A DNA stretch of 64,000 nucleotides. It comes from Halogranum amylolyticum. Lineage in GTDB: Archaea > Halobacteriota > Halobacteria > Halobacteriales > Haloferacaceae. Location: NCBI RefSeq assembly GCF_900110465.1, contig NZ_FODV01000003.1, positions 186,001 to 250,000 of the forward strand, given 5' to 3'. The notes under the pieces were generated by a model. The model saw only the letters and a list, made by a program, of their open reading frames with translations. It did no database searches and was not told where the DNA came from. Positions 1-64,000 of the stretch are shown here, one piece after another (the stretch's first letter is position 1; every line of letters starts with the position of its first letter). The translations under genes were made by a program, and so were the position numbers.

Positions 1-1
1 C

Positions 2-319
2 GGCAACGAGGAGGCGCTCTACGTGCTCGACGGCGAGGGAACACTCCGAGCGGACGACGGGACGCATCCGCTCCGCGCTGGTGACTACGTCGCGCTTCCC
101 GTCGGCGAGGAGGGCGGCCACCGCGTCGTCAACGACGGCGAGGAGACGTTGCGGTATCTCGCCGTCTCGACGATGAGCGAACCGGACGTGTCGGTCTACC
201 CCGACTCCGGGAAACTCGGCGTCTTCGCGGGATCGCCGCCGGGGAGCGACGACCCGCGGACGCTCCAGGGGTACTATCGCCTCGACGACGACGTCGACTA
301 CTGGGACGGCGAGGAGTGA
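2..319 (+). CDS. Cupin domain protein, 3' part
   Basis: The reading frame is open from the first bases of the window, so the start lies upstream and this is a partial gene (about 105 residues visible). The segment begins GNEEALYVLDGEGTLR, followed by a GDYVALPVGEEGGHRVVND stretch. These are the two halves of a cupin beta-barrel: the Glu-containing first motif and the G-x(5)-P/H-x-N second motif. The C-terminal part (SVYPDSGKLGVFAGSPPG) is a conserved tail seen in haloarchaeal cupins of unknown substrate. The next gene starts 53 bp downstream on the same strand, so the two could be cotranscribed. The function beyond small-molecule or metal binding is unknown. Confidence 0.8.
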   Translation, partial: GNEEALYVLDGEGTLRADDGTHPLRAGDYVALPVGEEGGHRVVNDGEETLRYLAVSTMSEPDVSVYPDSGKLGVFAGSPPGSDDPRTLQGYYRLDDDVDYWDGEE

Positions 320-372
320 GGGAGGGCCGCCGAAGAGCGGGGCTTTTGCCCAGCCAGCCCCAACAGTCAGTC

Positions 373-771
373 ATGACGCGTCAGGCGACCGACGAGGAGC
401 GACAAGAGACGACGGAGACGACACCGCGCATCGTCTACGATGACGACTGTGGGTTCTGTACGTGGGCTGCGGCCTTCGCAGACCGCCACGGCGAGTTCGA
501 ACTCGTCGGGTTCTCGGAGTTGACGCGAGCCGAGAAGGTCCGGCTTCCGGCGAACTACGAGAGCTGTGTGCATCTCCTCGTCGACGGCGACGTGTACTCC
601 TGCGGCGAGGCGACAGAACAGGTCCTGGCGCGACTCGATCCGACGGCGCGGCAGACGTTCGAACTCCTTCGGGGAGTGCCGGGGTACGCGAAACGACGAG
701 AACGGCTCTACCGATGGACGGCCGACCGGCGCGCGCTGTGGGGGAAGATCCTCCGACGCGACTCGCTGTGA
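373..771 (+). CDS. DCC-family thiol-disulfide oxidoreductase-like protein (DUF393)
   Basis: The 132-residue protein contains YDDDCGFCTWAAAFADRHG near the N terminus. This is the D-x-x-C-x-x-C signature of the DCC (DUF393) family, whose members are predicted thioredoxin-fold thiol-disulfide oxidoreductases. A later segment (SGEATEQVLARLDP-like, ending in a basic RRERLYRWTADRR tail) matches the usual family layout. I chose the ATG at 373 because the upstream in-frame codons (from 316) look like non-coding Arg/Gln-rich translation and overlap the preceding stop. The substrate is unknown. Confidence 0.85.
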   Translation: MTRQATDEERQETTETTPRIVYDDDCGFCTWAAAFADRHGEFELVGFSELTRAEKVRLPANYESCVHLLVDGDVYSCGEATEQVLARLDPTARQTFELLRGVPGYAKRRERLYRWTADRRALWGKILRRDSL

Positions 772-801
772 AGACGAGACGGGGCGACGAGACGGCCCGC
801 G

Positions 802-1089
802 TCACCCGAGCGCCGCGTCGACAGCGGCGAGCACCGAGATGGCCGTCTCGCGGTCACGGTCGGGGGCGTCACCGAAGTAAGTCTGGAGCGCGGTTCGAAG
901 CGACTGGAGTTCGTCCGGTGTGAACACGCGCTCACCTTCGACCGTCTCCAGGAGGTTCACTCGACAGTCGACGCTCTGGTCGTTCTCCACTGCGCGCTCG
1001 ACGGCAGCGAGAACGGCCGTGTGCAACACCCACGCCTCTTCGGGCGAGAGGTCGAGGGTCACCGGGTCGCCGTGGGCCGTTTCGGTCAT
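802..1089 (-). CDS. Small conserved haloarchaeal protein, function unknown
   Basis: Encodes 95 acidic residues starting MTETAHGDPVTLDLSPEEAW. The predicted content is mostly helical: SPEEAWVLHTAVLAAVERAVE, then a TPDELQSLRTALQTYF segment. There are no cysteines beyond one and no membrane segments or recognisable catalytic motif. Its codon use and acidity match the neighbours, supporting a real gene. A TATA-like box lies 32-45 bp upstream (1121-1134). I recognise the type (small protein found across haloarchaea) but not a function. Confidence 0.75.
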   Translation of the reverse strand: MTETAHGDPVTLDLSPEEAWVLHTAVLAAVERAVENDQSVDCRVNLLETVEGERVFTPDELQSLRTALQTYFGDAPDRDRETAISVLAAVDAALG

Positions 1090-1120
1090 GCGGTTGTTCC
1101 TCCAGTCACACGTACGGACC

Positions 1121-1134
1121 GTATACTTTTAATC
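1121..1134 (-). promoter_or_regulatory. Putative TATA box for the 802-1089 gene
   Basis: On the minus strand the sequence reads GATTAAAAGTATAC, an AT-rich island in GC-rich DNA, centred about 38 bp before the start codon at 1089. This spacing fits an archaeal TATA box with a very short leader. Inferred from sequence alone. Confidence 0.45.
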
Positions 1135-1213
1135 ACGAGTCATGTTGGCATCGAACACGCACAACACCAGAAAGCGTGTCGGCAGAGACGGTCCGACCGG
1201 CAGACGTCGACGC

Positions 1214-2377
1214 TTACTCGAACGCCGAGAACCCGGTCAGATCCTGTCCGAGCACCAGCGTGTGGATGTCGTGGGTCCCCTCGTAGGTGTAGACGGTCTC
1301 CATGTTCGAGAGATGGCGCATCGGCGGATAGTCGACCGTGATACCGTTGCCGCCGAGCATCTCCCGGGCGACGCGGGCCTGGTCGCGGGCCATCCGGACG
1401 TTGTTGCGCTTGGCCATCGACACCTGCTGCGGGCGGAGATCGCCGCGCTCTTTCAGTTCGGCGAGTCGGTGCGCGAGCAGTTGGGCGGTCGTGATCTGGG
1501 TCGCCATCTCCGCGAGCTTCTCCTGTTGGAGCTGGAAGCGTGCGATCGGGCCGCCGAACTGCTCGCGGTCGGTCGCGTAGTCGCGAGCCGTCTCGAAACA
1601 GTCGCGGGCGGCACCGACGGCACCCCACGCGATACCGAACCGGGCCTGCGTGAGACAGGAGAGCGGTCCCTTCATCCCGGTGACACCGGGGAGGACGTTC
1701 TCCTTCGGGACGACGACATCGTCGAGACCGATCTCGCCCGTGATGGAGGCACGAAGCGAGAGTTTCTCGTGGATCTCGTTCGTCGAGACGCCGTCGCGGT
1801 CGGTCTCGACGAGGAACCCCCGGATGGGCCTCTCATCGGCCGACGTGTCGCGCGCCCAGACGACGGCGACGTCGGCGATAGGCGAGTTGGTGATCCACGT
1901 CTTCGACCCGTTGAGAACGTAGCTGTCGCCGTCGCGTTCGGCCCGCGTCTCCATCGACGAGGGGTCCGACCCGTGTTCCGGTTCCGTGAGGCCGAAACAG
2001 CCGACGGCCTCGCCGGCCCCGAGTTTCGGCAGCCACGTCTCCTTCTGCTCGTCGCTCCCGAAGGCGTGGATGGGGTACATCACGAGCGCACCCTGCACGC
2101 TCGCCATCGACCGCAGTCCCGAGTCGCAGGCCTCCAGTTCCTGCATCAAGAGGCCGTAGGCCGTCTCGCTGACGTTCGGGAGTCCGTAGCCGTCGAGATT
2201 CGGCGCGTAGAATCCCAGCTCTCCCATCTCTGGGATGAGTTCCGTCGGGAACGTCCCCTCCAGATAGTGGTCGCCGATCTCCGGGCGGACCTCCTCTGCG
2301 ACGAACTCGCGGGCGGTGTCACGGATCAGTCGCTCCTCGGCGTCGAGGTCGGCCTCCAGTTCTACGTAATCGAGCAT
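1214..2377 (-). CDS. Acyl-CoA dehydrogenase, glutaryl-CoA dehydrogenase-like
   Basis: A 387-residue FAD-dependent acyl-CoA dehydrogenase of normal family length. The N-terminal helical domain begins MLDYVELEADLDAEERLIRD. The middle domain carries GCFGLTEPEHGSDPSSM, the FAD-binding signature, and the C-terminal domain has RFGIAWGAVGAA and, near the end, YEGTHDIHTLVLGQDLTG. The Glu in YEGTHDIH (about residue 366) is the expected catalytic base. This motif set is closest to the glutaryl-CoA dehydrogenase branch, but substrate cannot be fixed from sequence. The ATG at 2377 was chosen because more upstream in-frame translation is Arg/Ser-rich shadow of the next gene. It lies 52 bp from the amidotransferase gene on the same strand, a possible operon. 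Confidence 0.93.
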   Translation of the reverse strand: MLDYVELEADLDAEERLIRDTAREFVAEEVRPEIGDHYLEGTFPTELIPEMGELGFYAPNLDGYGLPNVSETAYGLLMQELEACDSGLRSMASVQGALVMYPIHAFGSDEQKETWLPKLGAGEAVGCFGLTEPEHGSDPSSMETRAERDGDSYVLNGSKTWITNSPIADVAVVWARDTSADERPIRGFLVETDRDGVSTNEIHEKLSLRASITGEIGLDDVVVPKENVLPGVTGMKGPLSCLTQARFGIAWGAVGAARDCFETARDYATDREQFGGPIARFQLQQEKLAEMATQITTAQLLAHRLAELKERGDLRPQQVSMAKRNNVRMARDQARVAREMLGGNGITVDYPPMRHLSNMETVYTYEGTHDIHTLVLGQDLTGFSAFE

Positions 2378-2429
2378 GAACGACTCTCGGCGCGGTTCAG
2401 TGAAAAGCGTTCGCAAGCGTCGCCTGCTT

Positions 2430-3134
2430 CTACGCCGCCGCCTTCGACTCGTCGCGAACCCGCTGTGCGTACTGCACGAAGTTGTCGAACAGCTGTTTCG
2501 CCTCGCAGGCCGCCTCGTAGTTCGCCGGCGTGATGCCGTCGAGCACCGACTGGATACGGTCGTCGCCGAGGAACTCTCCCTTGCTCTCGGTGATTTTCTC
2601 GGCGGTCGCCGTGTCGTACTCGGGGTGGAACTGGACGCCGAAGCAGTGACCTTTCCGGAACCCGTGGTTGCCGTATTCGTTCTCGGCGATGGGGTGAGCA
2701 CCCGGCGGGAGGTCGGTCACGCTGTCGCCGTGACTCGTGAAGACGGTGAAGCGGTCGCCGACGCCCTCGAACAGCGGGTCGTCGCCGGTGTGTTCGACCT
2801 CGGTGTAGCCGAGTTCGAACGACCCCATACCCTCGACGGTGCCGCCGAGCGCCGCCGCCACAATCTGATGGCCGAAACAGACGCCCAGGATGGGAAGATC
2901 GCGGTCGGCCGCCTCGGCGACCCAGTCGACGAGGTCGGCGATCCACTCGTCGTCCCAGTAGACCGAGGAACTCGACCCGCTGACGACGACGGCGTCGAAG
3001 TCGTAGTGGTCGGGGAGCTGTCCACCGCTGGCGTCGAACTCGACGAGATCGGCGTCGAGTTCGCGTCTGAAGTTTCGTCTCGTGGTCGGGTCGTTGTGTG
3101 ACGCATCGAGAAAAGCCACACGTAGTCGTCTCAT
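2430..3134 (-). CDS. Class I glutamine amidotransferase (GATase1-like)
   Basis: A 234-residue protein with a complete class I amidotransferase triad: Cys86 in PILGVCFGHQ, and His170 and Glu172 in GVQFHPEYD. The SGSSSSVYWDDEW segment near residue 52 replaces the usual oxyanion-strand region and suggests a stand-alone GMP-synthase-like amidotransferase, a common haloarchaeal type, rather than a GuaA subunit. The amide acceptor is unknown. The ATG at 3134 precedes a typical beta-strand start (MRRLRVAFLDAS); longer in-frame starts would add a Ser/Arg-rich segment without family resemblance. Confidence 0.88.
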   Translation of the reverse strand: MRRLRVAFLDASHNDPTTRRNFRRELDADLVEFDASGGQLPDHYDFDAVVVSGSSSSVYWDDEWIADLVDWVAEAADRDLPILGVCFGHQIVAAALGGTVEGMGSFELGYTEVEHTGDDPLFEGVGDRFTVFTSHGDSVTDLPPGAHPIAENEYGNHGFRKGHCFGVQFHPEYDTATAEKITESKGEFLGDDRIQSVLDGITPANYEAACEAKQLFDNFVQYAQRVRDESKAAA

Positions 3135-3255
3135 TGTGTCCCGACAGGAGATGGGTGGGAAAATGCCTTGCGTTCGGCGCGGGTTTCTGCCGGTCTCTGC
3201 GAACCGTCCGTCGGCTCCGATGACGACCGTCTGTCGCTGATATCTTCGCCTTCTG

Positions 3256-4032
3256 TCACTCGCTCTGTTCGGCGAGGAAGTCGAGTAACAGATCGTTGAC
3301 GACCCGCGAGTGCTCGACGTGGGCGAGATGTGCCGCACCGTCGACGAGGTTAAACGACCCTCGCGGGAGTCCCTCGGCCAGTTCGCGACCGCGTTCGACC
3401 GGCCAGACGGCGTCTTCCGAGCCGTGGAGCACGAGCGCCGGCGTCGTCACCTCGTACAGTCGGTCGGTGGCGTCGAACCCCTCGACTGCGGCGGACTGCG
3501 CTTCCCACGCAGGCTTCGTCGCGTCTTCCTCGCGCCGCCACGCGACGATCTGGTCGACGACGTCCGGTTGCTCCTCGAAGAACGCCCGCGAGAGCGCTGC
3601 GTCCAGGGAGGCGCGGAGCTCCGGCGGGTTCGTCGGCACGCCGTAGAGCGGCGAGAGGTCGAGGTCGCCGCCGGAGGCCGCGGTGCCGACGAGCGTCAGA
3701 CTCTTCGCCCGCGACGAGGACAGCGCGGTCTGCAGCGCGACCATCCCGCCCAAGCCGGCACCGACGAGATGCGCTTTGCGGGCGCCGTGGTCCGCGAGGA
3801 CGACTTCGAGATCCTGTGCGAGTTCGCCGACCGTGTACGGACCGTCGGGGGTGTCGGACTGCCCGGTCCCGCGAACATTCATCACGAGGCTCTCGTACGG
3901 GCCGGCGACCGCGGCGTGCTGCCACCCCCACTGCCAGGCCCCGTAACCGACGTCGCCGACGAACGCGACGGTCTCGCCCTCGCCGTCGGTGTCGTAGAAG
4001 AGCGAGACGTCGCCGTTGCGTGCAGTTGGCAT
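3256..4032 (-). CDS. Alpha/beta-hydrolase fold protein without canonical Ser nucleophile
   Basis: The 258-residue protein has an alpha/beta-hydrolase layout: NVRGTGQSDTPDGPYT (the strand-4 region), a nucleophile elbow HLVGAGLGGMVALQ at residues 88-101, an acid loop GSEDAVWPVERG and a late His motif DGAAHLAHVEH. At the elbow the usual G-x-S-x-G is G-A-G-L-G, so the nucleophile position (Gly93) is glycine. Either it is non-hydrolytic, uses another chemistry, or the family normally carries this change. The ATG at 4032 gives a standard start (MPTARNGDVSLFYDTDG). It is encoded on the same strand as DoxX, 81 bp downstream of it. Confidence 0.85.
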   Translation of the reverse strand: MPTARNGDVSLFYDTDGEGETVAFVGDVGYGAWQWGWQHAAVAGPYESLVMNVRGTGQSDTPDGPYTVGELAQDLEVVLADHGARKAHLVGAGLGGMVALQTALSSSRAKSLTLVGTAASGGDLDLSPLYGVPTNPPELRASLDAALSRAFFEEQPDVVDQIVAWRREEDATKPAWEAQSAAVEGFDATDRLYEVTTPALVLHGSEDAVWPVERGRELAEGLPRGSFNLVDGAAHLAHVEHSRVVNDLLLDFLAEQSE

Positions 4033-4113
4033 GGGAGGATGTACTCGAAGAAATCGGTTCAACCCACCGGTTCGGTCGGTCCTCGTCGAACGCGGACGGA
4101 GAGCGCCGGGGAG

Positions 4114-4659
4114 TCACCCGAGCAGATACCGGAGTTTCGGCCGCTTCCGGACGAACTCGGTCTCCTCCAGGTAGCCGTCGACCCCGAAGATGCGGCCCGC
4201 GGCGAAGACGCCGCCGACGACGAACATCAGCAGTCCGAACAGGTCGCCGTTGACGTAGCCGTGTGCCCAGTCGGCGTTGCCCAGGTAGAACAACACCATC
4301 AGGACGCCGCCGAAGAACGCCGCGAGTCGGGTGAGCGCTCCGACCAACAGTCCGAGGCCGATGAGCAGTTCACCGACCGGAACCGCGAGGTTCGTGAACT
4401 CCAGGAGCAGCGGCGTCTGACCCGCCCACGCGAGAAGACCGTGGATAGGCGCACCTTGCGTCCCCTGGACCAGCCACCCGGCGGCGTCGAACGGCTCCGG
4501 CCCCGTCAGTTTCCCGAACCCGGCGTGGAAGAACCACCACCCGGTCACGAGACGGACGAGCACCGTCACGTAACCTGCGACACCCTCCGCGTAGTCGAAC
4601 TCGACTGCGTCACCGAACCAGTCGGTCGTCGCCCGCGTCGTCGTCCGTGTTGTCGCCAT
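4114..4659 (-). CDS. DoxX-family membrane protein
   Basis: Encodes 181 residues with a short Thr/Arg-rich leader, then about four hydrophobic segments. VRLVTGWWFFHAGFGKL and PVGELLIGLGLLVGALTRLAAFFG are the characteristic DoxX/TQO-small-subunit-like motifs (R-x-x-x-G-x-x-F-x-x-x-G-x-x-K and G-E-x-x-x-G-x-x-L). Family members sit in the cytoplasmic membrane and are linked to quinone or thiosulfate oxidation in some archaea, but most are of unknown role. A 12-bp perfect palindrome lies 11 bp upstream of the start. Confidence 0.85.
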   Translation of the reverse strand: MATTRTTTRATTDWFGDAVEFDYAEGVAGYVTVLVRLVTGWWFFHAGFGKLTGPEPFDAAGWLVQGTQGAPIHGLLAWAGQTPLLLEFTNLAVPVGELLIGLGLLVGALTRLAAFFGGVLMVLFYLGNADWAHGYVNGDLFGLLMFVVGGVFAAGRIFGVDGYLEETEFVRKRPKLRYLLG

Positions 4660-4669
4660 CAGTCGTCAC

Positions 4670-4681
4670 CTCACATGTGAG
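4670..4681. promoter_or_regulatory. 12-bp perfect palindrome upstream of DoxX gene, operator candidate
   Basis: CTCACATGTGAG is perfectly self-complementary and lies between the DoxX start codon (4659) and an upstream AT-containing stretch (ATAACTGG complement near 4700) that could be its promoter. A palindrome here could bind a dimeric repressor. Palindromes of this length occur by chance several times in 64 kb, so this is tentative. Confidence 0.3.
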
Positions 4682-4880
4682 TGTCGTGCCGCCGACCACG
4701 TATAACTGGAAAGCAGTTCCCAGAGACTGAAAACGAACGCAAGACCGGGAGAGGAAAGCGGGTTCGAGACGGCGCGTCTGCGACCCCCGAGGGTCGTCTG
4801 TGTGACGTCGTCTCAGGCCGCACCTCCACGACAGCGTGTCCGCGACCACGAAGGGTCGCGCGGACGAGGTCGCTCCGGAC
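4682..4880. other. Intergenic region between DoxX and alaS
   Basis: Lies upstream of DoxX and downstream of alaS. Apart from the candidate promoter near 4698-4708 I see no gene, RNA or repeat in it. Confidence 0.5.
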
Positions 4881-7649
4881 TTACGCGTTCAACACGCTCT
4901 TCAACAGGTCCGGCGCCTCCGCGAGCGCGTCGTCGAGTTTGTCGACGTCGGGGCCGCCACCCTGTGCGAAGTCTGCGGGGCCGCCGCCGCCGCCGCCGAC
5001 CTTCCCGGCGAGCTGGCCGACGAGGTCGCCGGCGTTGAGGTCGACGTCGTCGGGGACGCCGACGACGAACGTGGCGCTGCCACCGTCGGCGCTGCCGAGG
5101 ACGGCGACCTTCCCCTCGTCGACGAAGGCGTTGGCCATCTTCCGGAGCTCGTCGGTGTCGCCGTCGAGTCGCTGGACGACGACGGGCGTGCCGTCGATGT
5201 CGATCTCGTCGCCGCCGGCTGCCGCGCGCGCCTCCGCGAGTTCGCTCTTGAGGCGGTCGATGGTCTTGCCGCGCTCCTTCCACTCGGTGAAGAAGCGCTC
5301 GGCGGTGTCCGGCACCTCCTGCGGCGTCACGTCGAGCACCTCGGCGGCGTCGTACAGCGCGTCTTCGGTCCGCTGGGTCGCCGAGAGGGCGGCGTCGCCA
5401 GCCGCGAAGACGATGCGCTCGATGCCGTCCTGAACGGGCTCGGTAGTCAGCACTTTGACACAACCGATGTCGCCCGTCCGCTTGACGTGCGTACCACCGC
5501 AAGCCTGCACGTCGTCGGCGACGTGGATGAGCCGGATGTTGGTCCCCGGCGGGATCCCACCCTGATAGAGGTCGAAGCCGTGTTTCTCCTCGGCTTCGTG
5601 GCGGTGGGGCCACTCCTGTTTCACCGGATGGTTCTCCATCACGATCTCGTTGGCGACGCGCTCGATCTCCTTGACCTCCTCGCGCGTGATGCGCTCGTAG
5701 TGGGTGATGTCGAACCGGGAGCTGGTCGTCCCCTTCTGGGCGCCGGCCTGTCGGATGTGGTCGCCGAGCACCTGTCGAGCGGCGTAGCCGACGACGTGCG
5801 TCGCCGTGTGGTGTCGCATCAGCTGACGGCGACGCTTCACGTCGACCTGGCCGCGGACGAACTCGCCCTTACCGGGGTCGCGGTCAGTCCGGTGGAGGAC
5901 GACGCCGTCACGGATCTGGACGTCCGTGACCTCGGCCGTCAGGTCTTCGCTGGTCAGCGACCCCTTGTCGGCGGGTTGGCCGCCGCCCTCGGGGTAGAAC
6001 ATCGTCTGATCGAGGACGACGTCGTACCCCTCGTCGCGCTCGAAGACGTCGAGGATGACCGCCTCGAACTCCGTGCGCTGTTGGTCCTCGTAGTAGAGCT
6101 TCTCGGTGTCGGGAAGCTCCGACAGCCGGTCGTCGCTCCGTTCTCTGTCCTCGAACGCCTGCTCGGTGTCGTGGCGGGCCGCCACGAGCGAGTAGAAGTC
6201 GTCCGGGACGTCGACCTCGGCCCCGCGCTCCTCGGCGATCTCTTTGACCATGTCCGGCTGGATGCCGTGGGAGTCGTACAGTTCGAGCAGTTCGTCAGTG
6301 GGGATGGTCTCGCCCGTCCCGGCGTACTCGTCGGCGAGTTGCTCGATGCGGCGGCTGCCGCGTTCGAGCGTCTTGCGGTACTTCGCCTCCTCGGTGCGGA
6401 CGATGTCGCGGATGGTGTCGCGGTTGTCGTAGTCGAGGCGCTTCGCCTGCATGTCGACGAGTTCGTCGAGCGGCGCGTCGATGCCGACGTTGTCGACGAG
6501 GCGCTTCGTCCGGCGCAGCACCATGCGGGCGAGATAGCCCGTGCCGACGTTCGAGGGGACGATACCGTCGCCGAACATGTACGCGAGCGCGCGGCAGTGG
6601 TCCGCGATGGCGTAAATGTCCTCCAGCGGCCGCATCAGCGTCGTCAGTTCGCTGACGTTGACGTCGAGTTTGTCCGCGATGTTGTCGCGGGCGACGTCCA
6701 TGTCCTCGGCCTCGTCGATGTCCATGTGACCGGCGAGTTTCGCGGCGCGGTGGATGAGCCGTTCCTCGTCCTCGGAGTGTTCGATGCCCGCGTTCTCCTT
6801 GAGGAAGGCGATCATCTCGGGGTAGACCGCCTCGTAGACGGTCGGCGTCCCCTGACTCATCCACGTCCACCGTTCCAGCCCGTAGCCGGTGTCGACGATG
6901 TACGTGTCCATCGGCGAGTAGCGGTTGCCGTCCTTCAGTTCGTACTCGCCCTCGGGGTCCTGCTTCAGCGACATGAAGACGAGCGTCGCCAGTTCGGCCC
7001 CCTTGTAGATGACCTCGATGGCGGGGCCGGCGTTGCCGCCGCCGACCCACGGGTCCTCGATGTAGACGATCTCGTCGAGGTTCGCGCCCATCGACTCGAA
7101 CAGCTCGTCGCAGTAGCGGACGGTGTCGTTCTTCCAGTAGACCTCTCCCTCGTAGGCGTACTCGTCTTCGGCTTCCTCGCGGGCGTTGAACGCGTGATGG
7201 GCCATCATCTCGAACGCCATCGTGTGTCGGCCCGTCCGGCCGACGTTGTCGATGTCCTGCATCCGGATGCACGGCTGAGAGATACAGAGCGGGTTCGCTG
7301 GCGGCGGCGTCTCGCCCGAGGTGACGAGCGGCTGGAAGTCGTAGATCGACGCCTGCGTCAGGAGCACGTCGTCACGCCAGCGGTTGGCGGCGACCGGGTA
7401 CGGGTCGATTCGAGTGTGGTCGTTGTCCTCGAAGAAGGAGAGGAACGCCTCCCGCATCTCTTCCATCGTGTAGGCCTCGTCGAACCCGGGGTCGTCGATG
7501 AAACTGTAGTCGTCACACGGTGGCTCACCGCACGTCTCTCGATCGTGGTCGCGCGTCCAGAAGTTCGCCCCGCAGGAGGGACACTCCTTTCGCACGAAGT
7601 CGTTCTCCTCGAAGTAATCGAGGCGATACTCCGACTCGAGTTCGCTCAT
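4881..7649 (-). CDS. alaS: Alanyl-tRNA synthetase
   Basis: A 922-residue class II synthetase that charges tRNA-Ala in the cytoplasm. It begins with the archaeal-type N-terminal extension carrying a zinc-binding-like Cys cluster ([19 protein letters not shown], then CGEPPCDD). The aminoacylation core includes the class II region around [18 protein letters not shown]. The editing domain has the HxxxH pair in [12 protein letters not shown] and the [13 protein letters not shown] motif. The C-terminal domain ends with a Gly-rich loop ([17 protein letters not shown]). Length and domain order match archaeal AlaRS. The promoter region is shared with the divergent histidine-kinase gene (7650-7780). 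Confidence 0.98.
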
Positions 7650-7780
7650 TACCAGTTATCTGGCCGATGCCCGGGTAAAACAGTTCCGCAACACCCAGTT
7701 CCGAGACCACCGACAGTCGCCTTCACCACAACGTTTTTGCCTGCTGTTGGCAACTGTCGGATACTCGGATACGTCGCCAG

Positions 7781-9795
7781 ATGACCGCGTTAGACCCCCT
7801 TCACGTGCTCGTCGTCGCCGACGGACCGACGGTCTCGGATCTTCTCGCCGACAGCGACGCCGTCACGGTGGTCGAACGGTCCCCTGCAGAGGTGTCGGCT
7901 GCACTCGTCGCCCTCGACCCCGACTGCCTCCTCGTCGACGACCTCGACGCGCTCGACCGGGCGACCCTCGACGCAGTCGACCGTCGGGGCGTCCCGGTCG
8001 TCGCCTACACCGACGCTGCGCTCGAAACGCTCGTCACACGGGAGTGGGTCGCCGGCTACGTCCGCAGCGACGACGGCGACGACCCCGCTCGCCGACTGGT
8101 CGACGAACTCGTCTGGGTGACGAGCCAGGAGACACGCCAGCAACTCCGTCACAGCACCGACCGAGTCACGGCACTCCACGACGCCGCGACGCGACTGTTC
8201 GTCGCCGAGACGCCCGACGAACTGTATCGGTCGACGGTCGAAGTCGCAGACGACGTCCTCTCGTTCGACATCTGTTACGTCGGCATCGTCGACGGCGATG
8301 AGATCGTTCCGAAGGCCGTCTCGGCCGACTCACCCACCGACGGTGCGCGGCGGATGCACGTCGACGAGGGACTCGCCGGGAAGACGTATCGGACGGGGAC
8401 GTCCCAGCTGGTGCGTCGCGTCACCGACGACGACGAGGCGAACCCCGCGCGACCGGAGTACCGCTCCGGTGTCAGCGTCGCCATCGGCGAGTACGGCGTC
8501 TTCCAGGCGGTCGCACGCCGTTCCGACAGGTTCGACGAGACCAACCTCGAACTCGCCGAGCTGCTCGTCTCGCACGTGACGGCGGCGCTGAAGCGTCTCG
8601 AAGCAGAGTCGCAACTGCGCAGCGAACGTGACCGTCTCAGCGCGCTGTTCGAGAACGTCCCGACGCCGCTATCGCCTTCGAGTTCGACGACGGCCGACCC
8701 GTCGTGCAGCGAGTCAACTCGACGTTCGAGCAGGTGTTCGGCTACGCGGCCGACGACGTCGTCGGCGAGAACGTCGACGAGTTCATCGTCCCGCCGGAAC
8801 GGGACGCGGAGGCCGCGGCGTTCAACGAGACACTACAGGCGGGGACGAACCTCCGGGCGGAGGTCCAGCGGGCGACGGCGACCGGCGTTCGGGACTTCCT
8901 CCTGCACGTCGTCCCGATCCGACTCGACGAGACGAACGCGGGCGGCTACGCCATCTACACGGACGTCACCGACCAGCGGGAGCGCGAACGCGAACTCCGC
9001 CGGCAGAACGAACGGCTCGACGAGTTCGCGAGTATCGTCTCACACGACCTGCGGAACCCGTTGACCGTCGCCAGCGGCTACCTCGATCTCGCCCGCGAGA
9101 CGAACGACGACGCGAACCTCGAGAAGGTCGACGCGGCGCTCGGCCGGATGGAACGGCTCGTCGAGAACCTCCTGCGACTCGCCCGCAAGGGACAGATCGT
9201 CGGCGAGACGACGCCGGTCGAACTGCGAACGGTCGCGACGGAGGCGTGGGGACACGTCGAGACGGCGGACGTCGAGTTGGTGCTGTCGCTCCCGACGGAC
9301 GAGACGATCGACGCCGACTACGACCGACTGGTCGACCTGCTGGAGAACTTGTTTCGGAACTCGGTCGAGCACGGGGTTCGACCTGCCTCCGGTCGCTCCG
9401 CTTCCGGAGACAGCGTGAAGCGAAGCTTCACGAGCAGTCGGGCAGAGCCCGACGACAGCGTGGAGCATGGCTCCACGAACAACCGGACGGAGTCCGGTGA
9501 CTCGGTCGAGCACGGTTCTACGGACGGCCGGACGGAGTCCGCCGACGCAGCCACGGACGGCGAGGTGACGACCGTTCGCGTCGAGACCACCGACGGCGGG
9601 TTCGCCGTCGAAGACGACGGTCCCGGCATCCCCGAGGGGGACCGCGAGTCGGTGTTCGAGATCGGATACACCACCGACGACGACGGCACCGGGTTCGGGC
9701 TCGCCATCGTCCCGCGTATCGCCGAAGCTCACGGTTGGAGCGTCGCCGTGACCGCCGGCGTCGACGGAGGCGCGCGCTTCGAGTTCTCGGTGTGA
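7781..9795 (+). pseudogene. Sensor histidine kinase (receiver-like/GAF/PAS/HisKA/HATPase), frameshifted
   Basis: Two overlapping frames together encode one haloarchaeal multidomain kinase. The first (from ATG 7781) has a receiver-like N terminus (DPLHVLVVADGPTVSDLL), then a GAF domain (about residues 125-280), and enters a PAS domain at RLSALFENVP. At about 8660 the frame shifts by one base; the continuation AAIAFEFDDGRPVVQ and VFGYAADDVVGENVDEF completes the PAS, followed by HisKA (SIVSHDLRNPLTVASG, with the phospho-accepting His) and HATPase motifs (LLENLFRNSVEHG, VEDDGPGIP, GTGFGLAIV). Restoring one C in the CCC run at 8659-8661 would give one uninterrupted protein of about 670 residues. 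It may be a real mutation or a base-call error. An in-frame palindromic repeat array interrupts the HATPase domain (see separate entry). Confidence 0.85.
9388..9540 (+). repeat. In-frame array of short perfect palindromes within the kinase HATPase domain
   Basis: Directly after the N-box (LFRNSVEHG) the coding sequence carries alternating stem-loops. GTGAAGCGAAGCTTCAC (9415-9431), GTGGAGCATGGCTCCAC (9460-9476) and ACCGGACGGAGTCCGGT (9482-9498) are perfect 7-bp stems with 3-nt loops; TCGGGCAGAGCCCGA (9438-9452) has a 6-bp stem. Degraded ones flank these (9388-9408, around 9503-9520 and 9525-9540). The repeat period is about 44-45 nt. In protein it reads as repeated SVEHGSTNNRTESGD-like units, so the N-box motif SVEHG itself has been re-copied. 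The frame is kept through the array. Confidence 0.85.
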
Positions 9796-9835
9796 CCGGC
9801 GGAACGTTCAGGCTCTCGGCGGCCGAAGAGTGGGT

Positions 9836-10348
9836 ATGGAACTTACACGGAACGCACCGAGAGAGCGACGCGACTGGGTGACGCTCGTCGGCTTCGTCGT
9901 CCTGGTCAACGTCGTCGGCGCGGTGCCGGCAGTGCTCGGCGGGCCGGACAGCGCGTGGTTCGCGGCGCTAGAGAAGCCGTGGTTCTACCCGCCGTCGGTG
10001 ACGTTCGGGATCGTCTGGACGCTCCTGTTCACGCTGATGGGCGTCGCGCTGTGGCTGGTCTGGCGACGCGGCACCGACAGCAGCGCCGTCCGCCTCGCAC
10101 TCGGTGCGTTCGTCCTCCAGTTCGTCTTCAACGTGGCGTGGACGCCGGTGTTCTTCGCGCTCCAGCGACCGGCGGCGGCGTTCTGGATCATCGTCGCCCT
10201 CGTCGTCGCCGTCGTCGGCACCATCGCCGCTTTCGCCCGCGTCGACCGGCGAGCGGCCGCGCTGCTCGTCCCCTACCTGCTGTGGGGCTGTTTCGCGGCG
10301 GTGTTGAACTACACTATCGTCCAGCTGAACGGGTACGCGCTGTTCTGA
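9836..10348 (+). CDS. TspO/MBR family protein
   Basis: A 170-residue membrane protein with five predicted helices, the family norm. Signature segments are WFAALEKPWFYPPSVTFGIVWTLLF in the first loop (the W-x-P-P-x-x-x-F-x-x-V-W motif), FNVAWTPVFFALQRP in the third helix region, and PYLLWGCFAAVLNYTIVQLN at the end (L-W-x-x-F-A-x-x-L-N). TspO proteins bind tetrapyrroles and act in the membrane as porphyrin or stress regulators. The ATG at 9836 is preferred to a GTG two codons upstream. It lies 40 bp after the kinase gene and may be cotranscribed with it. Confidence 0.92.
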   Translation: MELTRNAPRERRDWVTLVGFVVLVNVVGAVPAVLGGPDSAWFAALEKPWFYPPSVTFGIVWTLLFTLMGVALWLVWRRGTDSSAVRLALGAFVLQFVFNVAWTPVFFALQRPAAAFWIIVALVVAVVGTIAAFARVDRRAAALLVPYLLWGCFAAVLNYTIVQLNGYALF

Positions 10349-10380
10349 CGCCGACCGCAGACGACGGCGAGTCGAGGAGT

Positions 10381-11400
10381 CTACGCGAGGGTCGACGCGA
10401 TGCGGTCGACGGCCTCGTCCACGTCGTCGCGCGAGACGTCCCAGTTCGTACAGAAGCGCGTGGTGTACTCACCGAACGCGCCGCAGCCGACGCCCGCGTC
10501 GGTACAGCGCTCGGCGAACTCGTCGCCGGTGAGCCCCGCCTCCCGACTGTCGACGACGACGACGTTCGTGTCGGGTGTCGGCACCGAGAGCCCCTGTATC
10601 CCGTCCAGTCCGTCGGCGAGCGCTCGCGCGTTGGCGTGGTCGTCGGCGAGTCGGTCGACGTTGTCGAGCGCACAGAGACCGGGTGCGGCGATCATCCCCG
10701 CCTGTCGCATCCCGCCACCGAGGAGTTTGCGTGTGCGCCGCGCGCGAGCGACGAACTCCTCGGACCCCGCGAGCATCGACCCGACCGGCGCGCCGAGTCC
10801 CTTCGAGAGACAGAACATGACGCTGTCGACGGGCGCGACGAGGTCGGCCGGGTCGACGTCGAGGGCGACGGCCGCGTTGAAGACGCGTGCGCCGTCGAGG
10901 TGGACCGGTACGTCGCGGTCGTGGGCGGCCTCGGCGGCGGCCTCGACGTGGGCGACCGGGACCGCCACGCCGCCGCGACTGTTGTGCGTGTTCTCCAGCG
11001 AGAGCAGCCCCGTCCCGGGGCGGTGGAGGTCCTCGTCGACGAGGTTCGCCCGGACCTGCTCGGGCGTCGGCACCGCGCGTTCGCCGCAGTCGACGGTGCG
11101 GACCTGCAACCCCGACAGCTGGGCGAGCCCACCGAGTTCCCACTTGACGACGTGCGCCTGGTCGTCGACGAGGATCTCCTGCCCGCGGTCGGTGTGCGTC
11201 CGGGCGGCGATCTGGTTGCCCATCGTCCCCGTCGGGACGTAGAGCGCCGACTCCATCCCCACGAGGTCAGCCGCGCGGCGTTCGAGTTCGTTCACGGTTG
11301 GGTCGTCGCCGTAGACATCGTCGCCGACGTCGGCGTCGCGGGCGGCCTCGCGCATGGCGTCGCTCGGGCGGGTGACGGTGTCGCTGCGAAGGTCGATCAT
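10381..11400 (-). CDS. ltaE: Low-specificity L-threonine aldolase
   Basis: A 339-residue PLP enzyme of fold type I that cleaves L-threonine to glycine and acetaldehyde. The N-terminal MIDLRSDTVTRPSDAMREA and YGDDPTVNELE are diagnostic of the family. ENTHNSRGG lies in the substrate-binding region, VPVHLDGARVFNAAVAL carries the cofactor-binding Asp169, and MFCLSKGLGAPVGS the Schiff-base Lys200. All key residues are intact. ATG 11400 was chosen over a GTG two codons upstream. It converges with tspO; their ends are 32 bp apart. Confidence 0.93.
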   Translation of the reverse strand: MIDLRSDTVTRPSDAMREAARDADVGDDVYGDDPTVNELERRAADLVGMESALYVPTGTMGNQIAARTHTDRGQEILVDDQAHVVKWELGGLAQLSGLQVRTVDCGERAVPTPEQVRANLVDEDLHRPGTGLLSLENTHNSRGGVAVPVAHVEAAAEAAHDRDVPVHLDGARVFNAAVALDVDPADLVAPVDSVMFCLSKGLGAPVGSMLAGSEEFVARARRTRKLLGGGMRQAGMIAAPGLCALDNVDRLADDHANARALADGLDGIQGLSVPTPDTNVVVVDSREAGLTGDEFAERCTDAGVGCGAFGEYTTRFCTNWDVSRDDVDEAVDRIASTLA

Positions 11401-11461
11401 ACCCACTCGATTCGGAGGCGGGGTGAAAGAACTCGTGGTCCCGGCGGAAGAAGAGGAACGC

Positions 11462-12331
11462 TCAGGCGGTGCGACCGCGCCCGCCGACGAGGACGCCGTA
11501 CGCCAGTCCGACGACGGCGCTCAGACCGAGTATCCCGCCGATGCCGAAGGACGTCGAGAAGCCGTCGGGACCGCTCTCGAACTGCAGGACGCTCCACGGC
11601 GTGCCCGCCGGTCCGAGCGACAGCGACGCGACGCCGAGAACGTCGAGGGCTATCGGCGCGAGCATCGCCGCGAGGAAACAGAGGCCGACGGCGACGCCGA
11701 ACCCGACGAGACTGCTCCGCAGGACGGTGCGGGGGCTGTCGACGGGTGCGTGCTCGGCGTCGCCGAAGACGCGGAGGCCGGTGACGTCGTCGACGACGGC
11801 GACGTCCGCCGGGTAGCGCAGGAGCAGTCGAACCATCCAGAGGTCGCCGACGGCGCCGCCGACGTTCAACGCGAGCGGGACGAGCAACACGGGGAGTTCC
11901 AACAGCAGCATCAGCGGGACGCCGACGGCCGTGATGACGACCAGCGGCGTGAGCGCGACCACGATGAACTGGTTGCGCGTGAACTCGGCGTCGGTCGTCG
12001 CGTAGGCGTACGGGAGGACGAAGTGGGCGACGCCCGCGCCGTATCGGGGTTCGCCACCGTAGCGCTTCATCGCGACGCCGTGGAGGAGTTCGTGGACGAC
12101 GATGGTGCCGGCGGAGAGCAGGAGGACGACCAGTCCACCGACGGCGGCGCTGCCGAGGTTCTCGGCAGCGACCGAGACGGCGAGGTCGAGGCGACCCGTG
12201 ACCGCCGTGTAGAGGCCACCGAGGACGAACAGCGCGACGACGAACCCGGCCGTCCCGAGACCGGTCCATTCGACGGCGGTCTGCCGGGAGACGGTGAACG
12301 TGATGAGGGGAGAACGGGAACGCGAAGACAT
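11462..12331 (-). CDS. DUF3267-type membrane protein with HExxH metallopeptidase motif
   Basis: The 289-residue protein has about five to six hydrophobic segments and the zinc-peptidase-like motif VVHELLHGVAMKRYGG (His80, Glu81, His84). This arrangement matches the DUF3267 family of putative membrane zinc metalloproteases. A second cluster PVLLVPLALNVGGAVGDLWMV could supply the remaining ligand (Asp). The C-terminal 100 residues hold two further helices. The substrate is unknown. ATG 12331 is chosen over GTG 12337. It lies 61 bp upstream of the threonine aldolase gene on the same strand. Confidence 0.8.
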   Translation of the reverse strand: MSSRSRSPLITFTVSRQTAVEWTGLGTAGFVVALFVLGGLYTAVTGRLDLAVSVAAENLGSAAVGGLVVLLLSAGTIVVHELLHGVAMKRYGGEPRYGAGVAHFVLPYAYATTDAEFTRNQFIVVALTPLVVITAVGVPLMLLLELPVLLVPLALNVGGAVGDLWMVRLLLRYPADVAVVDDVTGLRVFGDAEHAPVDSPRTVLRSSLVGFGVAVGLCFLAAMLAPIALDVLGVASLSLGPAGTPWSVLQFESGPDGFSTSFGIGGILGLSAVVGLAYGVLVGGRGRTA

Positions 12332-12454
12332 TGCCACGGGAACGATATCGCTCGCTCAGGACATAGCCCTACTGTGAGCAGTGCTCGCGACAGCCACGAG
12401 CGTCGCGAGAGCACAACCCGAAAGGGGTATCCGCCACCTGTATGAAGAACCGGT

Positions 12455-13540
12455 ATGGATGCACGAATCCGCGAACACGCAGAGGTCATCGTCGACCACT
12501 CGACGGATATCCAGGAAGGCGACAACGTCGTCGTCTACCTGCCGTCGGAGGCCGAGGACCTCGGCGTCGCGCTCCACGAACTCATCGGCGACCGCGGTGC
12601 CAACCCGCTCTATCTGAACTACTCGGACCGCGCCGACCGTGCCTTCCTCCGTGCACGCGAGGACGACTTCGAGACGCCGAGTCACCATCTGGCGATGTAC
12701 GAGGAGGCCGACGTCGTCATCCTCGCCCGCGCGGGGCCGAATCCCTCCGAAAAGAGTGACGTCGCTCCGGAGACCAACGCCGCGTGGCGTCGCGCCTACC
12801 AGCCGGTCCAGAAGGAACGGCTGTCGACGCGCTGGTGTCTCACGCAGTTCCCCACCGGGGGATACGCCCAGTTGGCGGGGATGAGCACCGAGGGCTACGA
12901 GAACTTCGTCTGGGACGCCGTCAACAAAGACTGGGACGAACAGCGCGAGTTCCAGGCGCAGATGGTCGAGATTCTCGACGACGCCGACGAAGTGCGTATC
13001 AAGAGCGGCGACGAGACCGACCTGACGATGTCGATCGCCGGCAACTCCACGCTCAACGACTACGGCGAGAAGAACCTCCCCGGCGGCGAGGTGTTCACCG
13101 CACCCGTCAAGGACAGCGTCGAGGGCGAGGTCTACTTCGACATGCCGCTGTACCGCTACGGTCGCGAGATCGAGGGCGTCCGCCTCTCTTTCGACGACGG
13201 GGAGGTCGTCTCCCACAGCGCCGAGCGCAACGAGGAGCTGTTGACGGGTATCCTCGACACCGACGAGGGCGCCCGCTACCTCGGCGAACTCGGTATCGGG
13301 ATGAACCGCGCCATCGACCGGTTCACCTACAACATGCTGTTCGACGAGAAGATGGGCGACACCGTCCACATGGCCGTCGGGAGCGCCTACGGCGAGACGG
13401 TGGGCGAGGAGAACGAGACCAACGACTCGGCCGAACACGTCGACATGATCGTCGACATGTCCGAGGACTCCGTCATCGAAGTCGACGGCGAAGTCGTCCA
13501 GCGCAACGGGACGTTCGTCTTCGAGGACGACTTCGAGTAG
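12455..13540 (+). CDS. Aminopeptidase, M29 (thermophilic metalloprotease) family
   Basis: A 361-residue protein with the M29 layout: an N-terminal nucleotide-like fold (MDARIREHAEVIVDHSTDIQEGDNVVVY), a central VGEVFTAPVKDSVEGEVYFDMPLYRYG segment (in the sequence as GGEVFTAPVKDSVEG, with the metal-ligand Glu residues), RYLGELGIGMNRAI, and a C-terminal HMAVGSAYGETVG ... NDSAEHVDMIVDM with the metal-binding His/Asp. Members remove N-terminal residues from peptides in the cytoplasm using two metal ions. The 3' end of this gene is duplicated 97 bp downstream. Confidence 0.9.
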   Translation: MDARIREHAEVIVDHSTDIQEGDNVVVYLPSEAEDLGVALHELIGDRGANPLYLNYSDRADRAFLRAREDDFETPSHHLAMYEEADVVILARAGPNPSEKSDVAPETNAAWRRAYQPVQKERLSTRWCLTQFPTGGYAQLAGMSTEGYENFVWDAVNKDWDEQREFQAQMVEILDDADEVRIKSGDETDLTMSIAGNSTLNDYGEKNLPGGEVFTAPVKDSVEGEVYFDMPLYRYGREIEGVRLSFDDGEVVSHSAERNEELLTGILDTDEGARYLGELGIGMNRAIDRFTYNMLFDEKMGDTVHMAVGSAYGETVGEENETNDSAEHVDMIVDMSEDSVIEVDGEVVQRNGTFVFEDDFE

Positions 13541-13672
13541 CGGTCTGCGGTCTTTTCATCCACGTTTTGCGAGTGAGCGCAGCGAACGAGCAAAAGGTGG
13601 GACTGGGACGTTCGTCTTCGAGGACGACTTCGAATAGCTGTTTGCGGTCTTTTCATCCACGTTTTGCGAGTG
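13508..13672 (+). repeat. Imperfect tandem duplication of the aminopeptidase 3' end
   Basis: About 68 bp at 13508-13575 (last 11 codons, stop codon and the first bases beyond) recur at 13605-13672 with a few substitutions; the stop is TAG in both. The spacer (13576-13604) is low-complexity AGCG/AACGAG sequence. The second copy is not translated as part of a visible gene. Confidence 0.85.
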
Positions 13673-13873
13673 AACGGTCTCTCGTCGCACCCGCGACGAC
13701 GAGAGCGTCTGCCAACTGTACACGGCCGCAGCGAGAAGAGAGGAAGCCGCTGACGACGACGGCGACCGAGCGAGCTCGGGGTCCACGTCCGAGAGAGACT
13801 CTCAGCTGAGACGAAAATGTATATCCATATATTTTATTAAAGTATTTAGTACAGAGTTTCTCTCGTATACAAT
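13673..13873. other. Intergenic region with AT-rich promoter-like segment
   Basis: Between the duplication and the zinc-finger micro-gene I see no gene. The last 60 bases (about 13817-13870) are very AT-rich for this genome, including TATATTTTATTAAAG near 13828-13842, about 30-45 bp before the ATG at 13874. This is the likely promoter of the small gene. Confidence 0.5.
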
Positions 13874-14026
13874 ATGCCCAAACTGAACTGTCCGGACTGT
13901 GGTCGAGAGATCGGGATGCACGAACTGCAGGCGAAGACGACCGCCCAGTCCGGCGGCTTCAGCACGCGATATCGGTGTCCGTTCTGTCGGACCGACGTGG
14001 AGAACGTCGCCGAGCACTTGGCGTAG
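13874..14026 (+). CDS. Zinc-finger micro-protein, 50 aa
   Basis: A short gene translating to 50 residues beginning MPKLNCPDCGREIGMHE and ending in CRTDVENVAEHLA. Two CxxC-type knuckles are present, CPDC near residue 6 and CPFC near residue 35, spaced as in a single zinc ribbon. Such small double-CxxC proteins are abundant in haloarchaea and mostly uncharacterised; proposed roles are nucleic-acid or protein binding. It has a strong AT-rich promoter-like region just upstream and converges with lrp. Confidence 0.8.
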   Translation: MPKLNCPDCGREIGMHELQAKTTAQSGGFSTRYRCPFCRTDVENVAEHLA

Positions 14027-14068
14027 CCGTCGCTCGGACGAGCGGAAAAAGGGTGTGAGAACGGCGGA

Positions 14069-14527
14069 TTACTGGTCGATGTCGAGTTCGAACTGCTGGT
14101 TCTCGACGACGGCGTTGAGCACGACGCTCGTGTTGGACTCGCGGATGTCCGAATCCGTGAGCAGCGTCTTGATCTGTCGGTTCATCCCGTCGGTGTCGGT
14201 GAACTTGCCGATGGCGATGACGTCGTAGTCGCCCGTCACTTCGTAGACCGAGATCATCTGTTTCTCCTCTTTGAGTCGCTCGGTGATGTCCGGGAGTTTA
14301 CTCCCCTCCACCTTCAACTGGAGGACGGCCGTCACGTCGTATCCCAGCGCGTCGTAGTTGACCTTCGGCGTGTACCCCTCGATGACCCCCTCGTCTTCGA
14401 GGTCGCGGAGGTGGTTCGAGACGGTCGTCACCGAGACGTCGAGTTCCTCCGCGAGACTTCGGAGACTCGCGCGACCGTCGCCGAGCAGTGCATTGATGAG
14501 TTTCGCGTCGAGGTTTTCGTACGTCAT
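14069..14527 (-). CDS. lrp: Lrp/AsnC-family transcription regulator
   Basis: A 152-residue regulator. The N-terminal winged HTH (residues about 5-55: [22 protein letters not shown], then [17 protein letters not shown]) is followed by the RAM/AsnC effector domain ([30 protein letters not shown]). It is divergent from glnA with 126 bp between starts. This Lrp-glnA pairing is conserved in haloarchaea; in Halobacterium an Lrp adjacent to glnA is known to regulate it. By inference this protein senses an amino acid (probably glutamine or related) and controls glnA and itself. Confidence 0.92.
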
Positions 14528-14612
14528 TACACCAACGATCTCCCTGGGGGCATTAGAATTTTACGAATATCCAGTTCTAGTCTGGAGCGACCACGTTTGC
14601 ACCAGCCGATAA

Positions 14613-14626
14613 AATCTTTATACTGG
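14613..14626 (+). promoter_or_regulatory. Putative TATA box of glnA
   Basis: The stretch AATCTTTATACTGG, AT-rich in a GC-rich context, lies about 30-40 bp before the glnA ATG at 14654. This fits an archaeal TATA box with a short leader. The region is shared with divergent lrp, so Lrp may bind here. Confidence 0.45.
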
Positions 14627-14653
14627 GTGTATTCGGTAACGAGTGTCCAGAAC

Positions 14654-16018
14654 ATGACGGACGAAAACACCACGCCCGATGGCGGCTTGACAGCGGAAGC
14701 CCAGGCCGTCGTCGACGAGATCGAAGACAAGGAGGTCGACTTCCTTCGCCTACAGTTCACCGACATCCTCGGCACAGTCAAAAACGTCGCCGTCCCGGCT
14801 TCGCAGGCCGAGAAGGCGTTCTCCGAGGGGATCTACTTCGACGGGTCGTCTATCGAAGGCTTCGTGCGCATCCAGGAGTCCGACATGCGCCTCACGCCCG
14901 ACCCCTCGACGTTCGCGATCCTGCCGTGGCGCGACGGCCGCTCCGCGCGTCTCATCTGTGACGTCGTCAACACCTCGACGGGGGAACCGTTCGAGGGTGA
15001 CCCGCGGACGATTCTGAAACAGGCTATCGACCGCGCCCACGAGATGGGGTACATGGTCAACGCCGCCCCCGAACCCGAGTTCTTCCTCTTCGAGGAGGAC
15101 GAGGAGGGTCGCGCGACCACGAAGACCAACGACGTCGGTGGCTACTTCGACCTCGCGCCGAAGGACCTCGCCTCCGACGTCCGCCGTGATATCATCTACG
15201 GCCTCGAACAGATGGACTTCGAGATCGAAGCCTCCCACCACGAGGTCGCCGAAGGGCAACACGAGATCAACTTCGAATACGACGACGCGCTGACCACGGC
15301 CGACAACGTCGGAACCTTCCGCACGGTCGTCCGCGCGATCGCCGCCCAGCACGACCTGCACGCGACGTTCATGCCCAAGCCCATCCCGCGCGTCAACGGC
15401 TCGGGGATGCACACCCACATCTCGCTTTTCACCGAGAGCGGCGAGAACGCGTTCCACGACGACGACGACGAGTTCAACCTGTCGGAGACGGCCCACTCCT
15501 TCCTCGCGGGCATCCTCGAACACGCCCCCGCCCTCGCCGCCGTCAACAACCCGACCGTCAACAGCTACAAACGTCTGGTGCCCGGCTACGAGGCACCGGT
15601 CTACATCGCGTGGTCCGACCGCAACCGTTCGGCGCTCATCCGCAAGCCGGCCGCCCGCGTCCCGGCAGCGAGCCGTATCGAGGCACGCTTCCCCGACCCG
15701 TCGTGTAACCCGTACCTCGGACTCGCAGTGCTCATCCACGCCGGTCTCGACGGCATCGAGAAGGATCTGGAAGCGCCCGACCCGGTCCGCGAGAACATCT
15801 ACGAGTTCGACGAAGAGAAGCGTGAAGAGTACGGCATCGAGACGCTCCCGTCGAACCTCGGCGAGGCCATCGAGGCGCTCGAACAGGACGAGGTCGTCCA
15901 AGACGCACTCGGCGAGCACGTCTACGAGAAGTTCGTCGAGGCGAAGACCCAGGAGTATGACGAGTACCGCATCGACGTCTCCCAGTGGGAGCTCGACAAG
16001 TACCTCGAGAAGTTCTAA
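14654..16018 (+). CDS. glnA: Glutamine synthetase, type I
   Basis: A 454-residue GSI enzyme that makes glutamine from glutamate, ammonia and ATP in the cytoplasm. Motifs: [42 protein letters not shown] (metal ligand Glu), [26 protein letters not shown] (ATP/metal), then [18 protein letters not shown] and [10 protein letters not shown] (substrate-binding Arg). No adenylylation loop can be asserted. The ATG at 14654 gives the expected start; longer frames run back into the lrp promoter. The neighbouring lrp suggests amino-acid-responsive control. Confidence 0.98.
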
Positions 16019-16047
16019 CTCGGTCGGTCACCGGTCCGACTCTCCTT

Positions 16048-16938
16048 TTATCCCCGAACCGCCGCGACGAGCCGCGGGTACGCGACGATGAGCGCGACCG
16101 CCGTCGCGTAGACGACGAGCGTCACGGCTGACGGGAGGACGGCGGTCGCCTGCCGCGCACCGACCCACAGACCGCCGGCGACCACGAGGCCGACGGCGGC
16201 CAGCGGCGGTGAGACGGCCGCGTCGGTGACGCCGACGCGGTGCCACGCGAAGAGGCCACCGACCGACGCACTCAGTCCCGCCAGCGACTCGCGGAGTTCG
16301 ACCGGGTGGCCGCCGACGGCGGCGGCGACGGCCGAGAGCGCGGCGACGACGGCGGTGATGGCGAACATCCGGAGCGGCCGGCCGTCGGCGACGCGGAGTA
16401 CGACCCCGAGGAAGAGGAGGCCGACGACGGCGCCGACGGCGACGTCGACGAGATAGTGGACGCCCAGCGCGATCCGCGCGAAGCTCACGAGGGCGACGAG
16501 CGCGGCCGCCACGAGCGCTCGCCGTCGACGGGTCCAGACGTCGAGCAGCGCCGCGAGACCGCCGTAGACGACGGTCGTCGCGATAGCGTGGCCGCTGGGG
16601 AAGCCGAACCCCGTCCCGGTGGCAATATTGCGGAAGACGGGGACGGCGACCGCCGGGAGCCACGCCGGAGGCGTCACCGACGCCGCGCCCGGCGGTCGCG
16701 GGAGCGCGAAGCTGCTCTTGAGACCGATCGTCAGCACGAACCCGCCGAGCGCGAGTGCGACGAGGAACGCGCCCGTCCGTCGAGGATCGTCGGTGAGGCG
16801 CTCGCTCCCGAGCCAGTAGAGCAGCGTCACCGAGACGAGCAGGAACCAGACGTCGCCGAGTTGGGTGAGAGCGGCGAACAGGAACAGCACGCTTTCGGCG
16901 GCCGTCGCGACGAGCTCGGAGAGTCCGAAGCCACGCAT
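16048..16938 (-). CDS. PAP2-family membrane phosphatase
   Basis: A 296-residue protein with multiple hydrophobic helices and the three phosphatidic-acid-phosphatase motifs: KSSFALPRPP (K-x(6)-R-P), GFPSGHAIATTVVYGG (P-S-G-H), and RIALGVHYLVDVAVGA (S/R-x(5)-H-x(3)-D). The active-site His residues are in the second and third motifs. Members dephosphorylate lipid or isoprenoid phosphates on the outer membrane face, for example polyprenyl diphosphate. The C-terminal ~130 residues form extra helices. It ends 30 bp from glnA, convergent. Confidence 0.92.
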   Translation of the reverse strand: MRGFGLSELVATAAESVLFLFAALTQLGDVWFLLVSVTLLYWLGSERLTDDPRRTGAFLVALALGGFVLTIGLKSSFALPRPPGAASVTPPAWLPAVAVPVFRNIATGTGFGFPSGHAIATTVVYGGLAALLDVWTRRRRALVAAALVALVSFARIALGVHYLVDVAVGAVVGLLFLGVVLRVADGRPLRMFAITAVVAALSAVAAAVGGHPVELRESLAGLSASVGGLFAWHRVGVTDAAVSPPLAAVGLVVAGGLWVGARQATAVLPSAVTLVVYATAVALIVAYPRLVAAVRG

Positions 16939-16959
16939 CAAAATCGTCTCACCGGTCGG

Positions 16960-18234
16960 TTACTGTCGCTTCTCGCGGACCTTCCCGGCGGCCTTCGCCG
17001 GGACGCTGAGGAGGTTGAAGCTCAGCCCGACCATCACGAACAGCGCGTAGAGCCCGAGCGTCGAGAGGAAGATGATGAGCATTGCGGCGATGGCGAGCAG
17101 GCCGCTGTCGAACGTGAAGAAGGCACCCAGCGTCAGCACCGTCCCGTAGAGGAGCACGAGGTACGGCCCCCAGCCGCGGGCGTGACCGCGACGCATCTTC
17201 GCGCGGACGTACCGCTTCATCTCTCGTTCGAGTTCGGGTTTCTTCACCGTCCGCTCGTCGACGTCGTGCTCGAAGTCGTCCAGGTCGGCACGGAGTTCCT
17301 CGACGCGATCTTCGAGTTCGTTGATGTCCGGTGCCCCCGCCGGCTCGACGCTTCGGCGCGTCGTTTCGTCTGTTCGGTCCTCGCTCATGTCCGTCTGAGC
17401 GAACTGTCGGCCCGCGGGCTGTTGTAGCTGCCGGTCCGTGACCCGTCCACCCATCACGGCGTTGACGACTGCGCCCGTGAGGAGTAACATCCCAGAGAAG
17501 TAGAAGTAGGTGAGAAGCAGGAGGATAGCACCGACTGCGGCTGCGCCGCCCGACCCGTCGGACGTCGAGGCACTCGCGTAGATACCGAATCCCGCACCCA
17601 AGATGGTCCAGCCGACGGCGGCGAACAGTGTCCCGGGGAGCGCCTCCCGCGGGCTGGCGTCGACGTCCGGCAGGACGTAGTAGAACGGGAAGAACGCCAC
17701 ACAGAGCGTCGCGAGCAACACGAGCGGGCTGATGAGGCCGATGAAGGGGAGCTGCACGAGCGCCATCACCGACGTGACCGCGCCGATGCCGACGATGCCC
17801 AGTCCGATGGCGACCAGCACGACGAGCCCGTCGCGCACCTGGTCGAGCAGGCCGCCCGCCTCGGAGCCGTAGATGCGCGAGAACGCGACGTCGACGCCGC
17901 GGAAGATCTTCAGCGCCCCCCAGAGGGTGAGTACGAAACTCACGACGCCGAGGCCGCTCTGGGCGCTCTCCGCCTCGAGGGTGTCCTCGATGAGGCCGAA
18001 GCTCGCGTCGGGGAGGTTGGCCGCGGCGAAGTCGAGGATCTGCTGTCGCAGGGGGTCGCCGCCGACGAACAGCGCGACGACGACGGCGAGCACCAACAGC
18101 GGGATCAGCGATACGAAGGCGTAGTAGGAGATGCTGGCCGCCATGAACGTCACGTCGCGCTCCTGTATCGTCCGGAGCACGCTCCGTCCGACGGCGACCA
18201 GGTCTCCCGGTCCTGAGACGCTTACTGATGACAC
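16960..18234 (-). CDS. YihY/BrkB-family membrane protein with C-terminal extension
   Basis: A 424-residue protein. Residues about 25-270 form the six-helix YihY/BrkB domain (ERDVTFMAASISYYAFVSLIPLLVL; GALKIFRGVDVAFSRIYG; YFYFSGMLLLTGAVVNAV). A hydrophilic linker with a predicted coiled coil follows (DINELEDRVEELRADLDDFEHDVDERTVKKPELEREMK), then two more helices near the C terminus (LVLLYGTVLTLGAFFTF, AAMLIIFLSTLGLYALFVMVG). The family was formerly called RNase BN in error; members are membrane proteins of uncertain, possibly transport, role. It sits 22 bp upstream of the PAP2 gene, so they may be cotranscribed. Confidence 0.88.
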   Translation of the reverse strand: MSSVSVSGPGDLVAVGRSVLRTIQERDVTFMAASISYYAFVSLIPLLVLAVVVALFVGGDPLRQQILDFAAANLPDASFGLIEDTLEAESAQSGLGVVSFVLTLWGALKIFRGVDVAFSRIYGSEAGGLLDQVRDGLVVLVAIGLGIVGIGAVTSVMALVQLPFIGLISPLVLLATLCVAFFPFYYVLPDVDASPREALPGTLFAAVGWTILGAGFGIYASASTSDGSGGAAAVGAILLLLTYFYFSGMLLLTGAVVNAVMGGRVTDRQLQQPAGRQFAQTDMSEDRTDETTRRSVEPAGAPDINELEDRVEELRADLDDFEHDVDERTVKKPELEREMKRYVRAKMRRGHARGWGPYLVLLYGTVLTLGAFFTFDSGLLAIAAMLIIFLSTLGLYALFVMVGLSFNLLSVPAKAAGKVREKRQ

Positions 18235-18285
18235 GCCAGAGCGTTCGGACGGTTGTTATAAGTAACCGACGGCAGTCTCGACGGG

Positions 18286-19413
18286 TTAGCTGTCCTTCTC
18301 GGGTTCGGCGGCCTCGCGGATCTCGGCGACGTTCGCGTCGGTCTTGAACGACGTCCCCGTATAGTGGGCGTGGCTGGCCTCGTAGCCCGCGTCCCGGAGG
18401 TCGGCGAGGAACTCGTCCATCGCGTTCGCGGGGACGTTCCACTGCTTGCACAGGCGGTGTTGGTCGTAGTGGGTCGGCGTGTCGAGTTCGTCGGCGACGG
18501 TGTCGAGCAGTCTTCGGGCTTTCTTCGCCTCGCCCATGTCGTCAGTCACCTGTTCGCGGACGGCGCGTGCGAACTCGGCGTCGGCGACAGGGCCGAGCCA
18601 GATGGGGCCGGCCGTCAGCATCCGGGTGCCGTCGCAGTTCGGACAGCTGTCGAGGGGATGCGAGTGGAGACCGAACTCGTGGTCGCGGAAGAGACAGTCC
18701 TCGCAGTGGTAGACGTGGCCCAGCTGCTCGATGGCGGCGTCGGCGCGGGTCGCCCGGTGGTCGAGTTCGAGGTACGTCCGGGCGTAGTGTCGCGAGACGT
18801 GCGAGAGGAGAGGGACGGCGGCGACGTCGTGGCGGGCGGCGGTGCGGACGAGCGCGGAGACGAGCACTCTGAGCCCCATCTCGGCGTGGTAGTCGGTGTT
18901 CTGCGGAACGGTCGAGTACTTGCGGATGCCACTCTTCTGGTGGGCACCACAGAGCGGTGCGGTGTCGGTGGCGGTGACGCAGACGAGGTTGCGGGCGTTG
19001 GCGAAGGCGGCGTCGGCGAACGGCATCGGCGTGCCGAACGGGTCGATGTCGACCACGTCGAACAGTTCTTCGTGCACGAGCACGTTGGCGTCTCTCTGAA
19101 TCGCGCGGCCCGGCAGGCCGTTGCGTTCGAGGTTCGACTCGGCCAAGGAGACGGCGTCGGCGTCGATGTCCGCGCAGGTGACGTCGTAGCCCTCGGCGGC
19201 GGCGCGGACGCCGCGGACCCCGCTTGCCGCCATCGCGTCGAGGTACGTCTCGACGCGCGGTTCGCGCTCCCGGTAGGCGCGGAGCGCCGCGACGGTCACG
19301 TCGCGGTTCAGTTCCTGTGTAGGGTTGAAGAACACCCCGTCGCCTGCGCCCTCGCTGGCCCCGTCGCGGGAGGATTGGACCTCCACGTCGACGCCGCCCT
19401 CGCTGATATCCAT
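18286..19413 (-). CDS. trm1: tRNA (guanine(26)-N(2))-dimethyltransferase
   Basis: A 375-residue SAM-dependent methyltransferase that dimethylates G26 of tRNA. Recognised by [21 protein letters not shown] at the N terminus, the SAM-binding EASGVRG-type loop ([18 protein letters not shown]), the catalytic [16 protein letters not shown] motif, [31 protein letters not shown], and a zinc-binding insertion ([13 protein letters not shown] ... SCPNCDG). Length and order match archaeal Trm1. A long hydrophilic N terminus is absent, consistent with the ATG at 19413. Confidence 0.96.
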
Positions 19414-19774
19414 GTGACGGCGTCGGACGGCGACGGCGAAAAGTCGCCCGATACGTGCTTAGCAAGATGTCGAGTCAGATTTTGTCGCGTGAGGGGTGGT
19501 CGTGGTCGACATCGTTGTCTCGTCTGGTGTCGACGGAGAGTCTGCAGCCTCTCGAAAGCCCACGCCTCGTTCGCTCTGCGCACGAGCACACCCGCAACAG
19601 CCACACCTTCCCAGCCGATTCCCTCGTCCACTCGCTGACGCTCGGTCGCTCGATCGTCCCTCGCGTGCGTGTTCGTCACACAGAGGCGACGAACCACACG
19701 CCACGGTGGTCGCTTCGGTCACCACCGTGTAGCGCATCGAACCTGTTTTGTCCGGCCACCCGGAAGCACGAGAC
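19414..19774. other. Intergenic region, no gene seen
   Basis: 361 bp between divergent trm1 and the SWIM gene. It contains low-complexity TCGCTC/GCTCG runs typical of haloarchaeal spacer and open frames with Arg/Ser/His-rich non-coding composition. I see no RNA gene or repeat of note. Confidence 0.5.
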
Positions 19775-20128
19775 GTGAGCGACGAGGAGGGGGCAGACTG
19801 GCGAGCGGCGCTCGAAGACGCGGGGCGACTCACCGCGTCGGTAGCCGAGACCATCGTCTCGATCCACGGCGACCGCGGCCTGCGCGCCATCGAAGCCGTC
19901 GCCGAGCACCGCGTGAAACAGTACCGCGACTTCACCGTCGTCGTCGGCTACGACGACGAGTACGTCGTGGAGGACGGCGGCTGTACCTGCAAAGACAGCT
20001 CGTACAATCTGGACCCCGAAGACCCCGACCAGCGCTGCTGGCACGTGCTCGCCGTCGACATCGCCGAGGCGCTCGACGAGGTCGACCACCACGACATGTG
20101 GTACTCCGAGGTTCGGGAGTTCCTATAG
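19775..20128 (+). CDS. SWIM zinc-finger protein
   Basis: A 117-residue protein with a C-terminal SWIM-type zinc site: GGCTCKDSSYNLDPEDP followed by RCWHVLAVDIA (C-x-C-x(n)-C-x-H). SWIM domains bind nucleic acid or protein partners. The N-terminal half is helical (EDAGRLTASVAETIVSIHG). The GTG at 19775 (VSDEEGADW) is the likeliest start; a TTG nine codons upstream is possible. The next gene begins 72 bp downstream. Confidence 0.82.
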   Translation: MSDEEGADWRAALEDAGRLTASVAETIVSIHGDRGLRAIEAVAEHRVKQYRDFTVVVGYDDEYVVEDGGCTCKDSSYNLDPEDPDQRCWHVLAVDIAEALDEVDHHDMWYSEVREFL

Positions 20129-20200
20129 GCTCCGTCGACCGCGCCGACGTGGACCCCTCCCGCAACACTTTCGCACCGACCGCGAGAACCGTACGCTGAG

Positions 20201-21112
20201 ATGAGTACGGACGACAGCATCGAGGAGAAACGCGTCTACAGCGACAGGGCGGGCAAGGTGGAGGTGTTCGTCGCCACCGAACTCGGGGTCGTCACCGTCG
20301 ACGTCTCCGGCGACCGGGTCGGCGAGTTCGGCCTCGACCACCGCTGTACCGCTCGCGACGTCGCCGCCGCGGGCGAGCAGGTCGCCGTCGCCACTGACGA
20401 GGATATCGACCTCGCGGTCGGCGACACCGAGTTCGAACCGACCGGGTTCGGCCCGGCCGTCGCCATCGGCTTCTGGGACGGCCGGCTCGTCGCCGCCAAC
20501 GAGGACGGGTGGATCGCTCGCTACGACCCCGACGCCGAAGCGGGTGACGTCGACCTGGCCGAACTCGACGCGGCGGACGCCGACGTCGCCGAGACGTTGG
20601 CCTGGAAGACGCTGGGTCGCATCGATACCGTCCGCGCCATCGACGGCCCGCTCGTCGCCGCGGCCGACGGCGTCTACCGCATCGACGAGGACGGCGTGAC
20701 CCACACGGGACTCGACGACGTCCGCGACGTCGTCGGGGTCGGCGTCCCGCTGGCGGCGACCGGCGAGGCGCTGTACAGTCTAGGCAACGGCTGGATGAAC
20801 GTCCTCGGGGGGAACTTCCGAGCGGTCACCGGCGACGGCGCGGCCCGTGCGCACGCCGTCGCGGCGACGACGCTCTACGCCCGCGAGGACGACGTCTCCG
20901 CGAGTGACGCGAGTGGAGGCCCGTCGGACTCGTCCGACGGCGAGTGGGCGGCGGTGGAGCTACCGACGCCCGACCCGGTCGTCGGCGTCGCCTACGCGAC
21001 CGGGGCTGTCGTCGCCGTCACGGAGGCCGGAACCCTCCTCGTCGACGCCGGCGACGGCTGGCAGAGCCAGGAGCTGGGCGTCCGCGGCGTGGCCGGACTG
21101 GCCGTGCGGTAG
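20201..21112 (+). CDS. Predicted beta-propeller-like haloarchaeal protein
   Basis: The 303-residue acidic protein consists of repeating short beta-hairpin units (VFVATELGVVTVDVSGD, VAVATDEDIDLAVGD, RLVAANEDGWIARYDPD, GPLVAAADGVYRIDEDG, GEALYSLGNGWMNVLGG, VAVTEAGTLLVDAGDGW). These suggest a six-blade beta-propeller, and it resembles a haloarchaea-specific propeller family I recall under the name HVO_0234-like. No catalytic motif is visible, so it is probably a binding scaffold. A Ser/Asp-rich low-complexity loop (SASDASGGPSDSSDG) interrupts one blade. The prs gene follows by 60 bp. Confidence 0.75.
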   Translation: MSTDDSIEEKRVYSDRAGKVEVFVATELGVVTVDVSGDRVGEFGLDHRCTARDVAAAGEQVAVATDEDIDLAVGDTEFEPTGFGPAVAIGFWDGRLVAANEDGWIARYDPDAEAGDVDLAELDAADADVAETLAWKTLGRIDTVRAIDGPLVAAADGVYRIDEDGVTHTGLDDVRDVVGVGVPLAATGEALYSLGNGWMNVLGGNFRAVTGDGAARAHAVAATTLYAREDDVSASDASGGPSDSSDGEWAAVELPTPDPVVGVAYATGAVVAVTEAGTLLVDAGDGWQSQELGVRGVAGLAVR

Positions 21113-21172
21113 TCGCCCGCGCACCCGGACCCAACGAAAACCGGTTTAACGCCGAACGTAGTGGCCTCGAAT

Positions 21173-22033
21173 ATGATACTACCCGGTTCCACCTCGCAGG
21201 CGCTCGCGGCGACGCTGGCCGACGTCGCCGGCGAACCGCTCGCGACCGTCGACTACCGAACGTTCCCGGACGGCGAACGGCTCCTCACGGCCGACGCGCT
21301 CGCCGAGGAGACGCCCGAGCGGGCCATCATCGTCGCCTCGACGACCACGAGCGACGCCCACGTCGAACTGCTCCAACTGCAGGACGCCGCTCGCGAGGCC
21401 GGCGTCGACGAGGTCGTCACGGTGATCCCGTACATGGGGTATGCCCGGCAGGACTCGGCGTTCAAACCCGGCCAACCCGTCTCCGCCCGCGCCGTCGCCA
21501 GGGCCGTCAGCAGCGGAACCGACCGCGTGCTACTGGTCAACCCCCACGAGGAGACGATCGCGGAGTTCTTCGACGTCCCCTGCGAGACGATCGACGCCGC
21601 ACCCGCGCTCGCCGACCCGCTTCCCGCGGCGCTCGCCGACCCACTCTTTCTCTCGCCGGACTCGGGAGCCATCGACCTCGCGGAGACCGTCCGCGACGCC
21701 TACGGGACGGGTGACGTCGACTACTTCGAGAAGGAACGCGACTACGACACCGGCGACGTCGAGATACGTCCGAGCGACGCCACTGTCGAGGGAAGAGACG
21801 TCGTGCTCGTCGACGACATCGTCGCCACCGGGTCGACGATGAGCGAGTCGATCGGCGTGCTTCACGACCGGGGCGTCGGCAGCGTGTACGTCACGTGCGT
21901 CCACCCGCTCCTGGCGGCCAACGCGCGGACGAAGCTCGCGGCGGCGGGCGTCGAAGCCATCTACGGCACCGACACCATCGAACGCGACGTCTCGGCGGTC
22001 AGCGTCGCCGACGCGCTCGCGGCGAAGCTGTAG
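21173..22033 (+). CDS. prs: Ribose-phosphate pyrophosphokinase
   Basis: A 286-residue PRPP synthetase that makes phosphoribosyl diphosphate from ribose 5-phosphate and ATP for nucleotide, His and Trp synthesis. Motifs: YRTFPDGERL, VVTVIPYMGYARQDSAFKPG (flexible loop and ATP region), VNPHEETIAEFF, and VVLVDDIVATGSTMSESI, the PRPP-binding loop. ATG 21173 (MILPGSTSQ) is the standard start; GTG 21161 would add four residues. Length matches archaeal class II-like short forms. Confidence 0.95.
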   Translation: MILPGSTSQALAATLADVAGEPLATVDYRTFPDGERLLTADALAEETPERAIIVASTTTSDAHVELLQLQDAAREAGVDEVVTVIPYMGYARQDSAFKPGQPVSARAVARAVSSGTDRVLLVNPHEETIAEFFDVPCETIDAAPALADPLPAALADPLFLSPDSGAIDLAETVRDAYGTGDVDYFEKERDYDTGDVEIRPSDATVEGRDVVLVDDIVATGSTMSESIGVLHDRGVGSVYVTCVHPLLAANARTKLAAAGVEAIYGTDTIERDVSAVSVADALAAKL

Positions 22034-22094
22034 GCGACGTTCCTACACCCACACCTGTTTTCTCCTCGAACGAGGGGCCACAGGACGGACCGTA

Positions 22095-22196
22095 TCCGGT
22101 CGCTATGGCGACGTCGACTACCACCGGCTGACGAAGCGGAGCGTCGCCTTCGCCGCCCCGTTCGTCTTCGGGATCGTGCTGCCGCTCACGGAGTAG
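22095..22196 (+). pseudogene. Truncated remnant of a small membrane protein gene (paralogue of 22566-22796)
   Basis: In the frame ending with TAG at 22194-22196 this reads RYGDVDYHRLTKRSVAFAA joined directly to PFVFGIVLPLTE. The first part matches the N terminus and the second the C terminus of the intact gene at 22566-22796 (RYGNLDYPRLTKTSFAFGV and SPIVFGIVLPLTE). The central about 40 residues are missing and there is no start codon in frame upstream (reads TVSG before RYG). It is a duplicated, internally deleted copy. Confidence 0.8.
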
Positions 22197-22228
22197 CGTC
22201 GTCGAGAACTGAGGGTGGTGGCTGTCGG

Positions 22229-22486
22229 TTACTGCGCTGGCTCGGAACCGAGATAGCTGCTCAGACGGGGGAGCAGTTCGGAGTACCCGAACAGATACAG
22301 CCCGAAGTAGAAGGCTAGCAGCCCGAACGCGGCGAACCAAAGCGCGAGGAACGTCTCGCCGGTCGCGAGCGTCTGCAGTGCGAGTTCTTCGAGGTAGACG
22401 CCGAGCGTCGAGAGCGCACTCGACCCGACGGCGAAAAACAGGATGGCGGCGAGTTCCGGAACCGTCTCGACCAGCAGTTCGTACAT
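22229..22486 (-). CDS. Small membrane protein, function unknown
   Basis: Encodes 85 residues, MYELLVETVPELAAILFFAVGSS onward, with two hydrophobic segments (about residues 12-35 and 45-70: ETFLALWFAAFGLLAFYFGLYLFGY). No motif is recognised. The ATG at 22486 is chosen over longer frames that run through the promoter of the divergent gene. It lies between the decayed and intact copies of another small membrane protein. Confidence 0.65.
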   Translation of the reverse strand: MYELLVETVPELAAILFFAVGSSALSTLGVYLEELALQTLATGETFLALWFAAFGLLAFYFGLYLFGYSELLPRLSSYLGSEPAQ

Positions 22487-22565
22487 ACACCGAACAGTCG
22501 GGCACCGAGTTGTGAGTCTTTCGCTCTCGAAAGTGGTTTCAGCCACCGCCGAACTACTACCGAGC

Positions 22566-22796
22566 ATGGCAGGCCGCTACGGCAACCTCGACTACCCCCG
22601 ACTGACGAAGACCAGTTTCGCGTTCGGCGTCGCGCTGTTCGCACTCGGCGCGCTCGGCCACCTCGCTGGCAGCGCGTTTTTCGGCCCGCTTCCGGGCTGG
22701 GAGTCGATGCTCCTGACCGACATGGAGATACTCGGCATCCTCATCGCGTTCTTCTCGCCGATCGTCTTCGGGATCGTGCTGCCGCTGACGGAGTAG
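22566..22796 (+). CDS. Small two-helix membrane protein
   Basis: A 76-residue protein starting MAGRYGNLDYPRLTKTS. Two hydrophobic segments (about 18-40 FAFGVALFALGALGHLAGSA and 52-73 ILGILIAFFSPIVFGIVLPL) are separated by a short loop. The sequence type is widespread in haloarchaea but I know no function. A degraded copy lies at 22095-22196. The UDG gene starts 18 bp after the stop, so they are likely cotranscribed. Confidence 0.75.
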   Translation: MAGRYGNLDYPRLTKTSFAFGVALFALGALGHLAGSAFFGPLPGWESMLLTDMEILGILIAFFSPIVFGIVLPLTE

Positions 22797-22814
22797 TCCA
22801 CGCCCTTCCCGACG

Positions 22815-23462
22815 ATGCCACGGCATCCACCACCGGAGGCGCGGAACGCGCTCGAACCAGGCTGTTCCCGCTGTCCGGCGCTCGTCGAGTCCCGGACGTG
22901 CATCTCGTGGGGAACGCTCCCGGTCGACGACGACGGTGACCCGCTGCTGCCGGAGGCGGCGGACGTCGTGGTCGTCGGTGAAGCGCCCGGCGCGGGCGAC
23001 CCCGACGCGGAGACGTGGAACGGCGGCAACCACACGGGGCTCGCCTACACCTCGCGGCACTCCGGCCGTCGCGTCCGCTCGCTGTTCGAGGCGTTGGGCT
23101 ACGGTGACCGGACGTACTACACGAACGCGGTGAAGTGCTTTCCGAGCGACGGTGAGGGGTCGAACCGGGAGCCGACACGCGAGGAACTCGACAACTGCCG
23201 TCGCCACCTCGAGACCGAACTCGCGCAGGTCGACCCGGCGGTCGTCGTCGCCACCGGCAAGCACGCCACCGAGACGATGCTCGCCTTCGAGGGGAAGACG
23301 GTCGAGGGCTTTCTCGACACCGTCCTCGACCCGGTCGACTGCCCGTCGCTCGGCGTGACGCTCCTCCCCATCCTCCACCCCTCGTACCAGGAGGTGTGGC
23401 TCTCGCGACTCGGCTACACTCCAGCGGAGTACCGCGACGCCGTCGCCGCCCGCTTGCCCTGA
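22815..23462 (+). CDS. Uracil-DNA glycosylase, family 4-like
   Basis: A 215-residue enzyme of the iron-sulfur uracil-DNA glycosylase superfamily, which removes uracil arising from cytosine deamination. The 4Fe-4S ligands are visible as Cys17 and Cys20 (GCSRCPALV) and Cys108 and Cys128 (NAVKCFP, DNCRRHL). The catalytic motif VVVGEAPGAGDPDAE and the C-terminal HPSYQE (His motif) are present. An insertion TWNGGNHTGLAYTSRHSG sits after the first motif, which is longer than in bacterial family 4 members. HIT-family gene follows 91 bp later. Confidence 0.9.
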   Translation: MPRHPPPEARNALEPGCSRCPALVESRTCISWGTLPVDDDGDPLLPEAADVVVVGEAPGAGDPDAETWNGGNHTGLAYTSRHSGRRVRSLFEALGYGDRTYYTNAVKCFPSDGEGSNREPTREELDNCRRHLETELAQVDPAVVVATGKHATETMLAFEGKTVEGFLDTVLDPVDCPSLGVTLLPILHPSYQEVWLSRLGYTPAEYRDAVAARLP

Positions 23463-23553
23463 CGGTGCGCTCGGTGGCGCTCACGACCGTCGCGAGCGCG
23501 TGACCCTCGGGGGGCGGGAAATCTTCTTACCGCTCGCGGCCGACGCTCGACGC

Positions 23554-23976
23554 ATGTCCGAAGACTGCATCTTCTGTGCTATCGTCGACGGCGACATCCC
23601 TGGTCGGATCGTCCGCGAGACAGAGACGACGCTCGCCTTCCTCGACGCCAACCCGCTCGCGCCGGGGCACACGCTCGTCATCCCGAAGGACCACCACGCG
23701 CGACTCGACGACCTGCCGGACGACGTCGCCGCCGACATCTTCCGCGACGTCCACGAGCTCGTCTCGCGCGTCGAGGACGCCGTCGACGCCGACGCGACGA
23801 CCGTCGGCATCAACGACGGCGAGGCCGCCGGACAGGAGGTGCCGCACGTCCACGCCCACATCGTCCCACGGTTCGACGGCGACGGCGGCCATCCCATCCA
23901 CGCCGTCGCCGGCGACCGCCCCGACCTGAGCGACGAGGAGTTAGACGAGATCGAAGCAGCTATCGCCGAGTCGTAA
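23554..23976 (+). CDS. HIT-family nucleotide hydrolase
   Basis: A 140-residue Hint-branch HIT protein. Cys5 and Cys8 (EDCIFCAIVDG) and the HVHAHIVPR histidine triad at residues 98-102 are intact, as is LDANPLAPGHTLVIPKDH. Such proteins hydrolyse adenosine phosphoramidates or dinucleoside polyphosphates. ATG 23554 is the canonical start; earlier in-frame codons form a promoter-like Ile/Phe stretch. It is followed by a broken ParA-like gene. Confidence 0.93.
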   Translation: MSEDCIFCAIVDGDIPGRIVRETETTLAFLDANPLAPGHTLVIPKDHHARLDDLPDDVAADIFRDVHELVSRVEDAVDADATTVGINDGEAAGQEVPHVHAHIVPRFDGDGGHPIHAVAGDRPDLSDEELDEIEAAIAES

Positions 23977-24029
23977 GATTCCGTCGCTCGACGAAGAATT
24001 TTAATCCGAAGAGCGGGGCATCTCAGCCC

Positions 24030-24419
24030 ATGCCCGGAACGACTACCGCGCTTGTCGGCGCGACCGGCGGCGCGGGTGTAACCCGTACGGCAGTCGAACT
24101 CGCAGCCACGCTCGCACGGGACGGTCGCGACGTCGCGGTCCTCGACGCCGCCTACGCGACGGAGGGACTGTCCAGTACATTGGCGGTCGGCTCGACCCCG
24201 ACCTGACGGCTCTCGTCACCGATCACGAGGAGCTGCTGGACGCCGGCCTCGTCGACCTCGAACTCTCGGATGTCGACGGGTCTCCTCGAACAGCGCTGCG
24301 CGACCGAACCATCGGACGACGGTCTCATCGTGGATGCGACAGACGTTGCGGAGCGTGCCACGGGCGGCCTGCGAGTACGTGACGACCAACAGCACGCAAT
24401 CAGCTATCGAATTAATTGA
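24030..24419 (+). pseudogene. ParA-like ATPase gene, frameshifted and truncated
   Basis: The start reads MPGTTTALVGATGGAGVTR, a deviant Walker A loop of the MinD/ParA type, followed by TAVELAATLARDGRDVAVLDAAYATEGLS. At 24171-24175 the frame shifts by one base (loss of one C in TCCAGTAC would explain it) and continues as QYIGGRLDPDLTALVTDHEELLDAGLVDLELSDVDG. Near 24275 the original frame resumes with no family-like Walker B region, ending at 24419. Only about 130 of the roughly 200-plus residues expected are present, so the gene is decayed. Confidence 0.75.
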
Positions 24420-24436
24420 ATTAAATCTATCGTCAG

Positions 24437-25057
24437 CTACCGAGAACGGACGGTCCACTCCTCGCCCGAGAGGTCGACCGCTACGTCGCACAGCGAGACG
24501 AGTCGTTCGACCGTCTGTTCGTCGTGGGCATCGGGGTCGACGTGGAAGTGCGCTCGCGCGCCGGCGGCGTAGAACCGTCCCGAGAGGACGTGGAGGAACT
24601 GGTAGACGGTCTCGACGTCGACGTACTGGAGCATCGCCGTCAGCGAGTCGAGACAGACGGTCGTCGGGTAGTCGTTGTCGTCCCACCGTCGAAGATAGTC
24701 GTTGAGACGGATCCCAAGCCCGGTGAGGTCGGTCGGGTTCGCGATCGTCTCGACCGGACCGGAGAGTGGAGTCTCGTCCGGCCGAGCGGCGGCCGCAGAC
24801 CGGGCCGACTCGCCGACGCTTACGATCCCGAGGTTCGCCGGTCGGCCGCAGCCGTGCGTTTGCCACCGTCGGAGCAGGCTGTCCGGGGATCGAGTGTACG
24901 CCACCCAGAGGAGGTTCCCCGGCGGGTCGTCGGTCGGCTGGAGCAGGTCGGTACAGCACGCCGCCTCGTCGTCGGAGAGCGACGGCGAGAGAAGGAGCAC
25001 GCTCGACGCCTTTTCGAGGACGTCGTCACCAGTGAACTGTCGTCTGTTAGCTTTCAC
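24437..25057 (-). CDS. Degenerate RecA/RAD55-like protein (DUF7504-type)
   Basis: A 206-residue acidic protein with a RecA-fold feel: ASSVLLLSPSLSDDEAACCTDLLQ at the Walker A position lacks G-x(4)-G-K, while LDSLTAMLQYVDVETVYQFLHVL resembles the following Walker B-like helix, and AGARAHFHVDPDAHDEQTVERLVSLCDVAVDL the C-terminal strand. This matches a haloarchaeal group (DUF7504, also annotated HTR-like) that lost ATP binding. Start is GTG 25057. The convergent neighbour is a broken ParA-like gene. Function unknown. Confidence 0.65.
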   Translation of the reverse strand: MKANRRQFTGDDVLEKASSVLLLSPSLSDDEAACCTDLLQPTDDPPGNLLWVAYTRSPDSLLRRWQTHGCGRPANLGIVSVGESARSAAAARPDETPLSGPVETIANPTDLTGLGIRLNDYLRRWDDNDYPTTVCLDSLTAMLQYVDVETVYQFLHVLSGRFYAAGARAHFHVDPDAHDEQTVERLVSLCDVAVDLSGEEWTVRSR

Positions 25058-25156
25058 CCTGGATCACTCCACCGATGGTTGTCGATATTTCTCGGTCTGT
25101 CGACAAAAGCGTTTACGTTCCACCGGTCCCGGCGAGTGGACCGCCGCCGGGAGCGG

Positions 25157-25426
25157 TCACCCGAGGCGTTCGAGGCCGAACGGGACGTCGTCGTCGACGT
25201 CTCGGAGCGTCCGAACGCGCTCTCGGGCCTCTGGTTCCGAGCTCGCGACGACGACCGCGTCGTCGCCGATCGCCCGGTACGTCGTCCGGGGGTCGTCGTC
25301 GAACTCGGTGGCGTACGTCCGCAGCACCGTCGCCACGCGCCGTTCGGTCGTCGCGAGGTCCATCTCGCCGTCTTCGAACGCTCGGAGCGCGTCTTCGACG
25401 TTTCTGAGCGCGGAGATCCGGTCCAT
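25157..25426 (-). CDS. Small conserved protein next to mcm
   Basis: An 89-residue acidic protein beginning MDRISALRNVEDALRAFEDGE. The sequence is helical with a two-part pattern (LATTERRVATVLRTYATEF; DDAVVVASSEPEARERVRTLRDVDD). No motif is known to me. It is just 8 bp downstream of the mcm stop on the same strand and is probably cotranscribed, an arrangement I recall as common in haloarchaea, which hints at a replication-linked role but does not prove one. Confidence 0.75.
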   Translation of the reverse strand: MDRISALRNVEDALRAFEDGEMDLATTERRVATVLRTYATEFDDDPRTTYRAIGDDAVVVASSEPEARERVRTLRDVDDDVPFGLERLG

Positions 25427-25434
25427 CGCTGAAG

Positions 25435-28400
25435 TTACGTGGTCCGGAGGTGGTCGGTCTTCGGTTCGTACACTTCGCCTTTCCGGCGAAGTTTCTCGAT
25501 CTCTCCGTCGGCCTTGTCGCGTCCCATCCCGATCTCGTCGGCGCGGTCGAGCACCTCGTCGATGGGTGCTCCCTCCTCGAACTCCTCTTCGATCTCGCTG
25601 ATCAGCTGTTTGAGCGTCTTGATGCGGTCGCGCTGGCTCTTCGAGGTGCCGGTCTCGACGACGTCGGCGTCGAACTGCCCCGTCTCGGGGTCGACGCCGA
25701 TGTCCTGCAGACACGACCGGACGATCTCGATGACGCGGTTGGCGTCCTCGGCGGTTACCTCGTCGGAGAGGCGGACCCGCGCGCTCGCCTCGGCCAGTCG
25801 GACGAGCGCCTCGAGTTTCCGGGCAGTGACCGGGACGGGGGCGTCCTCGTCGGCCCCCTTCGACCGCAGGTCGACGTAGAAGTCGCGGATCGCCTGCTTG
25901 GCCTCCTCGGTCATCGTCGGGAAGCAGTTGCGCTTCGAGAAGGCGATGTACTTCCGGAGGAGTTCGGCGTCGATCTCGGGAGCAACCTCTTCGGTGACGG
26001 AGTCGACCTCCTCCTCGGTGAAGTTCGAGGTCGGCACGCGCGTCCGCTGAGTGTTCAGCTCGCCCGCGTAGTTCGTCTTGAGGATGTGGTCTGCGAGTTT
26101 CGCGTCGTGTTCGGGGTCCGGCTGATCGGTGACGGTGAAGATGAGGTCGAACCGCGAGATGAGCGCGGGTTCGAGGTCGATCTGCTCGCCGATAGGCTCG
26201 TACTGGTCGAATCTCCCGTATTTGGGGTTCGCCGCGCCGAGCAGCGAACACCGGGACTTGAGCGTCGCGTTGATGCCGGCTTTCGAGATGGAGATCTTCT
26301 GCTGTTCGAGCGCCTCGTGCATGGCCGACCGATCTTCCGAGCGCATCTTATCTAATTCGTCGACCGCGGCGATCCCCTTGTCGGCGAGAACGAGCGCCCC
26401 CGCTTCGAGCGTCCACTGCTGGCCGTCGCCGAAGTCGTCGCGAACAGCGGCCGCGGTCAGACCGGCCGAGGACGAACCCTTCCCGGAGGTGTAGACCGAA
26501 CGAGGGGCGATGTTCTGAATGTACGAAATCATCTGGGAGTTGTGAGAGATGACTCCGTTCGTCAGGTAGTTGTGCGTCCCTTCGACCTCGAGATCGTAAA
26601 CCCACTCCTCGGTCGGCTCGACCAGTTCGATGGATTCGATCCGGTCCCATGCAATATCGTCAGTAGCGAGCGATCGTAGTGCCTCGACGTCCTTCCGTGC
26701 GGCGATTCCCTCTCCGAGGCGGTCGAGGATCACGTCCGAGGCGTCGTCGACTTTCCCCCCGTCCGGAACGACTTCTTCGCGCTCGTAATAGCTGACCGCT
26801 GTTTGGGTGACGTCCATCCCTTCTGCGGGATCGTGCTGGGAGATGCCGAGCGCCTCACGCGCATCGACGACCGCCGACCAGCTACCCTCTTCGATCCTCG
26901 ATTTGAGGCGTTGAAGCTCCTCGATCCGGTCCTCGAATGCTGATAAGACCCTGCGGAAGTTCTTCCTGCTCGGATTCCGGTCCCCGCGCTCGTAGTGCTG
27001 ATAGGTCGTACGCGGAACGTTGCAGTCGAACTGCGTCAGACCGAGCGATTCACGAAGCCGTCGAAGTTCTGTCCCGACGTCGGGTACGACTTCGACGTTC
27101 GTGTTTTGCGCTACGTCCTCGAACTCTCCGGCCGCCGTCGTCTTTCTATCCGTGATGAAACCTACACGCTCGACGTACCGGACGAAGTTCTCACCCGAGA
27201 TACGGAGACGATACCCGTCGGGCTCTTTCGACATGAACTGAGACCGGATTCCGAGCGAGAGGAGGAGGCTTCTGACGCCACGGAGTAGTTCGGGACTCAT
27301 CGACGAAATCGTCAGCTCACGTTCCGTAGTCGAGACGTGGACTTCACTGTCGACGTACGCGCGGACGAACTCGGCGCGGATGCGAGGTCCAGTCCGGAAT
27401 ATCGCGCTCGGAACGCGTTGGTCCGCCGACGCATCCAGCATCGCGGGTTCGAGGTTGGCAAGGAAGTCGACGAACTCTCCGGACCCGGAGTAGATCTCTT
27501 TCGCAGACTTCCCCTTGCGCGATGCACGTTCCGTGTAGTTCAGGCCGAGTTCGGAGAGCGCCTCGGCCACGTCGCCGAGGATCTCACAGTCGTCGTTCGT
27601 GACGGAGACGTATCCCGTGTTATCGGGACGTTGTTCGACGTACCCTTCCCCAATGATGTATCCGACCAGCCGAGCGAGCGACGCTGTCCACTCGTCGGGG
27701 AGGTCTAGCCTCACAGCGTTGTGGGACTTTGACTGCCGAAATCGAACGTCGATCGCGTCGTGCGACTCTGTGGAAACGCGCTGCGGGACGGCGACGAACT
27801 GCCCGTCGGTGAGTTCGTCCGCTCGAACTGCGGCGAACCGTCCTTCGGATTGGACGAACAGTGGATGTGACGGCGTAACCGTGATTTCCGTTCCGCTGGC
27901 CGTTTCGATTCGATACATCGATTCGGGCGTTTCGCGCTTCCACACCTTCGTCGCACGTCGCTTGACCAACGACCCGTCGGCTGTGAGCGACGGAACGGCG
28001 ACGTCGACGTCGTCCCAGACGCCGTCGTCGACGGGCTTCGGGTCGTCGAGGTTCTCCTCGACCAGTTTTCTGATCGGGACTTCCGACCCGTCAGCGAGGG
28101 TGACGAGCGTGTCGCCGTCGACACACTTCCCCGTACCGGGATCCCCGATCAGTAGCATGTGGAGGTCGCCACGGATCCGCGACCCGTCGGGGAGGTTCTT
28201 GGTCACGCCGGAGAACAACTGGAGGATCATCGCGAGTTTCTCCTCCTCGTAGCCGTAGATGGCCGGGGCGACGGAGGCGACCATGTCCTCGTAGATGGTG
28301 TCGCGCTCGGAGAGTTCGACGATCTGCTGTTTGTCCTCCTTGGTAATCTCCATATCCTCGAACTCCTCGTCCTCGATGTCGATGGCGACACCGTCCATGT

Positions 28401-29124
28401 AGAGATCGAAGATGGCGGACTTCTCCTGACCGCTCTGCTGTTGTTCGATGTGGAGGACGCCCGTGACGGTGACGTGGTCGCCGGCGGTCACCTTGCCCGT
28501 GACGTCGTCTTCCATGTTGACGTCGATCGACTGCGGCGTCTCGCCGCCGCGGAGCCCCTCGGGGCTCTCCTGGACGCGGATCTTCTGTGAGTCGATGAAC
28601 TCCGACTGGTCGAAGTTGACCCGGAACGGTCCCTGTCGCTCACACCCCTGACACTCGTGGGGTTCCTGGAAGTTGCCGTCGCTCTGGGGGATGTAGGTCA
28701 TCGTCCCGCAGCGTTGGCACTCGAAGGCCGCTTCCGTGATCTTCGGGCGGACGTCGGTCGCCTTCCGGACGATCCCCGACACCGAGATCAGTTTCCCGAT
28801 GTGGTCGTCGTGGACGCGGATCGAGCGGATATCGACGTTACGGTCGATGTTGCGGAGGCGGACGTGCGCCTTCCCGAGTTTGACGTCGGCCGGGAGGTCG
28901 TAGAGTCGGAGGGCCTCCTCGGCGTACTCGCGCAGCTGGTCGGGCTGGTTGAGATAGTCGTCCGCGAGGTCCGTGTCGAACCGATAGAGATCTTCGTAGT
29001 CGACGTAGAGCGACCGCTGCTCGTTAGGGTAGTTCTGAGCGAGTTGACCGATGGCGTCCCGATAGTAGTTGCGGTAGAACTGGATGAACCGCTCGGTCAG
29101 CTCTTGGTTCTGTGCCTGAGCCAT
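25435..29124 (-). CDS. mcm: MCM replicative helicase precursor with intein
   Basis: A 1229-residue precursor, of which about 700 residues are MCM. The N terminus begins MAQAQNQELTERFIQFYRNYY; an N-terminal domain carries a zinc finger (ECQRCGTMTYIPQ and HECQGCERQ) and an OB fold. The AAA+ core has Walker A split by the intein (LLIGDPGTGK, then SQMISYIQN), Walker B AAVDELDKM, and the arginine finger in LISRFDLIFTV. The C terminus holds a winged-helix-like KAEGEIEKLRRKGEVYEPK-type segment. Mature MCM forms a hexameric 3'-5' helicase at the archaeal replication fork. Intein residues 334-862 must be spliced out for activity. Confidence 0.97.
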   Translation of the reverse strand: MAQAQNQELTERFIQFYRNYYRDAIGQLAQNYPNEQRSLYVDYEDLYRFDTDLADDYLNQPDQLREYAEEALRLYDLPADVKLGKAHVRLRNIDRNVDIRSIRVHDDHIGKLISVSGIVRKATDVRPKITEAAFECQRCGTMTYIPQSDGNFQEPHECQGCERQGPFRVNFDQSEFIDSQKIRVQESPEGLRGGETPQSIDVNMEDDVTGKVTAGDHVTVTGVLHIEQQQSGQEKSAIFDLYMDGVAIDIEDEEFEDMEITKEDKQQIVELSERDTIYEDMVASVAPAIYGYEEEKLAMILQLFSGVTKNLPDGSRIRGDLHMLLIGDPGTGKCVDGDTLVTLADGSEVPIRKLVEENLDDPKPVDDGVWDDVDVAVPSLTADGSLVKRRATKVWKRETPESMYRIETASGTEITVTPSHPLFVQSEGRFAAVRADELTDGQFVAVPQRVSTESHDAIDVRFRQSKSHNAVRLDLPDEWTASLARLVGYIIGEGYVEQRPDNTGYVSVTNDDCEILGDVAEALSELGLNYTERASRKGKSAKEIYSGSGEFVDFLANLEPAMLDASADQRVPSAIFRTGPRIRAEFVRAYVDSEVHVSTTERELTISSMSPELLRGVRSLLLSLGIRSQFMSKEPDGYRLRISGENFVRYVERVGFITDRKTTAAGEFEDVAQNTNVEVVPDVGTELRRLRESLGLTQFDCNVPRTTYQHYERGDRNPSRKNFRRVLSAFEDRIEELQRLKSRIEEGSWSAVVDAREALGISQHDPAEGMDVTQTAVSYYEREEVVPDGGKVDDASDVILDRLGEGIAARKDVEALRSLATDDIAWDRIESIELVEPTEEWVYDLEVEGTHNYLTNGVISHNSQMISYIQNIAPRSVYTSGKGSSSAGLTAAAVRDDFGDGQQWTLEAGALVLADKGIAAVDELDKMRSEDRSAMHEALEQQKISISKAGINATLKSRCSLLGAANPKYGRFDQYEPIGEQIDLEPALISRFDLIFTVTDQPDPEHDAKLADHILKTNYAGELNTQRTRVPTSNFTEEEVDSVTEEVAPEIDAELLRKYIAFSKRNCFPTMTEEAKQAIRDFYVDLRSKGADEDAPVPVTARKLEALVRLAEASARVRLSDEVTAEDANRVIEIVRSCLQDIGVDPETGQFDADVVETGTSKSQRDRIKTLKQLISEIEEEFEEGAPIDEVLDRADEIGMGRDKADGEIEKLRRKGEVYEPKTDHLRTT
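26539..28125 (-). mobile_element. Mcm intein with LAGLIDADG endonuclease and two HTH-like segments
   Basis: 529 residues sit between GDPGTGK and SQMISY in the Walker A loop. Splicing motifs: Cys1 (CVDGDTLVTLADGS), block B with TPSH (intein residues 84-87), and the C-terminal NYLTNGVISHN followed by Ser, so Cys1, the penultimate His, terminal Asn and +1 Ser are all present. The endonuclease has LARLVGYIIGEGY (153-162) and EFVRAYVDSEV (252-262); the acidic residues Glu160 and Asp259 are kept. Unusually, residues about 350-385 (ELRRLRESLGLTQFDC then YERGDRNPS) and 417-450 (ALGISQHDPAEG then SYYEREEVV) look like two XRE/Cro-type helix-turn-helix segments. Confidence 0.92.
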
Positions 29125-29458
29125 TGAGGCGGAGTTATGGCCTCATCGTGTAAGAACTGTCGCCTTGGAGCGGAAGTGGTCTCGAGGAAACCGCCACCCG
29201 GAGCCGTCGTGACGCCGCAGCGTCACGTCAGCTCACCGCAGGCGAAGACAACTGTACTCGTCGAGTGGGAGGTGCCAATCGAAGGAGAGTCCGTAGCGAG
29301 GTACTGTTTCCCGAGGATGTCGCCGGCGAGGACGTCCGGTCGTCGGCTTGTGACGCCGTCGAGGCGATCGATACTGTTCGATAAACAGAGAACAAATCCC
29401 GACAGTCACAGGTTAGTTGACAAGTACCTATCGGTCGATACGTGGACAGTCTCAGGGT
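29125..29458. other. Intergenic region between mcm and CHRD gene
   Basis: About 334 bp between divergent genes. It contains a perfect hairpin CGTGACGCCGCAGCGTCACG at 29208-29227 (8-bp stem, 4-nt loop) and an AT-containing segment before the CHRD start (about 29390-29430). No gene is convincing. Confidence 0.5.
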
Positions 29459-30247
29459 ATGACACGCAGGCGCGATGTACTCAGGCTCGGCGCGGGAATG
29501 GCTGTCCTCGCGGGGGTCGGCTCCGCCGCAGGAACACTACAGGTCGACGACAGCGCCGGTTCACAGCGCTCGCCGCGGTTCTACAGCGCGGGGACGCTCG
29601 GCGGTGACGCGGAGGTGCCACCGGTCGAGACCGACGGGACGGGAGCGACGTTGGTCCGGGTGAGCGACGACGGAGAGGCGCTTCACTACGTCCTCCTCGT
29701 CGCTCGCATCGAAGACGTCACACAGGCACACATCCACCTCGGAGCAGCGGACGAGAACGGACCGGTCGTGGCGTTCCTCTTCGGCCGCGAAGACGAGGAC
29801 GGGACCCCCGTCGGGGCGCTGGAGCAGGGCGTCACCGAGAACGGCGTGCTGGCGGAGGGGACCGTCACCGCCGACGACCTCGTCGGACCGCTCGCGGGGG
29901 CGTCGCTCGCGGACCTCGTCGACGGGATGGAGAACGGGAACACCTACGTAAACGTCCACACCGAGGAGGTACCGAGCGGCGAGATCCGCGGTCAACTCGG
30001 CCGGGTGAGTCAGGTCACCATCGAGCTGACGGAGACGGAACGGATCGAGGCGGGCGAGGGGATCGGCGTCGCCGCCGAACGGGTCGCGACGATCCGGGTC
30101 AGCGAGCGGAGCGGCACGGGCGTCGAGGACGGACAGCCGACGACGGAGACGCCCGCGACGGACGACACGCCGGAACCACCAGAGACGCCCGAACCGCTCG
30201 AGACGCCGGAACCGCCGGAGACGGACGACGACAGCGCCGGGAACTGA
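29459..30247 (+). CDS. Exported CHRD-domain protein with twin-arginine signal
   Basis: A 262-residue protein. Residues 1-30 (MTRRRDVLRLGAGMAVLAGVGSAAG) form a Tat signal peptide with the R-R motif. A CHRD domain follows: FYSAGTLGGDAEVPPVETDGTG, ALHYVLLVARIEDVTQAHIHLGAADENGPVVAFLF, NTYVNVHTEEVPSGEIRGQLG (the G-E-I-R-G signature). The rest is a linker and a C-terminal Pro/Glu/Thr-rich repeat (PPETPEPLETPEPPET). Most likely an extracellular or cell-surface protein of unknown role. Tat components are encoded at the right end of the window. Confidence 0.88.
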   Translation: MTRRRDVLRLGAGMAVLAGVGSAAGTLQVDDSAGSQRSPRFYSAGTLGGDAEVPPVETDGTGATLVRVSDDGEALHYVLLVARIEDVTQAHIHLGAADENGPVVAFLFGREDEDGTPVGALEQGVTENGVLAEGTVTADDLVGPLAGASLADLVDGMENGNTYVNVHTEEVPSGEIRGQLGRVSQVTIELTETERIEAGEGIGVAAERVATIRVSERSGTGVEDGQPTTETPATDDTPEPPETPEPLETPEPPETDDDSAGN

Positions 30248-30333
30248 GACGGGAGTCTCGACTCGCGTCGCTCGTCGTTCGATCGAACGAGAGCATTTCC
30301 GTGTCGCTCCCGTGACGGGTGGATTGTTACAAA

Positions 30334-30356
30334 TGGGACCACCCGAATTTGAACCG
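30334..30356 (-). repeat. Copy of the tRNA-Pro 3' end (attachment-site-like)
   Basis: These 23 bases match positions 30443-30465, the T-arm and 3' acceptor end of tRNA-Pro, at 21 of 23 positions and in the same orientation. The copy lies 109 bp beyond the 3' end of the tRNA and lacks the rest of it. Such 3'-end duplications form when an integrase-carrying element inserts at a tRNA gene. Confidence 0.7.
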
Positions 30357-30442
30357 TACCGAGACCACACTCCGTTCGGGCTCGTCGGATTCAGACCGGG
30401 CTGTGTATGTCTGACTCCTCACGTGCGTTCGTCGCACAAAAG

Positions 30443-30515
30443 TGGGACCGCCCGGATTTGAACCGGGGTCACGGGCACCCAAGGCCCGAAGTATACCAGG
30501 CTAACCCACGGTCCC
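30443..30515 (-). tRNA. tRNA-Pro (UGG)
   Basis: Folds as a tRNA: 7-bp acceptor (GGGACCG with CGGTCCC), D-arm with GGTTAGCCTGG, anticodon stem CGGGC/GCCCG closing loop CTTGGGT, so the anticodon is TGG (Pro), and a T-arm CCGGTTCAAATCCGG. No intron is present. The CCA end is not encoded. A fragment of its 3' end lies at 30334-30356. Confidence 0.96.
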
Positions 30516-30576
30516 GCATATACATCAATACCCGACCGCTTGTAAAGCGTTTCGTTCCCCTGCGCAGCGTGTCACG

Positions 30577-32478
30577 TCAGGGTCGTAGTCCGAAGAAGAA
30601 CGCGATGCCGAGCGTCGTCACGACGGCGAAGAGCAGCTGTAGCGGCGCGCCGACGCGCATGTAGTCCGTGAACTTGTACCCGCCGGGACCGTAGACGAAC
30701 AGGTTCGTCTGGTAGCCGACGGGCGTCATGAACGCCGTACTCGCCGCGAACGTGACGGCGAGGATGAACGCGAAGGCGTTCGCGCCGAGCGTCCGTGCCG
30801 CCTCGAAGGCGACTGGGATCATCAACACCACGCTCGCGTTGTTGCTGATGACGTTCGTCAGGAGCGCCGTGACGACGTAGAACACGCCGAGCACCGCCAG
30901 CAAGGGCAGGAACTCCCCGGTCATCACGACCAGCTCCGCCAGCAGCGCGGCCGCGCCCGTCTGTTCCATGGCGATGCCGAGGGGGATGACGCCCGCGAGG
31001 AGGAAGACGACGTCCCACTGGACCGCGTCGTACACCTCCGTCGGTTTCAGACACCCGGTCGCGACCATCGCTAGCGCGCCTGCGAGCGCCGAGACGACGA
31101 TAGGGACGAAGTCGAGTGCGGCGAGCCCGACGACGACGGCGACGATGCCGACGGCGACGGCGATCTTCGACTCGCGGTAGTCGTGACGTTCGATCTCCTG
31201 GGCGACGATGAAATCGCGGTTCTGGTCGAGTCGTTCGATGCTCTGGGTCGTCGCCTGCACGAGCAGCGTGTCGCCGACGCGAAGCGGGATGTTGTCCATC
31301 CGCCGCCGGATGAGTTCGCCGCCGCGCCGGAGTGCGAGGACGGTCGCGTCGTAGCGCTGGCGAAACGACGCCGAGGCGAGCGACTCGCCGACGAGCGACG
31401 ACCCGGGAGCGACGACGACCTCGACGAGGTTCTGACCGCCGCTCGCAGCCTCCAACTCCGCCTCGTCGACGACGACCTCTGGCACGAGATCGAGCCCTTC
31501 GACGTCTAACAGTTCGACGAGCGTGTTGCGGTCCGTCCGGAGGGCGAAGACGTCGCCTGCCTTGATCTGTTTCGGTCCGAGCGGTTCGAGGAACACCTCC
31601 TCGTCGCGGATGAGTTGGATCAGGTCGACGTCGAACTCCGTCTCGACGAGCGCCGTCTGGACCTGCTGGCCGACGAGCGGCGAGTCCTCGCGGACGGTCA
31701 CCTCGGTGAGATACTCCGCCATCTCGAACTCCTCGGTCAGGTCGACCTGCGGTTTGATGCGCTCGGGGATGAGATACCGACCGACGGTGAGAAGATACAC
31801 CGTCCCGACCAGCGAGACGACGAGGCCCAGTTGGGTGAACTCGAACATCGAGAAGGCGTCGAGCCCCGTTCCGGGGTGCTCCTGCCCGAGTCGCTCCGAG
31901 AGCTGGGAGGCGAGGATGTTCGTCGACGTGCCGATGAGCGTGAGCATTCCGCCGAACATCGACGCGAAGGACAGCGGCATCAGCAGTTTCGACGGCGACG
32001 TCCTCCCGCGCTCGGCGAGGTCCGTCACCATCGGCAGGAGGATCGCGACGGCGGCGGTGTTGTTGATGAACCCCGAGATGGGGGCGACGAGACCGATTAT
32101 CGCTCCGAGCTGTTTCGACTCGTCGTCGCCCGTCAGCGACGAGATCTTCGCGCCGAGGAGCTGCACGACGCCGGTCCGCTGGACGCCCTCGCTGAGGATG
32201 AACATCGCGAGGACGGTGATCGTCGCCGCGCTGGAGAACCCCGAGATCCCCTGTTCGGGCGTGATCGTCTCGATCGGTGCCCCGAGGAGACCGACCGACA
32301 CCAGCAGTTCCGACACCGGCGGGACGAGCATCAGCGCAACCATCACGCCGATGGCGGTGATGTCGACCGGGACGGGTTCCGTCGCGAAGAACAACAGTGC
32401 GAGGAGGATGATGACGAAGACGGCGACCATCCCCGACGTTATCGCAACCACGTCGTCTGCGACGGCACCGGTCGGCAA
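30577..32478 (-). CDS. SLC13/DASS-type permease with RCK/TrkA-C domains
   Basis: A 633-residue membrane protein with about 11-12 helices in two halves. GLVAPISGFINNTAAVAILLP and GGMLTLIGTSTNILASQL mark the N-terminal and NVISNNASVVLMIPVAFEA and MTPVGYQTNLFVYGPG the C-terminal repeat, the SNT-like and hairpin motifs of sodium-coupled anion transporters. Between them (residues about 240-430) lie two TrkA-C-like regulatory domains (YLTEVTVREDSPLVGQQVQ; VVVAPGSSLVGESLA). The probable role is uptake of sulfate, phosphate or a dicarboxylate. The start is uncertain: TTG 32478 or ATG 32430. Confidence 0.88.
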   Translation of the reverse strand: MPTGAVADDVVAITSGMVAVFVIILLALLFFATEPVPVDITAIGVMVALMLVPPVSELLVSVGLLGAPIETITPEQGISGFSSAATITVLAMFILSEGVQRTGVVQLLGAKISSLTGDDESKQLGAIIGLVAPISGFINNTAAVAILLPMVTDLAERGRTSPSKLLMPLSFASMFGGMLTLIGTSTNILASQLSERLGQEHPGTGLDAFSMFEFTQLGLVVSLVGTVYLLTVGRYLIPERIKPQVDLTEEFEMAEYLTEVTVREDSPLVGQQVQTALVETEFDVDLIQLIRDEEVFLEPLGPKQIKAGDVFALRTDRNTLVELLDVEGLDLVPEVVVDEAELEAASGGQNLVEVVVAPGSSLVGESLASASFRQRYDATVLALRRGGELIRRRMDNIPLRVGDTLLVQATTQSIERLDQNRDFIVAQEIERHDYRESKIAVAVGIVAVVVGLAALDFVPIVVSALAGALAMVATGCLKPTEVYDAVQWDVVFLLAGVIPLGIAMEQTGAAALLAELVVMTGEFLPLLAVLGVFYVVTALLTNVISNNASVVLMIPVAFEAARTLGANAFAFILAVTFAASTAFMTPVGYQTNLFVYGPGGYKFTDYMRVGAPLQLLFAVVTTLGIAFFFGLRP

Positions 32479-32557
32479 AAGGATGTGGGAACCGGGCGTC
32501 GAAACCGCTGCTCGGCGGCCGGTTCGTGGGACGGGAGTCGGTGTCGAGCGCGAGTGG

Positions 32558-34075
32558 TCAGAATGGGTACTCTCGGGGGTCGCGCTGGACGCCGATCCAC
32601 TTCGGCTGAGTGAACTCCTCGAGGACGTGCTCGCCGTTGAACCGGCCGATACCCGACGCCTTCATCCCGCCGAACGGGACGTGCGGTTCGTCGTTCACCG
32701 GCATGTCGTTCAGGTGCACCATCCCGGCGTCGACGTCGTCGGCCACCGTCTCGGCCCGCTCACGGCTCTCCGAGAACACCGACGCGGCGAGGCCGTACTC
32801 GGTGTCGTTGGCCAGTTCGACGGCCTCCTCGTCGTCGGAAAAGGGGATGACGGGCGCGATGGGGCCGAAATGCTCGTTGCACGCGGCGGCCATCTCGTTG
32901 GTCGCCCCCGAGAGCACCGTCGGTTCGACGAACAGGCTGTCGTCGTCGTCGACGTCGACACCGCCGGGGACGACCGATTCGCCGCCCGTCTCGAGTGTCG
33001 CACCCGCGTCGACCGTCTCCGCGACGTACTCCAGCATCTCGTCGCGTTGGGACTCGTCGATGATAGGCCCGACCACCGTCTCCTCGTCGCGCGGGTCGCC
33101 GATGGGGAGCGACGCCGCCTTCTCGGCCAACTGCTCGACGTACTCGTCGTAGATCGACTCGTGGACGAGGTGGCGGTTGATGGAGATACAGATCTGCCCC
33201 TGGTGGAGGAACGTCCCGAACGCGCCGGCCGCGACCGCCTGCTCGACGTCGGCGTCCTCGAGGACGACGTGTGGACCGTTGCCGCCGAGCTCCATCGCCG
33301 GGAGCGCGAGGTTGTCGACGGCCTGCTTGGCGACCCGTCGACCGACCGGCGTCGACCCGGTGAACGAGACGACGCTCGCCTCGGGGTGGCCGGCCATCCG
33401 GTCGCCGATCTCCGACCCCTCGCCGGTGACGACGTTCAGAACGCCGTCGGGGAGCCCGGCGGCCTCGAAGAGCCGGGCGAGGAGCAGTCCACCCGTGATG
33501 GGCGTGTTCGAGGCGGGTTTGAGCACCACCGAGTTGCCCGTCGCCAGCGCGGGCGCGACCGCCCGGATCGACAGATGCAACGGGAAGTTCCACGGCGAGA
33601 TGACGCCGACGACGCCCATCGGCTCGCGCTTGACGAGATTCTCCTTCCCGTCGACGTTCGACTCCCTGTAGTCGCCACCCATCCGGGTCGGGAAGCTCGC
33701 CGCCTCGCCCGTGATGCCGACGGCGGACTGGAACTCGACCTGCCCTTTCAGCTGGCTACTGCCCGCCTCGACGGCGAGGAGGTCGAGTATCTCCTCGCGG
33801 TGCTCGCGCATCACGTCGACAGCCCCGGAGACGATTTCGGCCCGTTCCGCCGGCGACCGGTCGGCCCACGCTTCCTGCGCCTCGGCGGCCACCTCGTACG
33901 CGTCGTCGACGTCGTCGGTCGTCCCCCGCGGGACCTCGGCGAACTGCTCGCGGGTCGCCGGGTTCTCGACCGACAGCGTCTCGCCGTCGGCGTCGCGTTC
34001 GCCGTCGACGTAGAGCGTCGTCCAGTCGTCCTCGGGGTCGAGCGCGACCGCCGTCGACTCGGAGTGTTGAGACAT
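32558..34075 (-). CDS. Aldehyde dehydrogenase family protein
   Basis: A 505-residue NAD(P)-dependent aldehyde dehydrogenase. ISPWNFPLHLSIRAVAPALATGNSVVLKPAS is the cofactor-binding signature, VSFTGSTPVGRRVAKQA and MELGGNGPHVVLEDAD (general-base Glu) follow, and FLHQGQICISINRHLV holds the catalytic Cys. It resembles the benzaldehyde/vanillin-type subgroup, but substrate is unclear. ATG 34075 (MSQHSESTAVALD) precedes a normal N-terminal. It lies upstream of the transporter gene on the same strand, 79 bp away. Confidence 0.94.
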   Translation of the reverse strand: MSQHSESTAVALDPEDDWTTLYVDGERDADGETLSVENPATREQFAEVPRGTTDDVDDAYEVAAEAQEAWADRSPAERAEIVSGAVDVMREHREEILDLLAVEAGSSQLKGQVEFQSAVGITGEAASFPTRMGGDYRESNVDGKENLVKREPMGVVGVISPWNFPLHLSIRAVAPALATGNSVVLKPASNTPITGGLLLARLFEAAGLPDGVLNVVTGEGSEIGDRMAGHPEASVVSFTGSTPVGRRVAKQAVDNLALPAMELGGNGPHVVLEDADVEQAVAAGAFGTFLHQGQICISINRHLVHESIYDEYVEQLAEKAASLPIGDPRDEETVVGPIIDESQRDEMLEYVAETVDAGATLETGGESVVPGGVDVDDDDSLFVEPTVLSGATNEMAAACNEHFGPIAPVIPFSDDEEAVELANDTEYGLAASVFSESRERAETVADDVDAGMVHLNDMPVNDEPHVPFGGMKASGIGRFNGEHVLEEFTQPKWIGVQRDPREYPF

Positions 34076-34224
34076 CGTGCTCCCGAATTGGGGAGTCGGG
34101 GAGAAGAGGCGTCTGGAGGCGGTGATACGGAGGGTGAGCGTGCGTCTTTTAGCCGTCGAGCGGGGCGTCAACTGTCTTCTGGCCGGCTATCGTCGGGGGC
34201 GCGCTGGCCGTCGTCGTCGGCGCG

Positions 34225-36282
34225 CTACCCCTCCTCGTCGGCCAGTTCCATCTCGGCGACGATGTCGTACGGCTCTAACTCCGAGCGGATGCCGTCGAGG
34301 ATGCGGAACGCGTCCTTCGGCGAGAGGAAGTGACGGGTGACGACGCGACCCAGCGGCGTCGGCTGGAAGCCGTCGATGAACTCCCACTCCAGGAGGCGAC
34401 CGAGCGCCCGCTTCGTGTCGATCTCGCCGAGCATCCGGTCGTTGAGTCGCTTGGCCCGCTTGCCCGCGACGGTGATGTTCGCGAGCGTCTCCTCGACGGC
34501 CGCCGACTCCGTGTAGCGGGTCAGGACGTCCTCCATCTCGCCTTTCAGCAGCTTGATCGCCACCTCGTCTTCGGACATGTCCATGCTGCCGTGGTAGCGG
34601 CAGTCGGGTTCGACGAGCATGTAGACGATACCGCGGTCGTGGAAGTCGGGACGACCGGCGCGGCCGAGCATCTGGCTGAACTCCTGGACGGAGAGCCACT
34701 CGATCCCCATCGCCAGCGAGTCGAAGACGACCTGCGAGGCCGGGAAGTCGACCCCGGCGGCGAGGGCGGCGGTGGTGACGACGGCGGCGAGTTCCTGGTC
34801 GCCGAACTGTCGCTCGACCTGCTTCCGTTGGCCGTAGTCGAGCCCGGCGTGATAGGGGGCAGAGGAGTACTCCAGTTTGCGGGAGATCTCGTGGCAGCGT
34901 CGCCGGGAGTTGGTGAAGATGATCGTCTGTCCCCTGAAATCCTTCGACGACTTGCGGTCGAACTCCCGCTTGACAAGTCGGTTCTCGATGCGGGCTTTCT
35001 CTTGGCCGTCGACGAAGGTGAGGTGGCGTTCGATCGGGACGGGCCGCTCCTCGAACTCGATGAGCGTCGCCCGCAGGCGCTTGGCCAGCCACTCGGGGTT
35101 GCCGACGGTCGCCGAGAGGTAGATGTACTGCGCGCCGTCGTAGCTGTCGCGCTTCTTCGCGCGCTCTTCGCAGTAGTGTTTGAGTCGGGAGATCATCCCG
35201 TCGAGGCGGTGGCCGCGTTCGTCCTCCTTCAGCGTGTGGACCTCGTCGATGACGACGGTGCCGACGTCGCCGAGATCCTTCCCCGTCCGCAGGGCGTGGT
35301 CGATACCCTCGTAGGTGCCGACGATGATGTCGGCGTTGGGGTCGAACCGGTTGCCGTCGTTGTTGATGCGACTCGCGCCGACGCGGATAGTGACGTTCAA
35401 TCCGAGGTCGCTGTAGCGCTCCTTGAAGTCCTCGTGTTTCTGGTTGGCGAGGGCGACGAGCGGAACCAGAAACAGGAGCTTCCCGTTGCCCTTCAGTGCG
35501 CGGTCGACGCCGGCGAGTTCGCCGACCAGCGTCTTCCCGGTCGCCGTCGCGCTCACGACCAACTGGTCGTCACCGTCGAACAAGCCGTTTCGGACCGAGA
35601 GGCTCTGGACGGGCAGCAGCGTCTCGAACCTGCTCTCCACCTGTTGCTGGAGCTTCGGATGGAGGTCGAGACTTGCCGTCTCGACGGGGTCGACGTCGTC
35701 GACGGTGGCGCCGATCTCGTCGAACTTCGTCAGGTCGGGGTCGAGGTCGCCCTTCAGGAGATTAGTGATACGGTCGAGATCCTGCACGTCGAACAGCAGG
35801 TCCTCGAGTCGCTCCTGGGCGGCCTTGGTGAGACCGCCTTTGAACGACAGTTCGCGTTCGAGTTCGCGGGTCGCACAGTCGGGACAGATGTAGTCGCGGT
35901 CGGCCTTGATCGCGGTGTCCTCGGTGATCGGCGAGTACCGGCCGCTGCCGGCGCAGTACCGGCAGGTCCGGACGACGAGCGCCTCCAACTGGTAGCCGTC
36001 GAGCATCTCGCGGAGTTCGTCGCGACCCGTCTGGGAGGTGTGATCGGAGATGCGGATGCGCTTGGCGTTCCGGGCGAGTTCGACGAACTCGTCGGGGCTG
36101 CGAGGCTTCTCGCTCGACCCGTCTTTCTTCCGGAACTTGCCCGGTCGGGGCCCCGCGTTCGTCTCCTTCAACTCGAGCACGCCGCGGAAGACGTGCTCGC
36201 CGTCGCGGGTGACCACGACCTGGAATCTGTCGCCGAGTTCGTGGAGGAACAGGGTGTCCACCTGTGCGACCTGCTGAGACAC
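34225..36282 (-). CDS. DEAD/DEAH-box helicase with N-terminal archaeal domain
   Basis: A 685-residue helicase. An N-terminal domain (residues 1-150) ends with a zinc knuckle pair (CRYCAGSGRY and ICPDCATREL), a layout I recall as DUF5814 in archaea. The helicase core has motif I SATATGKTLVGE, motif II DEVH (VVIDEVHTLK), motif III YLSATVG, and C-terminal motifs FTNSRRRCHE and QMLGRAGRPDFHDRG, close to the Ski2/Hel308-like SF2 group. It likely unwinds DNA or RNA in repair or RNA metabolism. It is a lone gene at the head of the minus-strand cluster. Confidence 0.9.
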   Translation of the reverse strand: MSQQVAQVDTLFLHELGDRFQVVVTRDGEHVFRGVLELKETNAGPRPGKFRKKDGSSEKPRSPDEFVELARNAKRIRISDHTSQTGRDELREMLDGYQLEALVVRTCRYCAGSGRYSPITEDTAIKADRDYICPDCATRELERELSFKGGLTKAAQERLEDLLFDVQDLDRITNLLKGDLDPDLTKFDEIGATVDDVDPVETASLDLHPKLQQQVESRFETLLPVQSLSVRNGLFDGDDQLVVSATATGKTLVGELAGVDRALKGNGKLLFLVPLVALANQKHEDFKERYSDLGLNVTIRVGASRINNDGNRFDPNADIIVGTYEGIDHALRTGKDLGDVGTVVIDEVHTLKEDERGHRLDGMISRLKHYCEERAKKRDSYDGAQYIYLSATVGNPEWLAKRLRATLIEFEERPVPIERHLTFVDGQEKARIENRLVKREFDRKSSKDFRGQTIIFTNSRRRCHEISRKLEYSSAPYHAGLDYGQRKQVERQFGDQELAAVVTTAALAAGVDFPASQVVFDSLAMGIEWLSVQEFSQMLGRAGRPDFHDRGIVYMLVEPDCRYHGSMDMSEDEVAIKLLKGEMEDVLTRYTESAAVEETLANITVAGKRAKRLNDRMLGEIDTKRALGRLLEWEFIDGFQPTPLGRVVTRHFLSPKDAFRILDGIRSELEPYDIVAEMELADEEG

Positions 36283-36470
36283 GAGTTACGTTACGAGCAC
36301 GGGGTATTTCAGCCACACGATAGCGCCGGCACGTACTGCGTCGGTGACGGTCCGTCGGCGGACCGAGACTTGTGGAAACACGTACCGTGACACCCGAAAC
36401 CAACACGAACAATCAACTAATTCGGGTGGATAGTCAACTATTTACGCTTTTGGTGCGGATAGCGAAGTGA

Positions 36471-36662
36471 ATGTCGAGCACGAACGAACGAACGCCGACC
36501 GATCGTCCACCGAAGACGGTTCTCATCTGCCCCTCCTGCGGTCACGAGAGTCCGCTGTCCGGTGACTGGAAACTCGAGACGCGAGAAGACGAGTTCGGGA
36601 CGTCGACAGCGTACGTCTGTCCACGTTGTGCGTCCGTCGTGACGCGACGACCGGTGTCGTAG
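36471..36662 (+). CDS. Zinc-ribbon micro-protein
   Basis: A 63-residue basic-acidic mixed protein: CPSCGHESPLSGDW at residues about 20-30 and CPRCASVV near the C terminus form one zinc ribbon. Role unknown; the family is common in haloarchaea. It starts ATG 36471, 30 bp after an AT-rich TATTTACG stretch that could be its promoter, and its stop lies 7 bp from the stop of the convergent cupin gene. Confidence 0.78.
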   Translation: MSSTNERTPTDRPPKTVLICPSCGHESPLSGDWKLETREDEFGTSTAYVCPRCASVVTRRPVS

Positions 36663-36668
36663 GGCGAC

Positions 36669-37049
36669 TCAACCCTCCACGAGGTCGATACTGTCGTCGC
36701 CGTTCGGAACGGCACACAGGAACGCCCCCTCCAGTTCACTCTCGTTTCGGTACCAGTGGACCGTCCCTGCCGGGATGAGAAGCGAGTCGCCCGCGGCGAC
36801 GGTGTACTCCTCCTCGCCGATTCCGACCGTGTACTCGCCCGCGAGCACGTACTGTTCGTGTTCGACCTCGTTGGTGTGCTTCGGCACCGACGCGCCCGGC
36901 GCGAGCGTGAACCGTCGGATCGCGAACTGTGGTGCGCCGTCGGAGTCGTCGATGAGGACGCCCTTCTGCATCCCCTCGGCGGCATCGACCGTCTCGTACT
37001 CGACGTCGCTCGCGCGCTTGACGACCGGGTGTGGAGTCGAATCGCTCAT
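36669..37049 (-). CDS. Cupin domain protein
   Basis: A 126-residue small cupin. First motif: APGASVPKHTNEVEHEQYVLAGEYTVG (HxTxxxEHE with His/Glu ligands); second motif AGDSLLIPAGTVHWYRNES (P-x-G-x-x-H). The metal ligands appear present: two His and a Glu in motif 1, His in motif 2. The substrate is unknown. Divergent from the site-2 protease gene. Confidence 0.88.
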   Translation of the reverse strand: MSDSTPHPVVKRASDVEYETVDAAEGMQKGVLIDDSDGAPQFAIRRFTLAPGASVPKHTNEVEHEQYVLAGEYTVGIGEEEYTVAAGDSLLIPAGTVHWYRNESELEGAFLCAVPNGDDSIDLVEG

Positions 37050-37145
37050 GGGGTCGTCTACGGGGCCGGTCAGGTAAGGGTTGTCCTCAACGGAACCGTT
37101 GCTGTCGTGCCCGAACTTAAGAGTCCGCCCCGACTAGAGGGAGGC

Positions 37146-38333
37146 ATGCGAGGCATTCGGATCGGGAGCGCGTTCGGCATTCCCATCAAACTCGACTTCA
37201 CGTTCCTTCTAGTGTTGCCGTTCTTCGCCTATCTCATCGGAGCGGACGTCACCAACCTCACCGAGGTGATGAACGGCCTCTTCGGCACCAGCATCGCGAC
37301 CGGTCCGCTCACGAGCGGGTCGATGTCGTGGATCGTCGGCGTCACCGCCGCCCTCGGACTGTTCCTCGGCGTCCTCCTCCACGAGTTCGGCCACTCGCTG
37401 GTCGCTCGGAAGTTCGGCTTCGAGATCGAGTCGATCACGCTGTGGCTGTTCGGCGGCGTCGCCCGCTTCGTCGAGATACCCGAAGACTGGAAACAGGAGT
37501 TCTACATCGCCGTCGCCGGCCCCATCGTCAGCGTCCTCGTCGGCGTCGTCTCCTACGTCGGCTTCCTCGCGGTGCCGGAGAGCCAGGCGGCCGTCAAGTT
37601 CGTCCTCGGCTACCTCGCGATGACGAACGTCGCACTCGCCGTCTTCAACATGCTCCCCGGCTTCCCGATGGACGGCGGCCGCGTCCTCCGGGCGCTGCTC
37701 GCGCGGAATCGTCCGCACGCGAGAGCGACGCAGATCGCCGCCGAGGTCGGCAAAGCATTCGCCTTCATGCTCGGTATCTTCGGGCTCTTCGCGAACCTGT
37801 TTCTCGTCGCACTGGCGTTCTTCATCTACATCGGTGCCTCCAGCGAGGCCCAGCAGACGGTGATGAAGGCCGCCTTCGAGAACGTCGTCGTCCGCGACAT
37901 CATGACCACCCGCGAAGACCTCCATACGGTCACCGAGCAGACCACCGTCGCCGAGCTAATGGAGCGGATGTTCCGCGAGCGCCACACCGGCTACCCGGTG
38001 ATGCGCAACGGTGCGCTCGTCGGGATGGTGACGCTCAACGACGCCCGCGGCGTCAACGAGGTCGAACGCGACGCCTACCGCGTCGAGGACGTGATGGCCA
38101 ACGACGTTACCAGCATCACCCCCGACGCCGGAGCGATGGATGCGCTGTCGACGATGCAGCAACACAACGTCGGCCGCCTCCCCGTCATCGATGCTGACGA
38201 CGAACTCGTTGGGCTCGTCTCCCGGACCGACCTGATGACCGCGCTGAACATCATCCAGACGACCGGGGCGCTGAACGCGACCCGCGCGACCGACGGTGTG
38301 GGTGAACGGTCGTCGCCGTTCGAGGCGCGGTAA
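37146..38333 (+). CDS. Site-2 protease (M50) with CBS domains
   Basis: A 395-residue membrane metalloprotease. The zinc motif LLHEFGHSL (His79, Glu80, His83) and the second site NMLPGFPMDGGRVL (Asp176) are intact, embedded in about six helices. A C-terminal pair of CBS domains (residues about 245-370: VRDIMTTREDLHTVTEQTTVAELM and VEDVMANDVTSITPDAGAMDAL) probably binds adenine nucleotides and regulates activity. The family cuts transmembrane substrates. ATG 37146 gives the typical MRGIRIGSAFGIPIKLD start. Confidence 0.94.
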   Translation: MRGIRIGSAFGIPIKLDFTFLLVLPFFAYLIGADVTNLTEVMNGLFGTSIATGPLTSGSMSWIVGVTAALGLFLGVLLHEFGHSLVARKFGFEIESITLWLFGGVARFVEIPEDWKQEFYIAVAGPIVSVLVGVVSYVGFLAVPESQAAVKFVLGYLAMTNVALAVFNMLPGFPMDGGRVLRALLARNRPHARATQIAAEVGKAFAFMLGIFGLFANLFLVALAFFIYIGASSEAQQTVMKAAFENVVVRDIMTTREDLHTVTEQTTVAELMERMFRERHTGYPVMRNGALVGMVTLNDARGVNEVERDAYRVEDVMANDVTSITPDAGAMDALSTMQQHNVGRLPVIDADDELVGLVSRTDLMTALNIIQTTGALNATRATDGVGERSSPFEAR

Positions 38334-38447
38334 CTCGTCTTCGGCGGCGCTATCGGGACGCAAATCTCGGGTTTCTCGTATCCCCCACACACCGACCTCG
38401 AGACGATTCGGCCTCGGCCGCGCGAGCGGCAGTGAGTGCGTGAGCGG

Positions 38448-38597
38448 CTACTGCTCTCGTGGCTTGCTGATGTTCTGCATGTAACCCCCGCACTCCGAAC
38501 ACTCGCCCGGGCGGTTCTCCGCCTGGACTCGTTCACCGGAGTTCGTACACTCGTATAGATACGGCGGGTTCTGATCGTACGGGTCGACTCCTGACAT
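38448..38597 (-). CDS. Rubrerythrin-like zinc-ribbon micro-protein with altered first knuckle
   Basis: A 49-residue protein: MSGVDPYDQNPPYLYECTNSG and ending CSECGGYMQNISKPREQ. It matches haloarchaeal rubrerythrin-like rubredoxin-type proteins (Y-E-C-x-x-C-G-x-R-V ... C-x-x-C-G-G-x-M-Q-N-I-S). Here the first knuckle reads CTNS, so the second Cys is Ser and only three metal-ligand Cys remain. Role unknown. Confidence 0.7.
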   Translation of the reverse strand: MSGVDPYDQNPPYLYECTNSGERVQAENRPGECSECGGYMQNISKPREQ

Positions 38598-38726
38598 AGT
38601 TATATGTTACCACCACACACGGCTAACTCTGCCGGGAGATGTATCCAGAGTGTGAGTTCCTCGCCGAGCACTGTTTCGAGAGCGGCGTCGCGAGACGACG
38701 TGTTCACCGGGCAACGTTCGGAAGAC

Positions 38727-38749
38727 GGTCCAGGTGCGAGAATCGAACC
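38727..38749 (-). repeat. Copy of the tRNA-His 3' end, outer
   Basis: These 23 bases are identical to 39003-39025 (3' acceptor strand, discriminator and T-arm of tRNA-His), same orientation. They share a further few bases (ACGGTCG) with the other copy at 38832 but not with the tRNA. Confidence 0.85.
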
Positions 38750-38831
38750 ACGGTCGTTCCGCTTCGCTCCACTCCCTGTTTCGGGTTCGCACGTACGACT
38801 CATCAGCGCTCACTGTCGTTCGCGCAGAAGT

Positions 38832-38854
38832 GAGGTCCAAGTGCGAGAATCGAA
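38832..38854 (-). repeat. Copy of the tRNA-His 3' end, inner
   Basis: 22 of 23 bases match 39003-39025 in the same orientation. This copy lies between the outer copy and the tRNA, giving three tandem tRNA 3' ends spaced 105 and 171 bp apart. Confidence 0.85.
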
Positions 38855-39002
38855 CCACGGTCGGACGTGCTCGCTCACTGGCGTTCGCTGTGCGCGACCT
38901 CCCCGCTTCGATTCTCTCCGTCGGCCCGTTTCACTCCGTACGTCGGTTACTCGCGGTGCTCGCTGACGCGAGCATACGCTCGTCGGAGTAACGTCGTGAA
39001 AA
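38855..39002. other. Spacer holding a nested hairpin downstream of tRNA-His
   Basis: The spacer holds no gene. At 38946-38992 an outer GTTACTC/GAGTAAC pair encloses TGCTCGC-TGAC-GCGAGCA, both 7-bp perfect stems; on the minus strand it begins 10 bases after the end of the tRNA. It may be a terminator or processing signal. Confidence 0.5.
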
Positions 39003-39077
39003 GGTCCAGGTGCGAGAATCGAACCCGCGTCTCAGCCTCCACAAGGCTGAAGGATGGTCCACTACCCCAACCCGGAC
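39003..39077 (-). tRNA. tRNA-His (GUG)
   Basis: Minus-strand cloverleaf: acceptor GTCCGGG with CCTGGAC, D-arm GGGGTAGTGG, anticodon stem CAGCC/GGCTG around loop TTGTGGA (anticodon GTG), T-arm GCGGGTTCGATTCTCGC, discriminator C as expected for tRNA-His. The extra 5' G is not encoded at the -1 position in this sequence (the base is T), so it would be added after transcription. Confidence 0.95.
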
Positions 39078-39215
39078 ACACCCTCTCCTACTCCTGTTTC
39101 GCTCAAATACGTTACGACTTCCGGCTTCGTGTGTGTCGATTCAGCACACCACACCGCGCCGCGATCGGCCGAAGCGCGGCCCTTTTCAGGCTCACCGTCG
39201 TATCTTGCTCCAAGC

Positions 39216-39671
39216 GTGGCTATCACGGACAAGATCTACCTGAAGAACCACCGGCAGATCGCCTCCCAACTGGAGGCGAACATCCCGAAGGGGGCGTTCA
39301 AGGGGGCGACGCTCGACCTCGTGTTCTCCGGCGAAGGACTGACGAAGCTCGACGACGCGACCCAAGAGCGGGTGCTCGACTTCGCACAGGACTTCCTCGA
39401 CTGCGACTGCGAGGACAACCCCTACTGCGGCCATCCCGAGCGGAAGTTCATCCGCTACCTGCTGGAACTCCGCGCGCAGGGGCTCGGCCCCGACGCCATC
39501 GTCGACGTGATGACCGACGAGTACATGCTCTACGCGTATCCGGGCGACATCCTCTCGTTTCTCGACCAGTCGGTCCGGACGCTCGAGGCGGTCGAGGCGC
39601 TCGCGGGCGTCGAGGACGACAGAGAGATGGAGGAGAAGGCGGCGACCGCGAAGCGCGAACTCTCCGGGTAG
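39216..39671 (+). CDS. Conserved haloarchaeal protein, function unknown
   Basis: A 151-residue protein starting with GTG at 39216 (VAITDKIYLKNHRQIASQLEANIPKGAFKGATLD). Contains LDCDCEDNPYCGHPERKFIRYLLELRAQG with four Cys and one His clustered, possibly a metal site, then helical AYPGDILSFLDQSVRTLEAVEALAG. The pattern is conserved across haloarchaea as far as I recall, but no function is known to me. Earlier in-frame starts would run through tRNA-His and are rejected. Confidence 0.75.
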   Translation: MAITDKIYLKNHRQIASQLEANIPKGAFKGATLDLVFSGEGLTKLDDATQERVLDFAQDFLDCDCEDNPYCGHPERKFIRYLLELRAQGLGPDAIVDVMTDEYMLYAYPGDILSFLDQSVRTLEAVEALAGVEDDREMEEKAATAKRELSG

Positions 39672-39676
39672 GAGAT

Positions 39677-40081
39677 TCAGCCCAACCGATAGGACGGTTC
39701 GTCGCTCTCGCCGTCCAGATCTTCGAGGAAGATGACTTCCTCGTCGTCGTCGAGTTCCTCGCGGAGACGGTTCACGTAGTGTTTGTACTCCTCCAGCTGC
39801 TCGCGGAGGTGGTCGGCCTCCAGTTCGAGTCGTTCGTGCTCGCGGATGAAGCTCTTCGGCACCTCCACTTTCGGCGGGAAACTCGGCTCGTCGCCGTCTC
39901 CGAGGTCGTCGAGTTCGTGCTCGGGGACGACCTGTACTTGCCCGTCGTGGGCAACCAACGTGTCGACGTAGTCGCGGAAGACCGCCGACAGGGAGATGTC
40001 GCGCTCCTCGGCGATCTCCCGAAGGGTCTCGAAGGCGTCCTCGTTGACCCGAAAGGAGATGGTCTTGTTCTTGTTGCCCAT
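39677..40081 (-). CDS. CopG/ribbon-helix-helix-like protein with coiled coil
   Basis: A 134-residue protein. Residues 1-45 (MGNKNKTISFRVNEDAFETL then AEERDISLSAVFRDYVDTL) fit a ribbon-helix-helix DNA-binding fold. Residues about 85-125 are a heptad-rich coiled coil (EHERLELEADHLREQLEEYKH). It is likely a dimeric regulator or scaffold. ATG 40081; longer frames are shadow of the next gene. It ends 6 bp from the end of the convergent gene. Confidence 0.8.
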   Translation of the reverse strand: MGNKNKTISFRVNEDAFETLREIAEERDISLSAVFRDYVDTLVAHDGQVQVVPEHELDDLGDGDEPSFPPKVEVPKSFIREHERLELEADHLREQLEEYKHYVNRLREELDDDEEVIFLEDLDGESDEPSYRLG

Positions 40082-40140
40082 CGGTGGCTCTCTCTCGGCC
40101 AGCCATCCACTTAACCGTTTGTCAGACGAGGACGAGACAG

Positions 40141-40800
40141 TCAGAGGTACTCGATCACCCCCGCGAGAAGCTTGTTCTCCGCCCGACGGAGATGCTCCTC
40201 GGCGGTCCGCCGCTCGACGCCGACGACGGCGGCGATCTCCTCGGTCGTCGTCCGCCGCGGGATCTCGTAGTAGCCGGCGTCGAAGGCGGTCGTGAGCACC
40301 TCGCGCTGTCGCTCGGTCAGCGTCGGCAACGCGTCGTCGAGCCTGAGAAGCGGCGCGTCCTGCCGGACCGCCGAGATCTCGCGTTTCGACTCGACGCCGA
40401 CGCGGTAGCCGTCGTCGACGAGGTCGCGGTAGCACGCCGAGAGCGCCGCCGGGTCGAGCGCGAGCACGCGACAGAGCTTCGCACCCCTCGCGTACCGAAG
40501 CGGCGGCAGGAGCAGACAGCCGTGCCGGGCGAGATACGTCTCCACGTGCGAGGAGTCGTGTGACTTGAGGCAGTCGGCCGTGACGACGACGAGTTCATCC
40601 GTCGTCTCCAGTCGGTCCTGTACGCCGACGAGTTCCTCGACGCGAGCGACGACCGCCGCTGCGGCCTCGCTGTCGTCGCCGGCCGTCACGTGCAGGAGGT
40701 CGCAGTGGTCGTTACACCAGAGCTCGATACGGGCGTCGGAGCCGGCCGTCGCCGCCGCGTACGACCCTGCGTCCGGGATTCGGAACGTCGCTTCGTACAT
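40141..40800 (-). CDS. Bat-type HTH regulator, candidate hut regulator
   Basis: A 219-residue protein with a C-terminal bacterio-opsin-activator-type HTH (residues about 160-215: [35 protein letters not shown] and [15 protein letters not shown]). The N-terminal half resembles the sensing region usually found with it. It is divergent from the hut operon with 90 bp between starts, so it is a good candidate for a hut regulator. The ATG at 40800 is close to a TATA-like AT-rich box. Confidence 0.85.
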
Positions 40801-40821
40801 CGCCCGTCACGTTCGTCACGA

Positions 40822-40831
40822 GTAAATAAAT
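40822..40831 (-). promoter_or_regulatory. Putative TATA box for the regulator gene
   Basis: On the minus strand this reads ATTTATTTAC, the most AT-rich stretch in the 90-bp region, 22-31 bp before the start codon at 40800. This position implies a leaderless or near-leaderless transcript. Confidence 0.45.
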
Positions 40832-40850
40832 ACCCCGCCGTATGCGGGGT
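40832..40850. promoter_or_regulatory. Perfect inverted repeat in the hut promoter region
   Basis: ACCCCGCCGTATGCGGGGT has two 7-bp arms with a 5-bp spacer and sits in the middle of the divergent 40801-40890 region. Its location between TATA of the regulator and the hutU start makes it a likely operator. A second motif (direct repeat CGAATC at 40863 and 40874) follows. Confidence 0.45.
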
Positions 40851-40890
40851 CGCAGCTATTTGCGAATCGTTCACGAATCCTAGAGTAGCA

Positions 40891-42687
40891 ATGAGCGACC
40901 AGAGGCCCTCACAGTCGACGGATCGAATCGGCGAGCCGAGCGCCGAGTGGCGGCGATACCAGGGTTCGCCGACCGGAACCGACATCGAGTGCAAGGGGTG
41001 GCGACAGGAGGCGGCGTTCAGAATGCTGAACAACAACCTCGACCCCGACGTCGCCGAGAAACCCGAGGAGCTCGTCGTCTACGGCGGCACCGGGCGCGCC
41101 GCCCGGAGCTGGGACGCCTACGACGCCATCCTCGCGGAACTCCGCGATCTGGCGGACGACGAGACGTTGCTCGTCCAGTCCGGCAAGCCGGTCGGTCGGT
41201 TCACGACGCACGAACGCGCTCCCCGCGTCCTCATCGCCAACTCCAACCTCGTCGGGAAGTGGGACAACTGGGAGCACTTCCACGAGTTGGAGGCCGAGGG
41301 GAAGATCATGTACGGCCAGATGACCGCGGGGTCGTGGGCGTACATCGGGACGCAAGGCATCCTCCAGGGGACCTACGAGACGCTCGCGGAGGCGGGGCGA
41401 CAGCAGTTCCCCGACCGTGACGGCCTTCGCGGGACCGTCACCGTCACCGGCGGGCTCGGGGGGATGGGCGGCGCACAGCCGCTCGCGGTGACGATGAACC
41501 ACGGCGTCTGCATCGCCGCCGAAGTCGACGAGGAGCGAATCGATCGACGCATCCAGACGCGCTACTGTATGGAGCAGACCGACGACCTCGACGAGGCCAT
41601 CGAGAAGGCCAAACAGGCGGCAGCGCAGGGCGAACCCTACTCCATCGCGGTTCACACGAACGCCGCCGACATGCTGGAGGGGATGCTCGAACGCGACTTC
41701 GTCCCCGACTTCCTCACCGACCAGACGAGCGCCCACGACGAGTTGGAGGGGTACTACCCCTCGGGCTACACCGTCGCGGAGGCCGACCAGTTGCGCAGAG
41801 ACGACCCCGACCGCTACGTCGAAGAGAGCCTCGACACCATGCAACGACACGTTCGGGCGATGCTCGACCTCCAGGAGCGAGGCGCAGTCACGTTCGAGTA
41901 CGGCAACAACATCCGCGGACAGGTGCAGGAACACCGCGGGATGCGAGAGGCGTTCGACTTCCCCGGGTTCGTCCCGGCTTACATCCGCCCGCTGTTCTGT
42001 CGTGGGAAGGGACCCTTCCGCTGGGTCGCGCTCTCGGGTGACCCCGCGGACATCCACCGAACCGACGAGGCCGTGAAGGAGCTGTTCCCCGAGAAGGAAC
42101 ATCTGAACCGCTGGATCGACCTCGCACACGAACAGGTCGAGTTCCAAGGGCTGCCGAGCCGCGTCTGCTGGTTGGGCTACTCGACCGACGGTGAAGGTAG
42201 CGACGTGCCGAAGGCGCACCGAAGCGGAGGCGCTGAAGGCGCCGAAGCACTCACCGAACGCGCGAAGTTCGCCCTCCGCATCAACGAACTCGTCCGCGAC
42301 GGCGAGATCAGTGCCCCGGTGGTCGTCACCCGCGACCACCTCGACGCGGGGAGCGTCGCCAGCCCGCACCGCGAGACCGAGGCGATGAGAGACGGCACGG
42401 ACGCCGTCGCCGACTGGCCTATCCTCAACGCCCTGGTGAACTGCGCGGCCGGGGCGGACATCGTCTCCGTCCACGACGGCGGCGGCGTCGGCATCGGCAA
42501 CTCGCTGCACGCGAACAACCACGTCGTGCTCGACGGCACCGACCTCGCCGCCGAGAAGGCCCGCCGCGTCTTCACCACCGACCCCGGCATGGGCGTGATC
42601 CGCCACGCCGACGCAGGGTACGAGGAGGCGCTCGACGAGGCGACGGCGTCGAACGTCCGGATACCGATGCGGGATCACGATGAGTGA
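40891..42687 (+). CDS. hutU: Urocanate hydratase
   Basis: A 598-residue enzyme converting urocanate to imidazolonepropionate, second step of histidine degradation. Motifs: [93 protein letters not shown] (the NAD+ binding loop), and a late [22 protein letters not shown]. Length and motif order match the family. First gene of the operon; the ATG of hutG overlaps its last codons. Confidence 0.98.
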
Positions 42688-43648
42688 GTTCGTCCAGTCG
42701 TTCGAGTGGCGCGGACCCTCCGCGGACCCGAACGACGAACAGTTCGGCCACGTCGTGCAGGAGACGACGAGAGAGGAAGCAGACGAGTTCGACGTCGTCC
42801 TCGTCGGCGAGCCGGTCGACGAGGCGGTTATCGGTCGGCGCGGTGCCGAAGAGGGACCGACGGCACTCCGCGAAGCGTTCGCCGATGTCAAGAGCCATCA
42901 CTTCGAGTCGGGTGCAGTCGGTGACCGACGGAGCATCGGCGACCTCGGCGACGTGGCCGACCTCGTTCGTCTGGGCGACCGGTCGCCGAACGCGACGGTC
43001 GGCGGCATCCAGAATCTCGTCCGGCAGACGGGCGAACGAGTCCACGACCTCGACGCCCTCCCGGTCTTCCTCGGCGGCGACAACTCTCTTACCTATCCGA
43101 ACGTCGCTCCGCTCCTCGATCGCGGTAGCGTCGGCGTCGTCAACCTCGACGCCCACCTCGACGTCAGGGAGGTACGGGACGACGCGACGAGCGGCACTCC
43201 CTACCGGCAACTGTTCGATGCCGGACTCGACGGCTACGCCTGTCTCGGCGCACGTCACTTCGAGACGTCGACCGCGTACGCGGATTACGTCGACGAGATG
43301 GGCGGTGACGTCGTCACGGCCGACGACGTCGGCGACGACCCGCTCGTTGCCACGGACCGCGCGCTCGACGCACTCGGGTCCGTGGAACAGGTCTACGTCA
43401 GCGTCGACCTCGACGTCCTCGACGCCTCTGCGGCTCCCGGTGTGTCGGCACCGACGCCCGGCGGACTGACGACGCGCGAACTGTTCGGCATCCTCCGCCG
43501 TCTCGCTTCCGACGACCGGATCGCGGGCTTCGAGGTCGTCGAGTGCGCCCCGCCACTCGACAGAGACGGGATGACGGCAGCGGCGGGTGCCCGTGCCGTG
43601 GCCCACTTCCTAAGTGGGCTTGCTGCGAACGGAGGGCATCATGACTGA
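42680..43648 (+). CDS. hutG: Formimidoylglutamase
   Basis: A 322-residue ureohydrolase that cleaves formimidoylglutamate to glutamate and formamide. The Mn ligands of the arginase fold are visible: [21 protein letters not shown] (D-A-H-x-D), and [16 protein letters not shown] (D-x-D). Starts 8 bp inside the hutU end, so translation is likely coupled. Used instead of the bacterial deiminase route, giving the four-step hut route. Confidence 0.95.
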
Positions 43649-44912
43649 ACTCACCGCCGTCGTCCACGACGCCGCCGAGGTGGTCGTCGGCGACGGGGAG
43701 AAGCGCGCGACTCGCCGCGCCGCGGGAGGAGCGAGCGGTGAAACGGCGAGCACGCCGCTCACTCGTCTCGAAGACGCCGCCGTCGCCGTCGAAGACGGCC
43801 GCGTCGTCGCCGTCGGCCCGAGCGACGAGGTGACGCGGGAGCATCCGCCGGAGAACGCCCAGTACGCCGTCGACGCGACCGGGCGAAGCGTGGTCCCGGG
43901 GTTCGTCGACTCACACACTCACGCCTGCTTCGCGGGCGACCGCTCCGACGAGTTCGAGGCCAAGTTACGCGGGAAGACGTACCAGGAGATCATGGCCGAG
44001 GGCGGTGGCATCCTCCGCACCGTCCGCGCGACCCGCGAGGCCGACGGCGACGAACTCCTGTCGAACCTGCTGTCGCATCTCGACACGATGCTCTCACACG
44101 GGAGCACGACCGTCGAGGTCAAATCCGGCTACGGCCTCGACACGGAGACCGAGCTCCGGCTGCTCGACGCCGTTCGCCGCGCCGACGAGCAGCATCCAGT
44201 CGACGTCGTCCCGACGTTCATGGGCGCACACGCCGTGCCCGAGGGTCGGGAGACCGACGACTACGTCGACGAGGTCGTCTCCGAACAACTCCCTGCAGTG
44301 GAAACGCAGGGGGTCGCCGAGTTCTGCGACGTCTTCTGCGAGGAGGGCGTCTTCGCGGTCGAGCAGTCCCGTCGCGTCCTCGAAGCGGGAGTCGACCACG
44401 GCCTGACGCCGAAGGTCCACGCCGAGGAGTTCGCCCACCTCGGAGGTGCACAACTGGCCGCAGAGGTCGATGCGGCGAGCGCCGACCACCTCCTGCAGGC
44501 CGACGCCGACGACGTCGAGGCCCTGCTCGACGCCGGCGTGACGCCCGTCTTCCTCCCGGGGACGGCGTTCTCGCTCGGCGAAGCGTACGCCGACGCGCGG
44601 GCGTTCCTCGACGCCGGCGGCTCCGTCGCCGTCGCGACGGACTTCAACCCGAACTGCTACTCCCAGAGCATGCCCTTCGCCGTCGCGCTGGCCTGTACCG
44701 GGATGAAACTCACGCCCGCAGAGGCGCTCGTCGCCGCCACCGAGGGCGGCGCACACGCGCTGAACCGCGACGACGGGACGGGGACGCTACGAACGGGTGC
44801 GCCGGCGGACCTCGTCGTCCTCGACGCTCCTTCGTACCGACACGTCCCGTACAACTTCGGCGTCAACCCCGTCGCGACCGTCCTCAAGGACGGCGAGGTG
44901 GTCCATGAGTGA
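43641..44912 (+). CDS. hutI: Imidazolonepropionase
   Basis: A 423-residue amidohydrolase opening the imidazolone ring. FVDSHTHACFAGDRSDEF carries the metal-binding H-x-H, then YQEIMAEGGGILRTV, STTVEVKSGYGLDTETE, VDVVPTFMGAHAVPEG, VHAEEFAHLGGA and ATDFNPNCYSQSMPF (catalytic Asp). ATG at 43641 overlaps the end of hutG by 8 bp. The N-terminal segment contains a low-complexity insert (RATRRAAGGASGETAS) between early strands. Confidence 0.96.
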   Translation: MTELTAVVHDAAEVVVGDGEKRATRRAAGGASGETASTPLTRLEDAAVAVEDGRVVAVGPSDEVTREHPPENAQYAVDATGRSVVPGFVDSHTHACFAGDRSDEFEAKLRGKTYQEIMAEGGGILRTVRATREADGDELLSNLLSHLDTMLSHGSTTVEVKSGYGLDTETELRLLDAVRRADEQHPVDVVPTFMGAHAVPEGRETDDYVDEVVSEQLPAVETQGVAEFCDVFCEEGVFAVEQSRRVLEAGVDHGLTPKVHAEEFAHLGGAQLAAEVDAASADHLLQADADDVEALLDAGVTPVFLPGTAFSLGEAYADARAFLDAGGSVAVATDFNPNCYSQSMPFAVALACTGMKLTPAEALVAATEGGAHALNRDDGTGTLRTGAPADLVVLDAPSYRHVPYNFGVNPVATVLKDGEVVHE

Positions 44913-46500
44913 GTCAGAACGGGTCGTCCTCGACGGCGACTCGCTGACCGTCGAGGAGGTGGTCGCCGTGGCTCGCGACAACGTGCGAGTCGAACTCGCC
45001 GACGACGCCCGCGAGGCCATCCGTACCTCCCGTGAACGCATCGAACACATCGTCGAGAGCGGCGACCCGGTGTACGGCGTCAACACCGGGTTCGGAGAAC
45101 TCGTCGACACGCACATCCCTCGCGAGAAGGTCGAGGGGTTACAGACGAACCTCGTCCGCAGTCACGCCGCCGGCGCGGGCAGAGAACTGTGTCGTGAGGA
45201 AGTCCGGTCGATGCTCCTCACTCGCGTCAACGCGCTCGCGAAGGGGTACTCCGGCGTCCGGGAGACCGTCGTCGACCACCTCCTCGCGATGCTCGACTCG
45301 GGGGTTCATCCGGTAGTGAACTCCCGCGGGAGTCTCGGCGCGAGCGGCGACCTCGCGCCGCTGGCGCACATGGCGCTCGTCCTCCTGGGAGAGGGTGAGG
45401 CCGACGTCGAGACGGCAGACGGCGACACGAGACGGCTCCCGGGCGACGAGGCGCTCGAGACCGCCAACCTGGAACCGCTGACGCTGAAAGCCAAAGAGGG
45501 ACTCGCGCTCATCAACGGCACGCAGTTGACCGTCGGCCTCGCGGCGATGGTCGTCGCCGACGCCGAGCAGGTGCTCCGGGCGGCCGACGCCGCGGGCGCG
45601 CTGACGACCGAGGTGACGATGGGGACGACCGCCTCCTGCGATCCGGCCGTCCACGCGGCCCGCCCGCACCCGGGGCAGAAGGCGACCGCCCGGAACGTCA
45701 AACGACTCTGTTCGGGGTCGGAGATCGTCGAGTCCCACCGCAACTGCGACCGGGTGCAGGACGCCTACGCGCTCCGCTGTCTCCCGCAGGTCCACGGGGC
45801 CGTCCGCGACGCCGTCGCCCACCTCCGAGAGGCAGTCGAGGTCGAACTGAACAGCGCCACCGACAACCCCCTCGTCTTCGCCCGCGAACGCGTCGACGAG
45901 CGGGCCAGCGGCACGGAGGTCGGAGCGGTCATCTCCGGCGGCAACTTCCACGGCGAACCGCTGGCACTGCGACTCGACTACGTCGTCAACGCGCTCACCG
46001 AGCTGGCGGCCATCGCCGAGCGACGGGTCGACCGGATGGTCAACCCCAACCTGCAGGAACCGCATCTGCCCCCCTTCCTCACGGCCGACAGCGGGTTCCA
46101 GTCGGGGTACATGATCCCGCAGTACACCGCCGCGGCGCTCCTCAACGAGTGTCGCTCGGAGGGGCGGCCGTCGATGGACAGCACGCCGGTCAGCGGCGGG
46201 CAGGAGGACCACGTCAGCATGAGCGCGACGTCGGCGTTCGCCGCGCGACGCGTCACCGAGCGCGTCAGAACCGTCGTCGCCGTCGAACTGCTCTGTGGCG
46301 CGCAGGCCGCCGAGTTCGTCGACGAGACGTTAGCACACGCGCCGGGAACGGGCGCGGTCTACGAGAGCGTCCGAGAAGTCGTGCCGCCGCTCGTCGACGA
46401 CCGGCCACCGCACCCCGACATCGAGGCAGTGACGGCGCTGATCGAAGACGGCCTGCTCGACGACCGACTCGAAGCGACGCTGTCGGAGTCGCTGGAGTAG
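44905..46500 (+). CDS. hutH: Histidine ammonia-lyase
   Basis: A 531-residue lyase converting histidine to urocanate and ammonia, the first step. The MIO cofactor triad A-S-G is in GSLGASGDLAPLAHMALVLLG; the catalytic Tyr-containing GVNTGFGEL and later GNFHGEPLALRLDYV and SGFQSGYMIPQYTAAALLNE match. Its ATG overlaps hutI by 8 bp. Last gene of the four-gene operon, with identical 8-bp overlaps at all three junctions. Confidence 0.98.
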   Translation: MSESERVVLDGDSLTVEEVVAVARDNVRVELADDAREAIRTSRERIEHIVESGDPVYGVNTGFGELVDTHIPREKVEGLQTNLVRSHAAGAGRELCREEVRSMLLTRVNALAKGYSGVRETVVDHLLAMLDSGVHPVVNSRGSLGASGDLAPLAHMALVLLGEGEADVETADGDTRRLPGDEALETANLEPLTLKAKEGLALINGTQLTVGLAAMVVADAEQVLRAADAAGALTTEVTMGTTASCDPAVHAARPHPGQKATARNVKRLCSGSEIVESHRNCDRVQDAYALRCLPQVHGAVRDAVAHLREAVEVELNSATDNPLVFARERVDERASGTEVGAVISGGNFHGEPLALRLDYVVNALTELAAIAERRVDRMVNPNLQEPHLPPFLTADSGFQSGYMIPQYTAAALLNECRSEGRPSMDSTPVSGGQEDHVSMSATSAFAARRVTERVRTVVAVELLCGAQAAEFVDETLAHAPGTGAVYESVREVVPPLVDDRPPHPDIEAVTALIEDGLLDDRLEATLSESLE

Positions 46501-46524
46501 GCGTCGCGGAACGCCGCCGACGAC

Positions 46525-46773
46525 TTACGGGGTCGACGCCGACGAATCCGAGTCGGACCCTGATTCGGGACAGCTTGCGCGTTCGAGACGGGCGAGATGT
46601 ACCTCACAGCAGAGGTCGCTGCCGTCGACGCCCGGGAGTCGCCCGCAGTCGGGACACGGCTCGAACGATGAGCGAGAGTCGCCTCCGCCCTCGTGGTCGA
46701 CGCCGCCGTCGGCGCACAGTTCTCTTGCGACGTCGCGCCACCCGCCGCTCGGAGAGGTGCGGTCAATCGGCAT
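46525..46773 (-). CDS. Zinc-finger micro-protein
   Basis: An 82-residue protein with CPDCGRLPGVDGSDLCCEVHLARLERASC; the Cys/His-rich core could bind one zinc. It starts with ATG 46773, overlapping the preceding minus-strand gene by 11 bp, so they are probably cotranslated. The C-terminal is Ser/Asp-rich. No function known. It ends 24 bp from the hutH stop (convergent). Confidence 0.7.
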   Translation of the reverse strand: MPIDRTSPSGGWRDVARELCADGGVDHEGGGDSRSSFEPCPDCGRLPGVDGSDLCCEVHLARLERASCPESGSDSDSSASTP

Positions 46774-47008
46774 CGTCGCCTCCGTGCTTCTGGTGGCGAG
46801 TGCCACACCGGAAACAGCCCGTCCGGAGCGCCGGGTCGGCGCTCTCGAACCCGCAGCGCTCACAGCGCCAGTAGCGGTGGTCGAGCGCGCCGTCGCTGTC
46901 GCGGCCGTCGTGCGGGCCGGTGATCCGGCGGTTCGTGTCGGTCGGCTGGTCGTTCGGTCTGTCGGTAGCTTCTTGTGTGAGTCCGGGGGTAACGGAGAGT
47001 GGGCTCAT
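46763..47008 (-). CDS. RanBP2-like zinc-ribbon micro-protein
   Basis: An 81-residue protein. After a Pro/Asp-rich N-terminal half, HRYWRCERCGFESADPALRTGCFRCGTRHQKHGG forms a C-x2-C-x(n)-C-x2-C zinc site preceded by Trp, as in RanBP2-type fingers. Upstream on the same strand is a hairpin (47031-47050). The next gene (46525-46773) overlaps its end. Confidence 0.72.
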   Translation of the reverse strand: MSPLSVTPGLTQEATDRPNDQPTDTNRRITGPHDGRDSDGALDHRYWRCERCGFESADPALRTGCFRCGTRHQKHGGDDAD

Positions 47009-47030
47009 GTGTCTACGTGGGGCCCGGCGT

Positions 47031-47050
47031 CCGGGTGCTGCAACACCCGG
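47031..47050 (-). promoter_or_regulatory. Perfect hairpin in the 5' leader of the zinc-ribbon gene
   Basis: CCGGGTGCTGCAACACCCGG has 7-bp arms and a 6-nt loop, 22 bp before the start codon at 47008. Its position in a leader suggests a regulatory or stabilising RNA element, or a DNA operator. Confidence 0.4.
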
Positions 47051-47132
47051 GCGACTCGATTCTGCGTCACCCGACGACGCCGGGGTTGTCGATCGTATAC
47101 GCGGTGCTCTCTGGACGACGAACGTCGCGAGT

Positions 47133-47163
47133 GGCGACTTCAGCGCGGTGCGCTAAAGTCGCC
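47133..47163 (-). terminator. Long hairpin downstream of rpap
   Basis: Minus-strand RNA would pair GGCGACTT with AAGTCGCC (8 bp), then a one-base bulge pair and AGCGC with GCGCT around a 3-nt loop. It lies 28 bp beyond the rpap stop, before the next minus-strand gene. No T-run follows, so terminator function is uncertain; processing or stability element is equally possible. Confidence 0.4.
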
Positions 47164-47190
47164 GGACGTGGGGTCGCATCCTGCGTCGGA

Positions 47191-47805
47191 TTACGCTTCT
47201 GACTCCGGTGCGTCGGATGCGAGCTCGTCGGTGGTCTCGGTGTCGAGGCTCTCGAGTGCCCCGATGGCAGCCTGCGTGTAGCTGTCGACGGGCAGGTCGT
47301 ACTGCTCGTCGGCCATACGAGCGTACTCGTTGCCCTCGTCGTCGAACGACTCGACGCGTTCGAGCGTCCGCTGAGCGGTCTCGACGACCCAGCGGTCGCG
47401 CGTCGCGGCGTTCACCTCGGTGATCGACTCGGGTCGGACGGAGACGTTGATACTCCCGTCGTCCGTCTCGTAGGTCCGCGGCTTGCCGACGATGGCGACG
47501 TACGACGGTGCCTCGAGTTCGCGCAGCGCGCTCGCGGCCTCGGGTTGGTACTGTCCGGCGTAGACGAAGAACGTCCCCGTCGGGTCGACGATGCGGCCGC
47601 GCCAGTACTCCGAATCCTCGCCGACGTCCTCCTTCTCGGTCAGAGTGCCGACGAGGAAGACGCGGTTCGCGCGCTCCCCGGTGGGGAGCAGCAGGTAGAC
47701 CGGTGCACGTTCGTCGTCGGACTCTTTGAACGTGTAGCCGGCGTCGTTGAACTCTTCGGCGAACACGCGGCGGGCGACTTCTCGGGTAGGGACTGACTGA
47801 CTCAT
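47191..47805 (-). CDS. rpap: RPA-associated protein
   Basis: A 204-residue protein of the archaeal RPA-associated (COG3390) family. VFAEEFNDAGYTFKESDDERAPVYLLLPTGERANRVFLVGTLTEKEDVG and FFVYAGQYQPEAASAL, then VSVRPESITEVNAATRDRW are its recognisable OB-like parts. In Haloferax it binds its cognate RPA. It follows rpa with a 1-bp gap (same strand), so the two form an operon. ATG 47805 is chosen over an earlier frame extension. Confidence 0.9.
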   Translation of the reverse strand: MSQSVPTREVARRVFAEEFNDAGYTFKESDDERAPVYLLLPTGERANRVFLVGTLTEKEDVGEDSEYWRGRIVDPTGTFFVYAGQYQPEAASALRELEAPSYVAIVGKPRTYETDDGSINVSVRPESITEVNAATRDRWVVETAQRTLERVESFDDEGNEYARMADEQYDLPVDSYTQAAIGALESLDTETTDELASDAPESEA

Positions 47806-47806
47806 T

Positions 47807-48742
47807 TCACATCGACCTCGCTTTGATGAGGACGTCTTCCGCATCGGTTGGACCGCTCAGTTCCTCGAACTCGTCGGCGAGCACGTAGCGACCGAACGTC
47901 GGGCCGGTGACGCGGTAGTAGCGTCCGAGCACCATCGTGCGCATCTCGTCGGCGACGACGGTGGTGTCGAGCGCGTCCATCGCCTGCTGTTTGGCCTCCT
48001 CGAGCGTGACGCCGGTGAGCTCCTCTGTCATCTCCTGGTTGAAGATGACCTCGTGGACCTCGCTGCCGTCGTCGAGGACGCCCTTGATGCGGAGGTCGAA
48101 CTCGCCTTCGACGTTGCCGTGTTCCGAACAGCGACCGTTCTGGAGGACGCGCGTGCAGTCCTCCTCGGGACACCGCTTGATGAGGCCGCTGCCGCTCTGG
48201 ATGTCGACGAGCGCCCCTTCGACGGTGGCGCTGTCGTCGCCGACCTCGATCTCCTCGTCGAGTTCGGTGATCGTCGTCGTCCGGTTGAGTTTGACCGAGA
48301 AGTTCCCCTGGTACTCGTCGGTGACGACGTTCTGCAGGCTGTAGGACGTCCCCTCTTCGAGCGCCTCGAGTTCGGAGGTCTGGAAGGCGACGAACTTCAT
48401 CGTGCCGGACTCGTCGCCGACGAGACCGACCTGTGCGATGGACTCGTGGCCGGGGTCCCAGAGGTCGACGAGCTTCACCTTCAGGTCGACCCACTGTTCG
48501 TCCTCGTCGATGTCCGCGAGTTCGACGAGTTGACTGCCGCCGGCGCCGCTGGCGATGTCGTCGCGTTCGAGGCCCGCCTCGTCGAGGTAGCTGTTGGTGA
48601 CGCTCCGGCGCGCCTCCTCGACGGGGACTTTGTACTCGTTGACGAGGTTGTCCAGTCGCTCCTCGACCTCGTCGACGCTGACGTCCAGATGGTCCGAGAA
48701 CTGTGCCGCAATCTCCTCTGCGTGGGTTCGCAGGTCTGTCAT
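47807..48742 (-). CDS. Replication protein A, single-stranded DNA-binding
   Basis: A 311-residue RPA of the short haloarchaeal type: N-terminal helical region (DHLDVSVDEVEERLDNLVNEYKVPVEEARRSV), an OB fold (LVDLWDPGHESIAQVGLVGDESGTMKFVAFQTS), a second OB-like part and a zinc finger CPEEDCTRVLQNGRCSEHG. It binds single-stranded DNA during replication and repair. Size and one zinc finger resemble Haloferax rpa3 (paired with rpap3) rather than the longer rpa1, but this is my recollection. Upstream TATA-like box at 48803-48813. Confidence 0.9.
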   Translation of the reverse strand: MTDLRTHAEEIAAQFSDHLDVSVDEVEERLDNLVNEYKVPVEEARRSVTNSYLDEAGLERDDIASGAGGSQLVELADIDEDEQWVDLKVKLVDLWDPGHESIAQVGLVGDESGTMKFVAFQTSELEALEEGTSYSLQNVVTDEYQGNFSVKLNRTTTITELDEEIEVGDDSATVEGALVDIQSGSGLIKRCPEEDCTRVLQNGRCSEHGNVEGEFDLRIKGVLDDGSEVHEVIFNQEMTEELTGVTLEEAKQQAMDALDTTVVADEMRTMVLGRYYRVTGPTFGRYVLADEFEELSGPTDAEDVLIKARSM

Positions 48743-48802
48743 GGGTTCTCACTGCCTCTGCTTGAGTTTTCGACGAGAGGCATACGCCGGTTGGTTCCCG
48801 AT

Positions 48803-48813
48803 GGTATAAAAAT
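48803..48813 (-). promoter_or_regulatory. Putative TATA box for rpa-rpap
   Basis: The minus strand reads ATTTTTATACC, a strong AT-rich archaeal TATA-type element about 61-71 bp before the rpa start (48742), leaving a leader of about 35 bases. Confidence 0.5.
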
Positions 48814-48900
48814 GTCGCCACTCGGTGAAAGTAAAATCGAAGGGAAGGGAGCGTCAGTCATGCGTCTGACGCAGTCTAGAGCCCCTCGCGAACGGCTGAC

Positions 48901-49734
48901 TTACTCCTCGAACCGCACGTCCGCGACGACAGGCGCGTGGTCCGACGGCGGGACACCGTTCCAGTCGTCGTCGACGACGGCGTGTTGGAAGACCGACGAG
49001 CCCTCGGTGACGAACACGTAGTCGATCTTCTCGGTCGCGCCGTCGAACCGGTTGAACGTCACCGTCGGGCCGTGGTGGCCGTGTTCGGCGCAGTACTGCG
49101 CGTCGTACAGGCGGCGGCCGCCGCCGTCGGCGGCAGTGAGCAGTTCGTACGGGCGGTCGATCTCGGTGCAGTTCAGGTCGCCGGTGACGACGGCGGGCGT
49201 GTCGCCCGCGATGTCGGCGAGACGGCGGCGGAGCAACCCGGCGCTCTCCTCGCGGGCCGTCGCACTCCGATGTTCGAAGTGTGTGTTGCACACGACGAAC
49301 GACCGGTTAGTGGTGTGGTCGTGTAGTTCGGCCCACGTCGCCATCCGCGGGTACGAGGCTTCGGGATGTTTGCTACCGCTGACGTGGGGGGTCTCCGAGA
49401 GCCAGAACGTGCTGTGGTCCTGCAGCGCGAATCGGTCCCGACGGAACCCGACCGGGCCGTGTTCGCCCTCGGCGTCGCCGTCGACGCGGCCGACGCCGAC
49501 CCACTCGTAGGCGGGCAGTTGCTCGCGGAGGTACGACAGCTGGTGCTCGAGCGGTTCCTGCAGACCGACCACGTCGGGGCGGTGGAAGCGGATCACGCTC
49601 GCGACCCGGTGTCGACGGTGCGGCCACGCCAACTCGCCGTCCTCCTCGGTGTCGTACCGGACGTTGAACGTCATCACGCGCACTGTCTCGGTCTCGTCGC
49701 CGGAACCGGGGGGTGTCACACTCTCGTCTGTCAT
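48901..49734 (-). CDS. Endonuclease/exonuclease/phosphatase-family hydrolase
   Basis: A 277-residue EEP-fold protein. RVMTFNVRYDTEED (N with metal ligand), VVGLQEPLEHQL (catalytic Glu), VVTGDLNCTEIDRPY (D-x-N), and late SDHAPVVADVRFEE (D-H pair) are all present. Members cut phosphodiester bonds in nucleic acids or inositol-type lipids; this one has no clear substrate. The ATG at 49734 starts MTDESVTPPGSGDETETVRVM; a shorter ATG within (MTFNVRYD) would remove the first strand and is less likely. Confidence 0.9.
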   Translation of the reverse strand: MTDESVTPPGSGDETETVRVMTFNVRYDTEEDGELAWPHRRHRVASVIRFHRPDVVGLQEPLEHQLSYLREQLPAYEWVGVGRVDGDAEGEHGPVGFRRDRFALQDHSTFWLSETPHVSGSKHPEASYPRMATWAELHDHTTNRSFVVCNTHFEHRSATAREESAGLLRRRLADIAGDTPAVVTGDLNCTEIDRPYELLTAADGGGRRLYDAQYCAEHGHHGPTVTFNRFDGATEKIDYVFVTEGSSVFQHAVVDDDWNGVPPSDHAPVVADVRFEE

Positions 49735-49891
49735 TTCGAGCCTCCGGGCGTGGTGAACCGCATCTACCGCGGTGTGAGTGCTTCACCGACTTAAGACCGC
49801 CGTCGAACGGTCGGCGACGCGGCGCGAGCACGGACGCCCCGAGACGACCGGAGGCGACGGACCTTTGGCCTCGGCGGACGCATCCCGACGC

Positions 49892-50185
49892 ATGGACGAG
49901 CGGTTCGAACGGTTCGTGCGCACCACGTTCCGCAGCGCCGGACGACGGTACGCCGAGGCCCGCAGCGCCTACCACGAGGGGCGAGACGAGACGGGCGACG
50001 AGAGCGACCGGTTCGACTTGCCGCGAGACGACGAGGGGAACGCCCGCCTCGTCTGTCGCCGCTACGCCGAGCGACGCGCCGTCGCCGTCGACGCGGAGGG
50101 ACGTCCGGCCTGCTTCGACCCGGACCACCCCGACTGCCGAGGCTGTGCGGAGGACGTCCGCGAGGGCGTCGTCGAGACGTGGTGA
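49892..50185 (+). CDS. Small conserved protein, possible Cys-rich C terminus
   Basis: A 97-residue protein, MDERFERFVRTTFRSAGRRY onward. The C terminus RRYAERRAVAVDAEGRPACFDPDHPDCRGCAEDV has three Cys that could bind a metal. The pattern is familiar in haloarchaea but I know no function. The start at 49892 is preferred over a frame beginning 38 codons upstream. The nucleotidyltransferase gene begins 97 bp later. Confidence 0.7.
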   Translation: MDERFERFVRTTFRSAGRRYAEARSAYHEGRDETGDESDRFDLPRDDEGNARLVCRRYAERRAVAVDAEGRPACFDPDHPDCRGCAEDVREGVVETW

Positions 50186-50282
50186 CCGGCGGCGCTCGTC
50201 TCGATGTGGGAGACGGCGACCGTCGGACGGCACGGACGCCGCCGAGCGGCGGGGTTTTGTAGCGCCCGCGTCAGGGTCGCGT

Positions 50283-51332
50283 ATGGACCGACCGCTCGTC
50301 GCACTCGTCCTCGCCGGCGGCACCGGCACGCGACTCTACCCGGCCAGTCGCGCCGACCGTCCCAAACAGTTCCTCTCGCTCGTCGGCGACGACTCGCTTC
50401 TCGCCGAGACCGCCGACCGCGTCGACTTCGCCGACCGCACGTTCGTCTCGACGCGCCCTGCCTTCGCCGACGAGATCTCCGACCACGCCCCCGACGCCGA
50501 CGTCCTCACCGAACCCGTCGCCAAAGACACCGGCCCGGCGCTGGTCTACGCGACGCACCGAATCCGCGAGGAAGTCGGCGACTGCGTCGTGTTGGTGGTG
50601 CCGAGCGACCACACCGTGAGCGACCTCGGAAGCGGCGACGAGGCTGCCGCCGGAGGGGGGCACTTCGAGTCCGTCGCACAAACGGGTGCGCGAGTCGCCG
50701 CCGAGACGGGCGCGCTCGTCACGTTCGGCGTCGACCCCAGTCGGGCAGAAACGGGCTACGGCTACGTCGAACCCGGCGAGGGGCGGTCGCTGGACGGCGA
50801 AACGTACTTCGACCTGGCGGCGTTCCACGAGAAACCGGACGCCGAGACGGCGGCCGAGTACGTCGACGCCGGCTACTACTGGAACGCCGGTATCTTCGCG
50901 TGGACGCCCGAGTCGCTGCTGGCGGCCGCTCGCGACTCGCCGCTGGCGCCGCTCGTCGACGCGCTCGAGACCGACGACGGGTCACGGGGGTTCGACGACG
51001 TCCCCGAAGTGAGCATCGACTACGCGGTGATGGAACGTGCAGACCACGCTGCCGTCGTCCCGGCCGCCTTCGAGTGGGACGACCTCGGGTCGTGGGACGC
51101 GCTCGAACGCGTTTTGGAGGCCGACGCCGACGGTAACGTCGCACTCGGCGACGCGCTGACCGTCGACGCCGAAGACAACGTCGTCGCCAGCGACGACAAG
51201 CACGTCTCGCTCGTCGGCGTCTCGGAGCTTGCGGTCGTCGCGTGGGACGACCGGGTGCTCGTGATACCCAAAGAAGACGCACAGCGTGTCCGCGAGGTGG
51301 TTTCGCGGTTGAAGGCCGAGGGAAGGTTTTAG
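50283..51332 (+). CDS. Mannose-1-phosphate guanylyltransferase
   Basis: A 349-residue nucleotidyltransferase. VLAGGTGTRLYPASRADRPKQFL at the N terminus (G-G-x-G-x-R-L-x-P-x-S ... P-K-Q) is the GDP-mannose pyrophosphorylase signature; VVPSDHTVSDLGSG, FGVDPSRAETGYGYVEPG, FHEKPDAETAAEYV, YYWNAGIFAWTPESL and FEWDDLGSWDALERV follow. It makes GDP-mannose for glycans. No isomerase domain is fused, as in bacterial short forms. The stop codon overlaps that of the convergent SDR gene. Confidence 0.93.
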   Translation: MDRPLVALVLAGGTGTRLYPASRADRPKQFLSLVGDDSLLAETADRVDFADRTFVSTRPAFADEISDHAPDADVLTEPVAKDTGPALVYATHRIREEVGDCVVLVVPSDHTVSDLGSGDEAAAGGGHFESVAQTGARVAAETGALVTFGVDPSRAETGYGYVEPGEGRSLDGETYFDLAAFHEKPDAETAAEYVDAGYYWNAGIFAWTPESLLAAARDSPLAPLVDALETDDGSRGFDDVPEVSIDYAVMERADHAAVVPAAFEWDDLGSWDALERVLEADADGNVALGDALTVDAEDNVVASDDKHVSLVGVSELAVVAWDDRVLVIPKEDAQRVREVVSRLKAEGRF

Positions 51333-52114
51333 CTCCGCAGTCGGCCGCCGTCGACGGGGAGCGCGGCCCCGTTGACGAAACTCGCACGCCGACTCGCGAG
51401 GAACGCGACGACGTCGCCGAGTTCGCGCGGGTCGCCCACCCGACCGAGCGGGATGTCGTCGGCCCAGCTCCGCAGTCCCTCGTCGTAGCTGTCGTACTCG
51501 CCGCGCTCGACGGAGTCCTCCACCAGTTCCTCGATGCGCGACGTCTCGTGTGCGCCGGGCAGGACAGCGTTGGCCCGCACGTCGGGGGCGTACTCCCGAG
51601 CGAGCGTCTTGACGAGGCCGACGACGCCGCGACGGACGGCGTTCGAGAGCACGAGACCGTCGATCGCCTCCTGCACGCTGGTCGAGGTGATGCAGGTGAT
51701 CGTCCCCGCGTCGCTCTGTCGCAGGTAGGGGGCGGCCGTCTTCACGGTCCAGACGACGCTCATCACGAGCATGTCGTACGCGCCGTACCAGTCCTTCTCG
51801 GTCGTCTCGTCGAACGTCCCCGGCGGGACGCCGCCGGCAGAGGTGACGAGGTGGTCGATGCCGCCGAACTCGTCGACGGCGACCTCGACGAGGTCCTCGA
51901 TGCTGTCGGGGTCGGTGATGTCGGCCTCGACGCCGACCGCGCGTCCGGTCCCGACGCTCTCCAGCGCCTTCTCCGCCGTCGCGAGTTTCTCCGCGTCGCG
52001 TCCACAGATGACGACGTCCGCGCCCGCGTCGGCGAGCGCCTCGGCGCTCCCGTAGCCCAGTCCGGCGGAACTCGCAGTGACGAGTGCGACGTCGTGTTCC
52101 AGTTCGAGATCCAT
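51329..52114 (-). CDS. SDR-family protein with atypical active site
   Basis: A 261-residue short-chain dehydrogenase-like Rossmann protein. LVTASSAGLGYGSAEAL is the T-A-x(3)-G-x-G cofactor loop, VTSAGGVPPG the N-A-G-type motif. The catalytic region SVQEAIDGLVLSNAVRRGVVGLVKTL keeps the shape of S-x(n)-Y-x(3)-K, but the Tyr position is Ser and the Lys position is Arg. This LSN-x-x-R variant occurs in a recognisable subgroup of SDRs. NADP use and substrate are unknown. ATG 52114. Confidence 0.85.
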   Translation of the reverse strand: MDLELEHDVALVTASSAGLGYGSAEALADAGADVVICGRDAEKLATAEKALESVGTGRAVGVEADITDPDSIEDLVEVAVDEFGGIDHLVTSAGGVPPGTFDETTEKDWYGAYDMLVMSVVWTVKTAAPYLRQSDAGTITCITSTSVQEAIDGLVLSNAVRRGVVGLVKTLAREYAPDVRANAVLPGAHETSRIEELVEDSVERGEYDSYDEGLRSWADDIPLGRVGDPRELGDVVAFLASRRASFVNGAALPVDGGRLRS

Positions 52115-52252
52115 GACGAGGGTGTCACAGGGCGGCGACAAAAGTCTGCGTTCCGTCGACGGCGAACGACGTCGCAGCGTCGGGTCGAGAGTCTCGAACG
52201 CAGCGAGAGCGATTCACGAACGGACGAGAGTCACGTGGAGCGGACGGGAGTC

Positions 52253-53053
52253 TCAACGAGGTGACTGCCACAGGTCCTCGACCTTCGCCGAGAGCGCGGC
52301 CGGGAGATGTTTCGGAGCGAGTTCCTCCTCGTTGGGGTCGGCGTCTGTCTCGAACCCGGGGTCTTCTGCGGGCGGCCCACCGCGGTACTCGGGCGCCGCG
52401 TGGGCGTAGGTACTCTCGGAGTGGGGGTAGTTCCAGACGTGCATCATCCACGGCGTCCGGCAGGGGAACTCCGAGACGTCGCCGTAGACCGTCTGGTACT
52501 TCCACCAGGCGTACCGTCCCGGGAGACCGACGTGAGCGTGCCACGGGACACACGCCCCGTCGTCCTCGTAGACTGTCGGCGGGGGGTCCCGACGTTCACC
52601 CTCGACAGTTGCCATGAACATCACGCCGATGGGCCGCCACCACGTGTGGTCGACGAGGACCGACTCCGGCCGGGAGGGATCGACCATCGAGTCGTCGCCG
52701 ATGAACTCCGGGTTGATCCAGTGAGACCAACTCCCGTCGGCGAAGAAGTCGAAGTACGGGATGTATCCGGCGTCGATCAGCGCCCCGACCGTCGGGTACT
52801 CGTCCGCCAGAGACGTCTTCACTGCCTCCCGTATCGCGACCGTCTCGGGAGCGTCGTCGGAACACACCTCGTGGATCGAGTCGTTGTAGTGAACCATCGA
52901 CGGTCCGACGGTCGTCTCGGTACAGCTCTCCGCGTCGCGCCCGGAGCGGGTGGCTCTGACCTCGCCTACGCCGACGGTCGCGAACCCGGCAGTCGCGCCG
53001 AGAGCGGACAGCAGCCGGCGGCGCGAGACGGGGCGGTCGTTGGACGGGGTCAT
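52253..53053 (-). CDS. Twin-arginine-exported protein, function unknown
   Basis: The 266-residue protein has a Tat signal (SRRRLLSALGATAGFATVGVG after MTPSNDRPV) and a mature part rich in Trp, His and aromatic residues: FADGSWSHWINPEF, VLVDHTWWRPIGVMFM, CVPWHAHVGLPGRYAWWKY, PWMMHVWNYPHSESTYAHAA. Two Cys near CTETT/VCSDD and CVPW/PCRTP may form disulfides. The His/Trp pattern suggests a metal-binding or redox periplasmic-like domain but I do not recognise the family. Confidence 0.75.
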   Translation of the reverse strand: MTPSNDRPVSRRRLLSALGATAGFATVGVGEVRATRSGRDAESCTETTVGPSMVHYNDSIHEVCSDDAPETVAIREAVKTSLADEYPTVGALIDAGYIPYFDFFADGSWSHWINPEFIGDDSMVDPSRPESVLVDHTWWRPIGVMFMATVEGERRDPPPTVYEDDGACVPWHAHVGLPGRYAWWKYQTVYGDVSEFPCRTPWMMHVWNYPHSESTYAHAAPEYRGGPPAEDPGFETDADPNEEELAPKHLPAALSAKVEDLWQSPR

Positions 53054-53384
53054 GTCGTGTACTCGGGGGTGGTCGAGGAGGGTAGCAGTGTTTCGAGAGC
53101 GACTCTCGCGGCGAGGCGTTCGGCCGCCGAGCGACGAGGTGTCGAAGCGGCGGCTCTCGAGTACTTCCCGCGGTTCGTCTGTGGGATACGTGATTTCATG
53201 CCAACAGCTTCGATAGAGGTGAACTCCGTGCATAATGGTTAGTGATAACAAACAACACAGTCTGGATGGAGGATAGAACGAGCGGGAGACGTCGGATAGA
53301 GACGGCGTACGGGCGACAGGACGAGAGCGGTCGAGTCCAGGGTCGCTGTCCGGCGTGATCGCCGTCGGCGGCGCTGCCGAGACG
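53054..53384. other. Intergenic region, no gene seen
   Basis: 331 bp upstream of the Tat-exported protein gene and downstream of the Tfx gene. I find no repeat, RNA gene or convincing coding frame; AT-containing segments near 53230-53260 may hold the promoter of the exported protein gene. Confidence 0.5.
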
Positions 53385-53849
53385 TCAGTCAGACCGTCGG
53401 ACGCGGACCGCCCCGTCGCTGGTGACGCCGACGAGGATGGAGTCGCGCACCTCTCGGCCCTGCACCGCGTCGCCGGCCGCGTCGCTGACGCGCTTCATCA
53501 GGTCGGGAGCGGTGTGGTTCACTTTCACGCCGGCGGCGTCGCAGGCGTCGTAGACGAGTTTCGGCACGTCGTAGAGGTCGGTCCCGGCGGCGACGTCGAC
53601 GCGGACCGGGGCGGTGAGTGCCTCGGCGAACGCGACAGTCTCGCGGGCCTTCTCGACGTTCGAGCGGGCGCTGGCCTCGATGCTGGAGACGTTCGCACGC
53701 GAGGTGCCCAGAAGGTCGGCGATGACCGTCTGACGGACACCGCGCTCGCGCAGGGCGAGCACCTCCGCCTGCCGACGCGTGAGGATACTCTGGTCGGGGT
53801 CGAAGCCGGCTTGCGACAGCAGGCTGTCGACGTCGGGGACGTCGTCCAT
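53385..53849 (-). CDS. Tfx-family DNA-binding protein
   Basis: A 154-residue regulator. The N-terminal HTH segment LTRRQAEVLALRERGVRQTVIADLLGTSRANVSSIEASARSNVEKARET is characteristic of the archaeal Tfx family, first described with a molybdenum-formylmethanofuran operon. The C terminus (VKVNHTAPDLMKRVSDAAGDAVQGREV ... GVTSDGAVRV) is the conserved effector-like domain. Target genes are unknown. Confidence 0.9.
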   Translation of the reverse strand: MDDVPDVDSLLSQAGFDPDQSILTRRQAEVLALRERGVRQTVIADLLGTSRANVSSIEASARSNVEKARETVAFAEALTAPVRVDVAAGTDLYDVPKLVYDACDAAGVKVNHTAPDLMKRVSDAAGDAVQGREVRDSILVGVTSDGAVRVRRSD

Positions 53850-53925
53850 GCTGAGTCTTGACGTCCGGGTCGCAAAAAAGTACAGAATTCACTGTCCACG
53901 GCCGCTCCGAGGGGGTCGACGGCGA

Positions 53926-54369
53926 CTACGAACCGCCCCAGAAGTTGTCACGGCTGCCGAGCCGGTCCGGACGGTCGCGGCCGCGGGTCCGGGAGTCGTC
54001 GTCGGTCTCGGTCGGCTCTTCGTCGGCGTCCTCCTCCATCGGGAGCCGTTCGATCTCCTCGCCGAGCGCGTGGTTCGACTTGACCTGCGTGATCTTCACG
54101 CGGGCACGGGCGTCGGGGAGCACGCCGTCGACCATCACGATGAACCCGTCGTCGGTGCGGCCGACGCCGGCACCGCTCTCGTGGATGTCAGTCACCTCGA
54201 CGACGACCTCCTCGCCGGGTTTCACCGGCTGCTGTTTCAGGTCGCGGATCGGCTTGTTGTAGTGTTTGCACCACTCGGCGCCGCCGCGGTCGCCGTAGTG
54301 CTGACAGCCCATCCCTTGGATACGTTCTTGGAAGCTGGGGCAGTCGTCGGCCAGTGGACAGTCCGGCAT
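53926..54369 (-). CDS. TRAM-domain protein
   Basis: A 147-residue protein. It begins with a Cys-rich segment (MPDCPLADDCPSF, GCQHYGDRGGAEWCKHYNK), a likely metal site. Then a TRAM beta-barrel: PVKPGEEVVVEVTDIHESGAGVGRTDDGFIVMVDGVLPDARARVKITQVKSNHA, typical of RNA-binding archaeal proteins. A charged low-complexity tail (EEDADEEPTETDDDSRTRG) closes it. It is a single gene on its strand; presumably RNA-binding, with tRNA or rRNA the likely partner. Confidence 0.9.
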   Translation of the reverse strand: MPDCPLADDCPSFQERIQGMGCQHYGDRGGAEWCKHYNKPIRDLKQQPVKPGEEVVVEVTDIHESGAGVGRTDDGFIVMVDGVLPDARARVKITQVKSNHALGEEIERLPMEEDADEEPTETDDDSRTRGRDRPDRLGSRDNFWGGS

Positions 54370-54480
54370 ACGCGTGTTTACCTCGGGGGCGGTCTAAACC
54401 CTTCCGTTCGGTCGACTGGCGGAGACTAAGCGACTTTCTGCCATCGAAACCCTTTCGCCGTCGCTCGCCAACCCCCGGTC

Positions 54481-55203
54481 ATGAGCCAGCGCGTCCCCGA
54501 GTTTGCCCTCGTCATCGGCGGCTTCCTCGCTCTCACCGTCCTCGTCACGAGCGTCGTCTTCACTGGCGACGTCGCACGGTCGACGCTCACGGCCGCCGTC
54601 GTCGGCCTCCCGTTCGGCGTCTACGCGGTCCACCACAGCGACGACCCGACGACGGTGCTCCCGCCGCGGGTCGTCCTCGCCGGGGCAGCGCTCCTCGGCG
54701 GCGTGCTGTTCGTCGCCGCAGTGCCGGAACTACCGGGTCGGACCGACAGCCTCCCGCGACGTCTCCTGTACGCGCTGTTCGTCACCCTCGTCGTCGGGCT
54801 ACCGCTGGCCACCTACGCCGTTCAGTACGGCGGACTCCGTCCCCTCCCGCCCCGCGCGACTGCCGCCGGGACGGCCGCGCTCGGCGTCGCCCTCCTCGTC
54901 GTCGGCCCGCTCGTCGGCGACGCCGTGCTCGGTGCGGTCGACGCGGTGCTCGTCTTCCTCGCCGGACGCGGCTACGCCGACGTCCACGGCGTCGGCGCGA
55001 GCAGACGGGTTCGCCGGGCGCTCGTCGCCGCCGGCGGGTTGCTCTGCGTCGGCCTCGTCGGTCTGGGGGCCGTCGTCGGGTCGGCGGAGACGCTGCTCCC
55101 GTGGGTCGTCGCGGGCGTCGCCGCCGCGCTCGCCCCGAGCCTCCACTACGCGCTGTCGGTCGAACGGCGCGGCGATCAGAACTTCTTCAGCAGGCGGTCG
55201 TAG
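54481..55203 (+). CDS. Membrane protein, function unknown
   Basis: A 240-residue protein with six to seven hydrophobic segments (EFALVIGGFLALTVLVTSVVF; VLAGAALLGGVLFVAAVP; LLYALFVTLVVGLPLATYAV; AAGTAALGVALLVVGPLVG; VAAGGLLCVGLVGLGAVVG; LPWVVAGVAAALAPSLHYAL). No motif is recognised. Its last 28 bp overlap the end of the convergent MutS-like gene. Confidence 0.72.
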   Translation: MSQRVPEFALVIGGFLALTVLVTSVVFTGDVARSTLTAAVVGLPFGVYAVHHSDDPTTVLPPRVVLAGAALLGGVLFVAAVPELPGRTDSLPRRLLYALFVTLVVGLPLATYAVQYGGLRPLPPRATAAGTAALGVALLVVGPLVGDAVLGAVDAVLVFLAGRGYADVHGVGASRRVRRALVAAGGLLCVGLVGLGAVVGSAETLLPWVVAGVAAALAPSLHYALSVERRGDQNFFSRRS

Positions 55204-57146
55204 AAGGCGTTGCCGCTCTCGCCGGCGAGTTTCTCGACGATGAGCTCCGGCGTCGACCGCGCGAGGTGGTCCTTGACGGGCGAGCGGTTCACCTGCAGCT
55301 CCCCGTCTTCCAGCCCGACGGCCTCGATGCCGTCGACGGCGACCGGAAACTCGGCCGCCTCGCGGATCCCGCCGGCGAGGTGGGAGACGAACACCGCCGT
55401 CGTCTCCTGTCCGTCGAGCTCTTCGAGGATGCCGGCGATGATCTTCGCGCTCGCGCCGGGTTCGGTGATGCTCTCCAACTCGTCGACCAGCACCAGTCGG
55501 TTCGCCGCCCCCTCGGTCAGCGTCGCGAAGTCCCGGAGCGTGCTCTCGAACGCCCCCGCGTCGAGCGTCCCCTGCGACTTCTCGTAGTAGTGTAGCTCCT
55601 CGACGACACCGAGTTCGACGCGCTCGGCGGGGACGGGCAGCCCCATCTGTGCCAGCAGGACGACGACGCCCACCAGGTCGAGCGTCGAGGTCTTCCCCCC
55701 GCTGTTGACTCCCGAGAGGAGCGTCACGCCCGACACCTCGTAGTCGACCGGGTCGACCTCCTCGAAGGGGACGTCCAAGAGCGGCGAGCGACCGCCTTCG
55801 ATGGCGAACCCCGCGTGACCGAACTCGGGCATCACACAGTCGAACTCCGTCGCGAACCGGGCGACGGCGAGTTCGACGTCGAGTTCGAGCGCGTCGCGGA
55901 CCAGCTCTTCGACCGGATCGCGGAGGTCGCCGAGGTCGGTCGCGAGATCGGCCTTCAGGCGGGCCGCCCGCTGGTCGCGGGCCGCTCCCAACTCGGTCTC
56001 CAGACGCGCGGCGACGTCCTCGCGGTGGTCGACCGGGAACGACGGGTCGGACGGGAACAGGCGGTCGACGGGACCCGTCTCGCCGGACTGCAGCGAGAGG
56101 CTGTCGACGACGTGCTCGCGGGCCTTCGTCAGCGCATCGTCGTACTCGTCGGCCAGTTCGCGGTCCAACAGGGAGTCGACCCGCGCACCCTGTTCGACCA
56201 GCGAGAGGAAGTCGGTTCCCTCGATGGTGACGTCCTGTTCGCGGATGGCGTCCCGCAGGTGATCGTTGGCGACGGACTCCGCCGTCGAGACGGCGGCGTC
56301 GACGTCGTCGACGGCGGCGGTCAACCGGGCAAGTTCCTCGTCGCCGACGAGTTCGCCGTCGTCGTCGACGCGCGAGAGCCCGTCCCGCAGCTCCGCCAGC
56401 GAGCAGGTCGGCTCCATCCCGGCGGCCTCGTGTACCTCGGCGGACGCCTCGAGCCGCCCGCGGTTCACCGCGAAGAAGTCGAGCAGGCGTTCGGGGACGA
56501 TATCCTCCGGATGCTCCAGCGCGTCCGGACGGACCCGGACGTCGCCCTCGACGTCGATGCCCGCGAACGACTCGTCGAGGACGACCACCGTCGAGTACGA
56601 CCGGGCGAGTTCGGCGACGTCGCGGGCGTCCTCGACGATCTCGACGGAGAGTTCGGGGTATGCTGCCTCGGCCTCTGCGTAGCGTTCGGCGTCGGCCGTG
56701 GCGAGACACCGCTCGCGGACGCGCTGCGTCGGCGGCGAGGTGAGCGGCGAGACGCCCGAGAGCGCCTCGAGGACGGCGTCGTCGACGTCGCGCTTCATCG
56801 CATCGGCGGCGAAGGCGCGGACCTCCTCGATGCGTGACTCGGTGGAACTCGGAAACAGCGTCTCCAGTCGCTTCTCCGCGTAGGTCGTCTGCGTCCGTGC
56901 CTGCAGGAGGCCGAGGACGTCCTCGTACAGTTCGCGGGAACGGTCCGTCGCGAGGAAGTCGCCGTCGTCGCCGTGTCGCCGCCGGATCGCTCCGCGGGCG
57001 ATGGCGGCGGCCCGGCCCTCGGTGAGACCCGGCGCACGGGCGAGTGCGGCCACGTCGCCGTCGCGAAGCGCTCGCTCGGCGTCGTCGAGGCGAGCGAGCG
57101 AGGCGGCCGTCTTCTCGCCGACGCCGGGGATGGCCGTGAACTCCAT
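55176..57146 (-). CDS. MutS-related ATPase with N-terminal helix-hairpin-helix
   Basis: A 656-residue protein. Two helix-hairpin-helix-like units at the N terminus (FTAIPGVGEKTAASLARLDDAERALRD, LARAPGLTEGRAAAIARG) precede helical middle regions with long helices. The MutS ATPase follows near the C-terminal third: VTLLSGVNSGGKTSTLDLVGV (Walker A) and NRLVLVDELESITEPGASAKI (Walker B). The N-terminal mismatch-binding domain of MutS1 is absent. It is an archaeal MutS-like protein (annotated MutS5-like in some genomes); role in mismatch or recombination repair is inferred. Confidence 0.88.
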   Translation of the reverse strand: MEFTAIPGVGEKTAASLARLDDAERALRDGDVAALARAPGLTEGRAAAIARGAIRRRHGDDGDFLATDRSRELYEDVLGLLQARTQTTYAEKRLETLFPSSTESRIEEVRAFAADAMKRDVDDAVLEALSGVSPLTSPPTQRVRERCLATADAERYAEAEAAYPELSVEIVEDARDVAELARSYSTVVVLDESFAGIDVEGDVRVRPDALEHPEDIVPERLLDFFAVNRGRLEASAEVHEAAGMEPTCSLAELRDGLSRVDDDGELVGDEELARLTAAVDDVDAAVSTAESVANDHLRDAIREQDVTIEGTDFLSLVEQGARVDSLLDRELADEYDDALTKAREHVVDSLSLQSGETGPVDRLFPSDPSFPVDHREDVAARLETELGAARDQRAARLKADLATDLGDLRDPVEELVRDALELDVELAVARFATEFDCVMPEFGHAGFAIEGGRSPLLDVPFEEVDPVDYEVSGVTLLSGVNSGGKTSTLDLVGVVVLLAQMGLPVPAERVELGVVEELHYYEKSQGTLDAGAFESTLRDFATLTEGAANRLVLVDELESITEPGASAKIIAGILEELDGQETTAVFVSHLAGGIREAAEFPVAVDGIEAVGLEDGELQVNRSPVKDHLARSTPELIVEKLAGESGNAFYDRLLKKF

Positions 57147-57236
57147 TCGTCCCGGGGTATTGCGGCCTCTGATAAAAGACTGCGGGTCGGGGCGGTCCCG
57201 GCGCGAGGCAGAGCGCGAGCGCCGCCGGAGCGTCGT

Positions 57237-57578
57237 TCAGTCGCCGAACTCCGCGTCCTCGAAGTGCTCGTTCGCGAGGCGGTCGATCAACTCTTTCACG
57301 TCTTCTTTCGTGTCGTCGTCGACGTCGTCGATCGCACCGACGCCGTGGCCGCCGCTCTTGGCTGTCTGCAGGGCGTGGCGGTTGAGGTTCCCGTCGGGGT
57401 CGACGACCGGGAGCTTCAGATCCGTGAAGTTCTCCGGCGGAAACCCGTCCGCCGAGAGGAGGAAGTGGTCGTCGACCGCCGAGAGGTCGTCGGTGTCGAA
57501 ATCTTCCAGTTGAGGTTCGTCCCACCCTCCGTCCGTCGTGCCCGAGAACTCGGGTTCGTGCAGCGAGTAGTCGGTCAT
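57237..57578 (-). CDS. Small conserved acidic protein, function unknown
   Basis: A 113-residue protein, MTDYSLHEPEFSGTTDGGWDEPQLEDFDTDDL. The segment FPPENFTDLKLPVVDPDGNLNRHALQTAKSGGHGV has a shape like the substrate/maturation part of some viral prohead-type proteins, but I cannot claim that. The C terminus is helical and acidic. It lies 13 bp upstream of the next minus-strand gene (57592-57927), so they may be cotranscribed. Confidence 0.68.
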   Translation of the reverse strand: MTDYSLHEPEFSGTTDGGWDEPQLEDFDTDDLSAVDDHFLLSADGFPPENFTDLKLPVVDPDGNLNRHALQTAKSGGHGVGAIDDVDDDTKEDVKELIDRLANEHFEDAEFGD

Positions 57579-57591
57579 GGCTCCGTGAGCG

Positions 57592-57927
57592 TCAGCGTCC
57601 GTCCGCGTCGGTCTCCTCCGAGTCGTCGTCGCTCACACCGGGTAGCTGTGAGCGAGCGTACTCGGTCAGTTCCGAGAGCCCGAGCGACCGCTGGAGTCGT
57701 CCGACGAGGTCGCCGACCGACTCTCCGGGCGGGAGCGCTCGGCGACTGGTCCACCCCGAGGAGTCGGCTCGCAGCTCGTCGGGGCCGAGATCGGTCTCGA
57801 GCAGGAGGTTGTCGTCGGGGTGGTAGTAGGCCATCCCGCCCCCCGCACTCCTCCCGATCAGTCGCGCCCCGTCACGTTCGTCGGGGTACGACTCCACGTC
57901 GCCGTCCCGCGGTTTCGGGTCGGTCAC
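57592..57927 (-). CDS. Small protein of unknown function
   Basis: A 111-residue acidic protein with GTG start at 57927 (VTDPKPRDGDVESYPD). It contains GGGMAYYHPDDNLLLETDLGPDELRAD and ends in a Ser/Asp-rich tail. No motif known. The start is uncertain; longer in-frame translation is of poor composition. Confidence 0.6.
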   Translation of the reverse strand: MTDPKPRDGDVESYPDERDGARLIGRSAGGGMAYYHPDDNLLLETDLGPDELRADSSGWTSRRALPPGESVGDLVGRLQRSLGLSELTEYARSQLPGVSDDDSEETDADGR

Positions 57928-58084
57928 TGTGTGTCCCTCACGCACCGGTTCGTCCCGACAACTTCTGACTCTTGTGGCGGCACCGGCGGCGGCGGGAACG
58001 TCGCCTGTGTGGGACGTACGGAATCGGCTGTGTGAGACGTACGGAAGACAGTGCGCTTTTGCAGTCTCGGGAGTAACGCCGACT

Positions 58085-58954
58085 ATGACTCTCGACGAGA
58101 AGCTGTCGGCCGTCCGGGGCGCCCTCGCAGAGCGAGACGGCGTCCTCGTCGCCTTCTCCGGCGGCGTCGACTCGGCCGTCGTCGCCACGCTCGCCCACGA
58201 CGCGCTCGGCGACGACGCCGTCGCCTGTACCGCCCGCAGCGAGACGCTCCCCGAGGCAGAACTGGACGACGCGAAGCGGGTGGCCGACGAGATCGGGATC
58301 CGGCACGAGCTCGTCGAGTTCTCGGAGCTCGACAACCCCGACTTCGTCGCCAACGACGGCGAGCGATGTTATCACTGTCGGACGATGCGTCTGGGCAAGA
58401 TGTACGAGACCGCTCGGGAGCTCGGCATCGACACCGTCTGTGACGGCACCAACGCCTCGGACCCCGGCGAGGGTCACCGTCCCGGCCTCCGCGCAGTCGA
58501 GGAGTTGGAGGTGTACTCGCCGCTCTTGGCCCACGACGTCACCAAAGACGAGGTGCGGGAGATCGCCGATCGCTACGACCTCTCGGTCGCCGACAAACCG
58601 TCGATGGCGTGTCTCTCCTCGCGCATCCCGACTGGACTCGAGGTCACCGAGGAGAAGCTCTCGCGCGTCGAGAAGGCCGAGCGCGTCCTCCGGACGTGGG
58701 GGTTCTCGCAGTTCCGCGTCCGCGACCACGACGGTCTCGCCCGCATCGAGGTCGCGGAAGAAGAACTGGACGAGGCGCTCGACCCCGAGTTCGTCCGCGC
58801 GGCCCGCGATCACCTCTCGGAGGTCGGGTTCGACCACGTGACGCTCGACCTCCACGGCTACCAGACCGGGAGCGTCAGCCCCGCCAACGAGACCTACGAC
58901 GAGGAGCCGGTCGTCGCCGACGTGTTCGCCGAAGACTACCCGATGCGCGACTGA
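58085..58954 (+). CDS. larE: ATP-dependent sulfur transferase LarE-like
   Basis: A 289-residue PP-loop protein: VLVAFSGGVDSAVVATLAHDAL (S-G-G-x-D-S motif), CTARSETLPEAELDDAKRVA, ERCYHCRTMRLGKMYE, CDGTNASDPGEGHRPGLRA, and PSMACLSSRIPTGLEVT, which match LarE. LarE adenylates and sulfurates pyridinium-3-carboxylate mononucleotide when making the nickel pincer cofactor. The Cys in ACLSSRIP corresponds to the sacrificial/cluster Cys region, and a CYHC pair is also present, as in LarE proteins reported to carry an iron-sulfur cluster. No larB/larC is in the window. Confidence 0.9.
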   Translation: MTLDEKLSAVRGALAERDGVLVAFSGGVDSAVVATLAHDALGDDAVACTARSETLPEAELDDAKRVADEIGIRHELVEFSELDNPDFVANDGERCYHCRTMRLGKMYETARELGIDTVCDGTNASDPGEGHRPGLRAVEELEVYSPLLAHDVTKDEVREIADRYDLSVADKPSMACLSSRIPTGLEVTEEKLSRVEKAERVLRTWGFSQFRVRDHDGLARIEVAEEELDEALDPEFVRAARDHLSEVGFDHVTLDLHGYQTGSVSPANETYDEEPVVADVFAEDYPMRD

Positions 58955-59057
58955 GAGGGGTTATCGTCGCCGGGCGGAAAACCAGTGATCCACGGCGAGA
59001 CACAGGTTCGATTCTCACGGAGAAACCCGACGAACATCTACGATAACCCCGATGAGT

Positions 59058-59631
59058 TCAGAGAAAGCCGGTCTCGTTCTCGGAGACGAGTTCTGGCGCG
59101 TTCGCCAGCCGGACCTCGGTGAGCGCACCGTTGTCCTGCTCCTGTCCGAGGATCGCCTCGACGACGTCGAGTCCTTTCAGGTCGGCGAGCACGAACCGGG
59201 TCGGGCCGCCGTGGGTGACGACGACCACCGTCTCGTCCGTGTCCAGTCCGTCGACGAGCCCCCGCCAGGCCGTCAGCACACGATCTCGAAGGTCCAGAAA
59301 GCTCTCGCCGCCCCGCGGTCGTTCTCCCGTCGCCGCGTGGCCGACGACTTCGAGGGCGTACTCGGGGAACTGCTCGCACACCGCCGCGTCGGTGAGCCCC
59401 TGCAGGAACCCGAAGTCGCGTTCGCGCTACCCTGCGTCGAACGTCGGTGTGCGCCCGACTGCCCCGACGACGTGTTCCGCGGTCTCCTGTGCCCGCAGGA
59501 GGTCCGAGGCGACGACGCGGTCGACGTCGTAGGTCGCCGCGAGGCGTCAACCGCGACGGTGCCCACCCCTGGATCAGCCCGTCGCAGTTCCACGTCGTCT
59601 CGCCGTGCCGGACGAACAGCACCGTCGCCAT
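59058..59631 (-). pseudogene. Histidine phosphatase (phosphoglycerate-mutase-like), broken
   Basis: The start MATVLFVRHGETTWN with phosphohistidine His9 reads normally, then QGWAPSRLTPRG; at about 59535-59545 roughly 35 nt appear missing and the frame changes, continuing as ATYDVDRVVASDLLRAQETAEHVVG. Further on a TAG (59427-59429) replaces the Trp of the W-R-E-R-D-F-G motif, after which the rest of the gene (CEQFPEYALEVVGHAATGE, VVVVTHGGPTRFVLADL) is intact to 59058. So at least one deletion frameshift and one nonsense codon. Confidence 0.85.
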
Positions 59632-59729
59632 AGCTGGCGGTTCACACGGCGACGAGATGAGGGTTGTCCCATCTCCAGTGACACGACCTGCCACGCGAAG
59701 TTGAACGTCTCGGCCGACGAGTAGACTGT

Positions 59730-60218
59730 ATGCGAGAACTCTCGACCACCATCGACATCGAGGCACCGCCGGAGACAGTGTGGAGCGTCCTGACCGACTT
59801 CGAGCGCTACCCCGAGTGGAACCCGTTCATGCGCGTCGTCGGTCGCCCGAACGAGGGTGCCCACCTGGTCGTCGACCTGACGCCGCCCGGAAAGCGGGAG
59901 TTCCGGTTCCGTCCCACGGTGACCCGTGTCGAGCGACCCCGTGAACTCCGGTGGCTCGGCCACCTGTTCGTCCCGGGACTCTACGACGGCGACCACCGGT
60001 TCACACTGGAGAGCGTCGACGACGGTCGAACGCGACTGACTCACGCCGAGTCGTTCGGCGGCGTCCTCACCGGCATCGTCAACCGATTCGTCGGATCGGC
60101 GACCGAGGCGGGGTTCCACGAGATGAACGCGGCGCTGAAGGCGCGAGCGGAGTCGCTGGCCGAGATGGAGCGCGTGGCGGCGAGAGAAGAGAGTAGCGGC
60201 GACGAACTGGCCGCCTAG
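59730..60218 (+). CDS. SRPBCC-family (START-like) protein
   Basis: A 162-residue protein: MRELSTTIDIEAPPETVWSVLTDFERYPEWNPFM is the typical N-terminal strand/helix of polyketide-cyclase/START-like proteins, and YDGDHRFTLESVDDGRTRLTHAESFGG and GFHEMNAALKARAES the C-terminal part. It has a hydrophobic-pocket fold; ligand is unknown. Diverges from the broken phosphatase gene with 98 bp between. Confidence 0.88.
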   Translation: MRELSTTIDIEAPPETVWSVLTDFERYPEWNPFMRVVGRPNEGAHLVVDLTPPGKREFRFRPTVTRVERPRELRWLGHLFVPGLYDGDHRFTLESVDDGRTRLTHAESFGGVLTGIVNRFVGSATEAGFHEMNAALKARAESLAEMERVAAREESSGDELAA

Positions 60219-60224
60219 TTGCGT

Positions 60225-61661
60225 CTAGTTGCCAGTCCACCGCAGCAGCAGCAGCGTCCCCTCGAACAACGCCACCATGGTGATGGCGATGATGATGGGT
60301 GCCATCCCCGTCGGGTCGGGGCTGACGAGGAACGCGAGTCCGAGGAACGACCCCCAGAAGATGAGCCGTTTGTCCTCCAGCCACTGTCGAGTGACGAGGT
60401 TCATCATGATGGCGAGCATGATGAAAAGCGGGATCTGGAAGACGATGGCCATGTAGCCCATCAGGATGAGGATGAGGTTGAACGTCTCCGAGAGGCCGAA
60501 CGCGATGAGCGCCGTCCCCTCGGTGTAGCTGGTGAAGTACGCGAAGATGGAGGGGAGCACGACGAAGTGTGCGAAGGCGACGCCGACGACCGCGAGGATG
60601 AGACTCGTCGGCACGGAGGCGAGGTAGTACTTCCGCTCCTTCTGGTAGAGACCGGGTCGCATGAACAGATACGACTCGTAGACGAACACCGGTAGGCCGA
60701 CGACGACGCCGACGAGGCTGGCGACTTTCAGCTTCGTGAGGATGAGTTCGAGCGGGCCGTAGATGTGCGGCCGGAGGTCCTCGTTGCCGGGGAGCCCCGC
60801 ACCGGGGATATGCTTGTTCCAGAGGAAGTTGATGATGTCGATGGTGCTGGGGACGTACTGGAGTACCTCGCCGAGACCGAACACCGACAGTGCAACCACG
60901 CCGCCGATGACGAACACGACGGCGAGACGTCGGACCATCTCCTCGATGTGGTCCGCGAGCGGCATCTCCTGGTCGGTCTCGGGACCGTCGACCATCCCGT
61001 CGTCGTCGACGTCGTCGACGTCGTCGAAGTCGTCGTGGTAGTCCTCGGGAGTGGCGAAGTCGTCGTCGAAGTCGTCGTGGAAATCGTCGTCGAAGTCGTC
61101 GTGGAAGCCGTCGCCCGACTCCGTGGCCGGGGCTGCGAACCCCTCACCGGCGTCTGCGACGGCGTCGTCCGTCCGATCTGGCCGTCGGTCGGCGGCGTCG
61201 GGCGTCTCCTCACCATCGCCGGTTCGAGCGTCGGCCCGTCCGTCCTCGGCGTCTCGGTCGGCGGCCACCGGTTCGAGCGTCGCCGCCTCGTCGTCTTCGA
61301 CGAGGGCGGTGTCGCCGGGAGCCTCGGGCTGTAGCGCCGGCTCCGAGTCGTCGTCGGTAGTGTCGGCAGCGTCGGCGTCGCCGACCGTCGTCTCACTGGC
61401 CGAAGGCGAGTCGTCGGACGGTTCCGAAGTGCCGGTCGCAGGCGGGTCGTCGGTCGGCTCTTCGTCGGTCGACTCCGCGCCGTTCGTTCGGGCCGTCGCG
61501 TCGAGATCGACCGAGTCGGCGTCGTCACTGGTCGTGTCGTCGACCTGTTCGGTCCGATCGTCGGTCGACTGGGTGGCGGTCTCGTCGGACTCGGGAGAGG
61601 TGTCGTCGCGGTCGTCCAACTGGTCGGTCGGCTCCGCATCCGACTCCGATTCGTCGCCCAT
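60225..61661 (-). CDS. tatC: Sec-independent translocase subunit TatCo, with long acidic N terminus
   Basis: A 478-residue protein. Residues 1-232 are a low-complexity acidic N-terminal region (repeats such as DDFDDDFHDDFDDDF near residues 186-220). From about 233 (MPLADHIEEMVRRLAVVF) TatC follows: VLQYVPSTIDIINFLW, LELILTKLKVASLVG (conserved Glu/Lys region), GLYQKERKYYL, FAHFVVLPSIFAYFTSYTEGT, MVRLILMGYMAIVFQIPLF-like segments; about six helices. TatC recognises twin-arginine signal peptides. The gene is divergent from tatCt. Confidence 0.95.
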   Translation of the reverse strand: MGDESESDAEPTDQLDDRDDTSPESDETATQSTDDRTEQVDDTTSDDADSVDLDATARTNGAESTDEEPTDDPPATGTSEPSDDSPSASETTVGDADAADTTDDDSEPALQPEAPGDTALVEDDEAATLEPVAADRDAEDGRADARTGDGEETPDAADRRPDRTDDAVADAGEGFAAPATESGDGFHDDFDDDFHDDFDDDFATPEDYHDDFDDVDDVDDDGMVDGPETDQEMPLADHIEEMVRRLAVVFVIGGVVALSVFGLGEVLQYVPSTIDIINFLWNKHIPGAGLPGNEDLRPHIYGPLELILTKLKVASLVGVVVGLPVFVYESYLFMRPGLYQKERKYYLASVPTSLILAVVGVAFAHFVVLPSIFAYFTSYTEGTALIAFGLSETFNLILILMGYMAIVFQIPLFIMLAIMMNLVTRQWLEDKRLIFWGSFLGLAFLVSPDPTGMAPIIIAITMVALFEGTLLLLRWTGN

Positions 61662-61752
61662 TCAGTTGTCCTACGCTCCCGCTCTGTTATAGGCCTTTTT
61701 CCATCGTCCGCGGTCGAAAAGATTGATAACTGCGAGATGGCTTTCACCCTGT

Positions 61753-63978
61753 ATGTCTAGCGCGCTCGACGAGGATACCCGCCGCACCCTCGACGAAGGC
61801 CGGGCGACCGCCGGTGCGATGCTGCGGTCGGCCCAGAAAGACGGACAGAAGATCTTCCTCGTCTTTCTCGTCGGGTTCCTCGGCGCATTCTACGCACTCC
61901 AGTACGCGGTGTGGGATTTCCTCTGGGCGGTCACGGAGTCCCGGATGGACGCCCAGACCGCCGGCGACGTCGAACTGATCGCACAGACCCCCTTCGACGT
62001 CATCCTCCTCCAGGCGAAGATCAGTATGGCCGCCGGACTCATCATCGCCGCCCCCGCGTTCATTTACTTCGCTCGCGACGCCCTCCGCGAGCGTGGCTAC
62101 TGGCCGCAGGCACCCGTCGCGACGTGGAAGCTGGTCGGGATCGGGCTCCTCTCTGCCGTGCTGTTCACGCTGGGGCTCTTCTACGGCTACTTCCTCTTCT
62201 TCCCGCTGATGTTCCAGTTCCTCGCGGAGAACGCCATCGCGGTCGACCTCGCACCGCGCTACTCGATCGTCAAGTGGGCGCAGTTCATCTTCCTCCTGAC
62301 CGTCTCCTTCGGGTTGGCCGCCCAGATGCCGCTGGCCATCACGGCGCTCTCCTACGCCGAGATCGTCCCCTACGAGACGTTCCGCGACAAGTGGCGGTAC
62401 GCGGTGCTGGCCATCTTCGTCTTCGGTGCCGTCTTTTCGCCGCCGGACCCGTTCACGCAGATCATGTGGGCCGCGCCGCTGCTCGTGCTCTACGGCTTCA
62501 GCCTCTATCTCGCCAAGATCGTCGTCACTGCCCGTCGAGGGAGCGAACAAACCGACTTCCGGGCGGTGGCGAAGACGAACTGGAACGTACTCGCGGGCGT
62601 GTTCGCCGCCGCCGTCGCCGCCGCGTACCTGTTCTACACCCGCGGCGGGGTCGCCCGCGTCAACGGCTATCTCGACACGAGCACGATCGGCGGGTACACC
62701 GACTACCGCCTGCTCCCGGCGGCCGACCTCCTGCCGCTGTCGCCGACGGCCAACGCCGTCCTCGTCGGTGCGGTGCTCGGCCTCGTCGTCGCCGGCGTCG
62801 CGCTGATGTACTTCGTCGTCTCGGCGCTCGGCAAGTCGACCGAGTCGACCGGCGAACTGGGCGACCCGACCGGGATCGACCTCCGAGAACTCGACGAGGC
62901 GGGCGTCCGTGCGGCACCGCTGGAGGCGTTCGCGGCACTCTCGGAGTCCGAGGCGCTGCAGATCGCCAGCGAGGCGATCGACGACGGCGACCACACGAAG
63001 GCGCAGGCCGTCCTCGACCGCTTCGACGAGGCACAGAAGGCCGACGTCGACGGCGACGAGTCGATGGTCCAGACCGGCGAGGGCGGCGACGAGGCCGGGA
63101 CGGCCGAGGGGAGTGCCCCCGGTAGTATCGAGGACCGGGCGACCCGTGCCGGCGGGTCGTTCCTCTCGGAACTGACCGACGGCGAGCGCGACGAGGACGA
63201 CATCGGTGGCTACTACACCGACATCATGTTCATCATCGAGAGCCTCACCTCGAAGGCGTTCTGGGTGGTCGGGTGGTTCATGCTCATCCTCGGGGGGACG
63301 TTCACGTGGCTCTACAGCGGCGGGATCGGTGACGTGAAGACGAACTTCCTCGACCGTCTGCCAGCGGCCGTCAACCCCGAGGCACTGACGGTCATCACGC
63401 TTCACCCCGTCGAGGCGCTCATCTTCGAGGTGAAGTTCTCGACGCTCGTCGCCGGGGTCATGACGCTCCCGCTCGTCGCGTTCCTCGCGTGGCCCGCGCT
63501 CCGCGAGCGAAAGCTCGTCTACGGCCGTCGCTACGTCATCTTCGGCTGGATGGGGGCGCTGCTCGTCGGTCTCGTCGGCGGGTTCGCCGTCGGCTACCTC
63601 TACGTCGCACCGACGGTGATCTCGTTCCTCGTCGCCGACGCGGTGGCGGCGGATATGGTCATCAGCTACCGCATCTCCGACTTCTTCTGGCTCATCTTCT
63701 ACACGACGGCCGGCATCGGTCTGCTGGCGGACGTGCCGGTGTTGATGGTGCTTCTCAACACCAGCGGCGTCTCCTACCGGGCCATGCGGGGTCGCTGGCG
63801 GGAGGTGACGGTGGGTATCCTCACGTTCGCGGCGTTCTTCACGCCCGCGGGCATCCTGACGATGTTCCTCGTTACGATCCCGCTGATGGCCGCCTACGGA
63901 CTCGGACTCGCCGTCCTGTACGTCATCACGTTCGGCGGTCGCCGCGACCTAGCCCGGCCCCGCGCATCGGACGTCTGA
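61753..63978 (+). CDS. Sec-independent translocase subunit TatCt (double-length)
   Basis: A 741-residue protein with two TatC copies. The first (about 30-275): IFLVFLVGFLGAFYALQYAVWDFLW, FDVILLQAKISMAAGLI, LGLFYGYFLFFPLMFQFLAENA. A middle part with two more helices and a charged linker (ELDEAGVRAAPLEAFAALSES then GDESMVQTGEGGD) precedes the second copy (about 520-735): VITLHPVEALIFEVKF, VGYLYVAPTVISFLVADAVAAD, YTTAGIGLLADVPVLMVLL. This tandem 14-helix TatC is typical of haloarchaea. ATG at 61753; stop lies within a 9-bp tandem repeat. Confidence 0.95.
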   Translation: MSSALDEDTRRTLDEGRATAGAMLRSAQKDGQKIFLVFLVGFLGAFYALQYAVWDFLWAVTESRMDAQTAGDVELIAQTPFDVILLQAKISMAAGLIIAAPAFIYFARDALRERGYWPQAPVATWKLVGIGLLSAVLFTLGLFYGYFLFFPLMFQFLAENAIAVDLAPRYSIVKWAQFIFLLTVSFGLAAQMPLAITALSYAEIVPYETFRDKWRYAVLAIFVFGAVFSPPDPFTQIMWAAPLLVLYGFSLYLAKIVVTARRGSEQTDFRAVAKTNWNVLAGVFAAAVAAAYLFYTRGGVARVNGYLDTSTIGGYTDYRLLPAADLLPLSPTANAVLVGAVLGLVVAGVALMYFVVSALGKSTESTGELGDPTGIDLRELDEAGVRAAPLEAFAALSESEALQIASEAIDDGDHTKAQAVLDRFDEAQKADVDGDESMVQTGEGGDEAGTAEGSAPGSIEDRATRAGGSFLSELTDGERDEDDIGGYYTDIMFIIESLTSKAFWVVGWFMLILGGTFTWLYSGGIGDVKTNFLDRLPAAVNPEALTVITLHPVEALIFEVKFSTLVAGVMTLPLVAFLAWPALRERKLVYGRRYVIFGWMGALLVGLVGGFAVGYLYVAPTVISFLVADAVAADMVISYRISDFFWLIFYTTAGIGLLADVPVLMVLLNTSGVSYRAMRGRWREVTVGILTFAAFFTPAGILTMFLVTIPLMAAYGLGLAVLYVITFGGRRDLARPRASDV

Positions 63979-63999
63979 CCCGTCTGACCCGTCTGACCC
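63972..63999 (+). repeat. 9-bp tandem repeat at the tatCt stop
   Basis: The unit GTCTGACCC occurs three times in a row, starting at 63972, and may continue beyond the window. The first unit includes the tatCt stop codon TGA. Confidence 0.75.
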
Positions 64000-64000
64000 G

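Follow-up and report, generated by a model that had tools for sequence, protein, structure and literature searches.

The array and its host gene

The window, meaning the whole stretch of 64,000 nucleotides of Halogranum amylolyticum contig NZ_FODV01000003.1 analysed here, carries the C-terminal part of a sensor histidine kinase with an array of short palindromes behind its N-box. The array is built of units that each hold two hairpins, P1 and P2. The features of the locus are as follows.

8704..9795, + strand: C-terminal part of a haloarchaeal sensor histidine kinase (open reading frame; Pfam PAS, HisKA and HATPase_c)
9343..9375, + strand: native N-box ENLFRNSVEHG (from the sequence and an alignment with 18 kinases)
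9364..9382, + strand: P1-type hairpin with one mismatch in the window, GTCGAGC-ACGGG-GTTCGAC
9385..9441, + strand: 57-nt block identical to part of the array of the kinase at about 68.6 kb of G000:C29 (sequence comparison)
9387..9409, + strand: perfect 6-bp hairpin with an 11-nt loop, CTCCGG-TCGCTCCGCTT-CCGGAG
9409..9453, + strand: unit 1, made of GACAGC, P1 (core 9415-9431, GAA loop), AGCA and P2 (9437-9453); peptide DSVKRSFTSSRAEPD
9414-9432, + strand: perfect hairpin CGTGAAGC-GAA-GCTTCACG, 8-bp stem
9437-9453, + strand: perfect hairpin GTCGGGC-AGA-GCCCGAC, 7-bp stem
9454..9498, + strand: unit 2, made of GACAGC, P1 with the N-box codons VEHGST (core 9460-9476), AACA and P2 (9482-9498); peptide DSVEHGSTNNRTESG
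9455..9515, + strand: 61-nt block identical to part of the array of a third kinase, at about 433.4 kb of G000:C35 (sequence comparison)
9459-9477, + strand: perfect hairpin CGTGGAGC-ATG-GCTCCACG, 8-bp stem
9482-9498, + strand: perfect hairpin ACCGGAC-GGA-GTCCGGT, 7-bp stem
9499..9543, + strand: unit 3, decayed; P1 at 9505-9521 keeps 5 of 7 pairs and P2 at 9527-9543 keeps 6 of 7

Positions 9409-9498 are thus four perfect, closely spaced hairpins (8-3-8, 7-3-7, 8-3-8 and 7-3-7) with decayed neighbours around them. An earlier note on this DNA had described four clean stem-loops, which stand, although their stems are slightly longer than the three of 7 bp and one of 6 bp that it gave. The hairpins lie 4-5 nt apart, the period of the array is 45 nt and the unit can be written GACAGC-P1-RRCA-P2. 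Unit 2 is the best match to a covariance model in this genome (69.9 bits) and unit 1 scores 65.2 bits. In a census of the genome based on that one model and on 400 kb read directly, these two units were joined above 64 bits by a gene for a PCC-domain protein and two further kinases.

The earlier note held that such recurrence is not expected by chance, and our counts agree. Four of the 19 perfect 7-3-7 hairpins in the window fall inside 85 nt of the array. Adjacent hairpin pairs (stem of at least 7, loop of 3, gap of at most 12) number eight in 400 kb of the same contig versus none in each of four dinucleotide shuffles; three of the eight are the window array, and among the others are pairs in another kinase, in a non-kinase gene and between genes. 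These shuffles, together with slid-partner and reversed-pattern controls, rule out chance palindromes.

Two observations stand apart from the array. At G000:C29 29721-29766, 92806-92848 and 327700-327753 lie hairpin pairs that appear to be intergenic, with loops of GAA or ATC and in one case an adjoining T run; they may be terminators or may belong to the repeat family of the array. Window positions 60999-61113 hold an imperfect tandem repeat, rich in GTC (about 3.6 x 30 nt), which is unrelated to the array.

Alignment of the 18 kinases places the insertion point directly after EH[GA]. The array stays in frame in the 8704-9795 reading frame and ends ahead of the next strand, and the HATPase Pfam match starts only past it; in array-free kinases VEHGG runs straight into VTVRV. 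SVEHG repeats like those that the earlier note mentioned in other haloarchaeal kinases were found in many of them, and the repeat number, which it suggested comparing among relatives, does vary: orthologues of the window kinase within one genus carry about 4.5 units (the window kinase), about 2 (G001) and none (G002). Successive motifs are spaced by 15 residues in 208 cases, 16 in 155 and 17 in 33, so that the frame is kept, and some kinase arrays are tandem runs of identical units. The difference in unit number between the kinases of close species opens the possibility that signalling is tunable. In one kinase of another genome (L365), a different tandem unit, DEPSLADAREDAVGAC, is repeated three times after a unit of the 16-residue type described below, and is possibly another hairpin-type variant.

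The reading frame of the window kinase is itself broken at about 8660-8710, where ORF 7781-9064 (the GAF part) and ORF 8704-9795 lie in different frames. The kinase of a same-genus relative reads through at this position, and the break is due to a frameshift of recent date, unless the draft assembly contains a sequencing error here.

Copying within the genome

The window array is a mosaic of blocks common to two other kinases of the same genome. The partner of the 57-nt block lies on the same contig, 127 kb away, and that of the 61-nt block on another contig; in their longest aligned stretches, the kinases that share these blocks reach an identity of only about 76%. Beside the 57-nt block the adjoining P2 differs as a whole, being GTCGGAC-GAG-GTCCGAC in the partner versus GTCGGGC-AGA-GCCCGAC in the window. 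The hairpin at 9364..9382 has a GCTCGAC version that is common to both sister kinases, within a 24-nt exact block.

Among 156 arrays, exact sharing of at least 45 nt was found in 13.9% of same-genome pairs versus 0.13% of different-genome pairs, and in the 240 nt upstream of these arrays no same-genome pair shared 35 nt. The suspicion in the earlier note that the element is self-copying is thus borne out, in the sense that units are copied within genomes.

Units beyond the kinases

Protein searches of 342 sampled haloarchaeal genomes returned matches to the two main types of unit, type A (15 residues, SVEHGSTSSRTQSGD) in 157 genomes and type B (16 residues, AVEHGSTSPRSQARED) in 150, with no stop codon in any listed match of either type. 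The long-loop hairpin at 9387..9409 of the window resembles the P2 hairpin of type B as well as intergenic hairpins. The covariance model finds 22-41 copies in five of the six listed genomes of genus g14, which from its named relatives we tentatively take to be Halorubrum-like. Copies are fewer in the remainder of the order, and non-haloarchaeal genomes of the phylum gave no more than one weak match. An exact search with the P1 palindrome returned kinases in haloarchaea and unrelated genes in bacteria. The array peptide has no match in phage records, and in plasmid records it occurs only in haloarchaeal histidine kinases (4 records). Rfam gave no match above its gathering score in five loci that include intergenic arrays and the window kinase. 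In the open-access literature, a scope that omits most subscription journals, VEHGST appears only in an unrelated Bacillus paper, and SRTESGD and its relatives do not appear.

Searching either P2 hairpin with its variable positions left free revealed units in frame, with stems verified, in at least 18 unrelated protein families besides kinases. Named by Pfam, these hosts are universal stress protein, prephenate dehydratase, beta-CASP hydrolase, carboxyltransferase, a glutaredoxin-like protein, ribosomal protein uL2, CobN, an Elp3-like protein, MTA phosphorylase (phosphorylase superfamily), a class I aminoacyl-tRNA synthetase, glucose/sorbosone dehydrogenase, MutL, a rhodanese/metallo-beta-lactamase protein, a VLRF1-type release factor, a tetrapyrrole methylase, a PCC-domain protein, a CxxCxxCC-domain protein and a NirDL-like siroheme decarboxylase. 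A PurL-like protein with AIRS domains (L023) is a weaker case. In metallo-beta-lactamase-fold hydrolases of organisms from three haloarchaeal families (L347, L351 and L359) a similar type B unit sits in a similar region, and was either inherited or repeatedly acquired.

The clearest insertion is in uL2. The gene of G075 has 48 bp extra (GACAGCGAGGCGTCTGACGACGCCTCGGGCAGCCGGGCGGAGCCCGGC before GAC) that are missing in its congener G032, and the two genes are 98% identical elsewhere, which makes this a clean empty site; the insertion is found neither in the other uL2 sequences among the matches listed nor in the Haloarcula uL2 in the PDB. MTA phosphorylase, identified by the same comparison, carries a similar 17-residue insertion relative to its solved homologues.

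The same units also lie between genes. In genus g14, intergenic hairpin arrays have the same spacers as the coding units, as the following example shows, with the window below it for comparison.

Intergenic: (CGAGGGAC ACG GTCCCTCG)-ggca-(ACCGGGC TTC GCCCGGT)-gaca-(GCCGGCGC TAC GCGCCGGC)-gacag-(CGTGGCGC GAC GCGCCACG)-ggca-(GTCGGGC GAA GCCCGAC)
Window: (CGTGAAGC GAA GCTTCACG)-agca-(GTCGGGC AGA GCCCGAC)-gacag-(CGTGGAGC ATG GCTCCACG)-aaca-(ACCGGAC GGA GTCCGGT)

At L357, L367 and L374 (G022) and at L350 (G001), what appear to be intergenic regions also hold long arrays of short, perfect hairpins; the loops are of 3 nt, the stems vary, and near-copies of the type B hairpin are among them.

The hairpin unit is a short DNA repeat that has spread through haloarchaea, both between genes and in frame inside proteins, even one as central as uL2. 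The earlier note had suggested that it may be a self-copying or slippage-prone element specific to this spot. In a rival explanation of this kind, kinase-specific slippage, the N-box codons were duplicated in tandem during replication and the palindromes are by-products. The period of 45 or 48 nt, the SVEHG re-created in every unit, the dominance of 15- and 16-residue spacings and the tandem runs of identical units all fit that proposal. However, duplication of a native N-box cannot yield the GST-RTESGD half of the unit, which array-free native N-boxes do not have, and the same scaffold of P2, spacers and P1 recurs in unrelated proteins and between genes. The in-frame non-kinase copies and the uL2 empty site contradict slippage, which we consider very improbable; duplication of the N-box alone is rejected on the non-kinase and intergenic copies.

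The repeat family is genome-wide, with a hot spot at the N-box. P1 outside kinases often has a GAA or GGA loop, and unit 1 of the window (GTGAAGC-GAA-GCTTCAC) shows the GAA form; the kinase form, GTGGAGC-AYG-GCTCCAC, is this non-kinase scaffold carrying N-box codons. Its codons, A/GAC AGC GTG GAG CAC GG, are similar to the beginning of the unit, GACAGC GNGGNGC, which is probably one reason why the N-box is favoured; another would be that the loop that follows tolerates insertions.

As to how the units move, one possibility, which we regard as doubtful, is a non-autonomous mobile element whose hairpins are recognised by a transposase in trans, in the manner of REP/RAYT or MITE systems, with insertion at GAC. 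The 48-bp uL2 insertion is precise and has GAC on both sides, which may point to a target, but the unit itself begins with GAC, as most non-kinase copies do; many copies per genome occur in one genus. Yet the GAC at the 3' end was imposed by the search pattern, and stems that vary so freely would be unusual for an end recognised by a protein. Y1 transposase, the one family checked, is rejected as the mobiliser, since PF01797 is missing in the four copy-rich genomes G015, G081, G094 and G112. The loci around the Y1 genes examined hold only one moderate and one weak covariance-model match.

Covariation of the stems

A scan of all column pairs in 204 distinct type A and 144 distinct type B units returned exactly the two stems as top pairs: 27:33, 2:14, 5:11, 23:37, 22:38 and -1:17 in type A, and 26:37, 25:38, 2:14, 24:39 and 5:11 in type B. 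The covarying positions of P1 are third codon positions in both arms. Covariation in P2 alters amino acids: the residue pairs in R-x-y-z are T..S in 85 cases, P..A in 34, A..P in 26 and S..T in 5, and their first bases are Watson-Crick partners in 182 of 198. When both triplets of type B are left free (NNN), 29 of the 43 matches have fully complementary triplets by our own count. In a joint alignment of 38 kinase and non-kinase sequences, 95.7% of cells are paired and 12 of 14 pairs show two-sided changes; none of 500 shuffles reaches the observed pairing, which drops to 26-44% when partners are slid by 1-3 columns. Since the units share ancestry, none of these counts stands for independent events. 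The palindromes that the earlier note asked about are thus conserved, through paired changes. The arms stay complementary even where the protein changes, and the amino-acid pairs R-T-x-S, R-P-x-A and R-A-x-P are set by DNA complementarity. Covariation of this origin would mislead coevolution and structure-contact methods.

Strong stem covariation is the usual mark of selected RNA structure, and the hairpins could have a role in the mRNA, such as an effect on its stability or on how fast it is translated. We consider this very improbable. Taking P1 core A, P1 B, P2A and P2B core together, stems with a single mismatch show 48 G.T versus 71 A.C on the sense strand, and this lack of an excess of G.U-compatible mismatches argues against selection for transcript structure; moreover, the units lie in unrelated genes and between genes, their number shifts between orthologues and Rfam gave no match in the five loci compared. 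Selection on the protein, with the repeated VEHGST..RTESGD peptide as a functional linker of the ATPase domain, would account for units that are always in frame, without stops and in a constant place after the N-box, but it appears very unlikely: the residue pairs track DNA complementarity, a close orthologue is entirely without the array and the same peptide occurs in unrelated proteins.

One feature hints at something beyond the pairing of arms. The type B P2 loop, TCGCANGCTC, is conserved at synonymous sites, its Ala/Thr codon having T as third base (mostly GCT) in 139 of 144 units, contrary to the GC-ending codons that are usual in the genomes carrying them. This hints at selection or a recognised sequence in addition to template switching.

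Inverted loops and possible template switching

Template switching between the arms of an inverted repeat homogenises the arms and inverts the spacer (PMC8604942; PMC8794818). On one stem, present in 73 copies in five g14 genomes, loops occur together with their reverse complements (GGA 22 and TCC 19, GAA 12 and TTC 3, TCT 4 and AGA 2, AAC 5 and GTT 3), and the complementary-loop pairing has P about 1e-5 by relabelling. Symmetry is weaker among coding units (rho 0.43, P 0.015), as it should be if the protein is damaged by some of the flips, but AGA, a common loop there, lacks a TCT partner. Identical stems that carry complementary loops hint that the hairpins are kept perfect by template switching, through events that we infer from the sequences. 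Natural copies number in the hundreds, loops are flipped, and haloarchaea can be cultured and are open to genetics, so that how hairpins are kept perfect is a directly testable question.

A proposed origin of the array

We consider it highly probable that the array is a protein-coding copy of a haloarchaeal family of interspersed palindromic repeats, whose arms are kept complementary by processes at the level of DNA. The unit of this family is about 45-48 bp, with hairpins P1 and P2 (stems of 7-8 bp, usually with 3-nt loops), GACAGC before P1 and RRCA between the two. Units lie between genes as hairpin arrays and also in frame, without stops, in unrelated proteins, presumably in surface loops. 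In kinases they sit after the N-box, grow and shrink as tandem arrays, and are swapped among the kinases of a genome, as copy numbers and mosaic blocks show; the route is most likely unequal or non-allelic recombination with the repeats and the N-box as homology. The hairpins would persist through DNA-level processes, and the best candidate is polymerase template switching, which would equalise the arms and flip the loop. The host protein would tolerate the resulting loop. Nothing indicates that the peptide is needed, since paired changes track DNA complementarity and not amino-acid similarity.

More tentatively, and with less than even confidence, we propose that this is a selfish coding and intergenic repeat that spreads without a dedicated enzyme, its hairpins provoking template switching and recombination, by which the units are perfected, inverted, duplicated and moved. 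If true, it would be DNA structure alone that rewrites protein loops throughout an archaeal order, in kinases, in ribosomal proteins and in tRNA synthetases.

Comparison with known systems

Arm homogenisation and spacer inversion by template switching have been described for coding inverted repeats (PMC8604942; PMC8794818), and in this the array is alike. Template switching, however, is a process of mutation, whereas what is described here is a repeat family, dispersed through a whole archaeal order, on which that process seems to act.

With REP elements and BIMEs, as treated in the relevant passages of PMC2817692, the units share short palindromes, regularly spaced interspersed or intergenic arrays and many copies per genome. 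According to those passages REPs lie outside genes and are linked to a Y1 transposase, whereas haloarchaeal copies are also coding and the four copy-rich genomes checked are without PF01797. PARCEL repeats are likewise tandem coding repeats of variable number with DNA dyad symmetry, spread within genomes, but they are 25 residues long, amphipathic and often in membrane-targeted ORFs, whereas the haloarchaeal unit is hydrophilic, has 15-16 residues and sits in conserved enzymes and uL2.

The title of a 2002 paper by Ogata reportedly calls protein-coding palindromes "unique but recurrent". The nearest kind, compared by description, is the Rickettsia palindromic element (RPE; Ogata et al. 2000, 2002): in the passages of PMC10969869 that describe them, RPEs are palindromic repeats of about 150 bp in ten families, in frame in many unrelated genes of Rickettsia whose protein is apparently still made. 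The haloarchaeal repeat is similarly palindromic and in frame, in at least 18 Pfam families, with empty sites in relatives (uL2 and MTA phosphorylase). Unlike an RPE, its unit is 45-48 bp long and has two separate hairpins, tandem arrays, covarying stems and flipped loops. In our view the haloarchaeal repeat is a new version of such protein-coding palindromic elements, one that grows in tandem at the N-boxes of kinases. Palindromes that encode protein are known from Rickettsia, as a peculiarity of that genus; a similar element is here widespread in haloarchaea, inside highly conserved genes.
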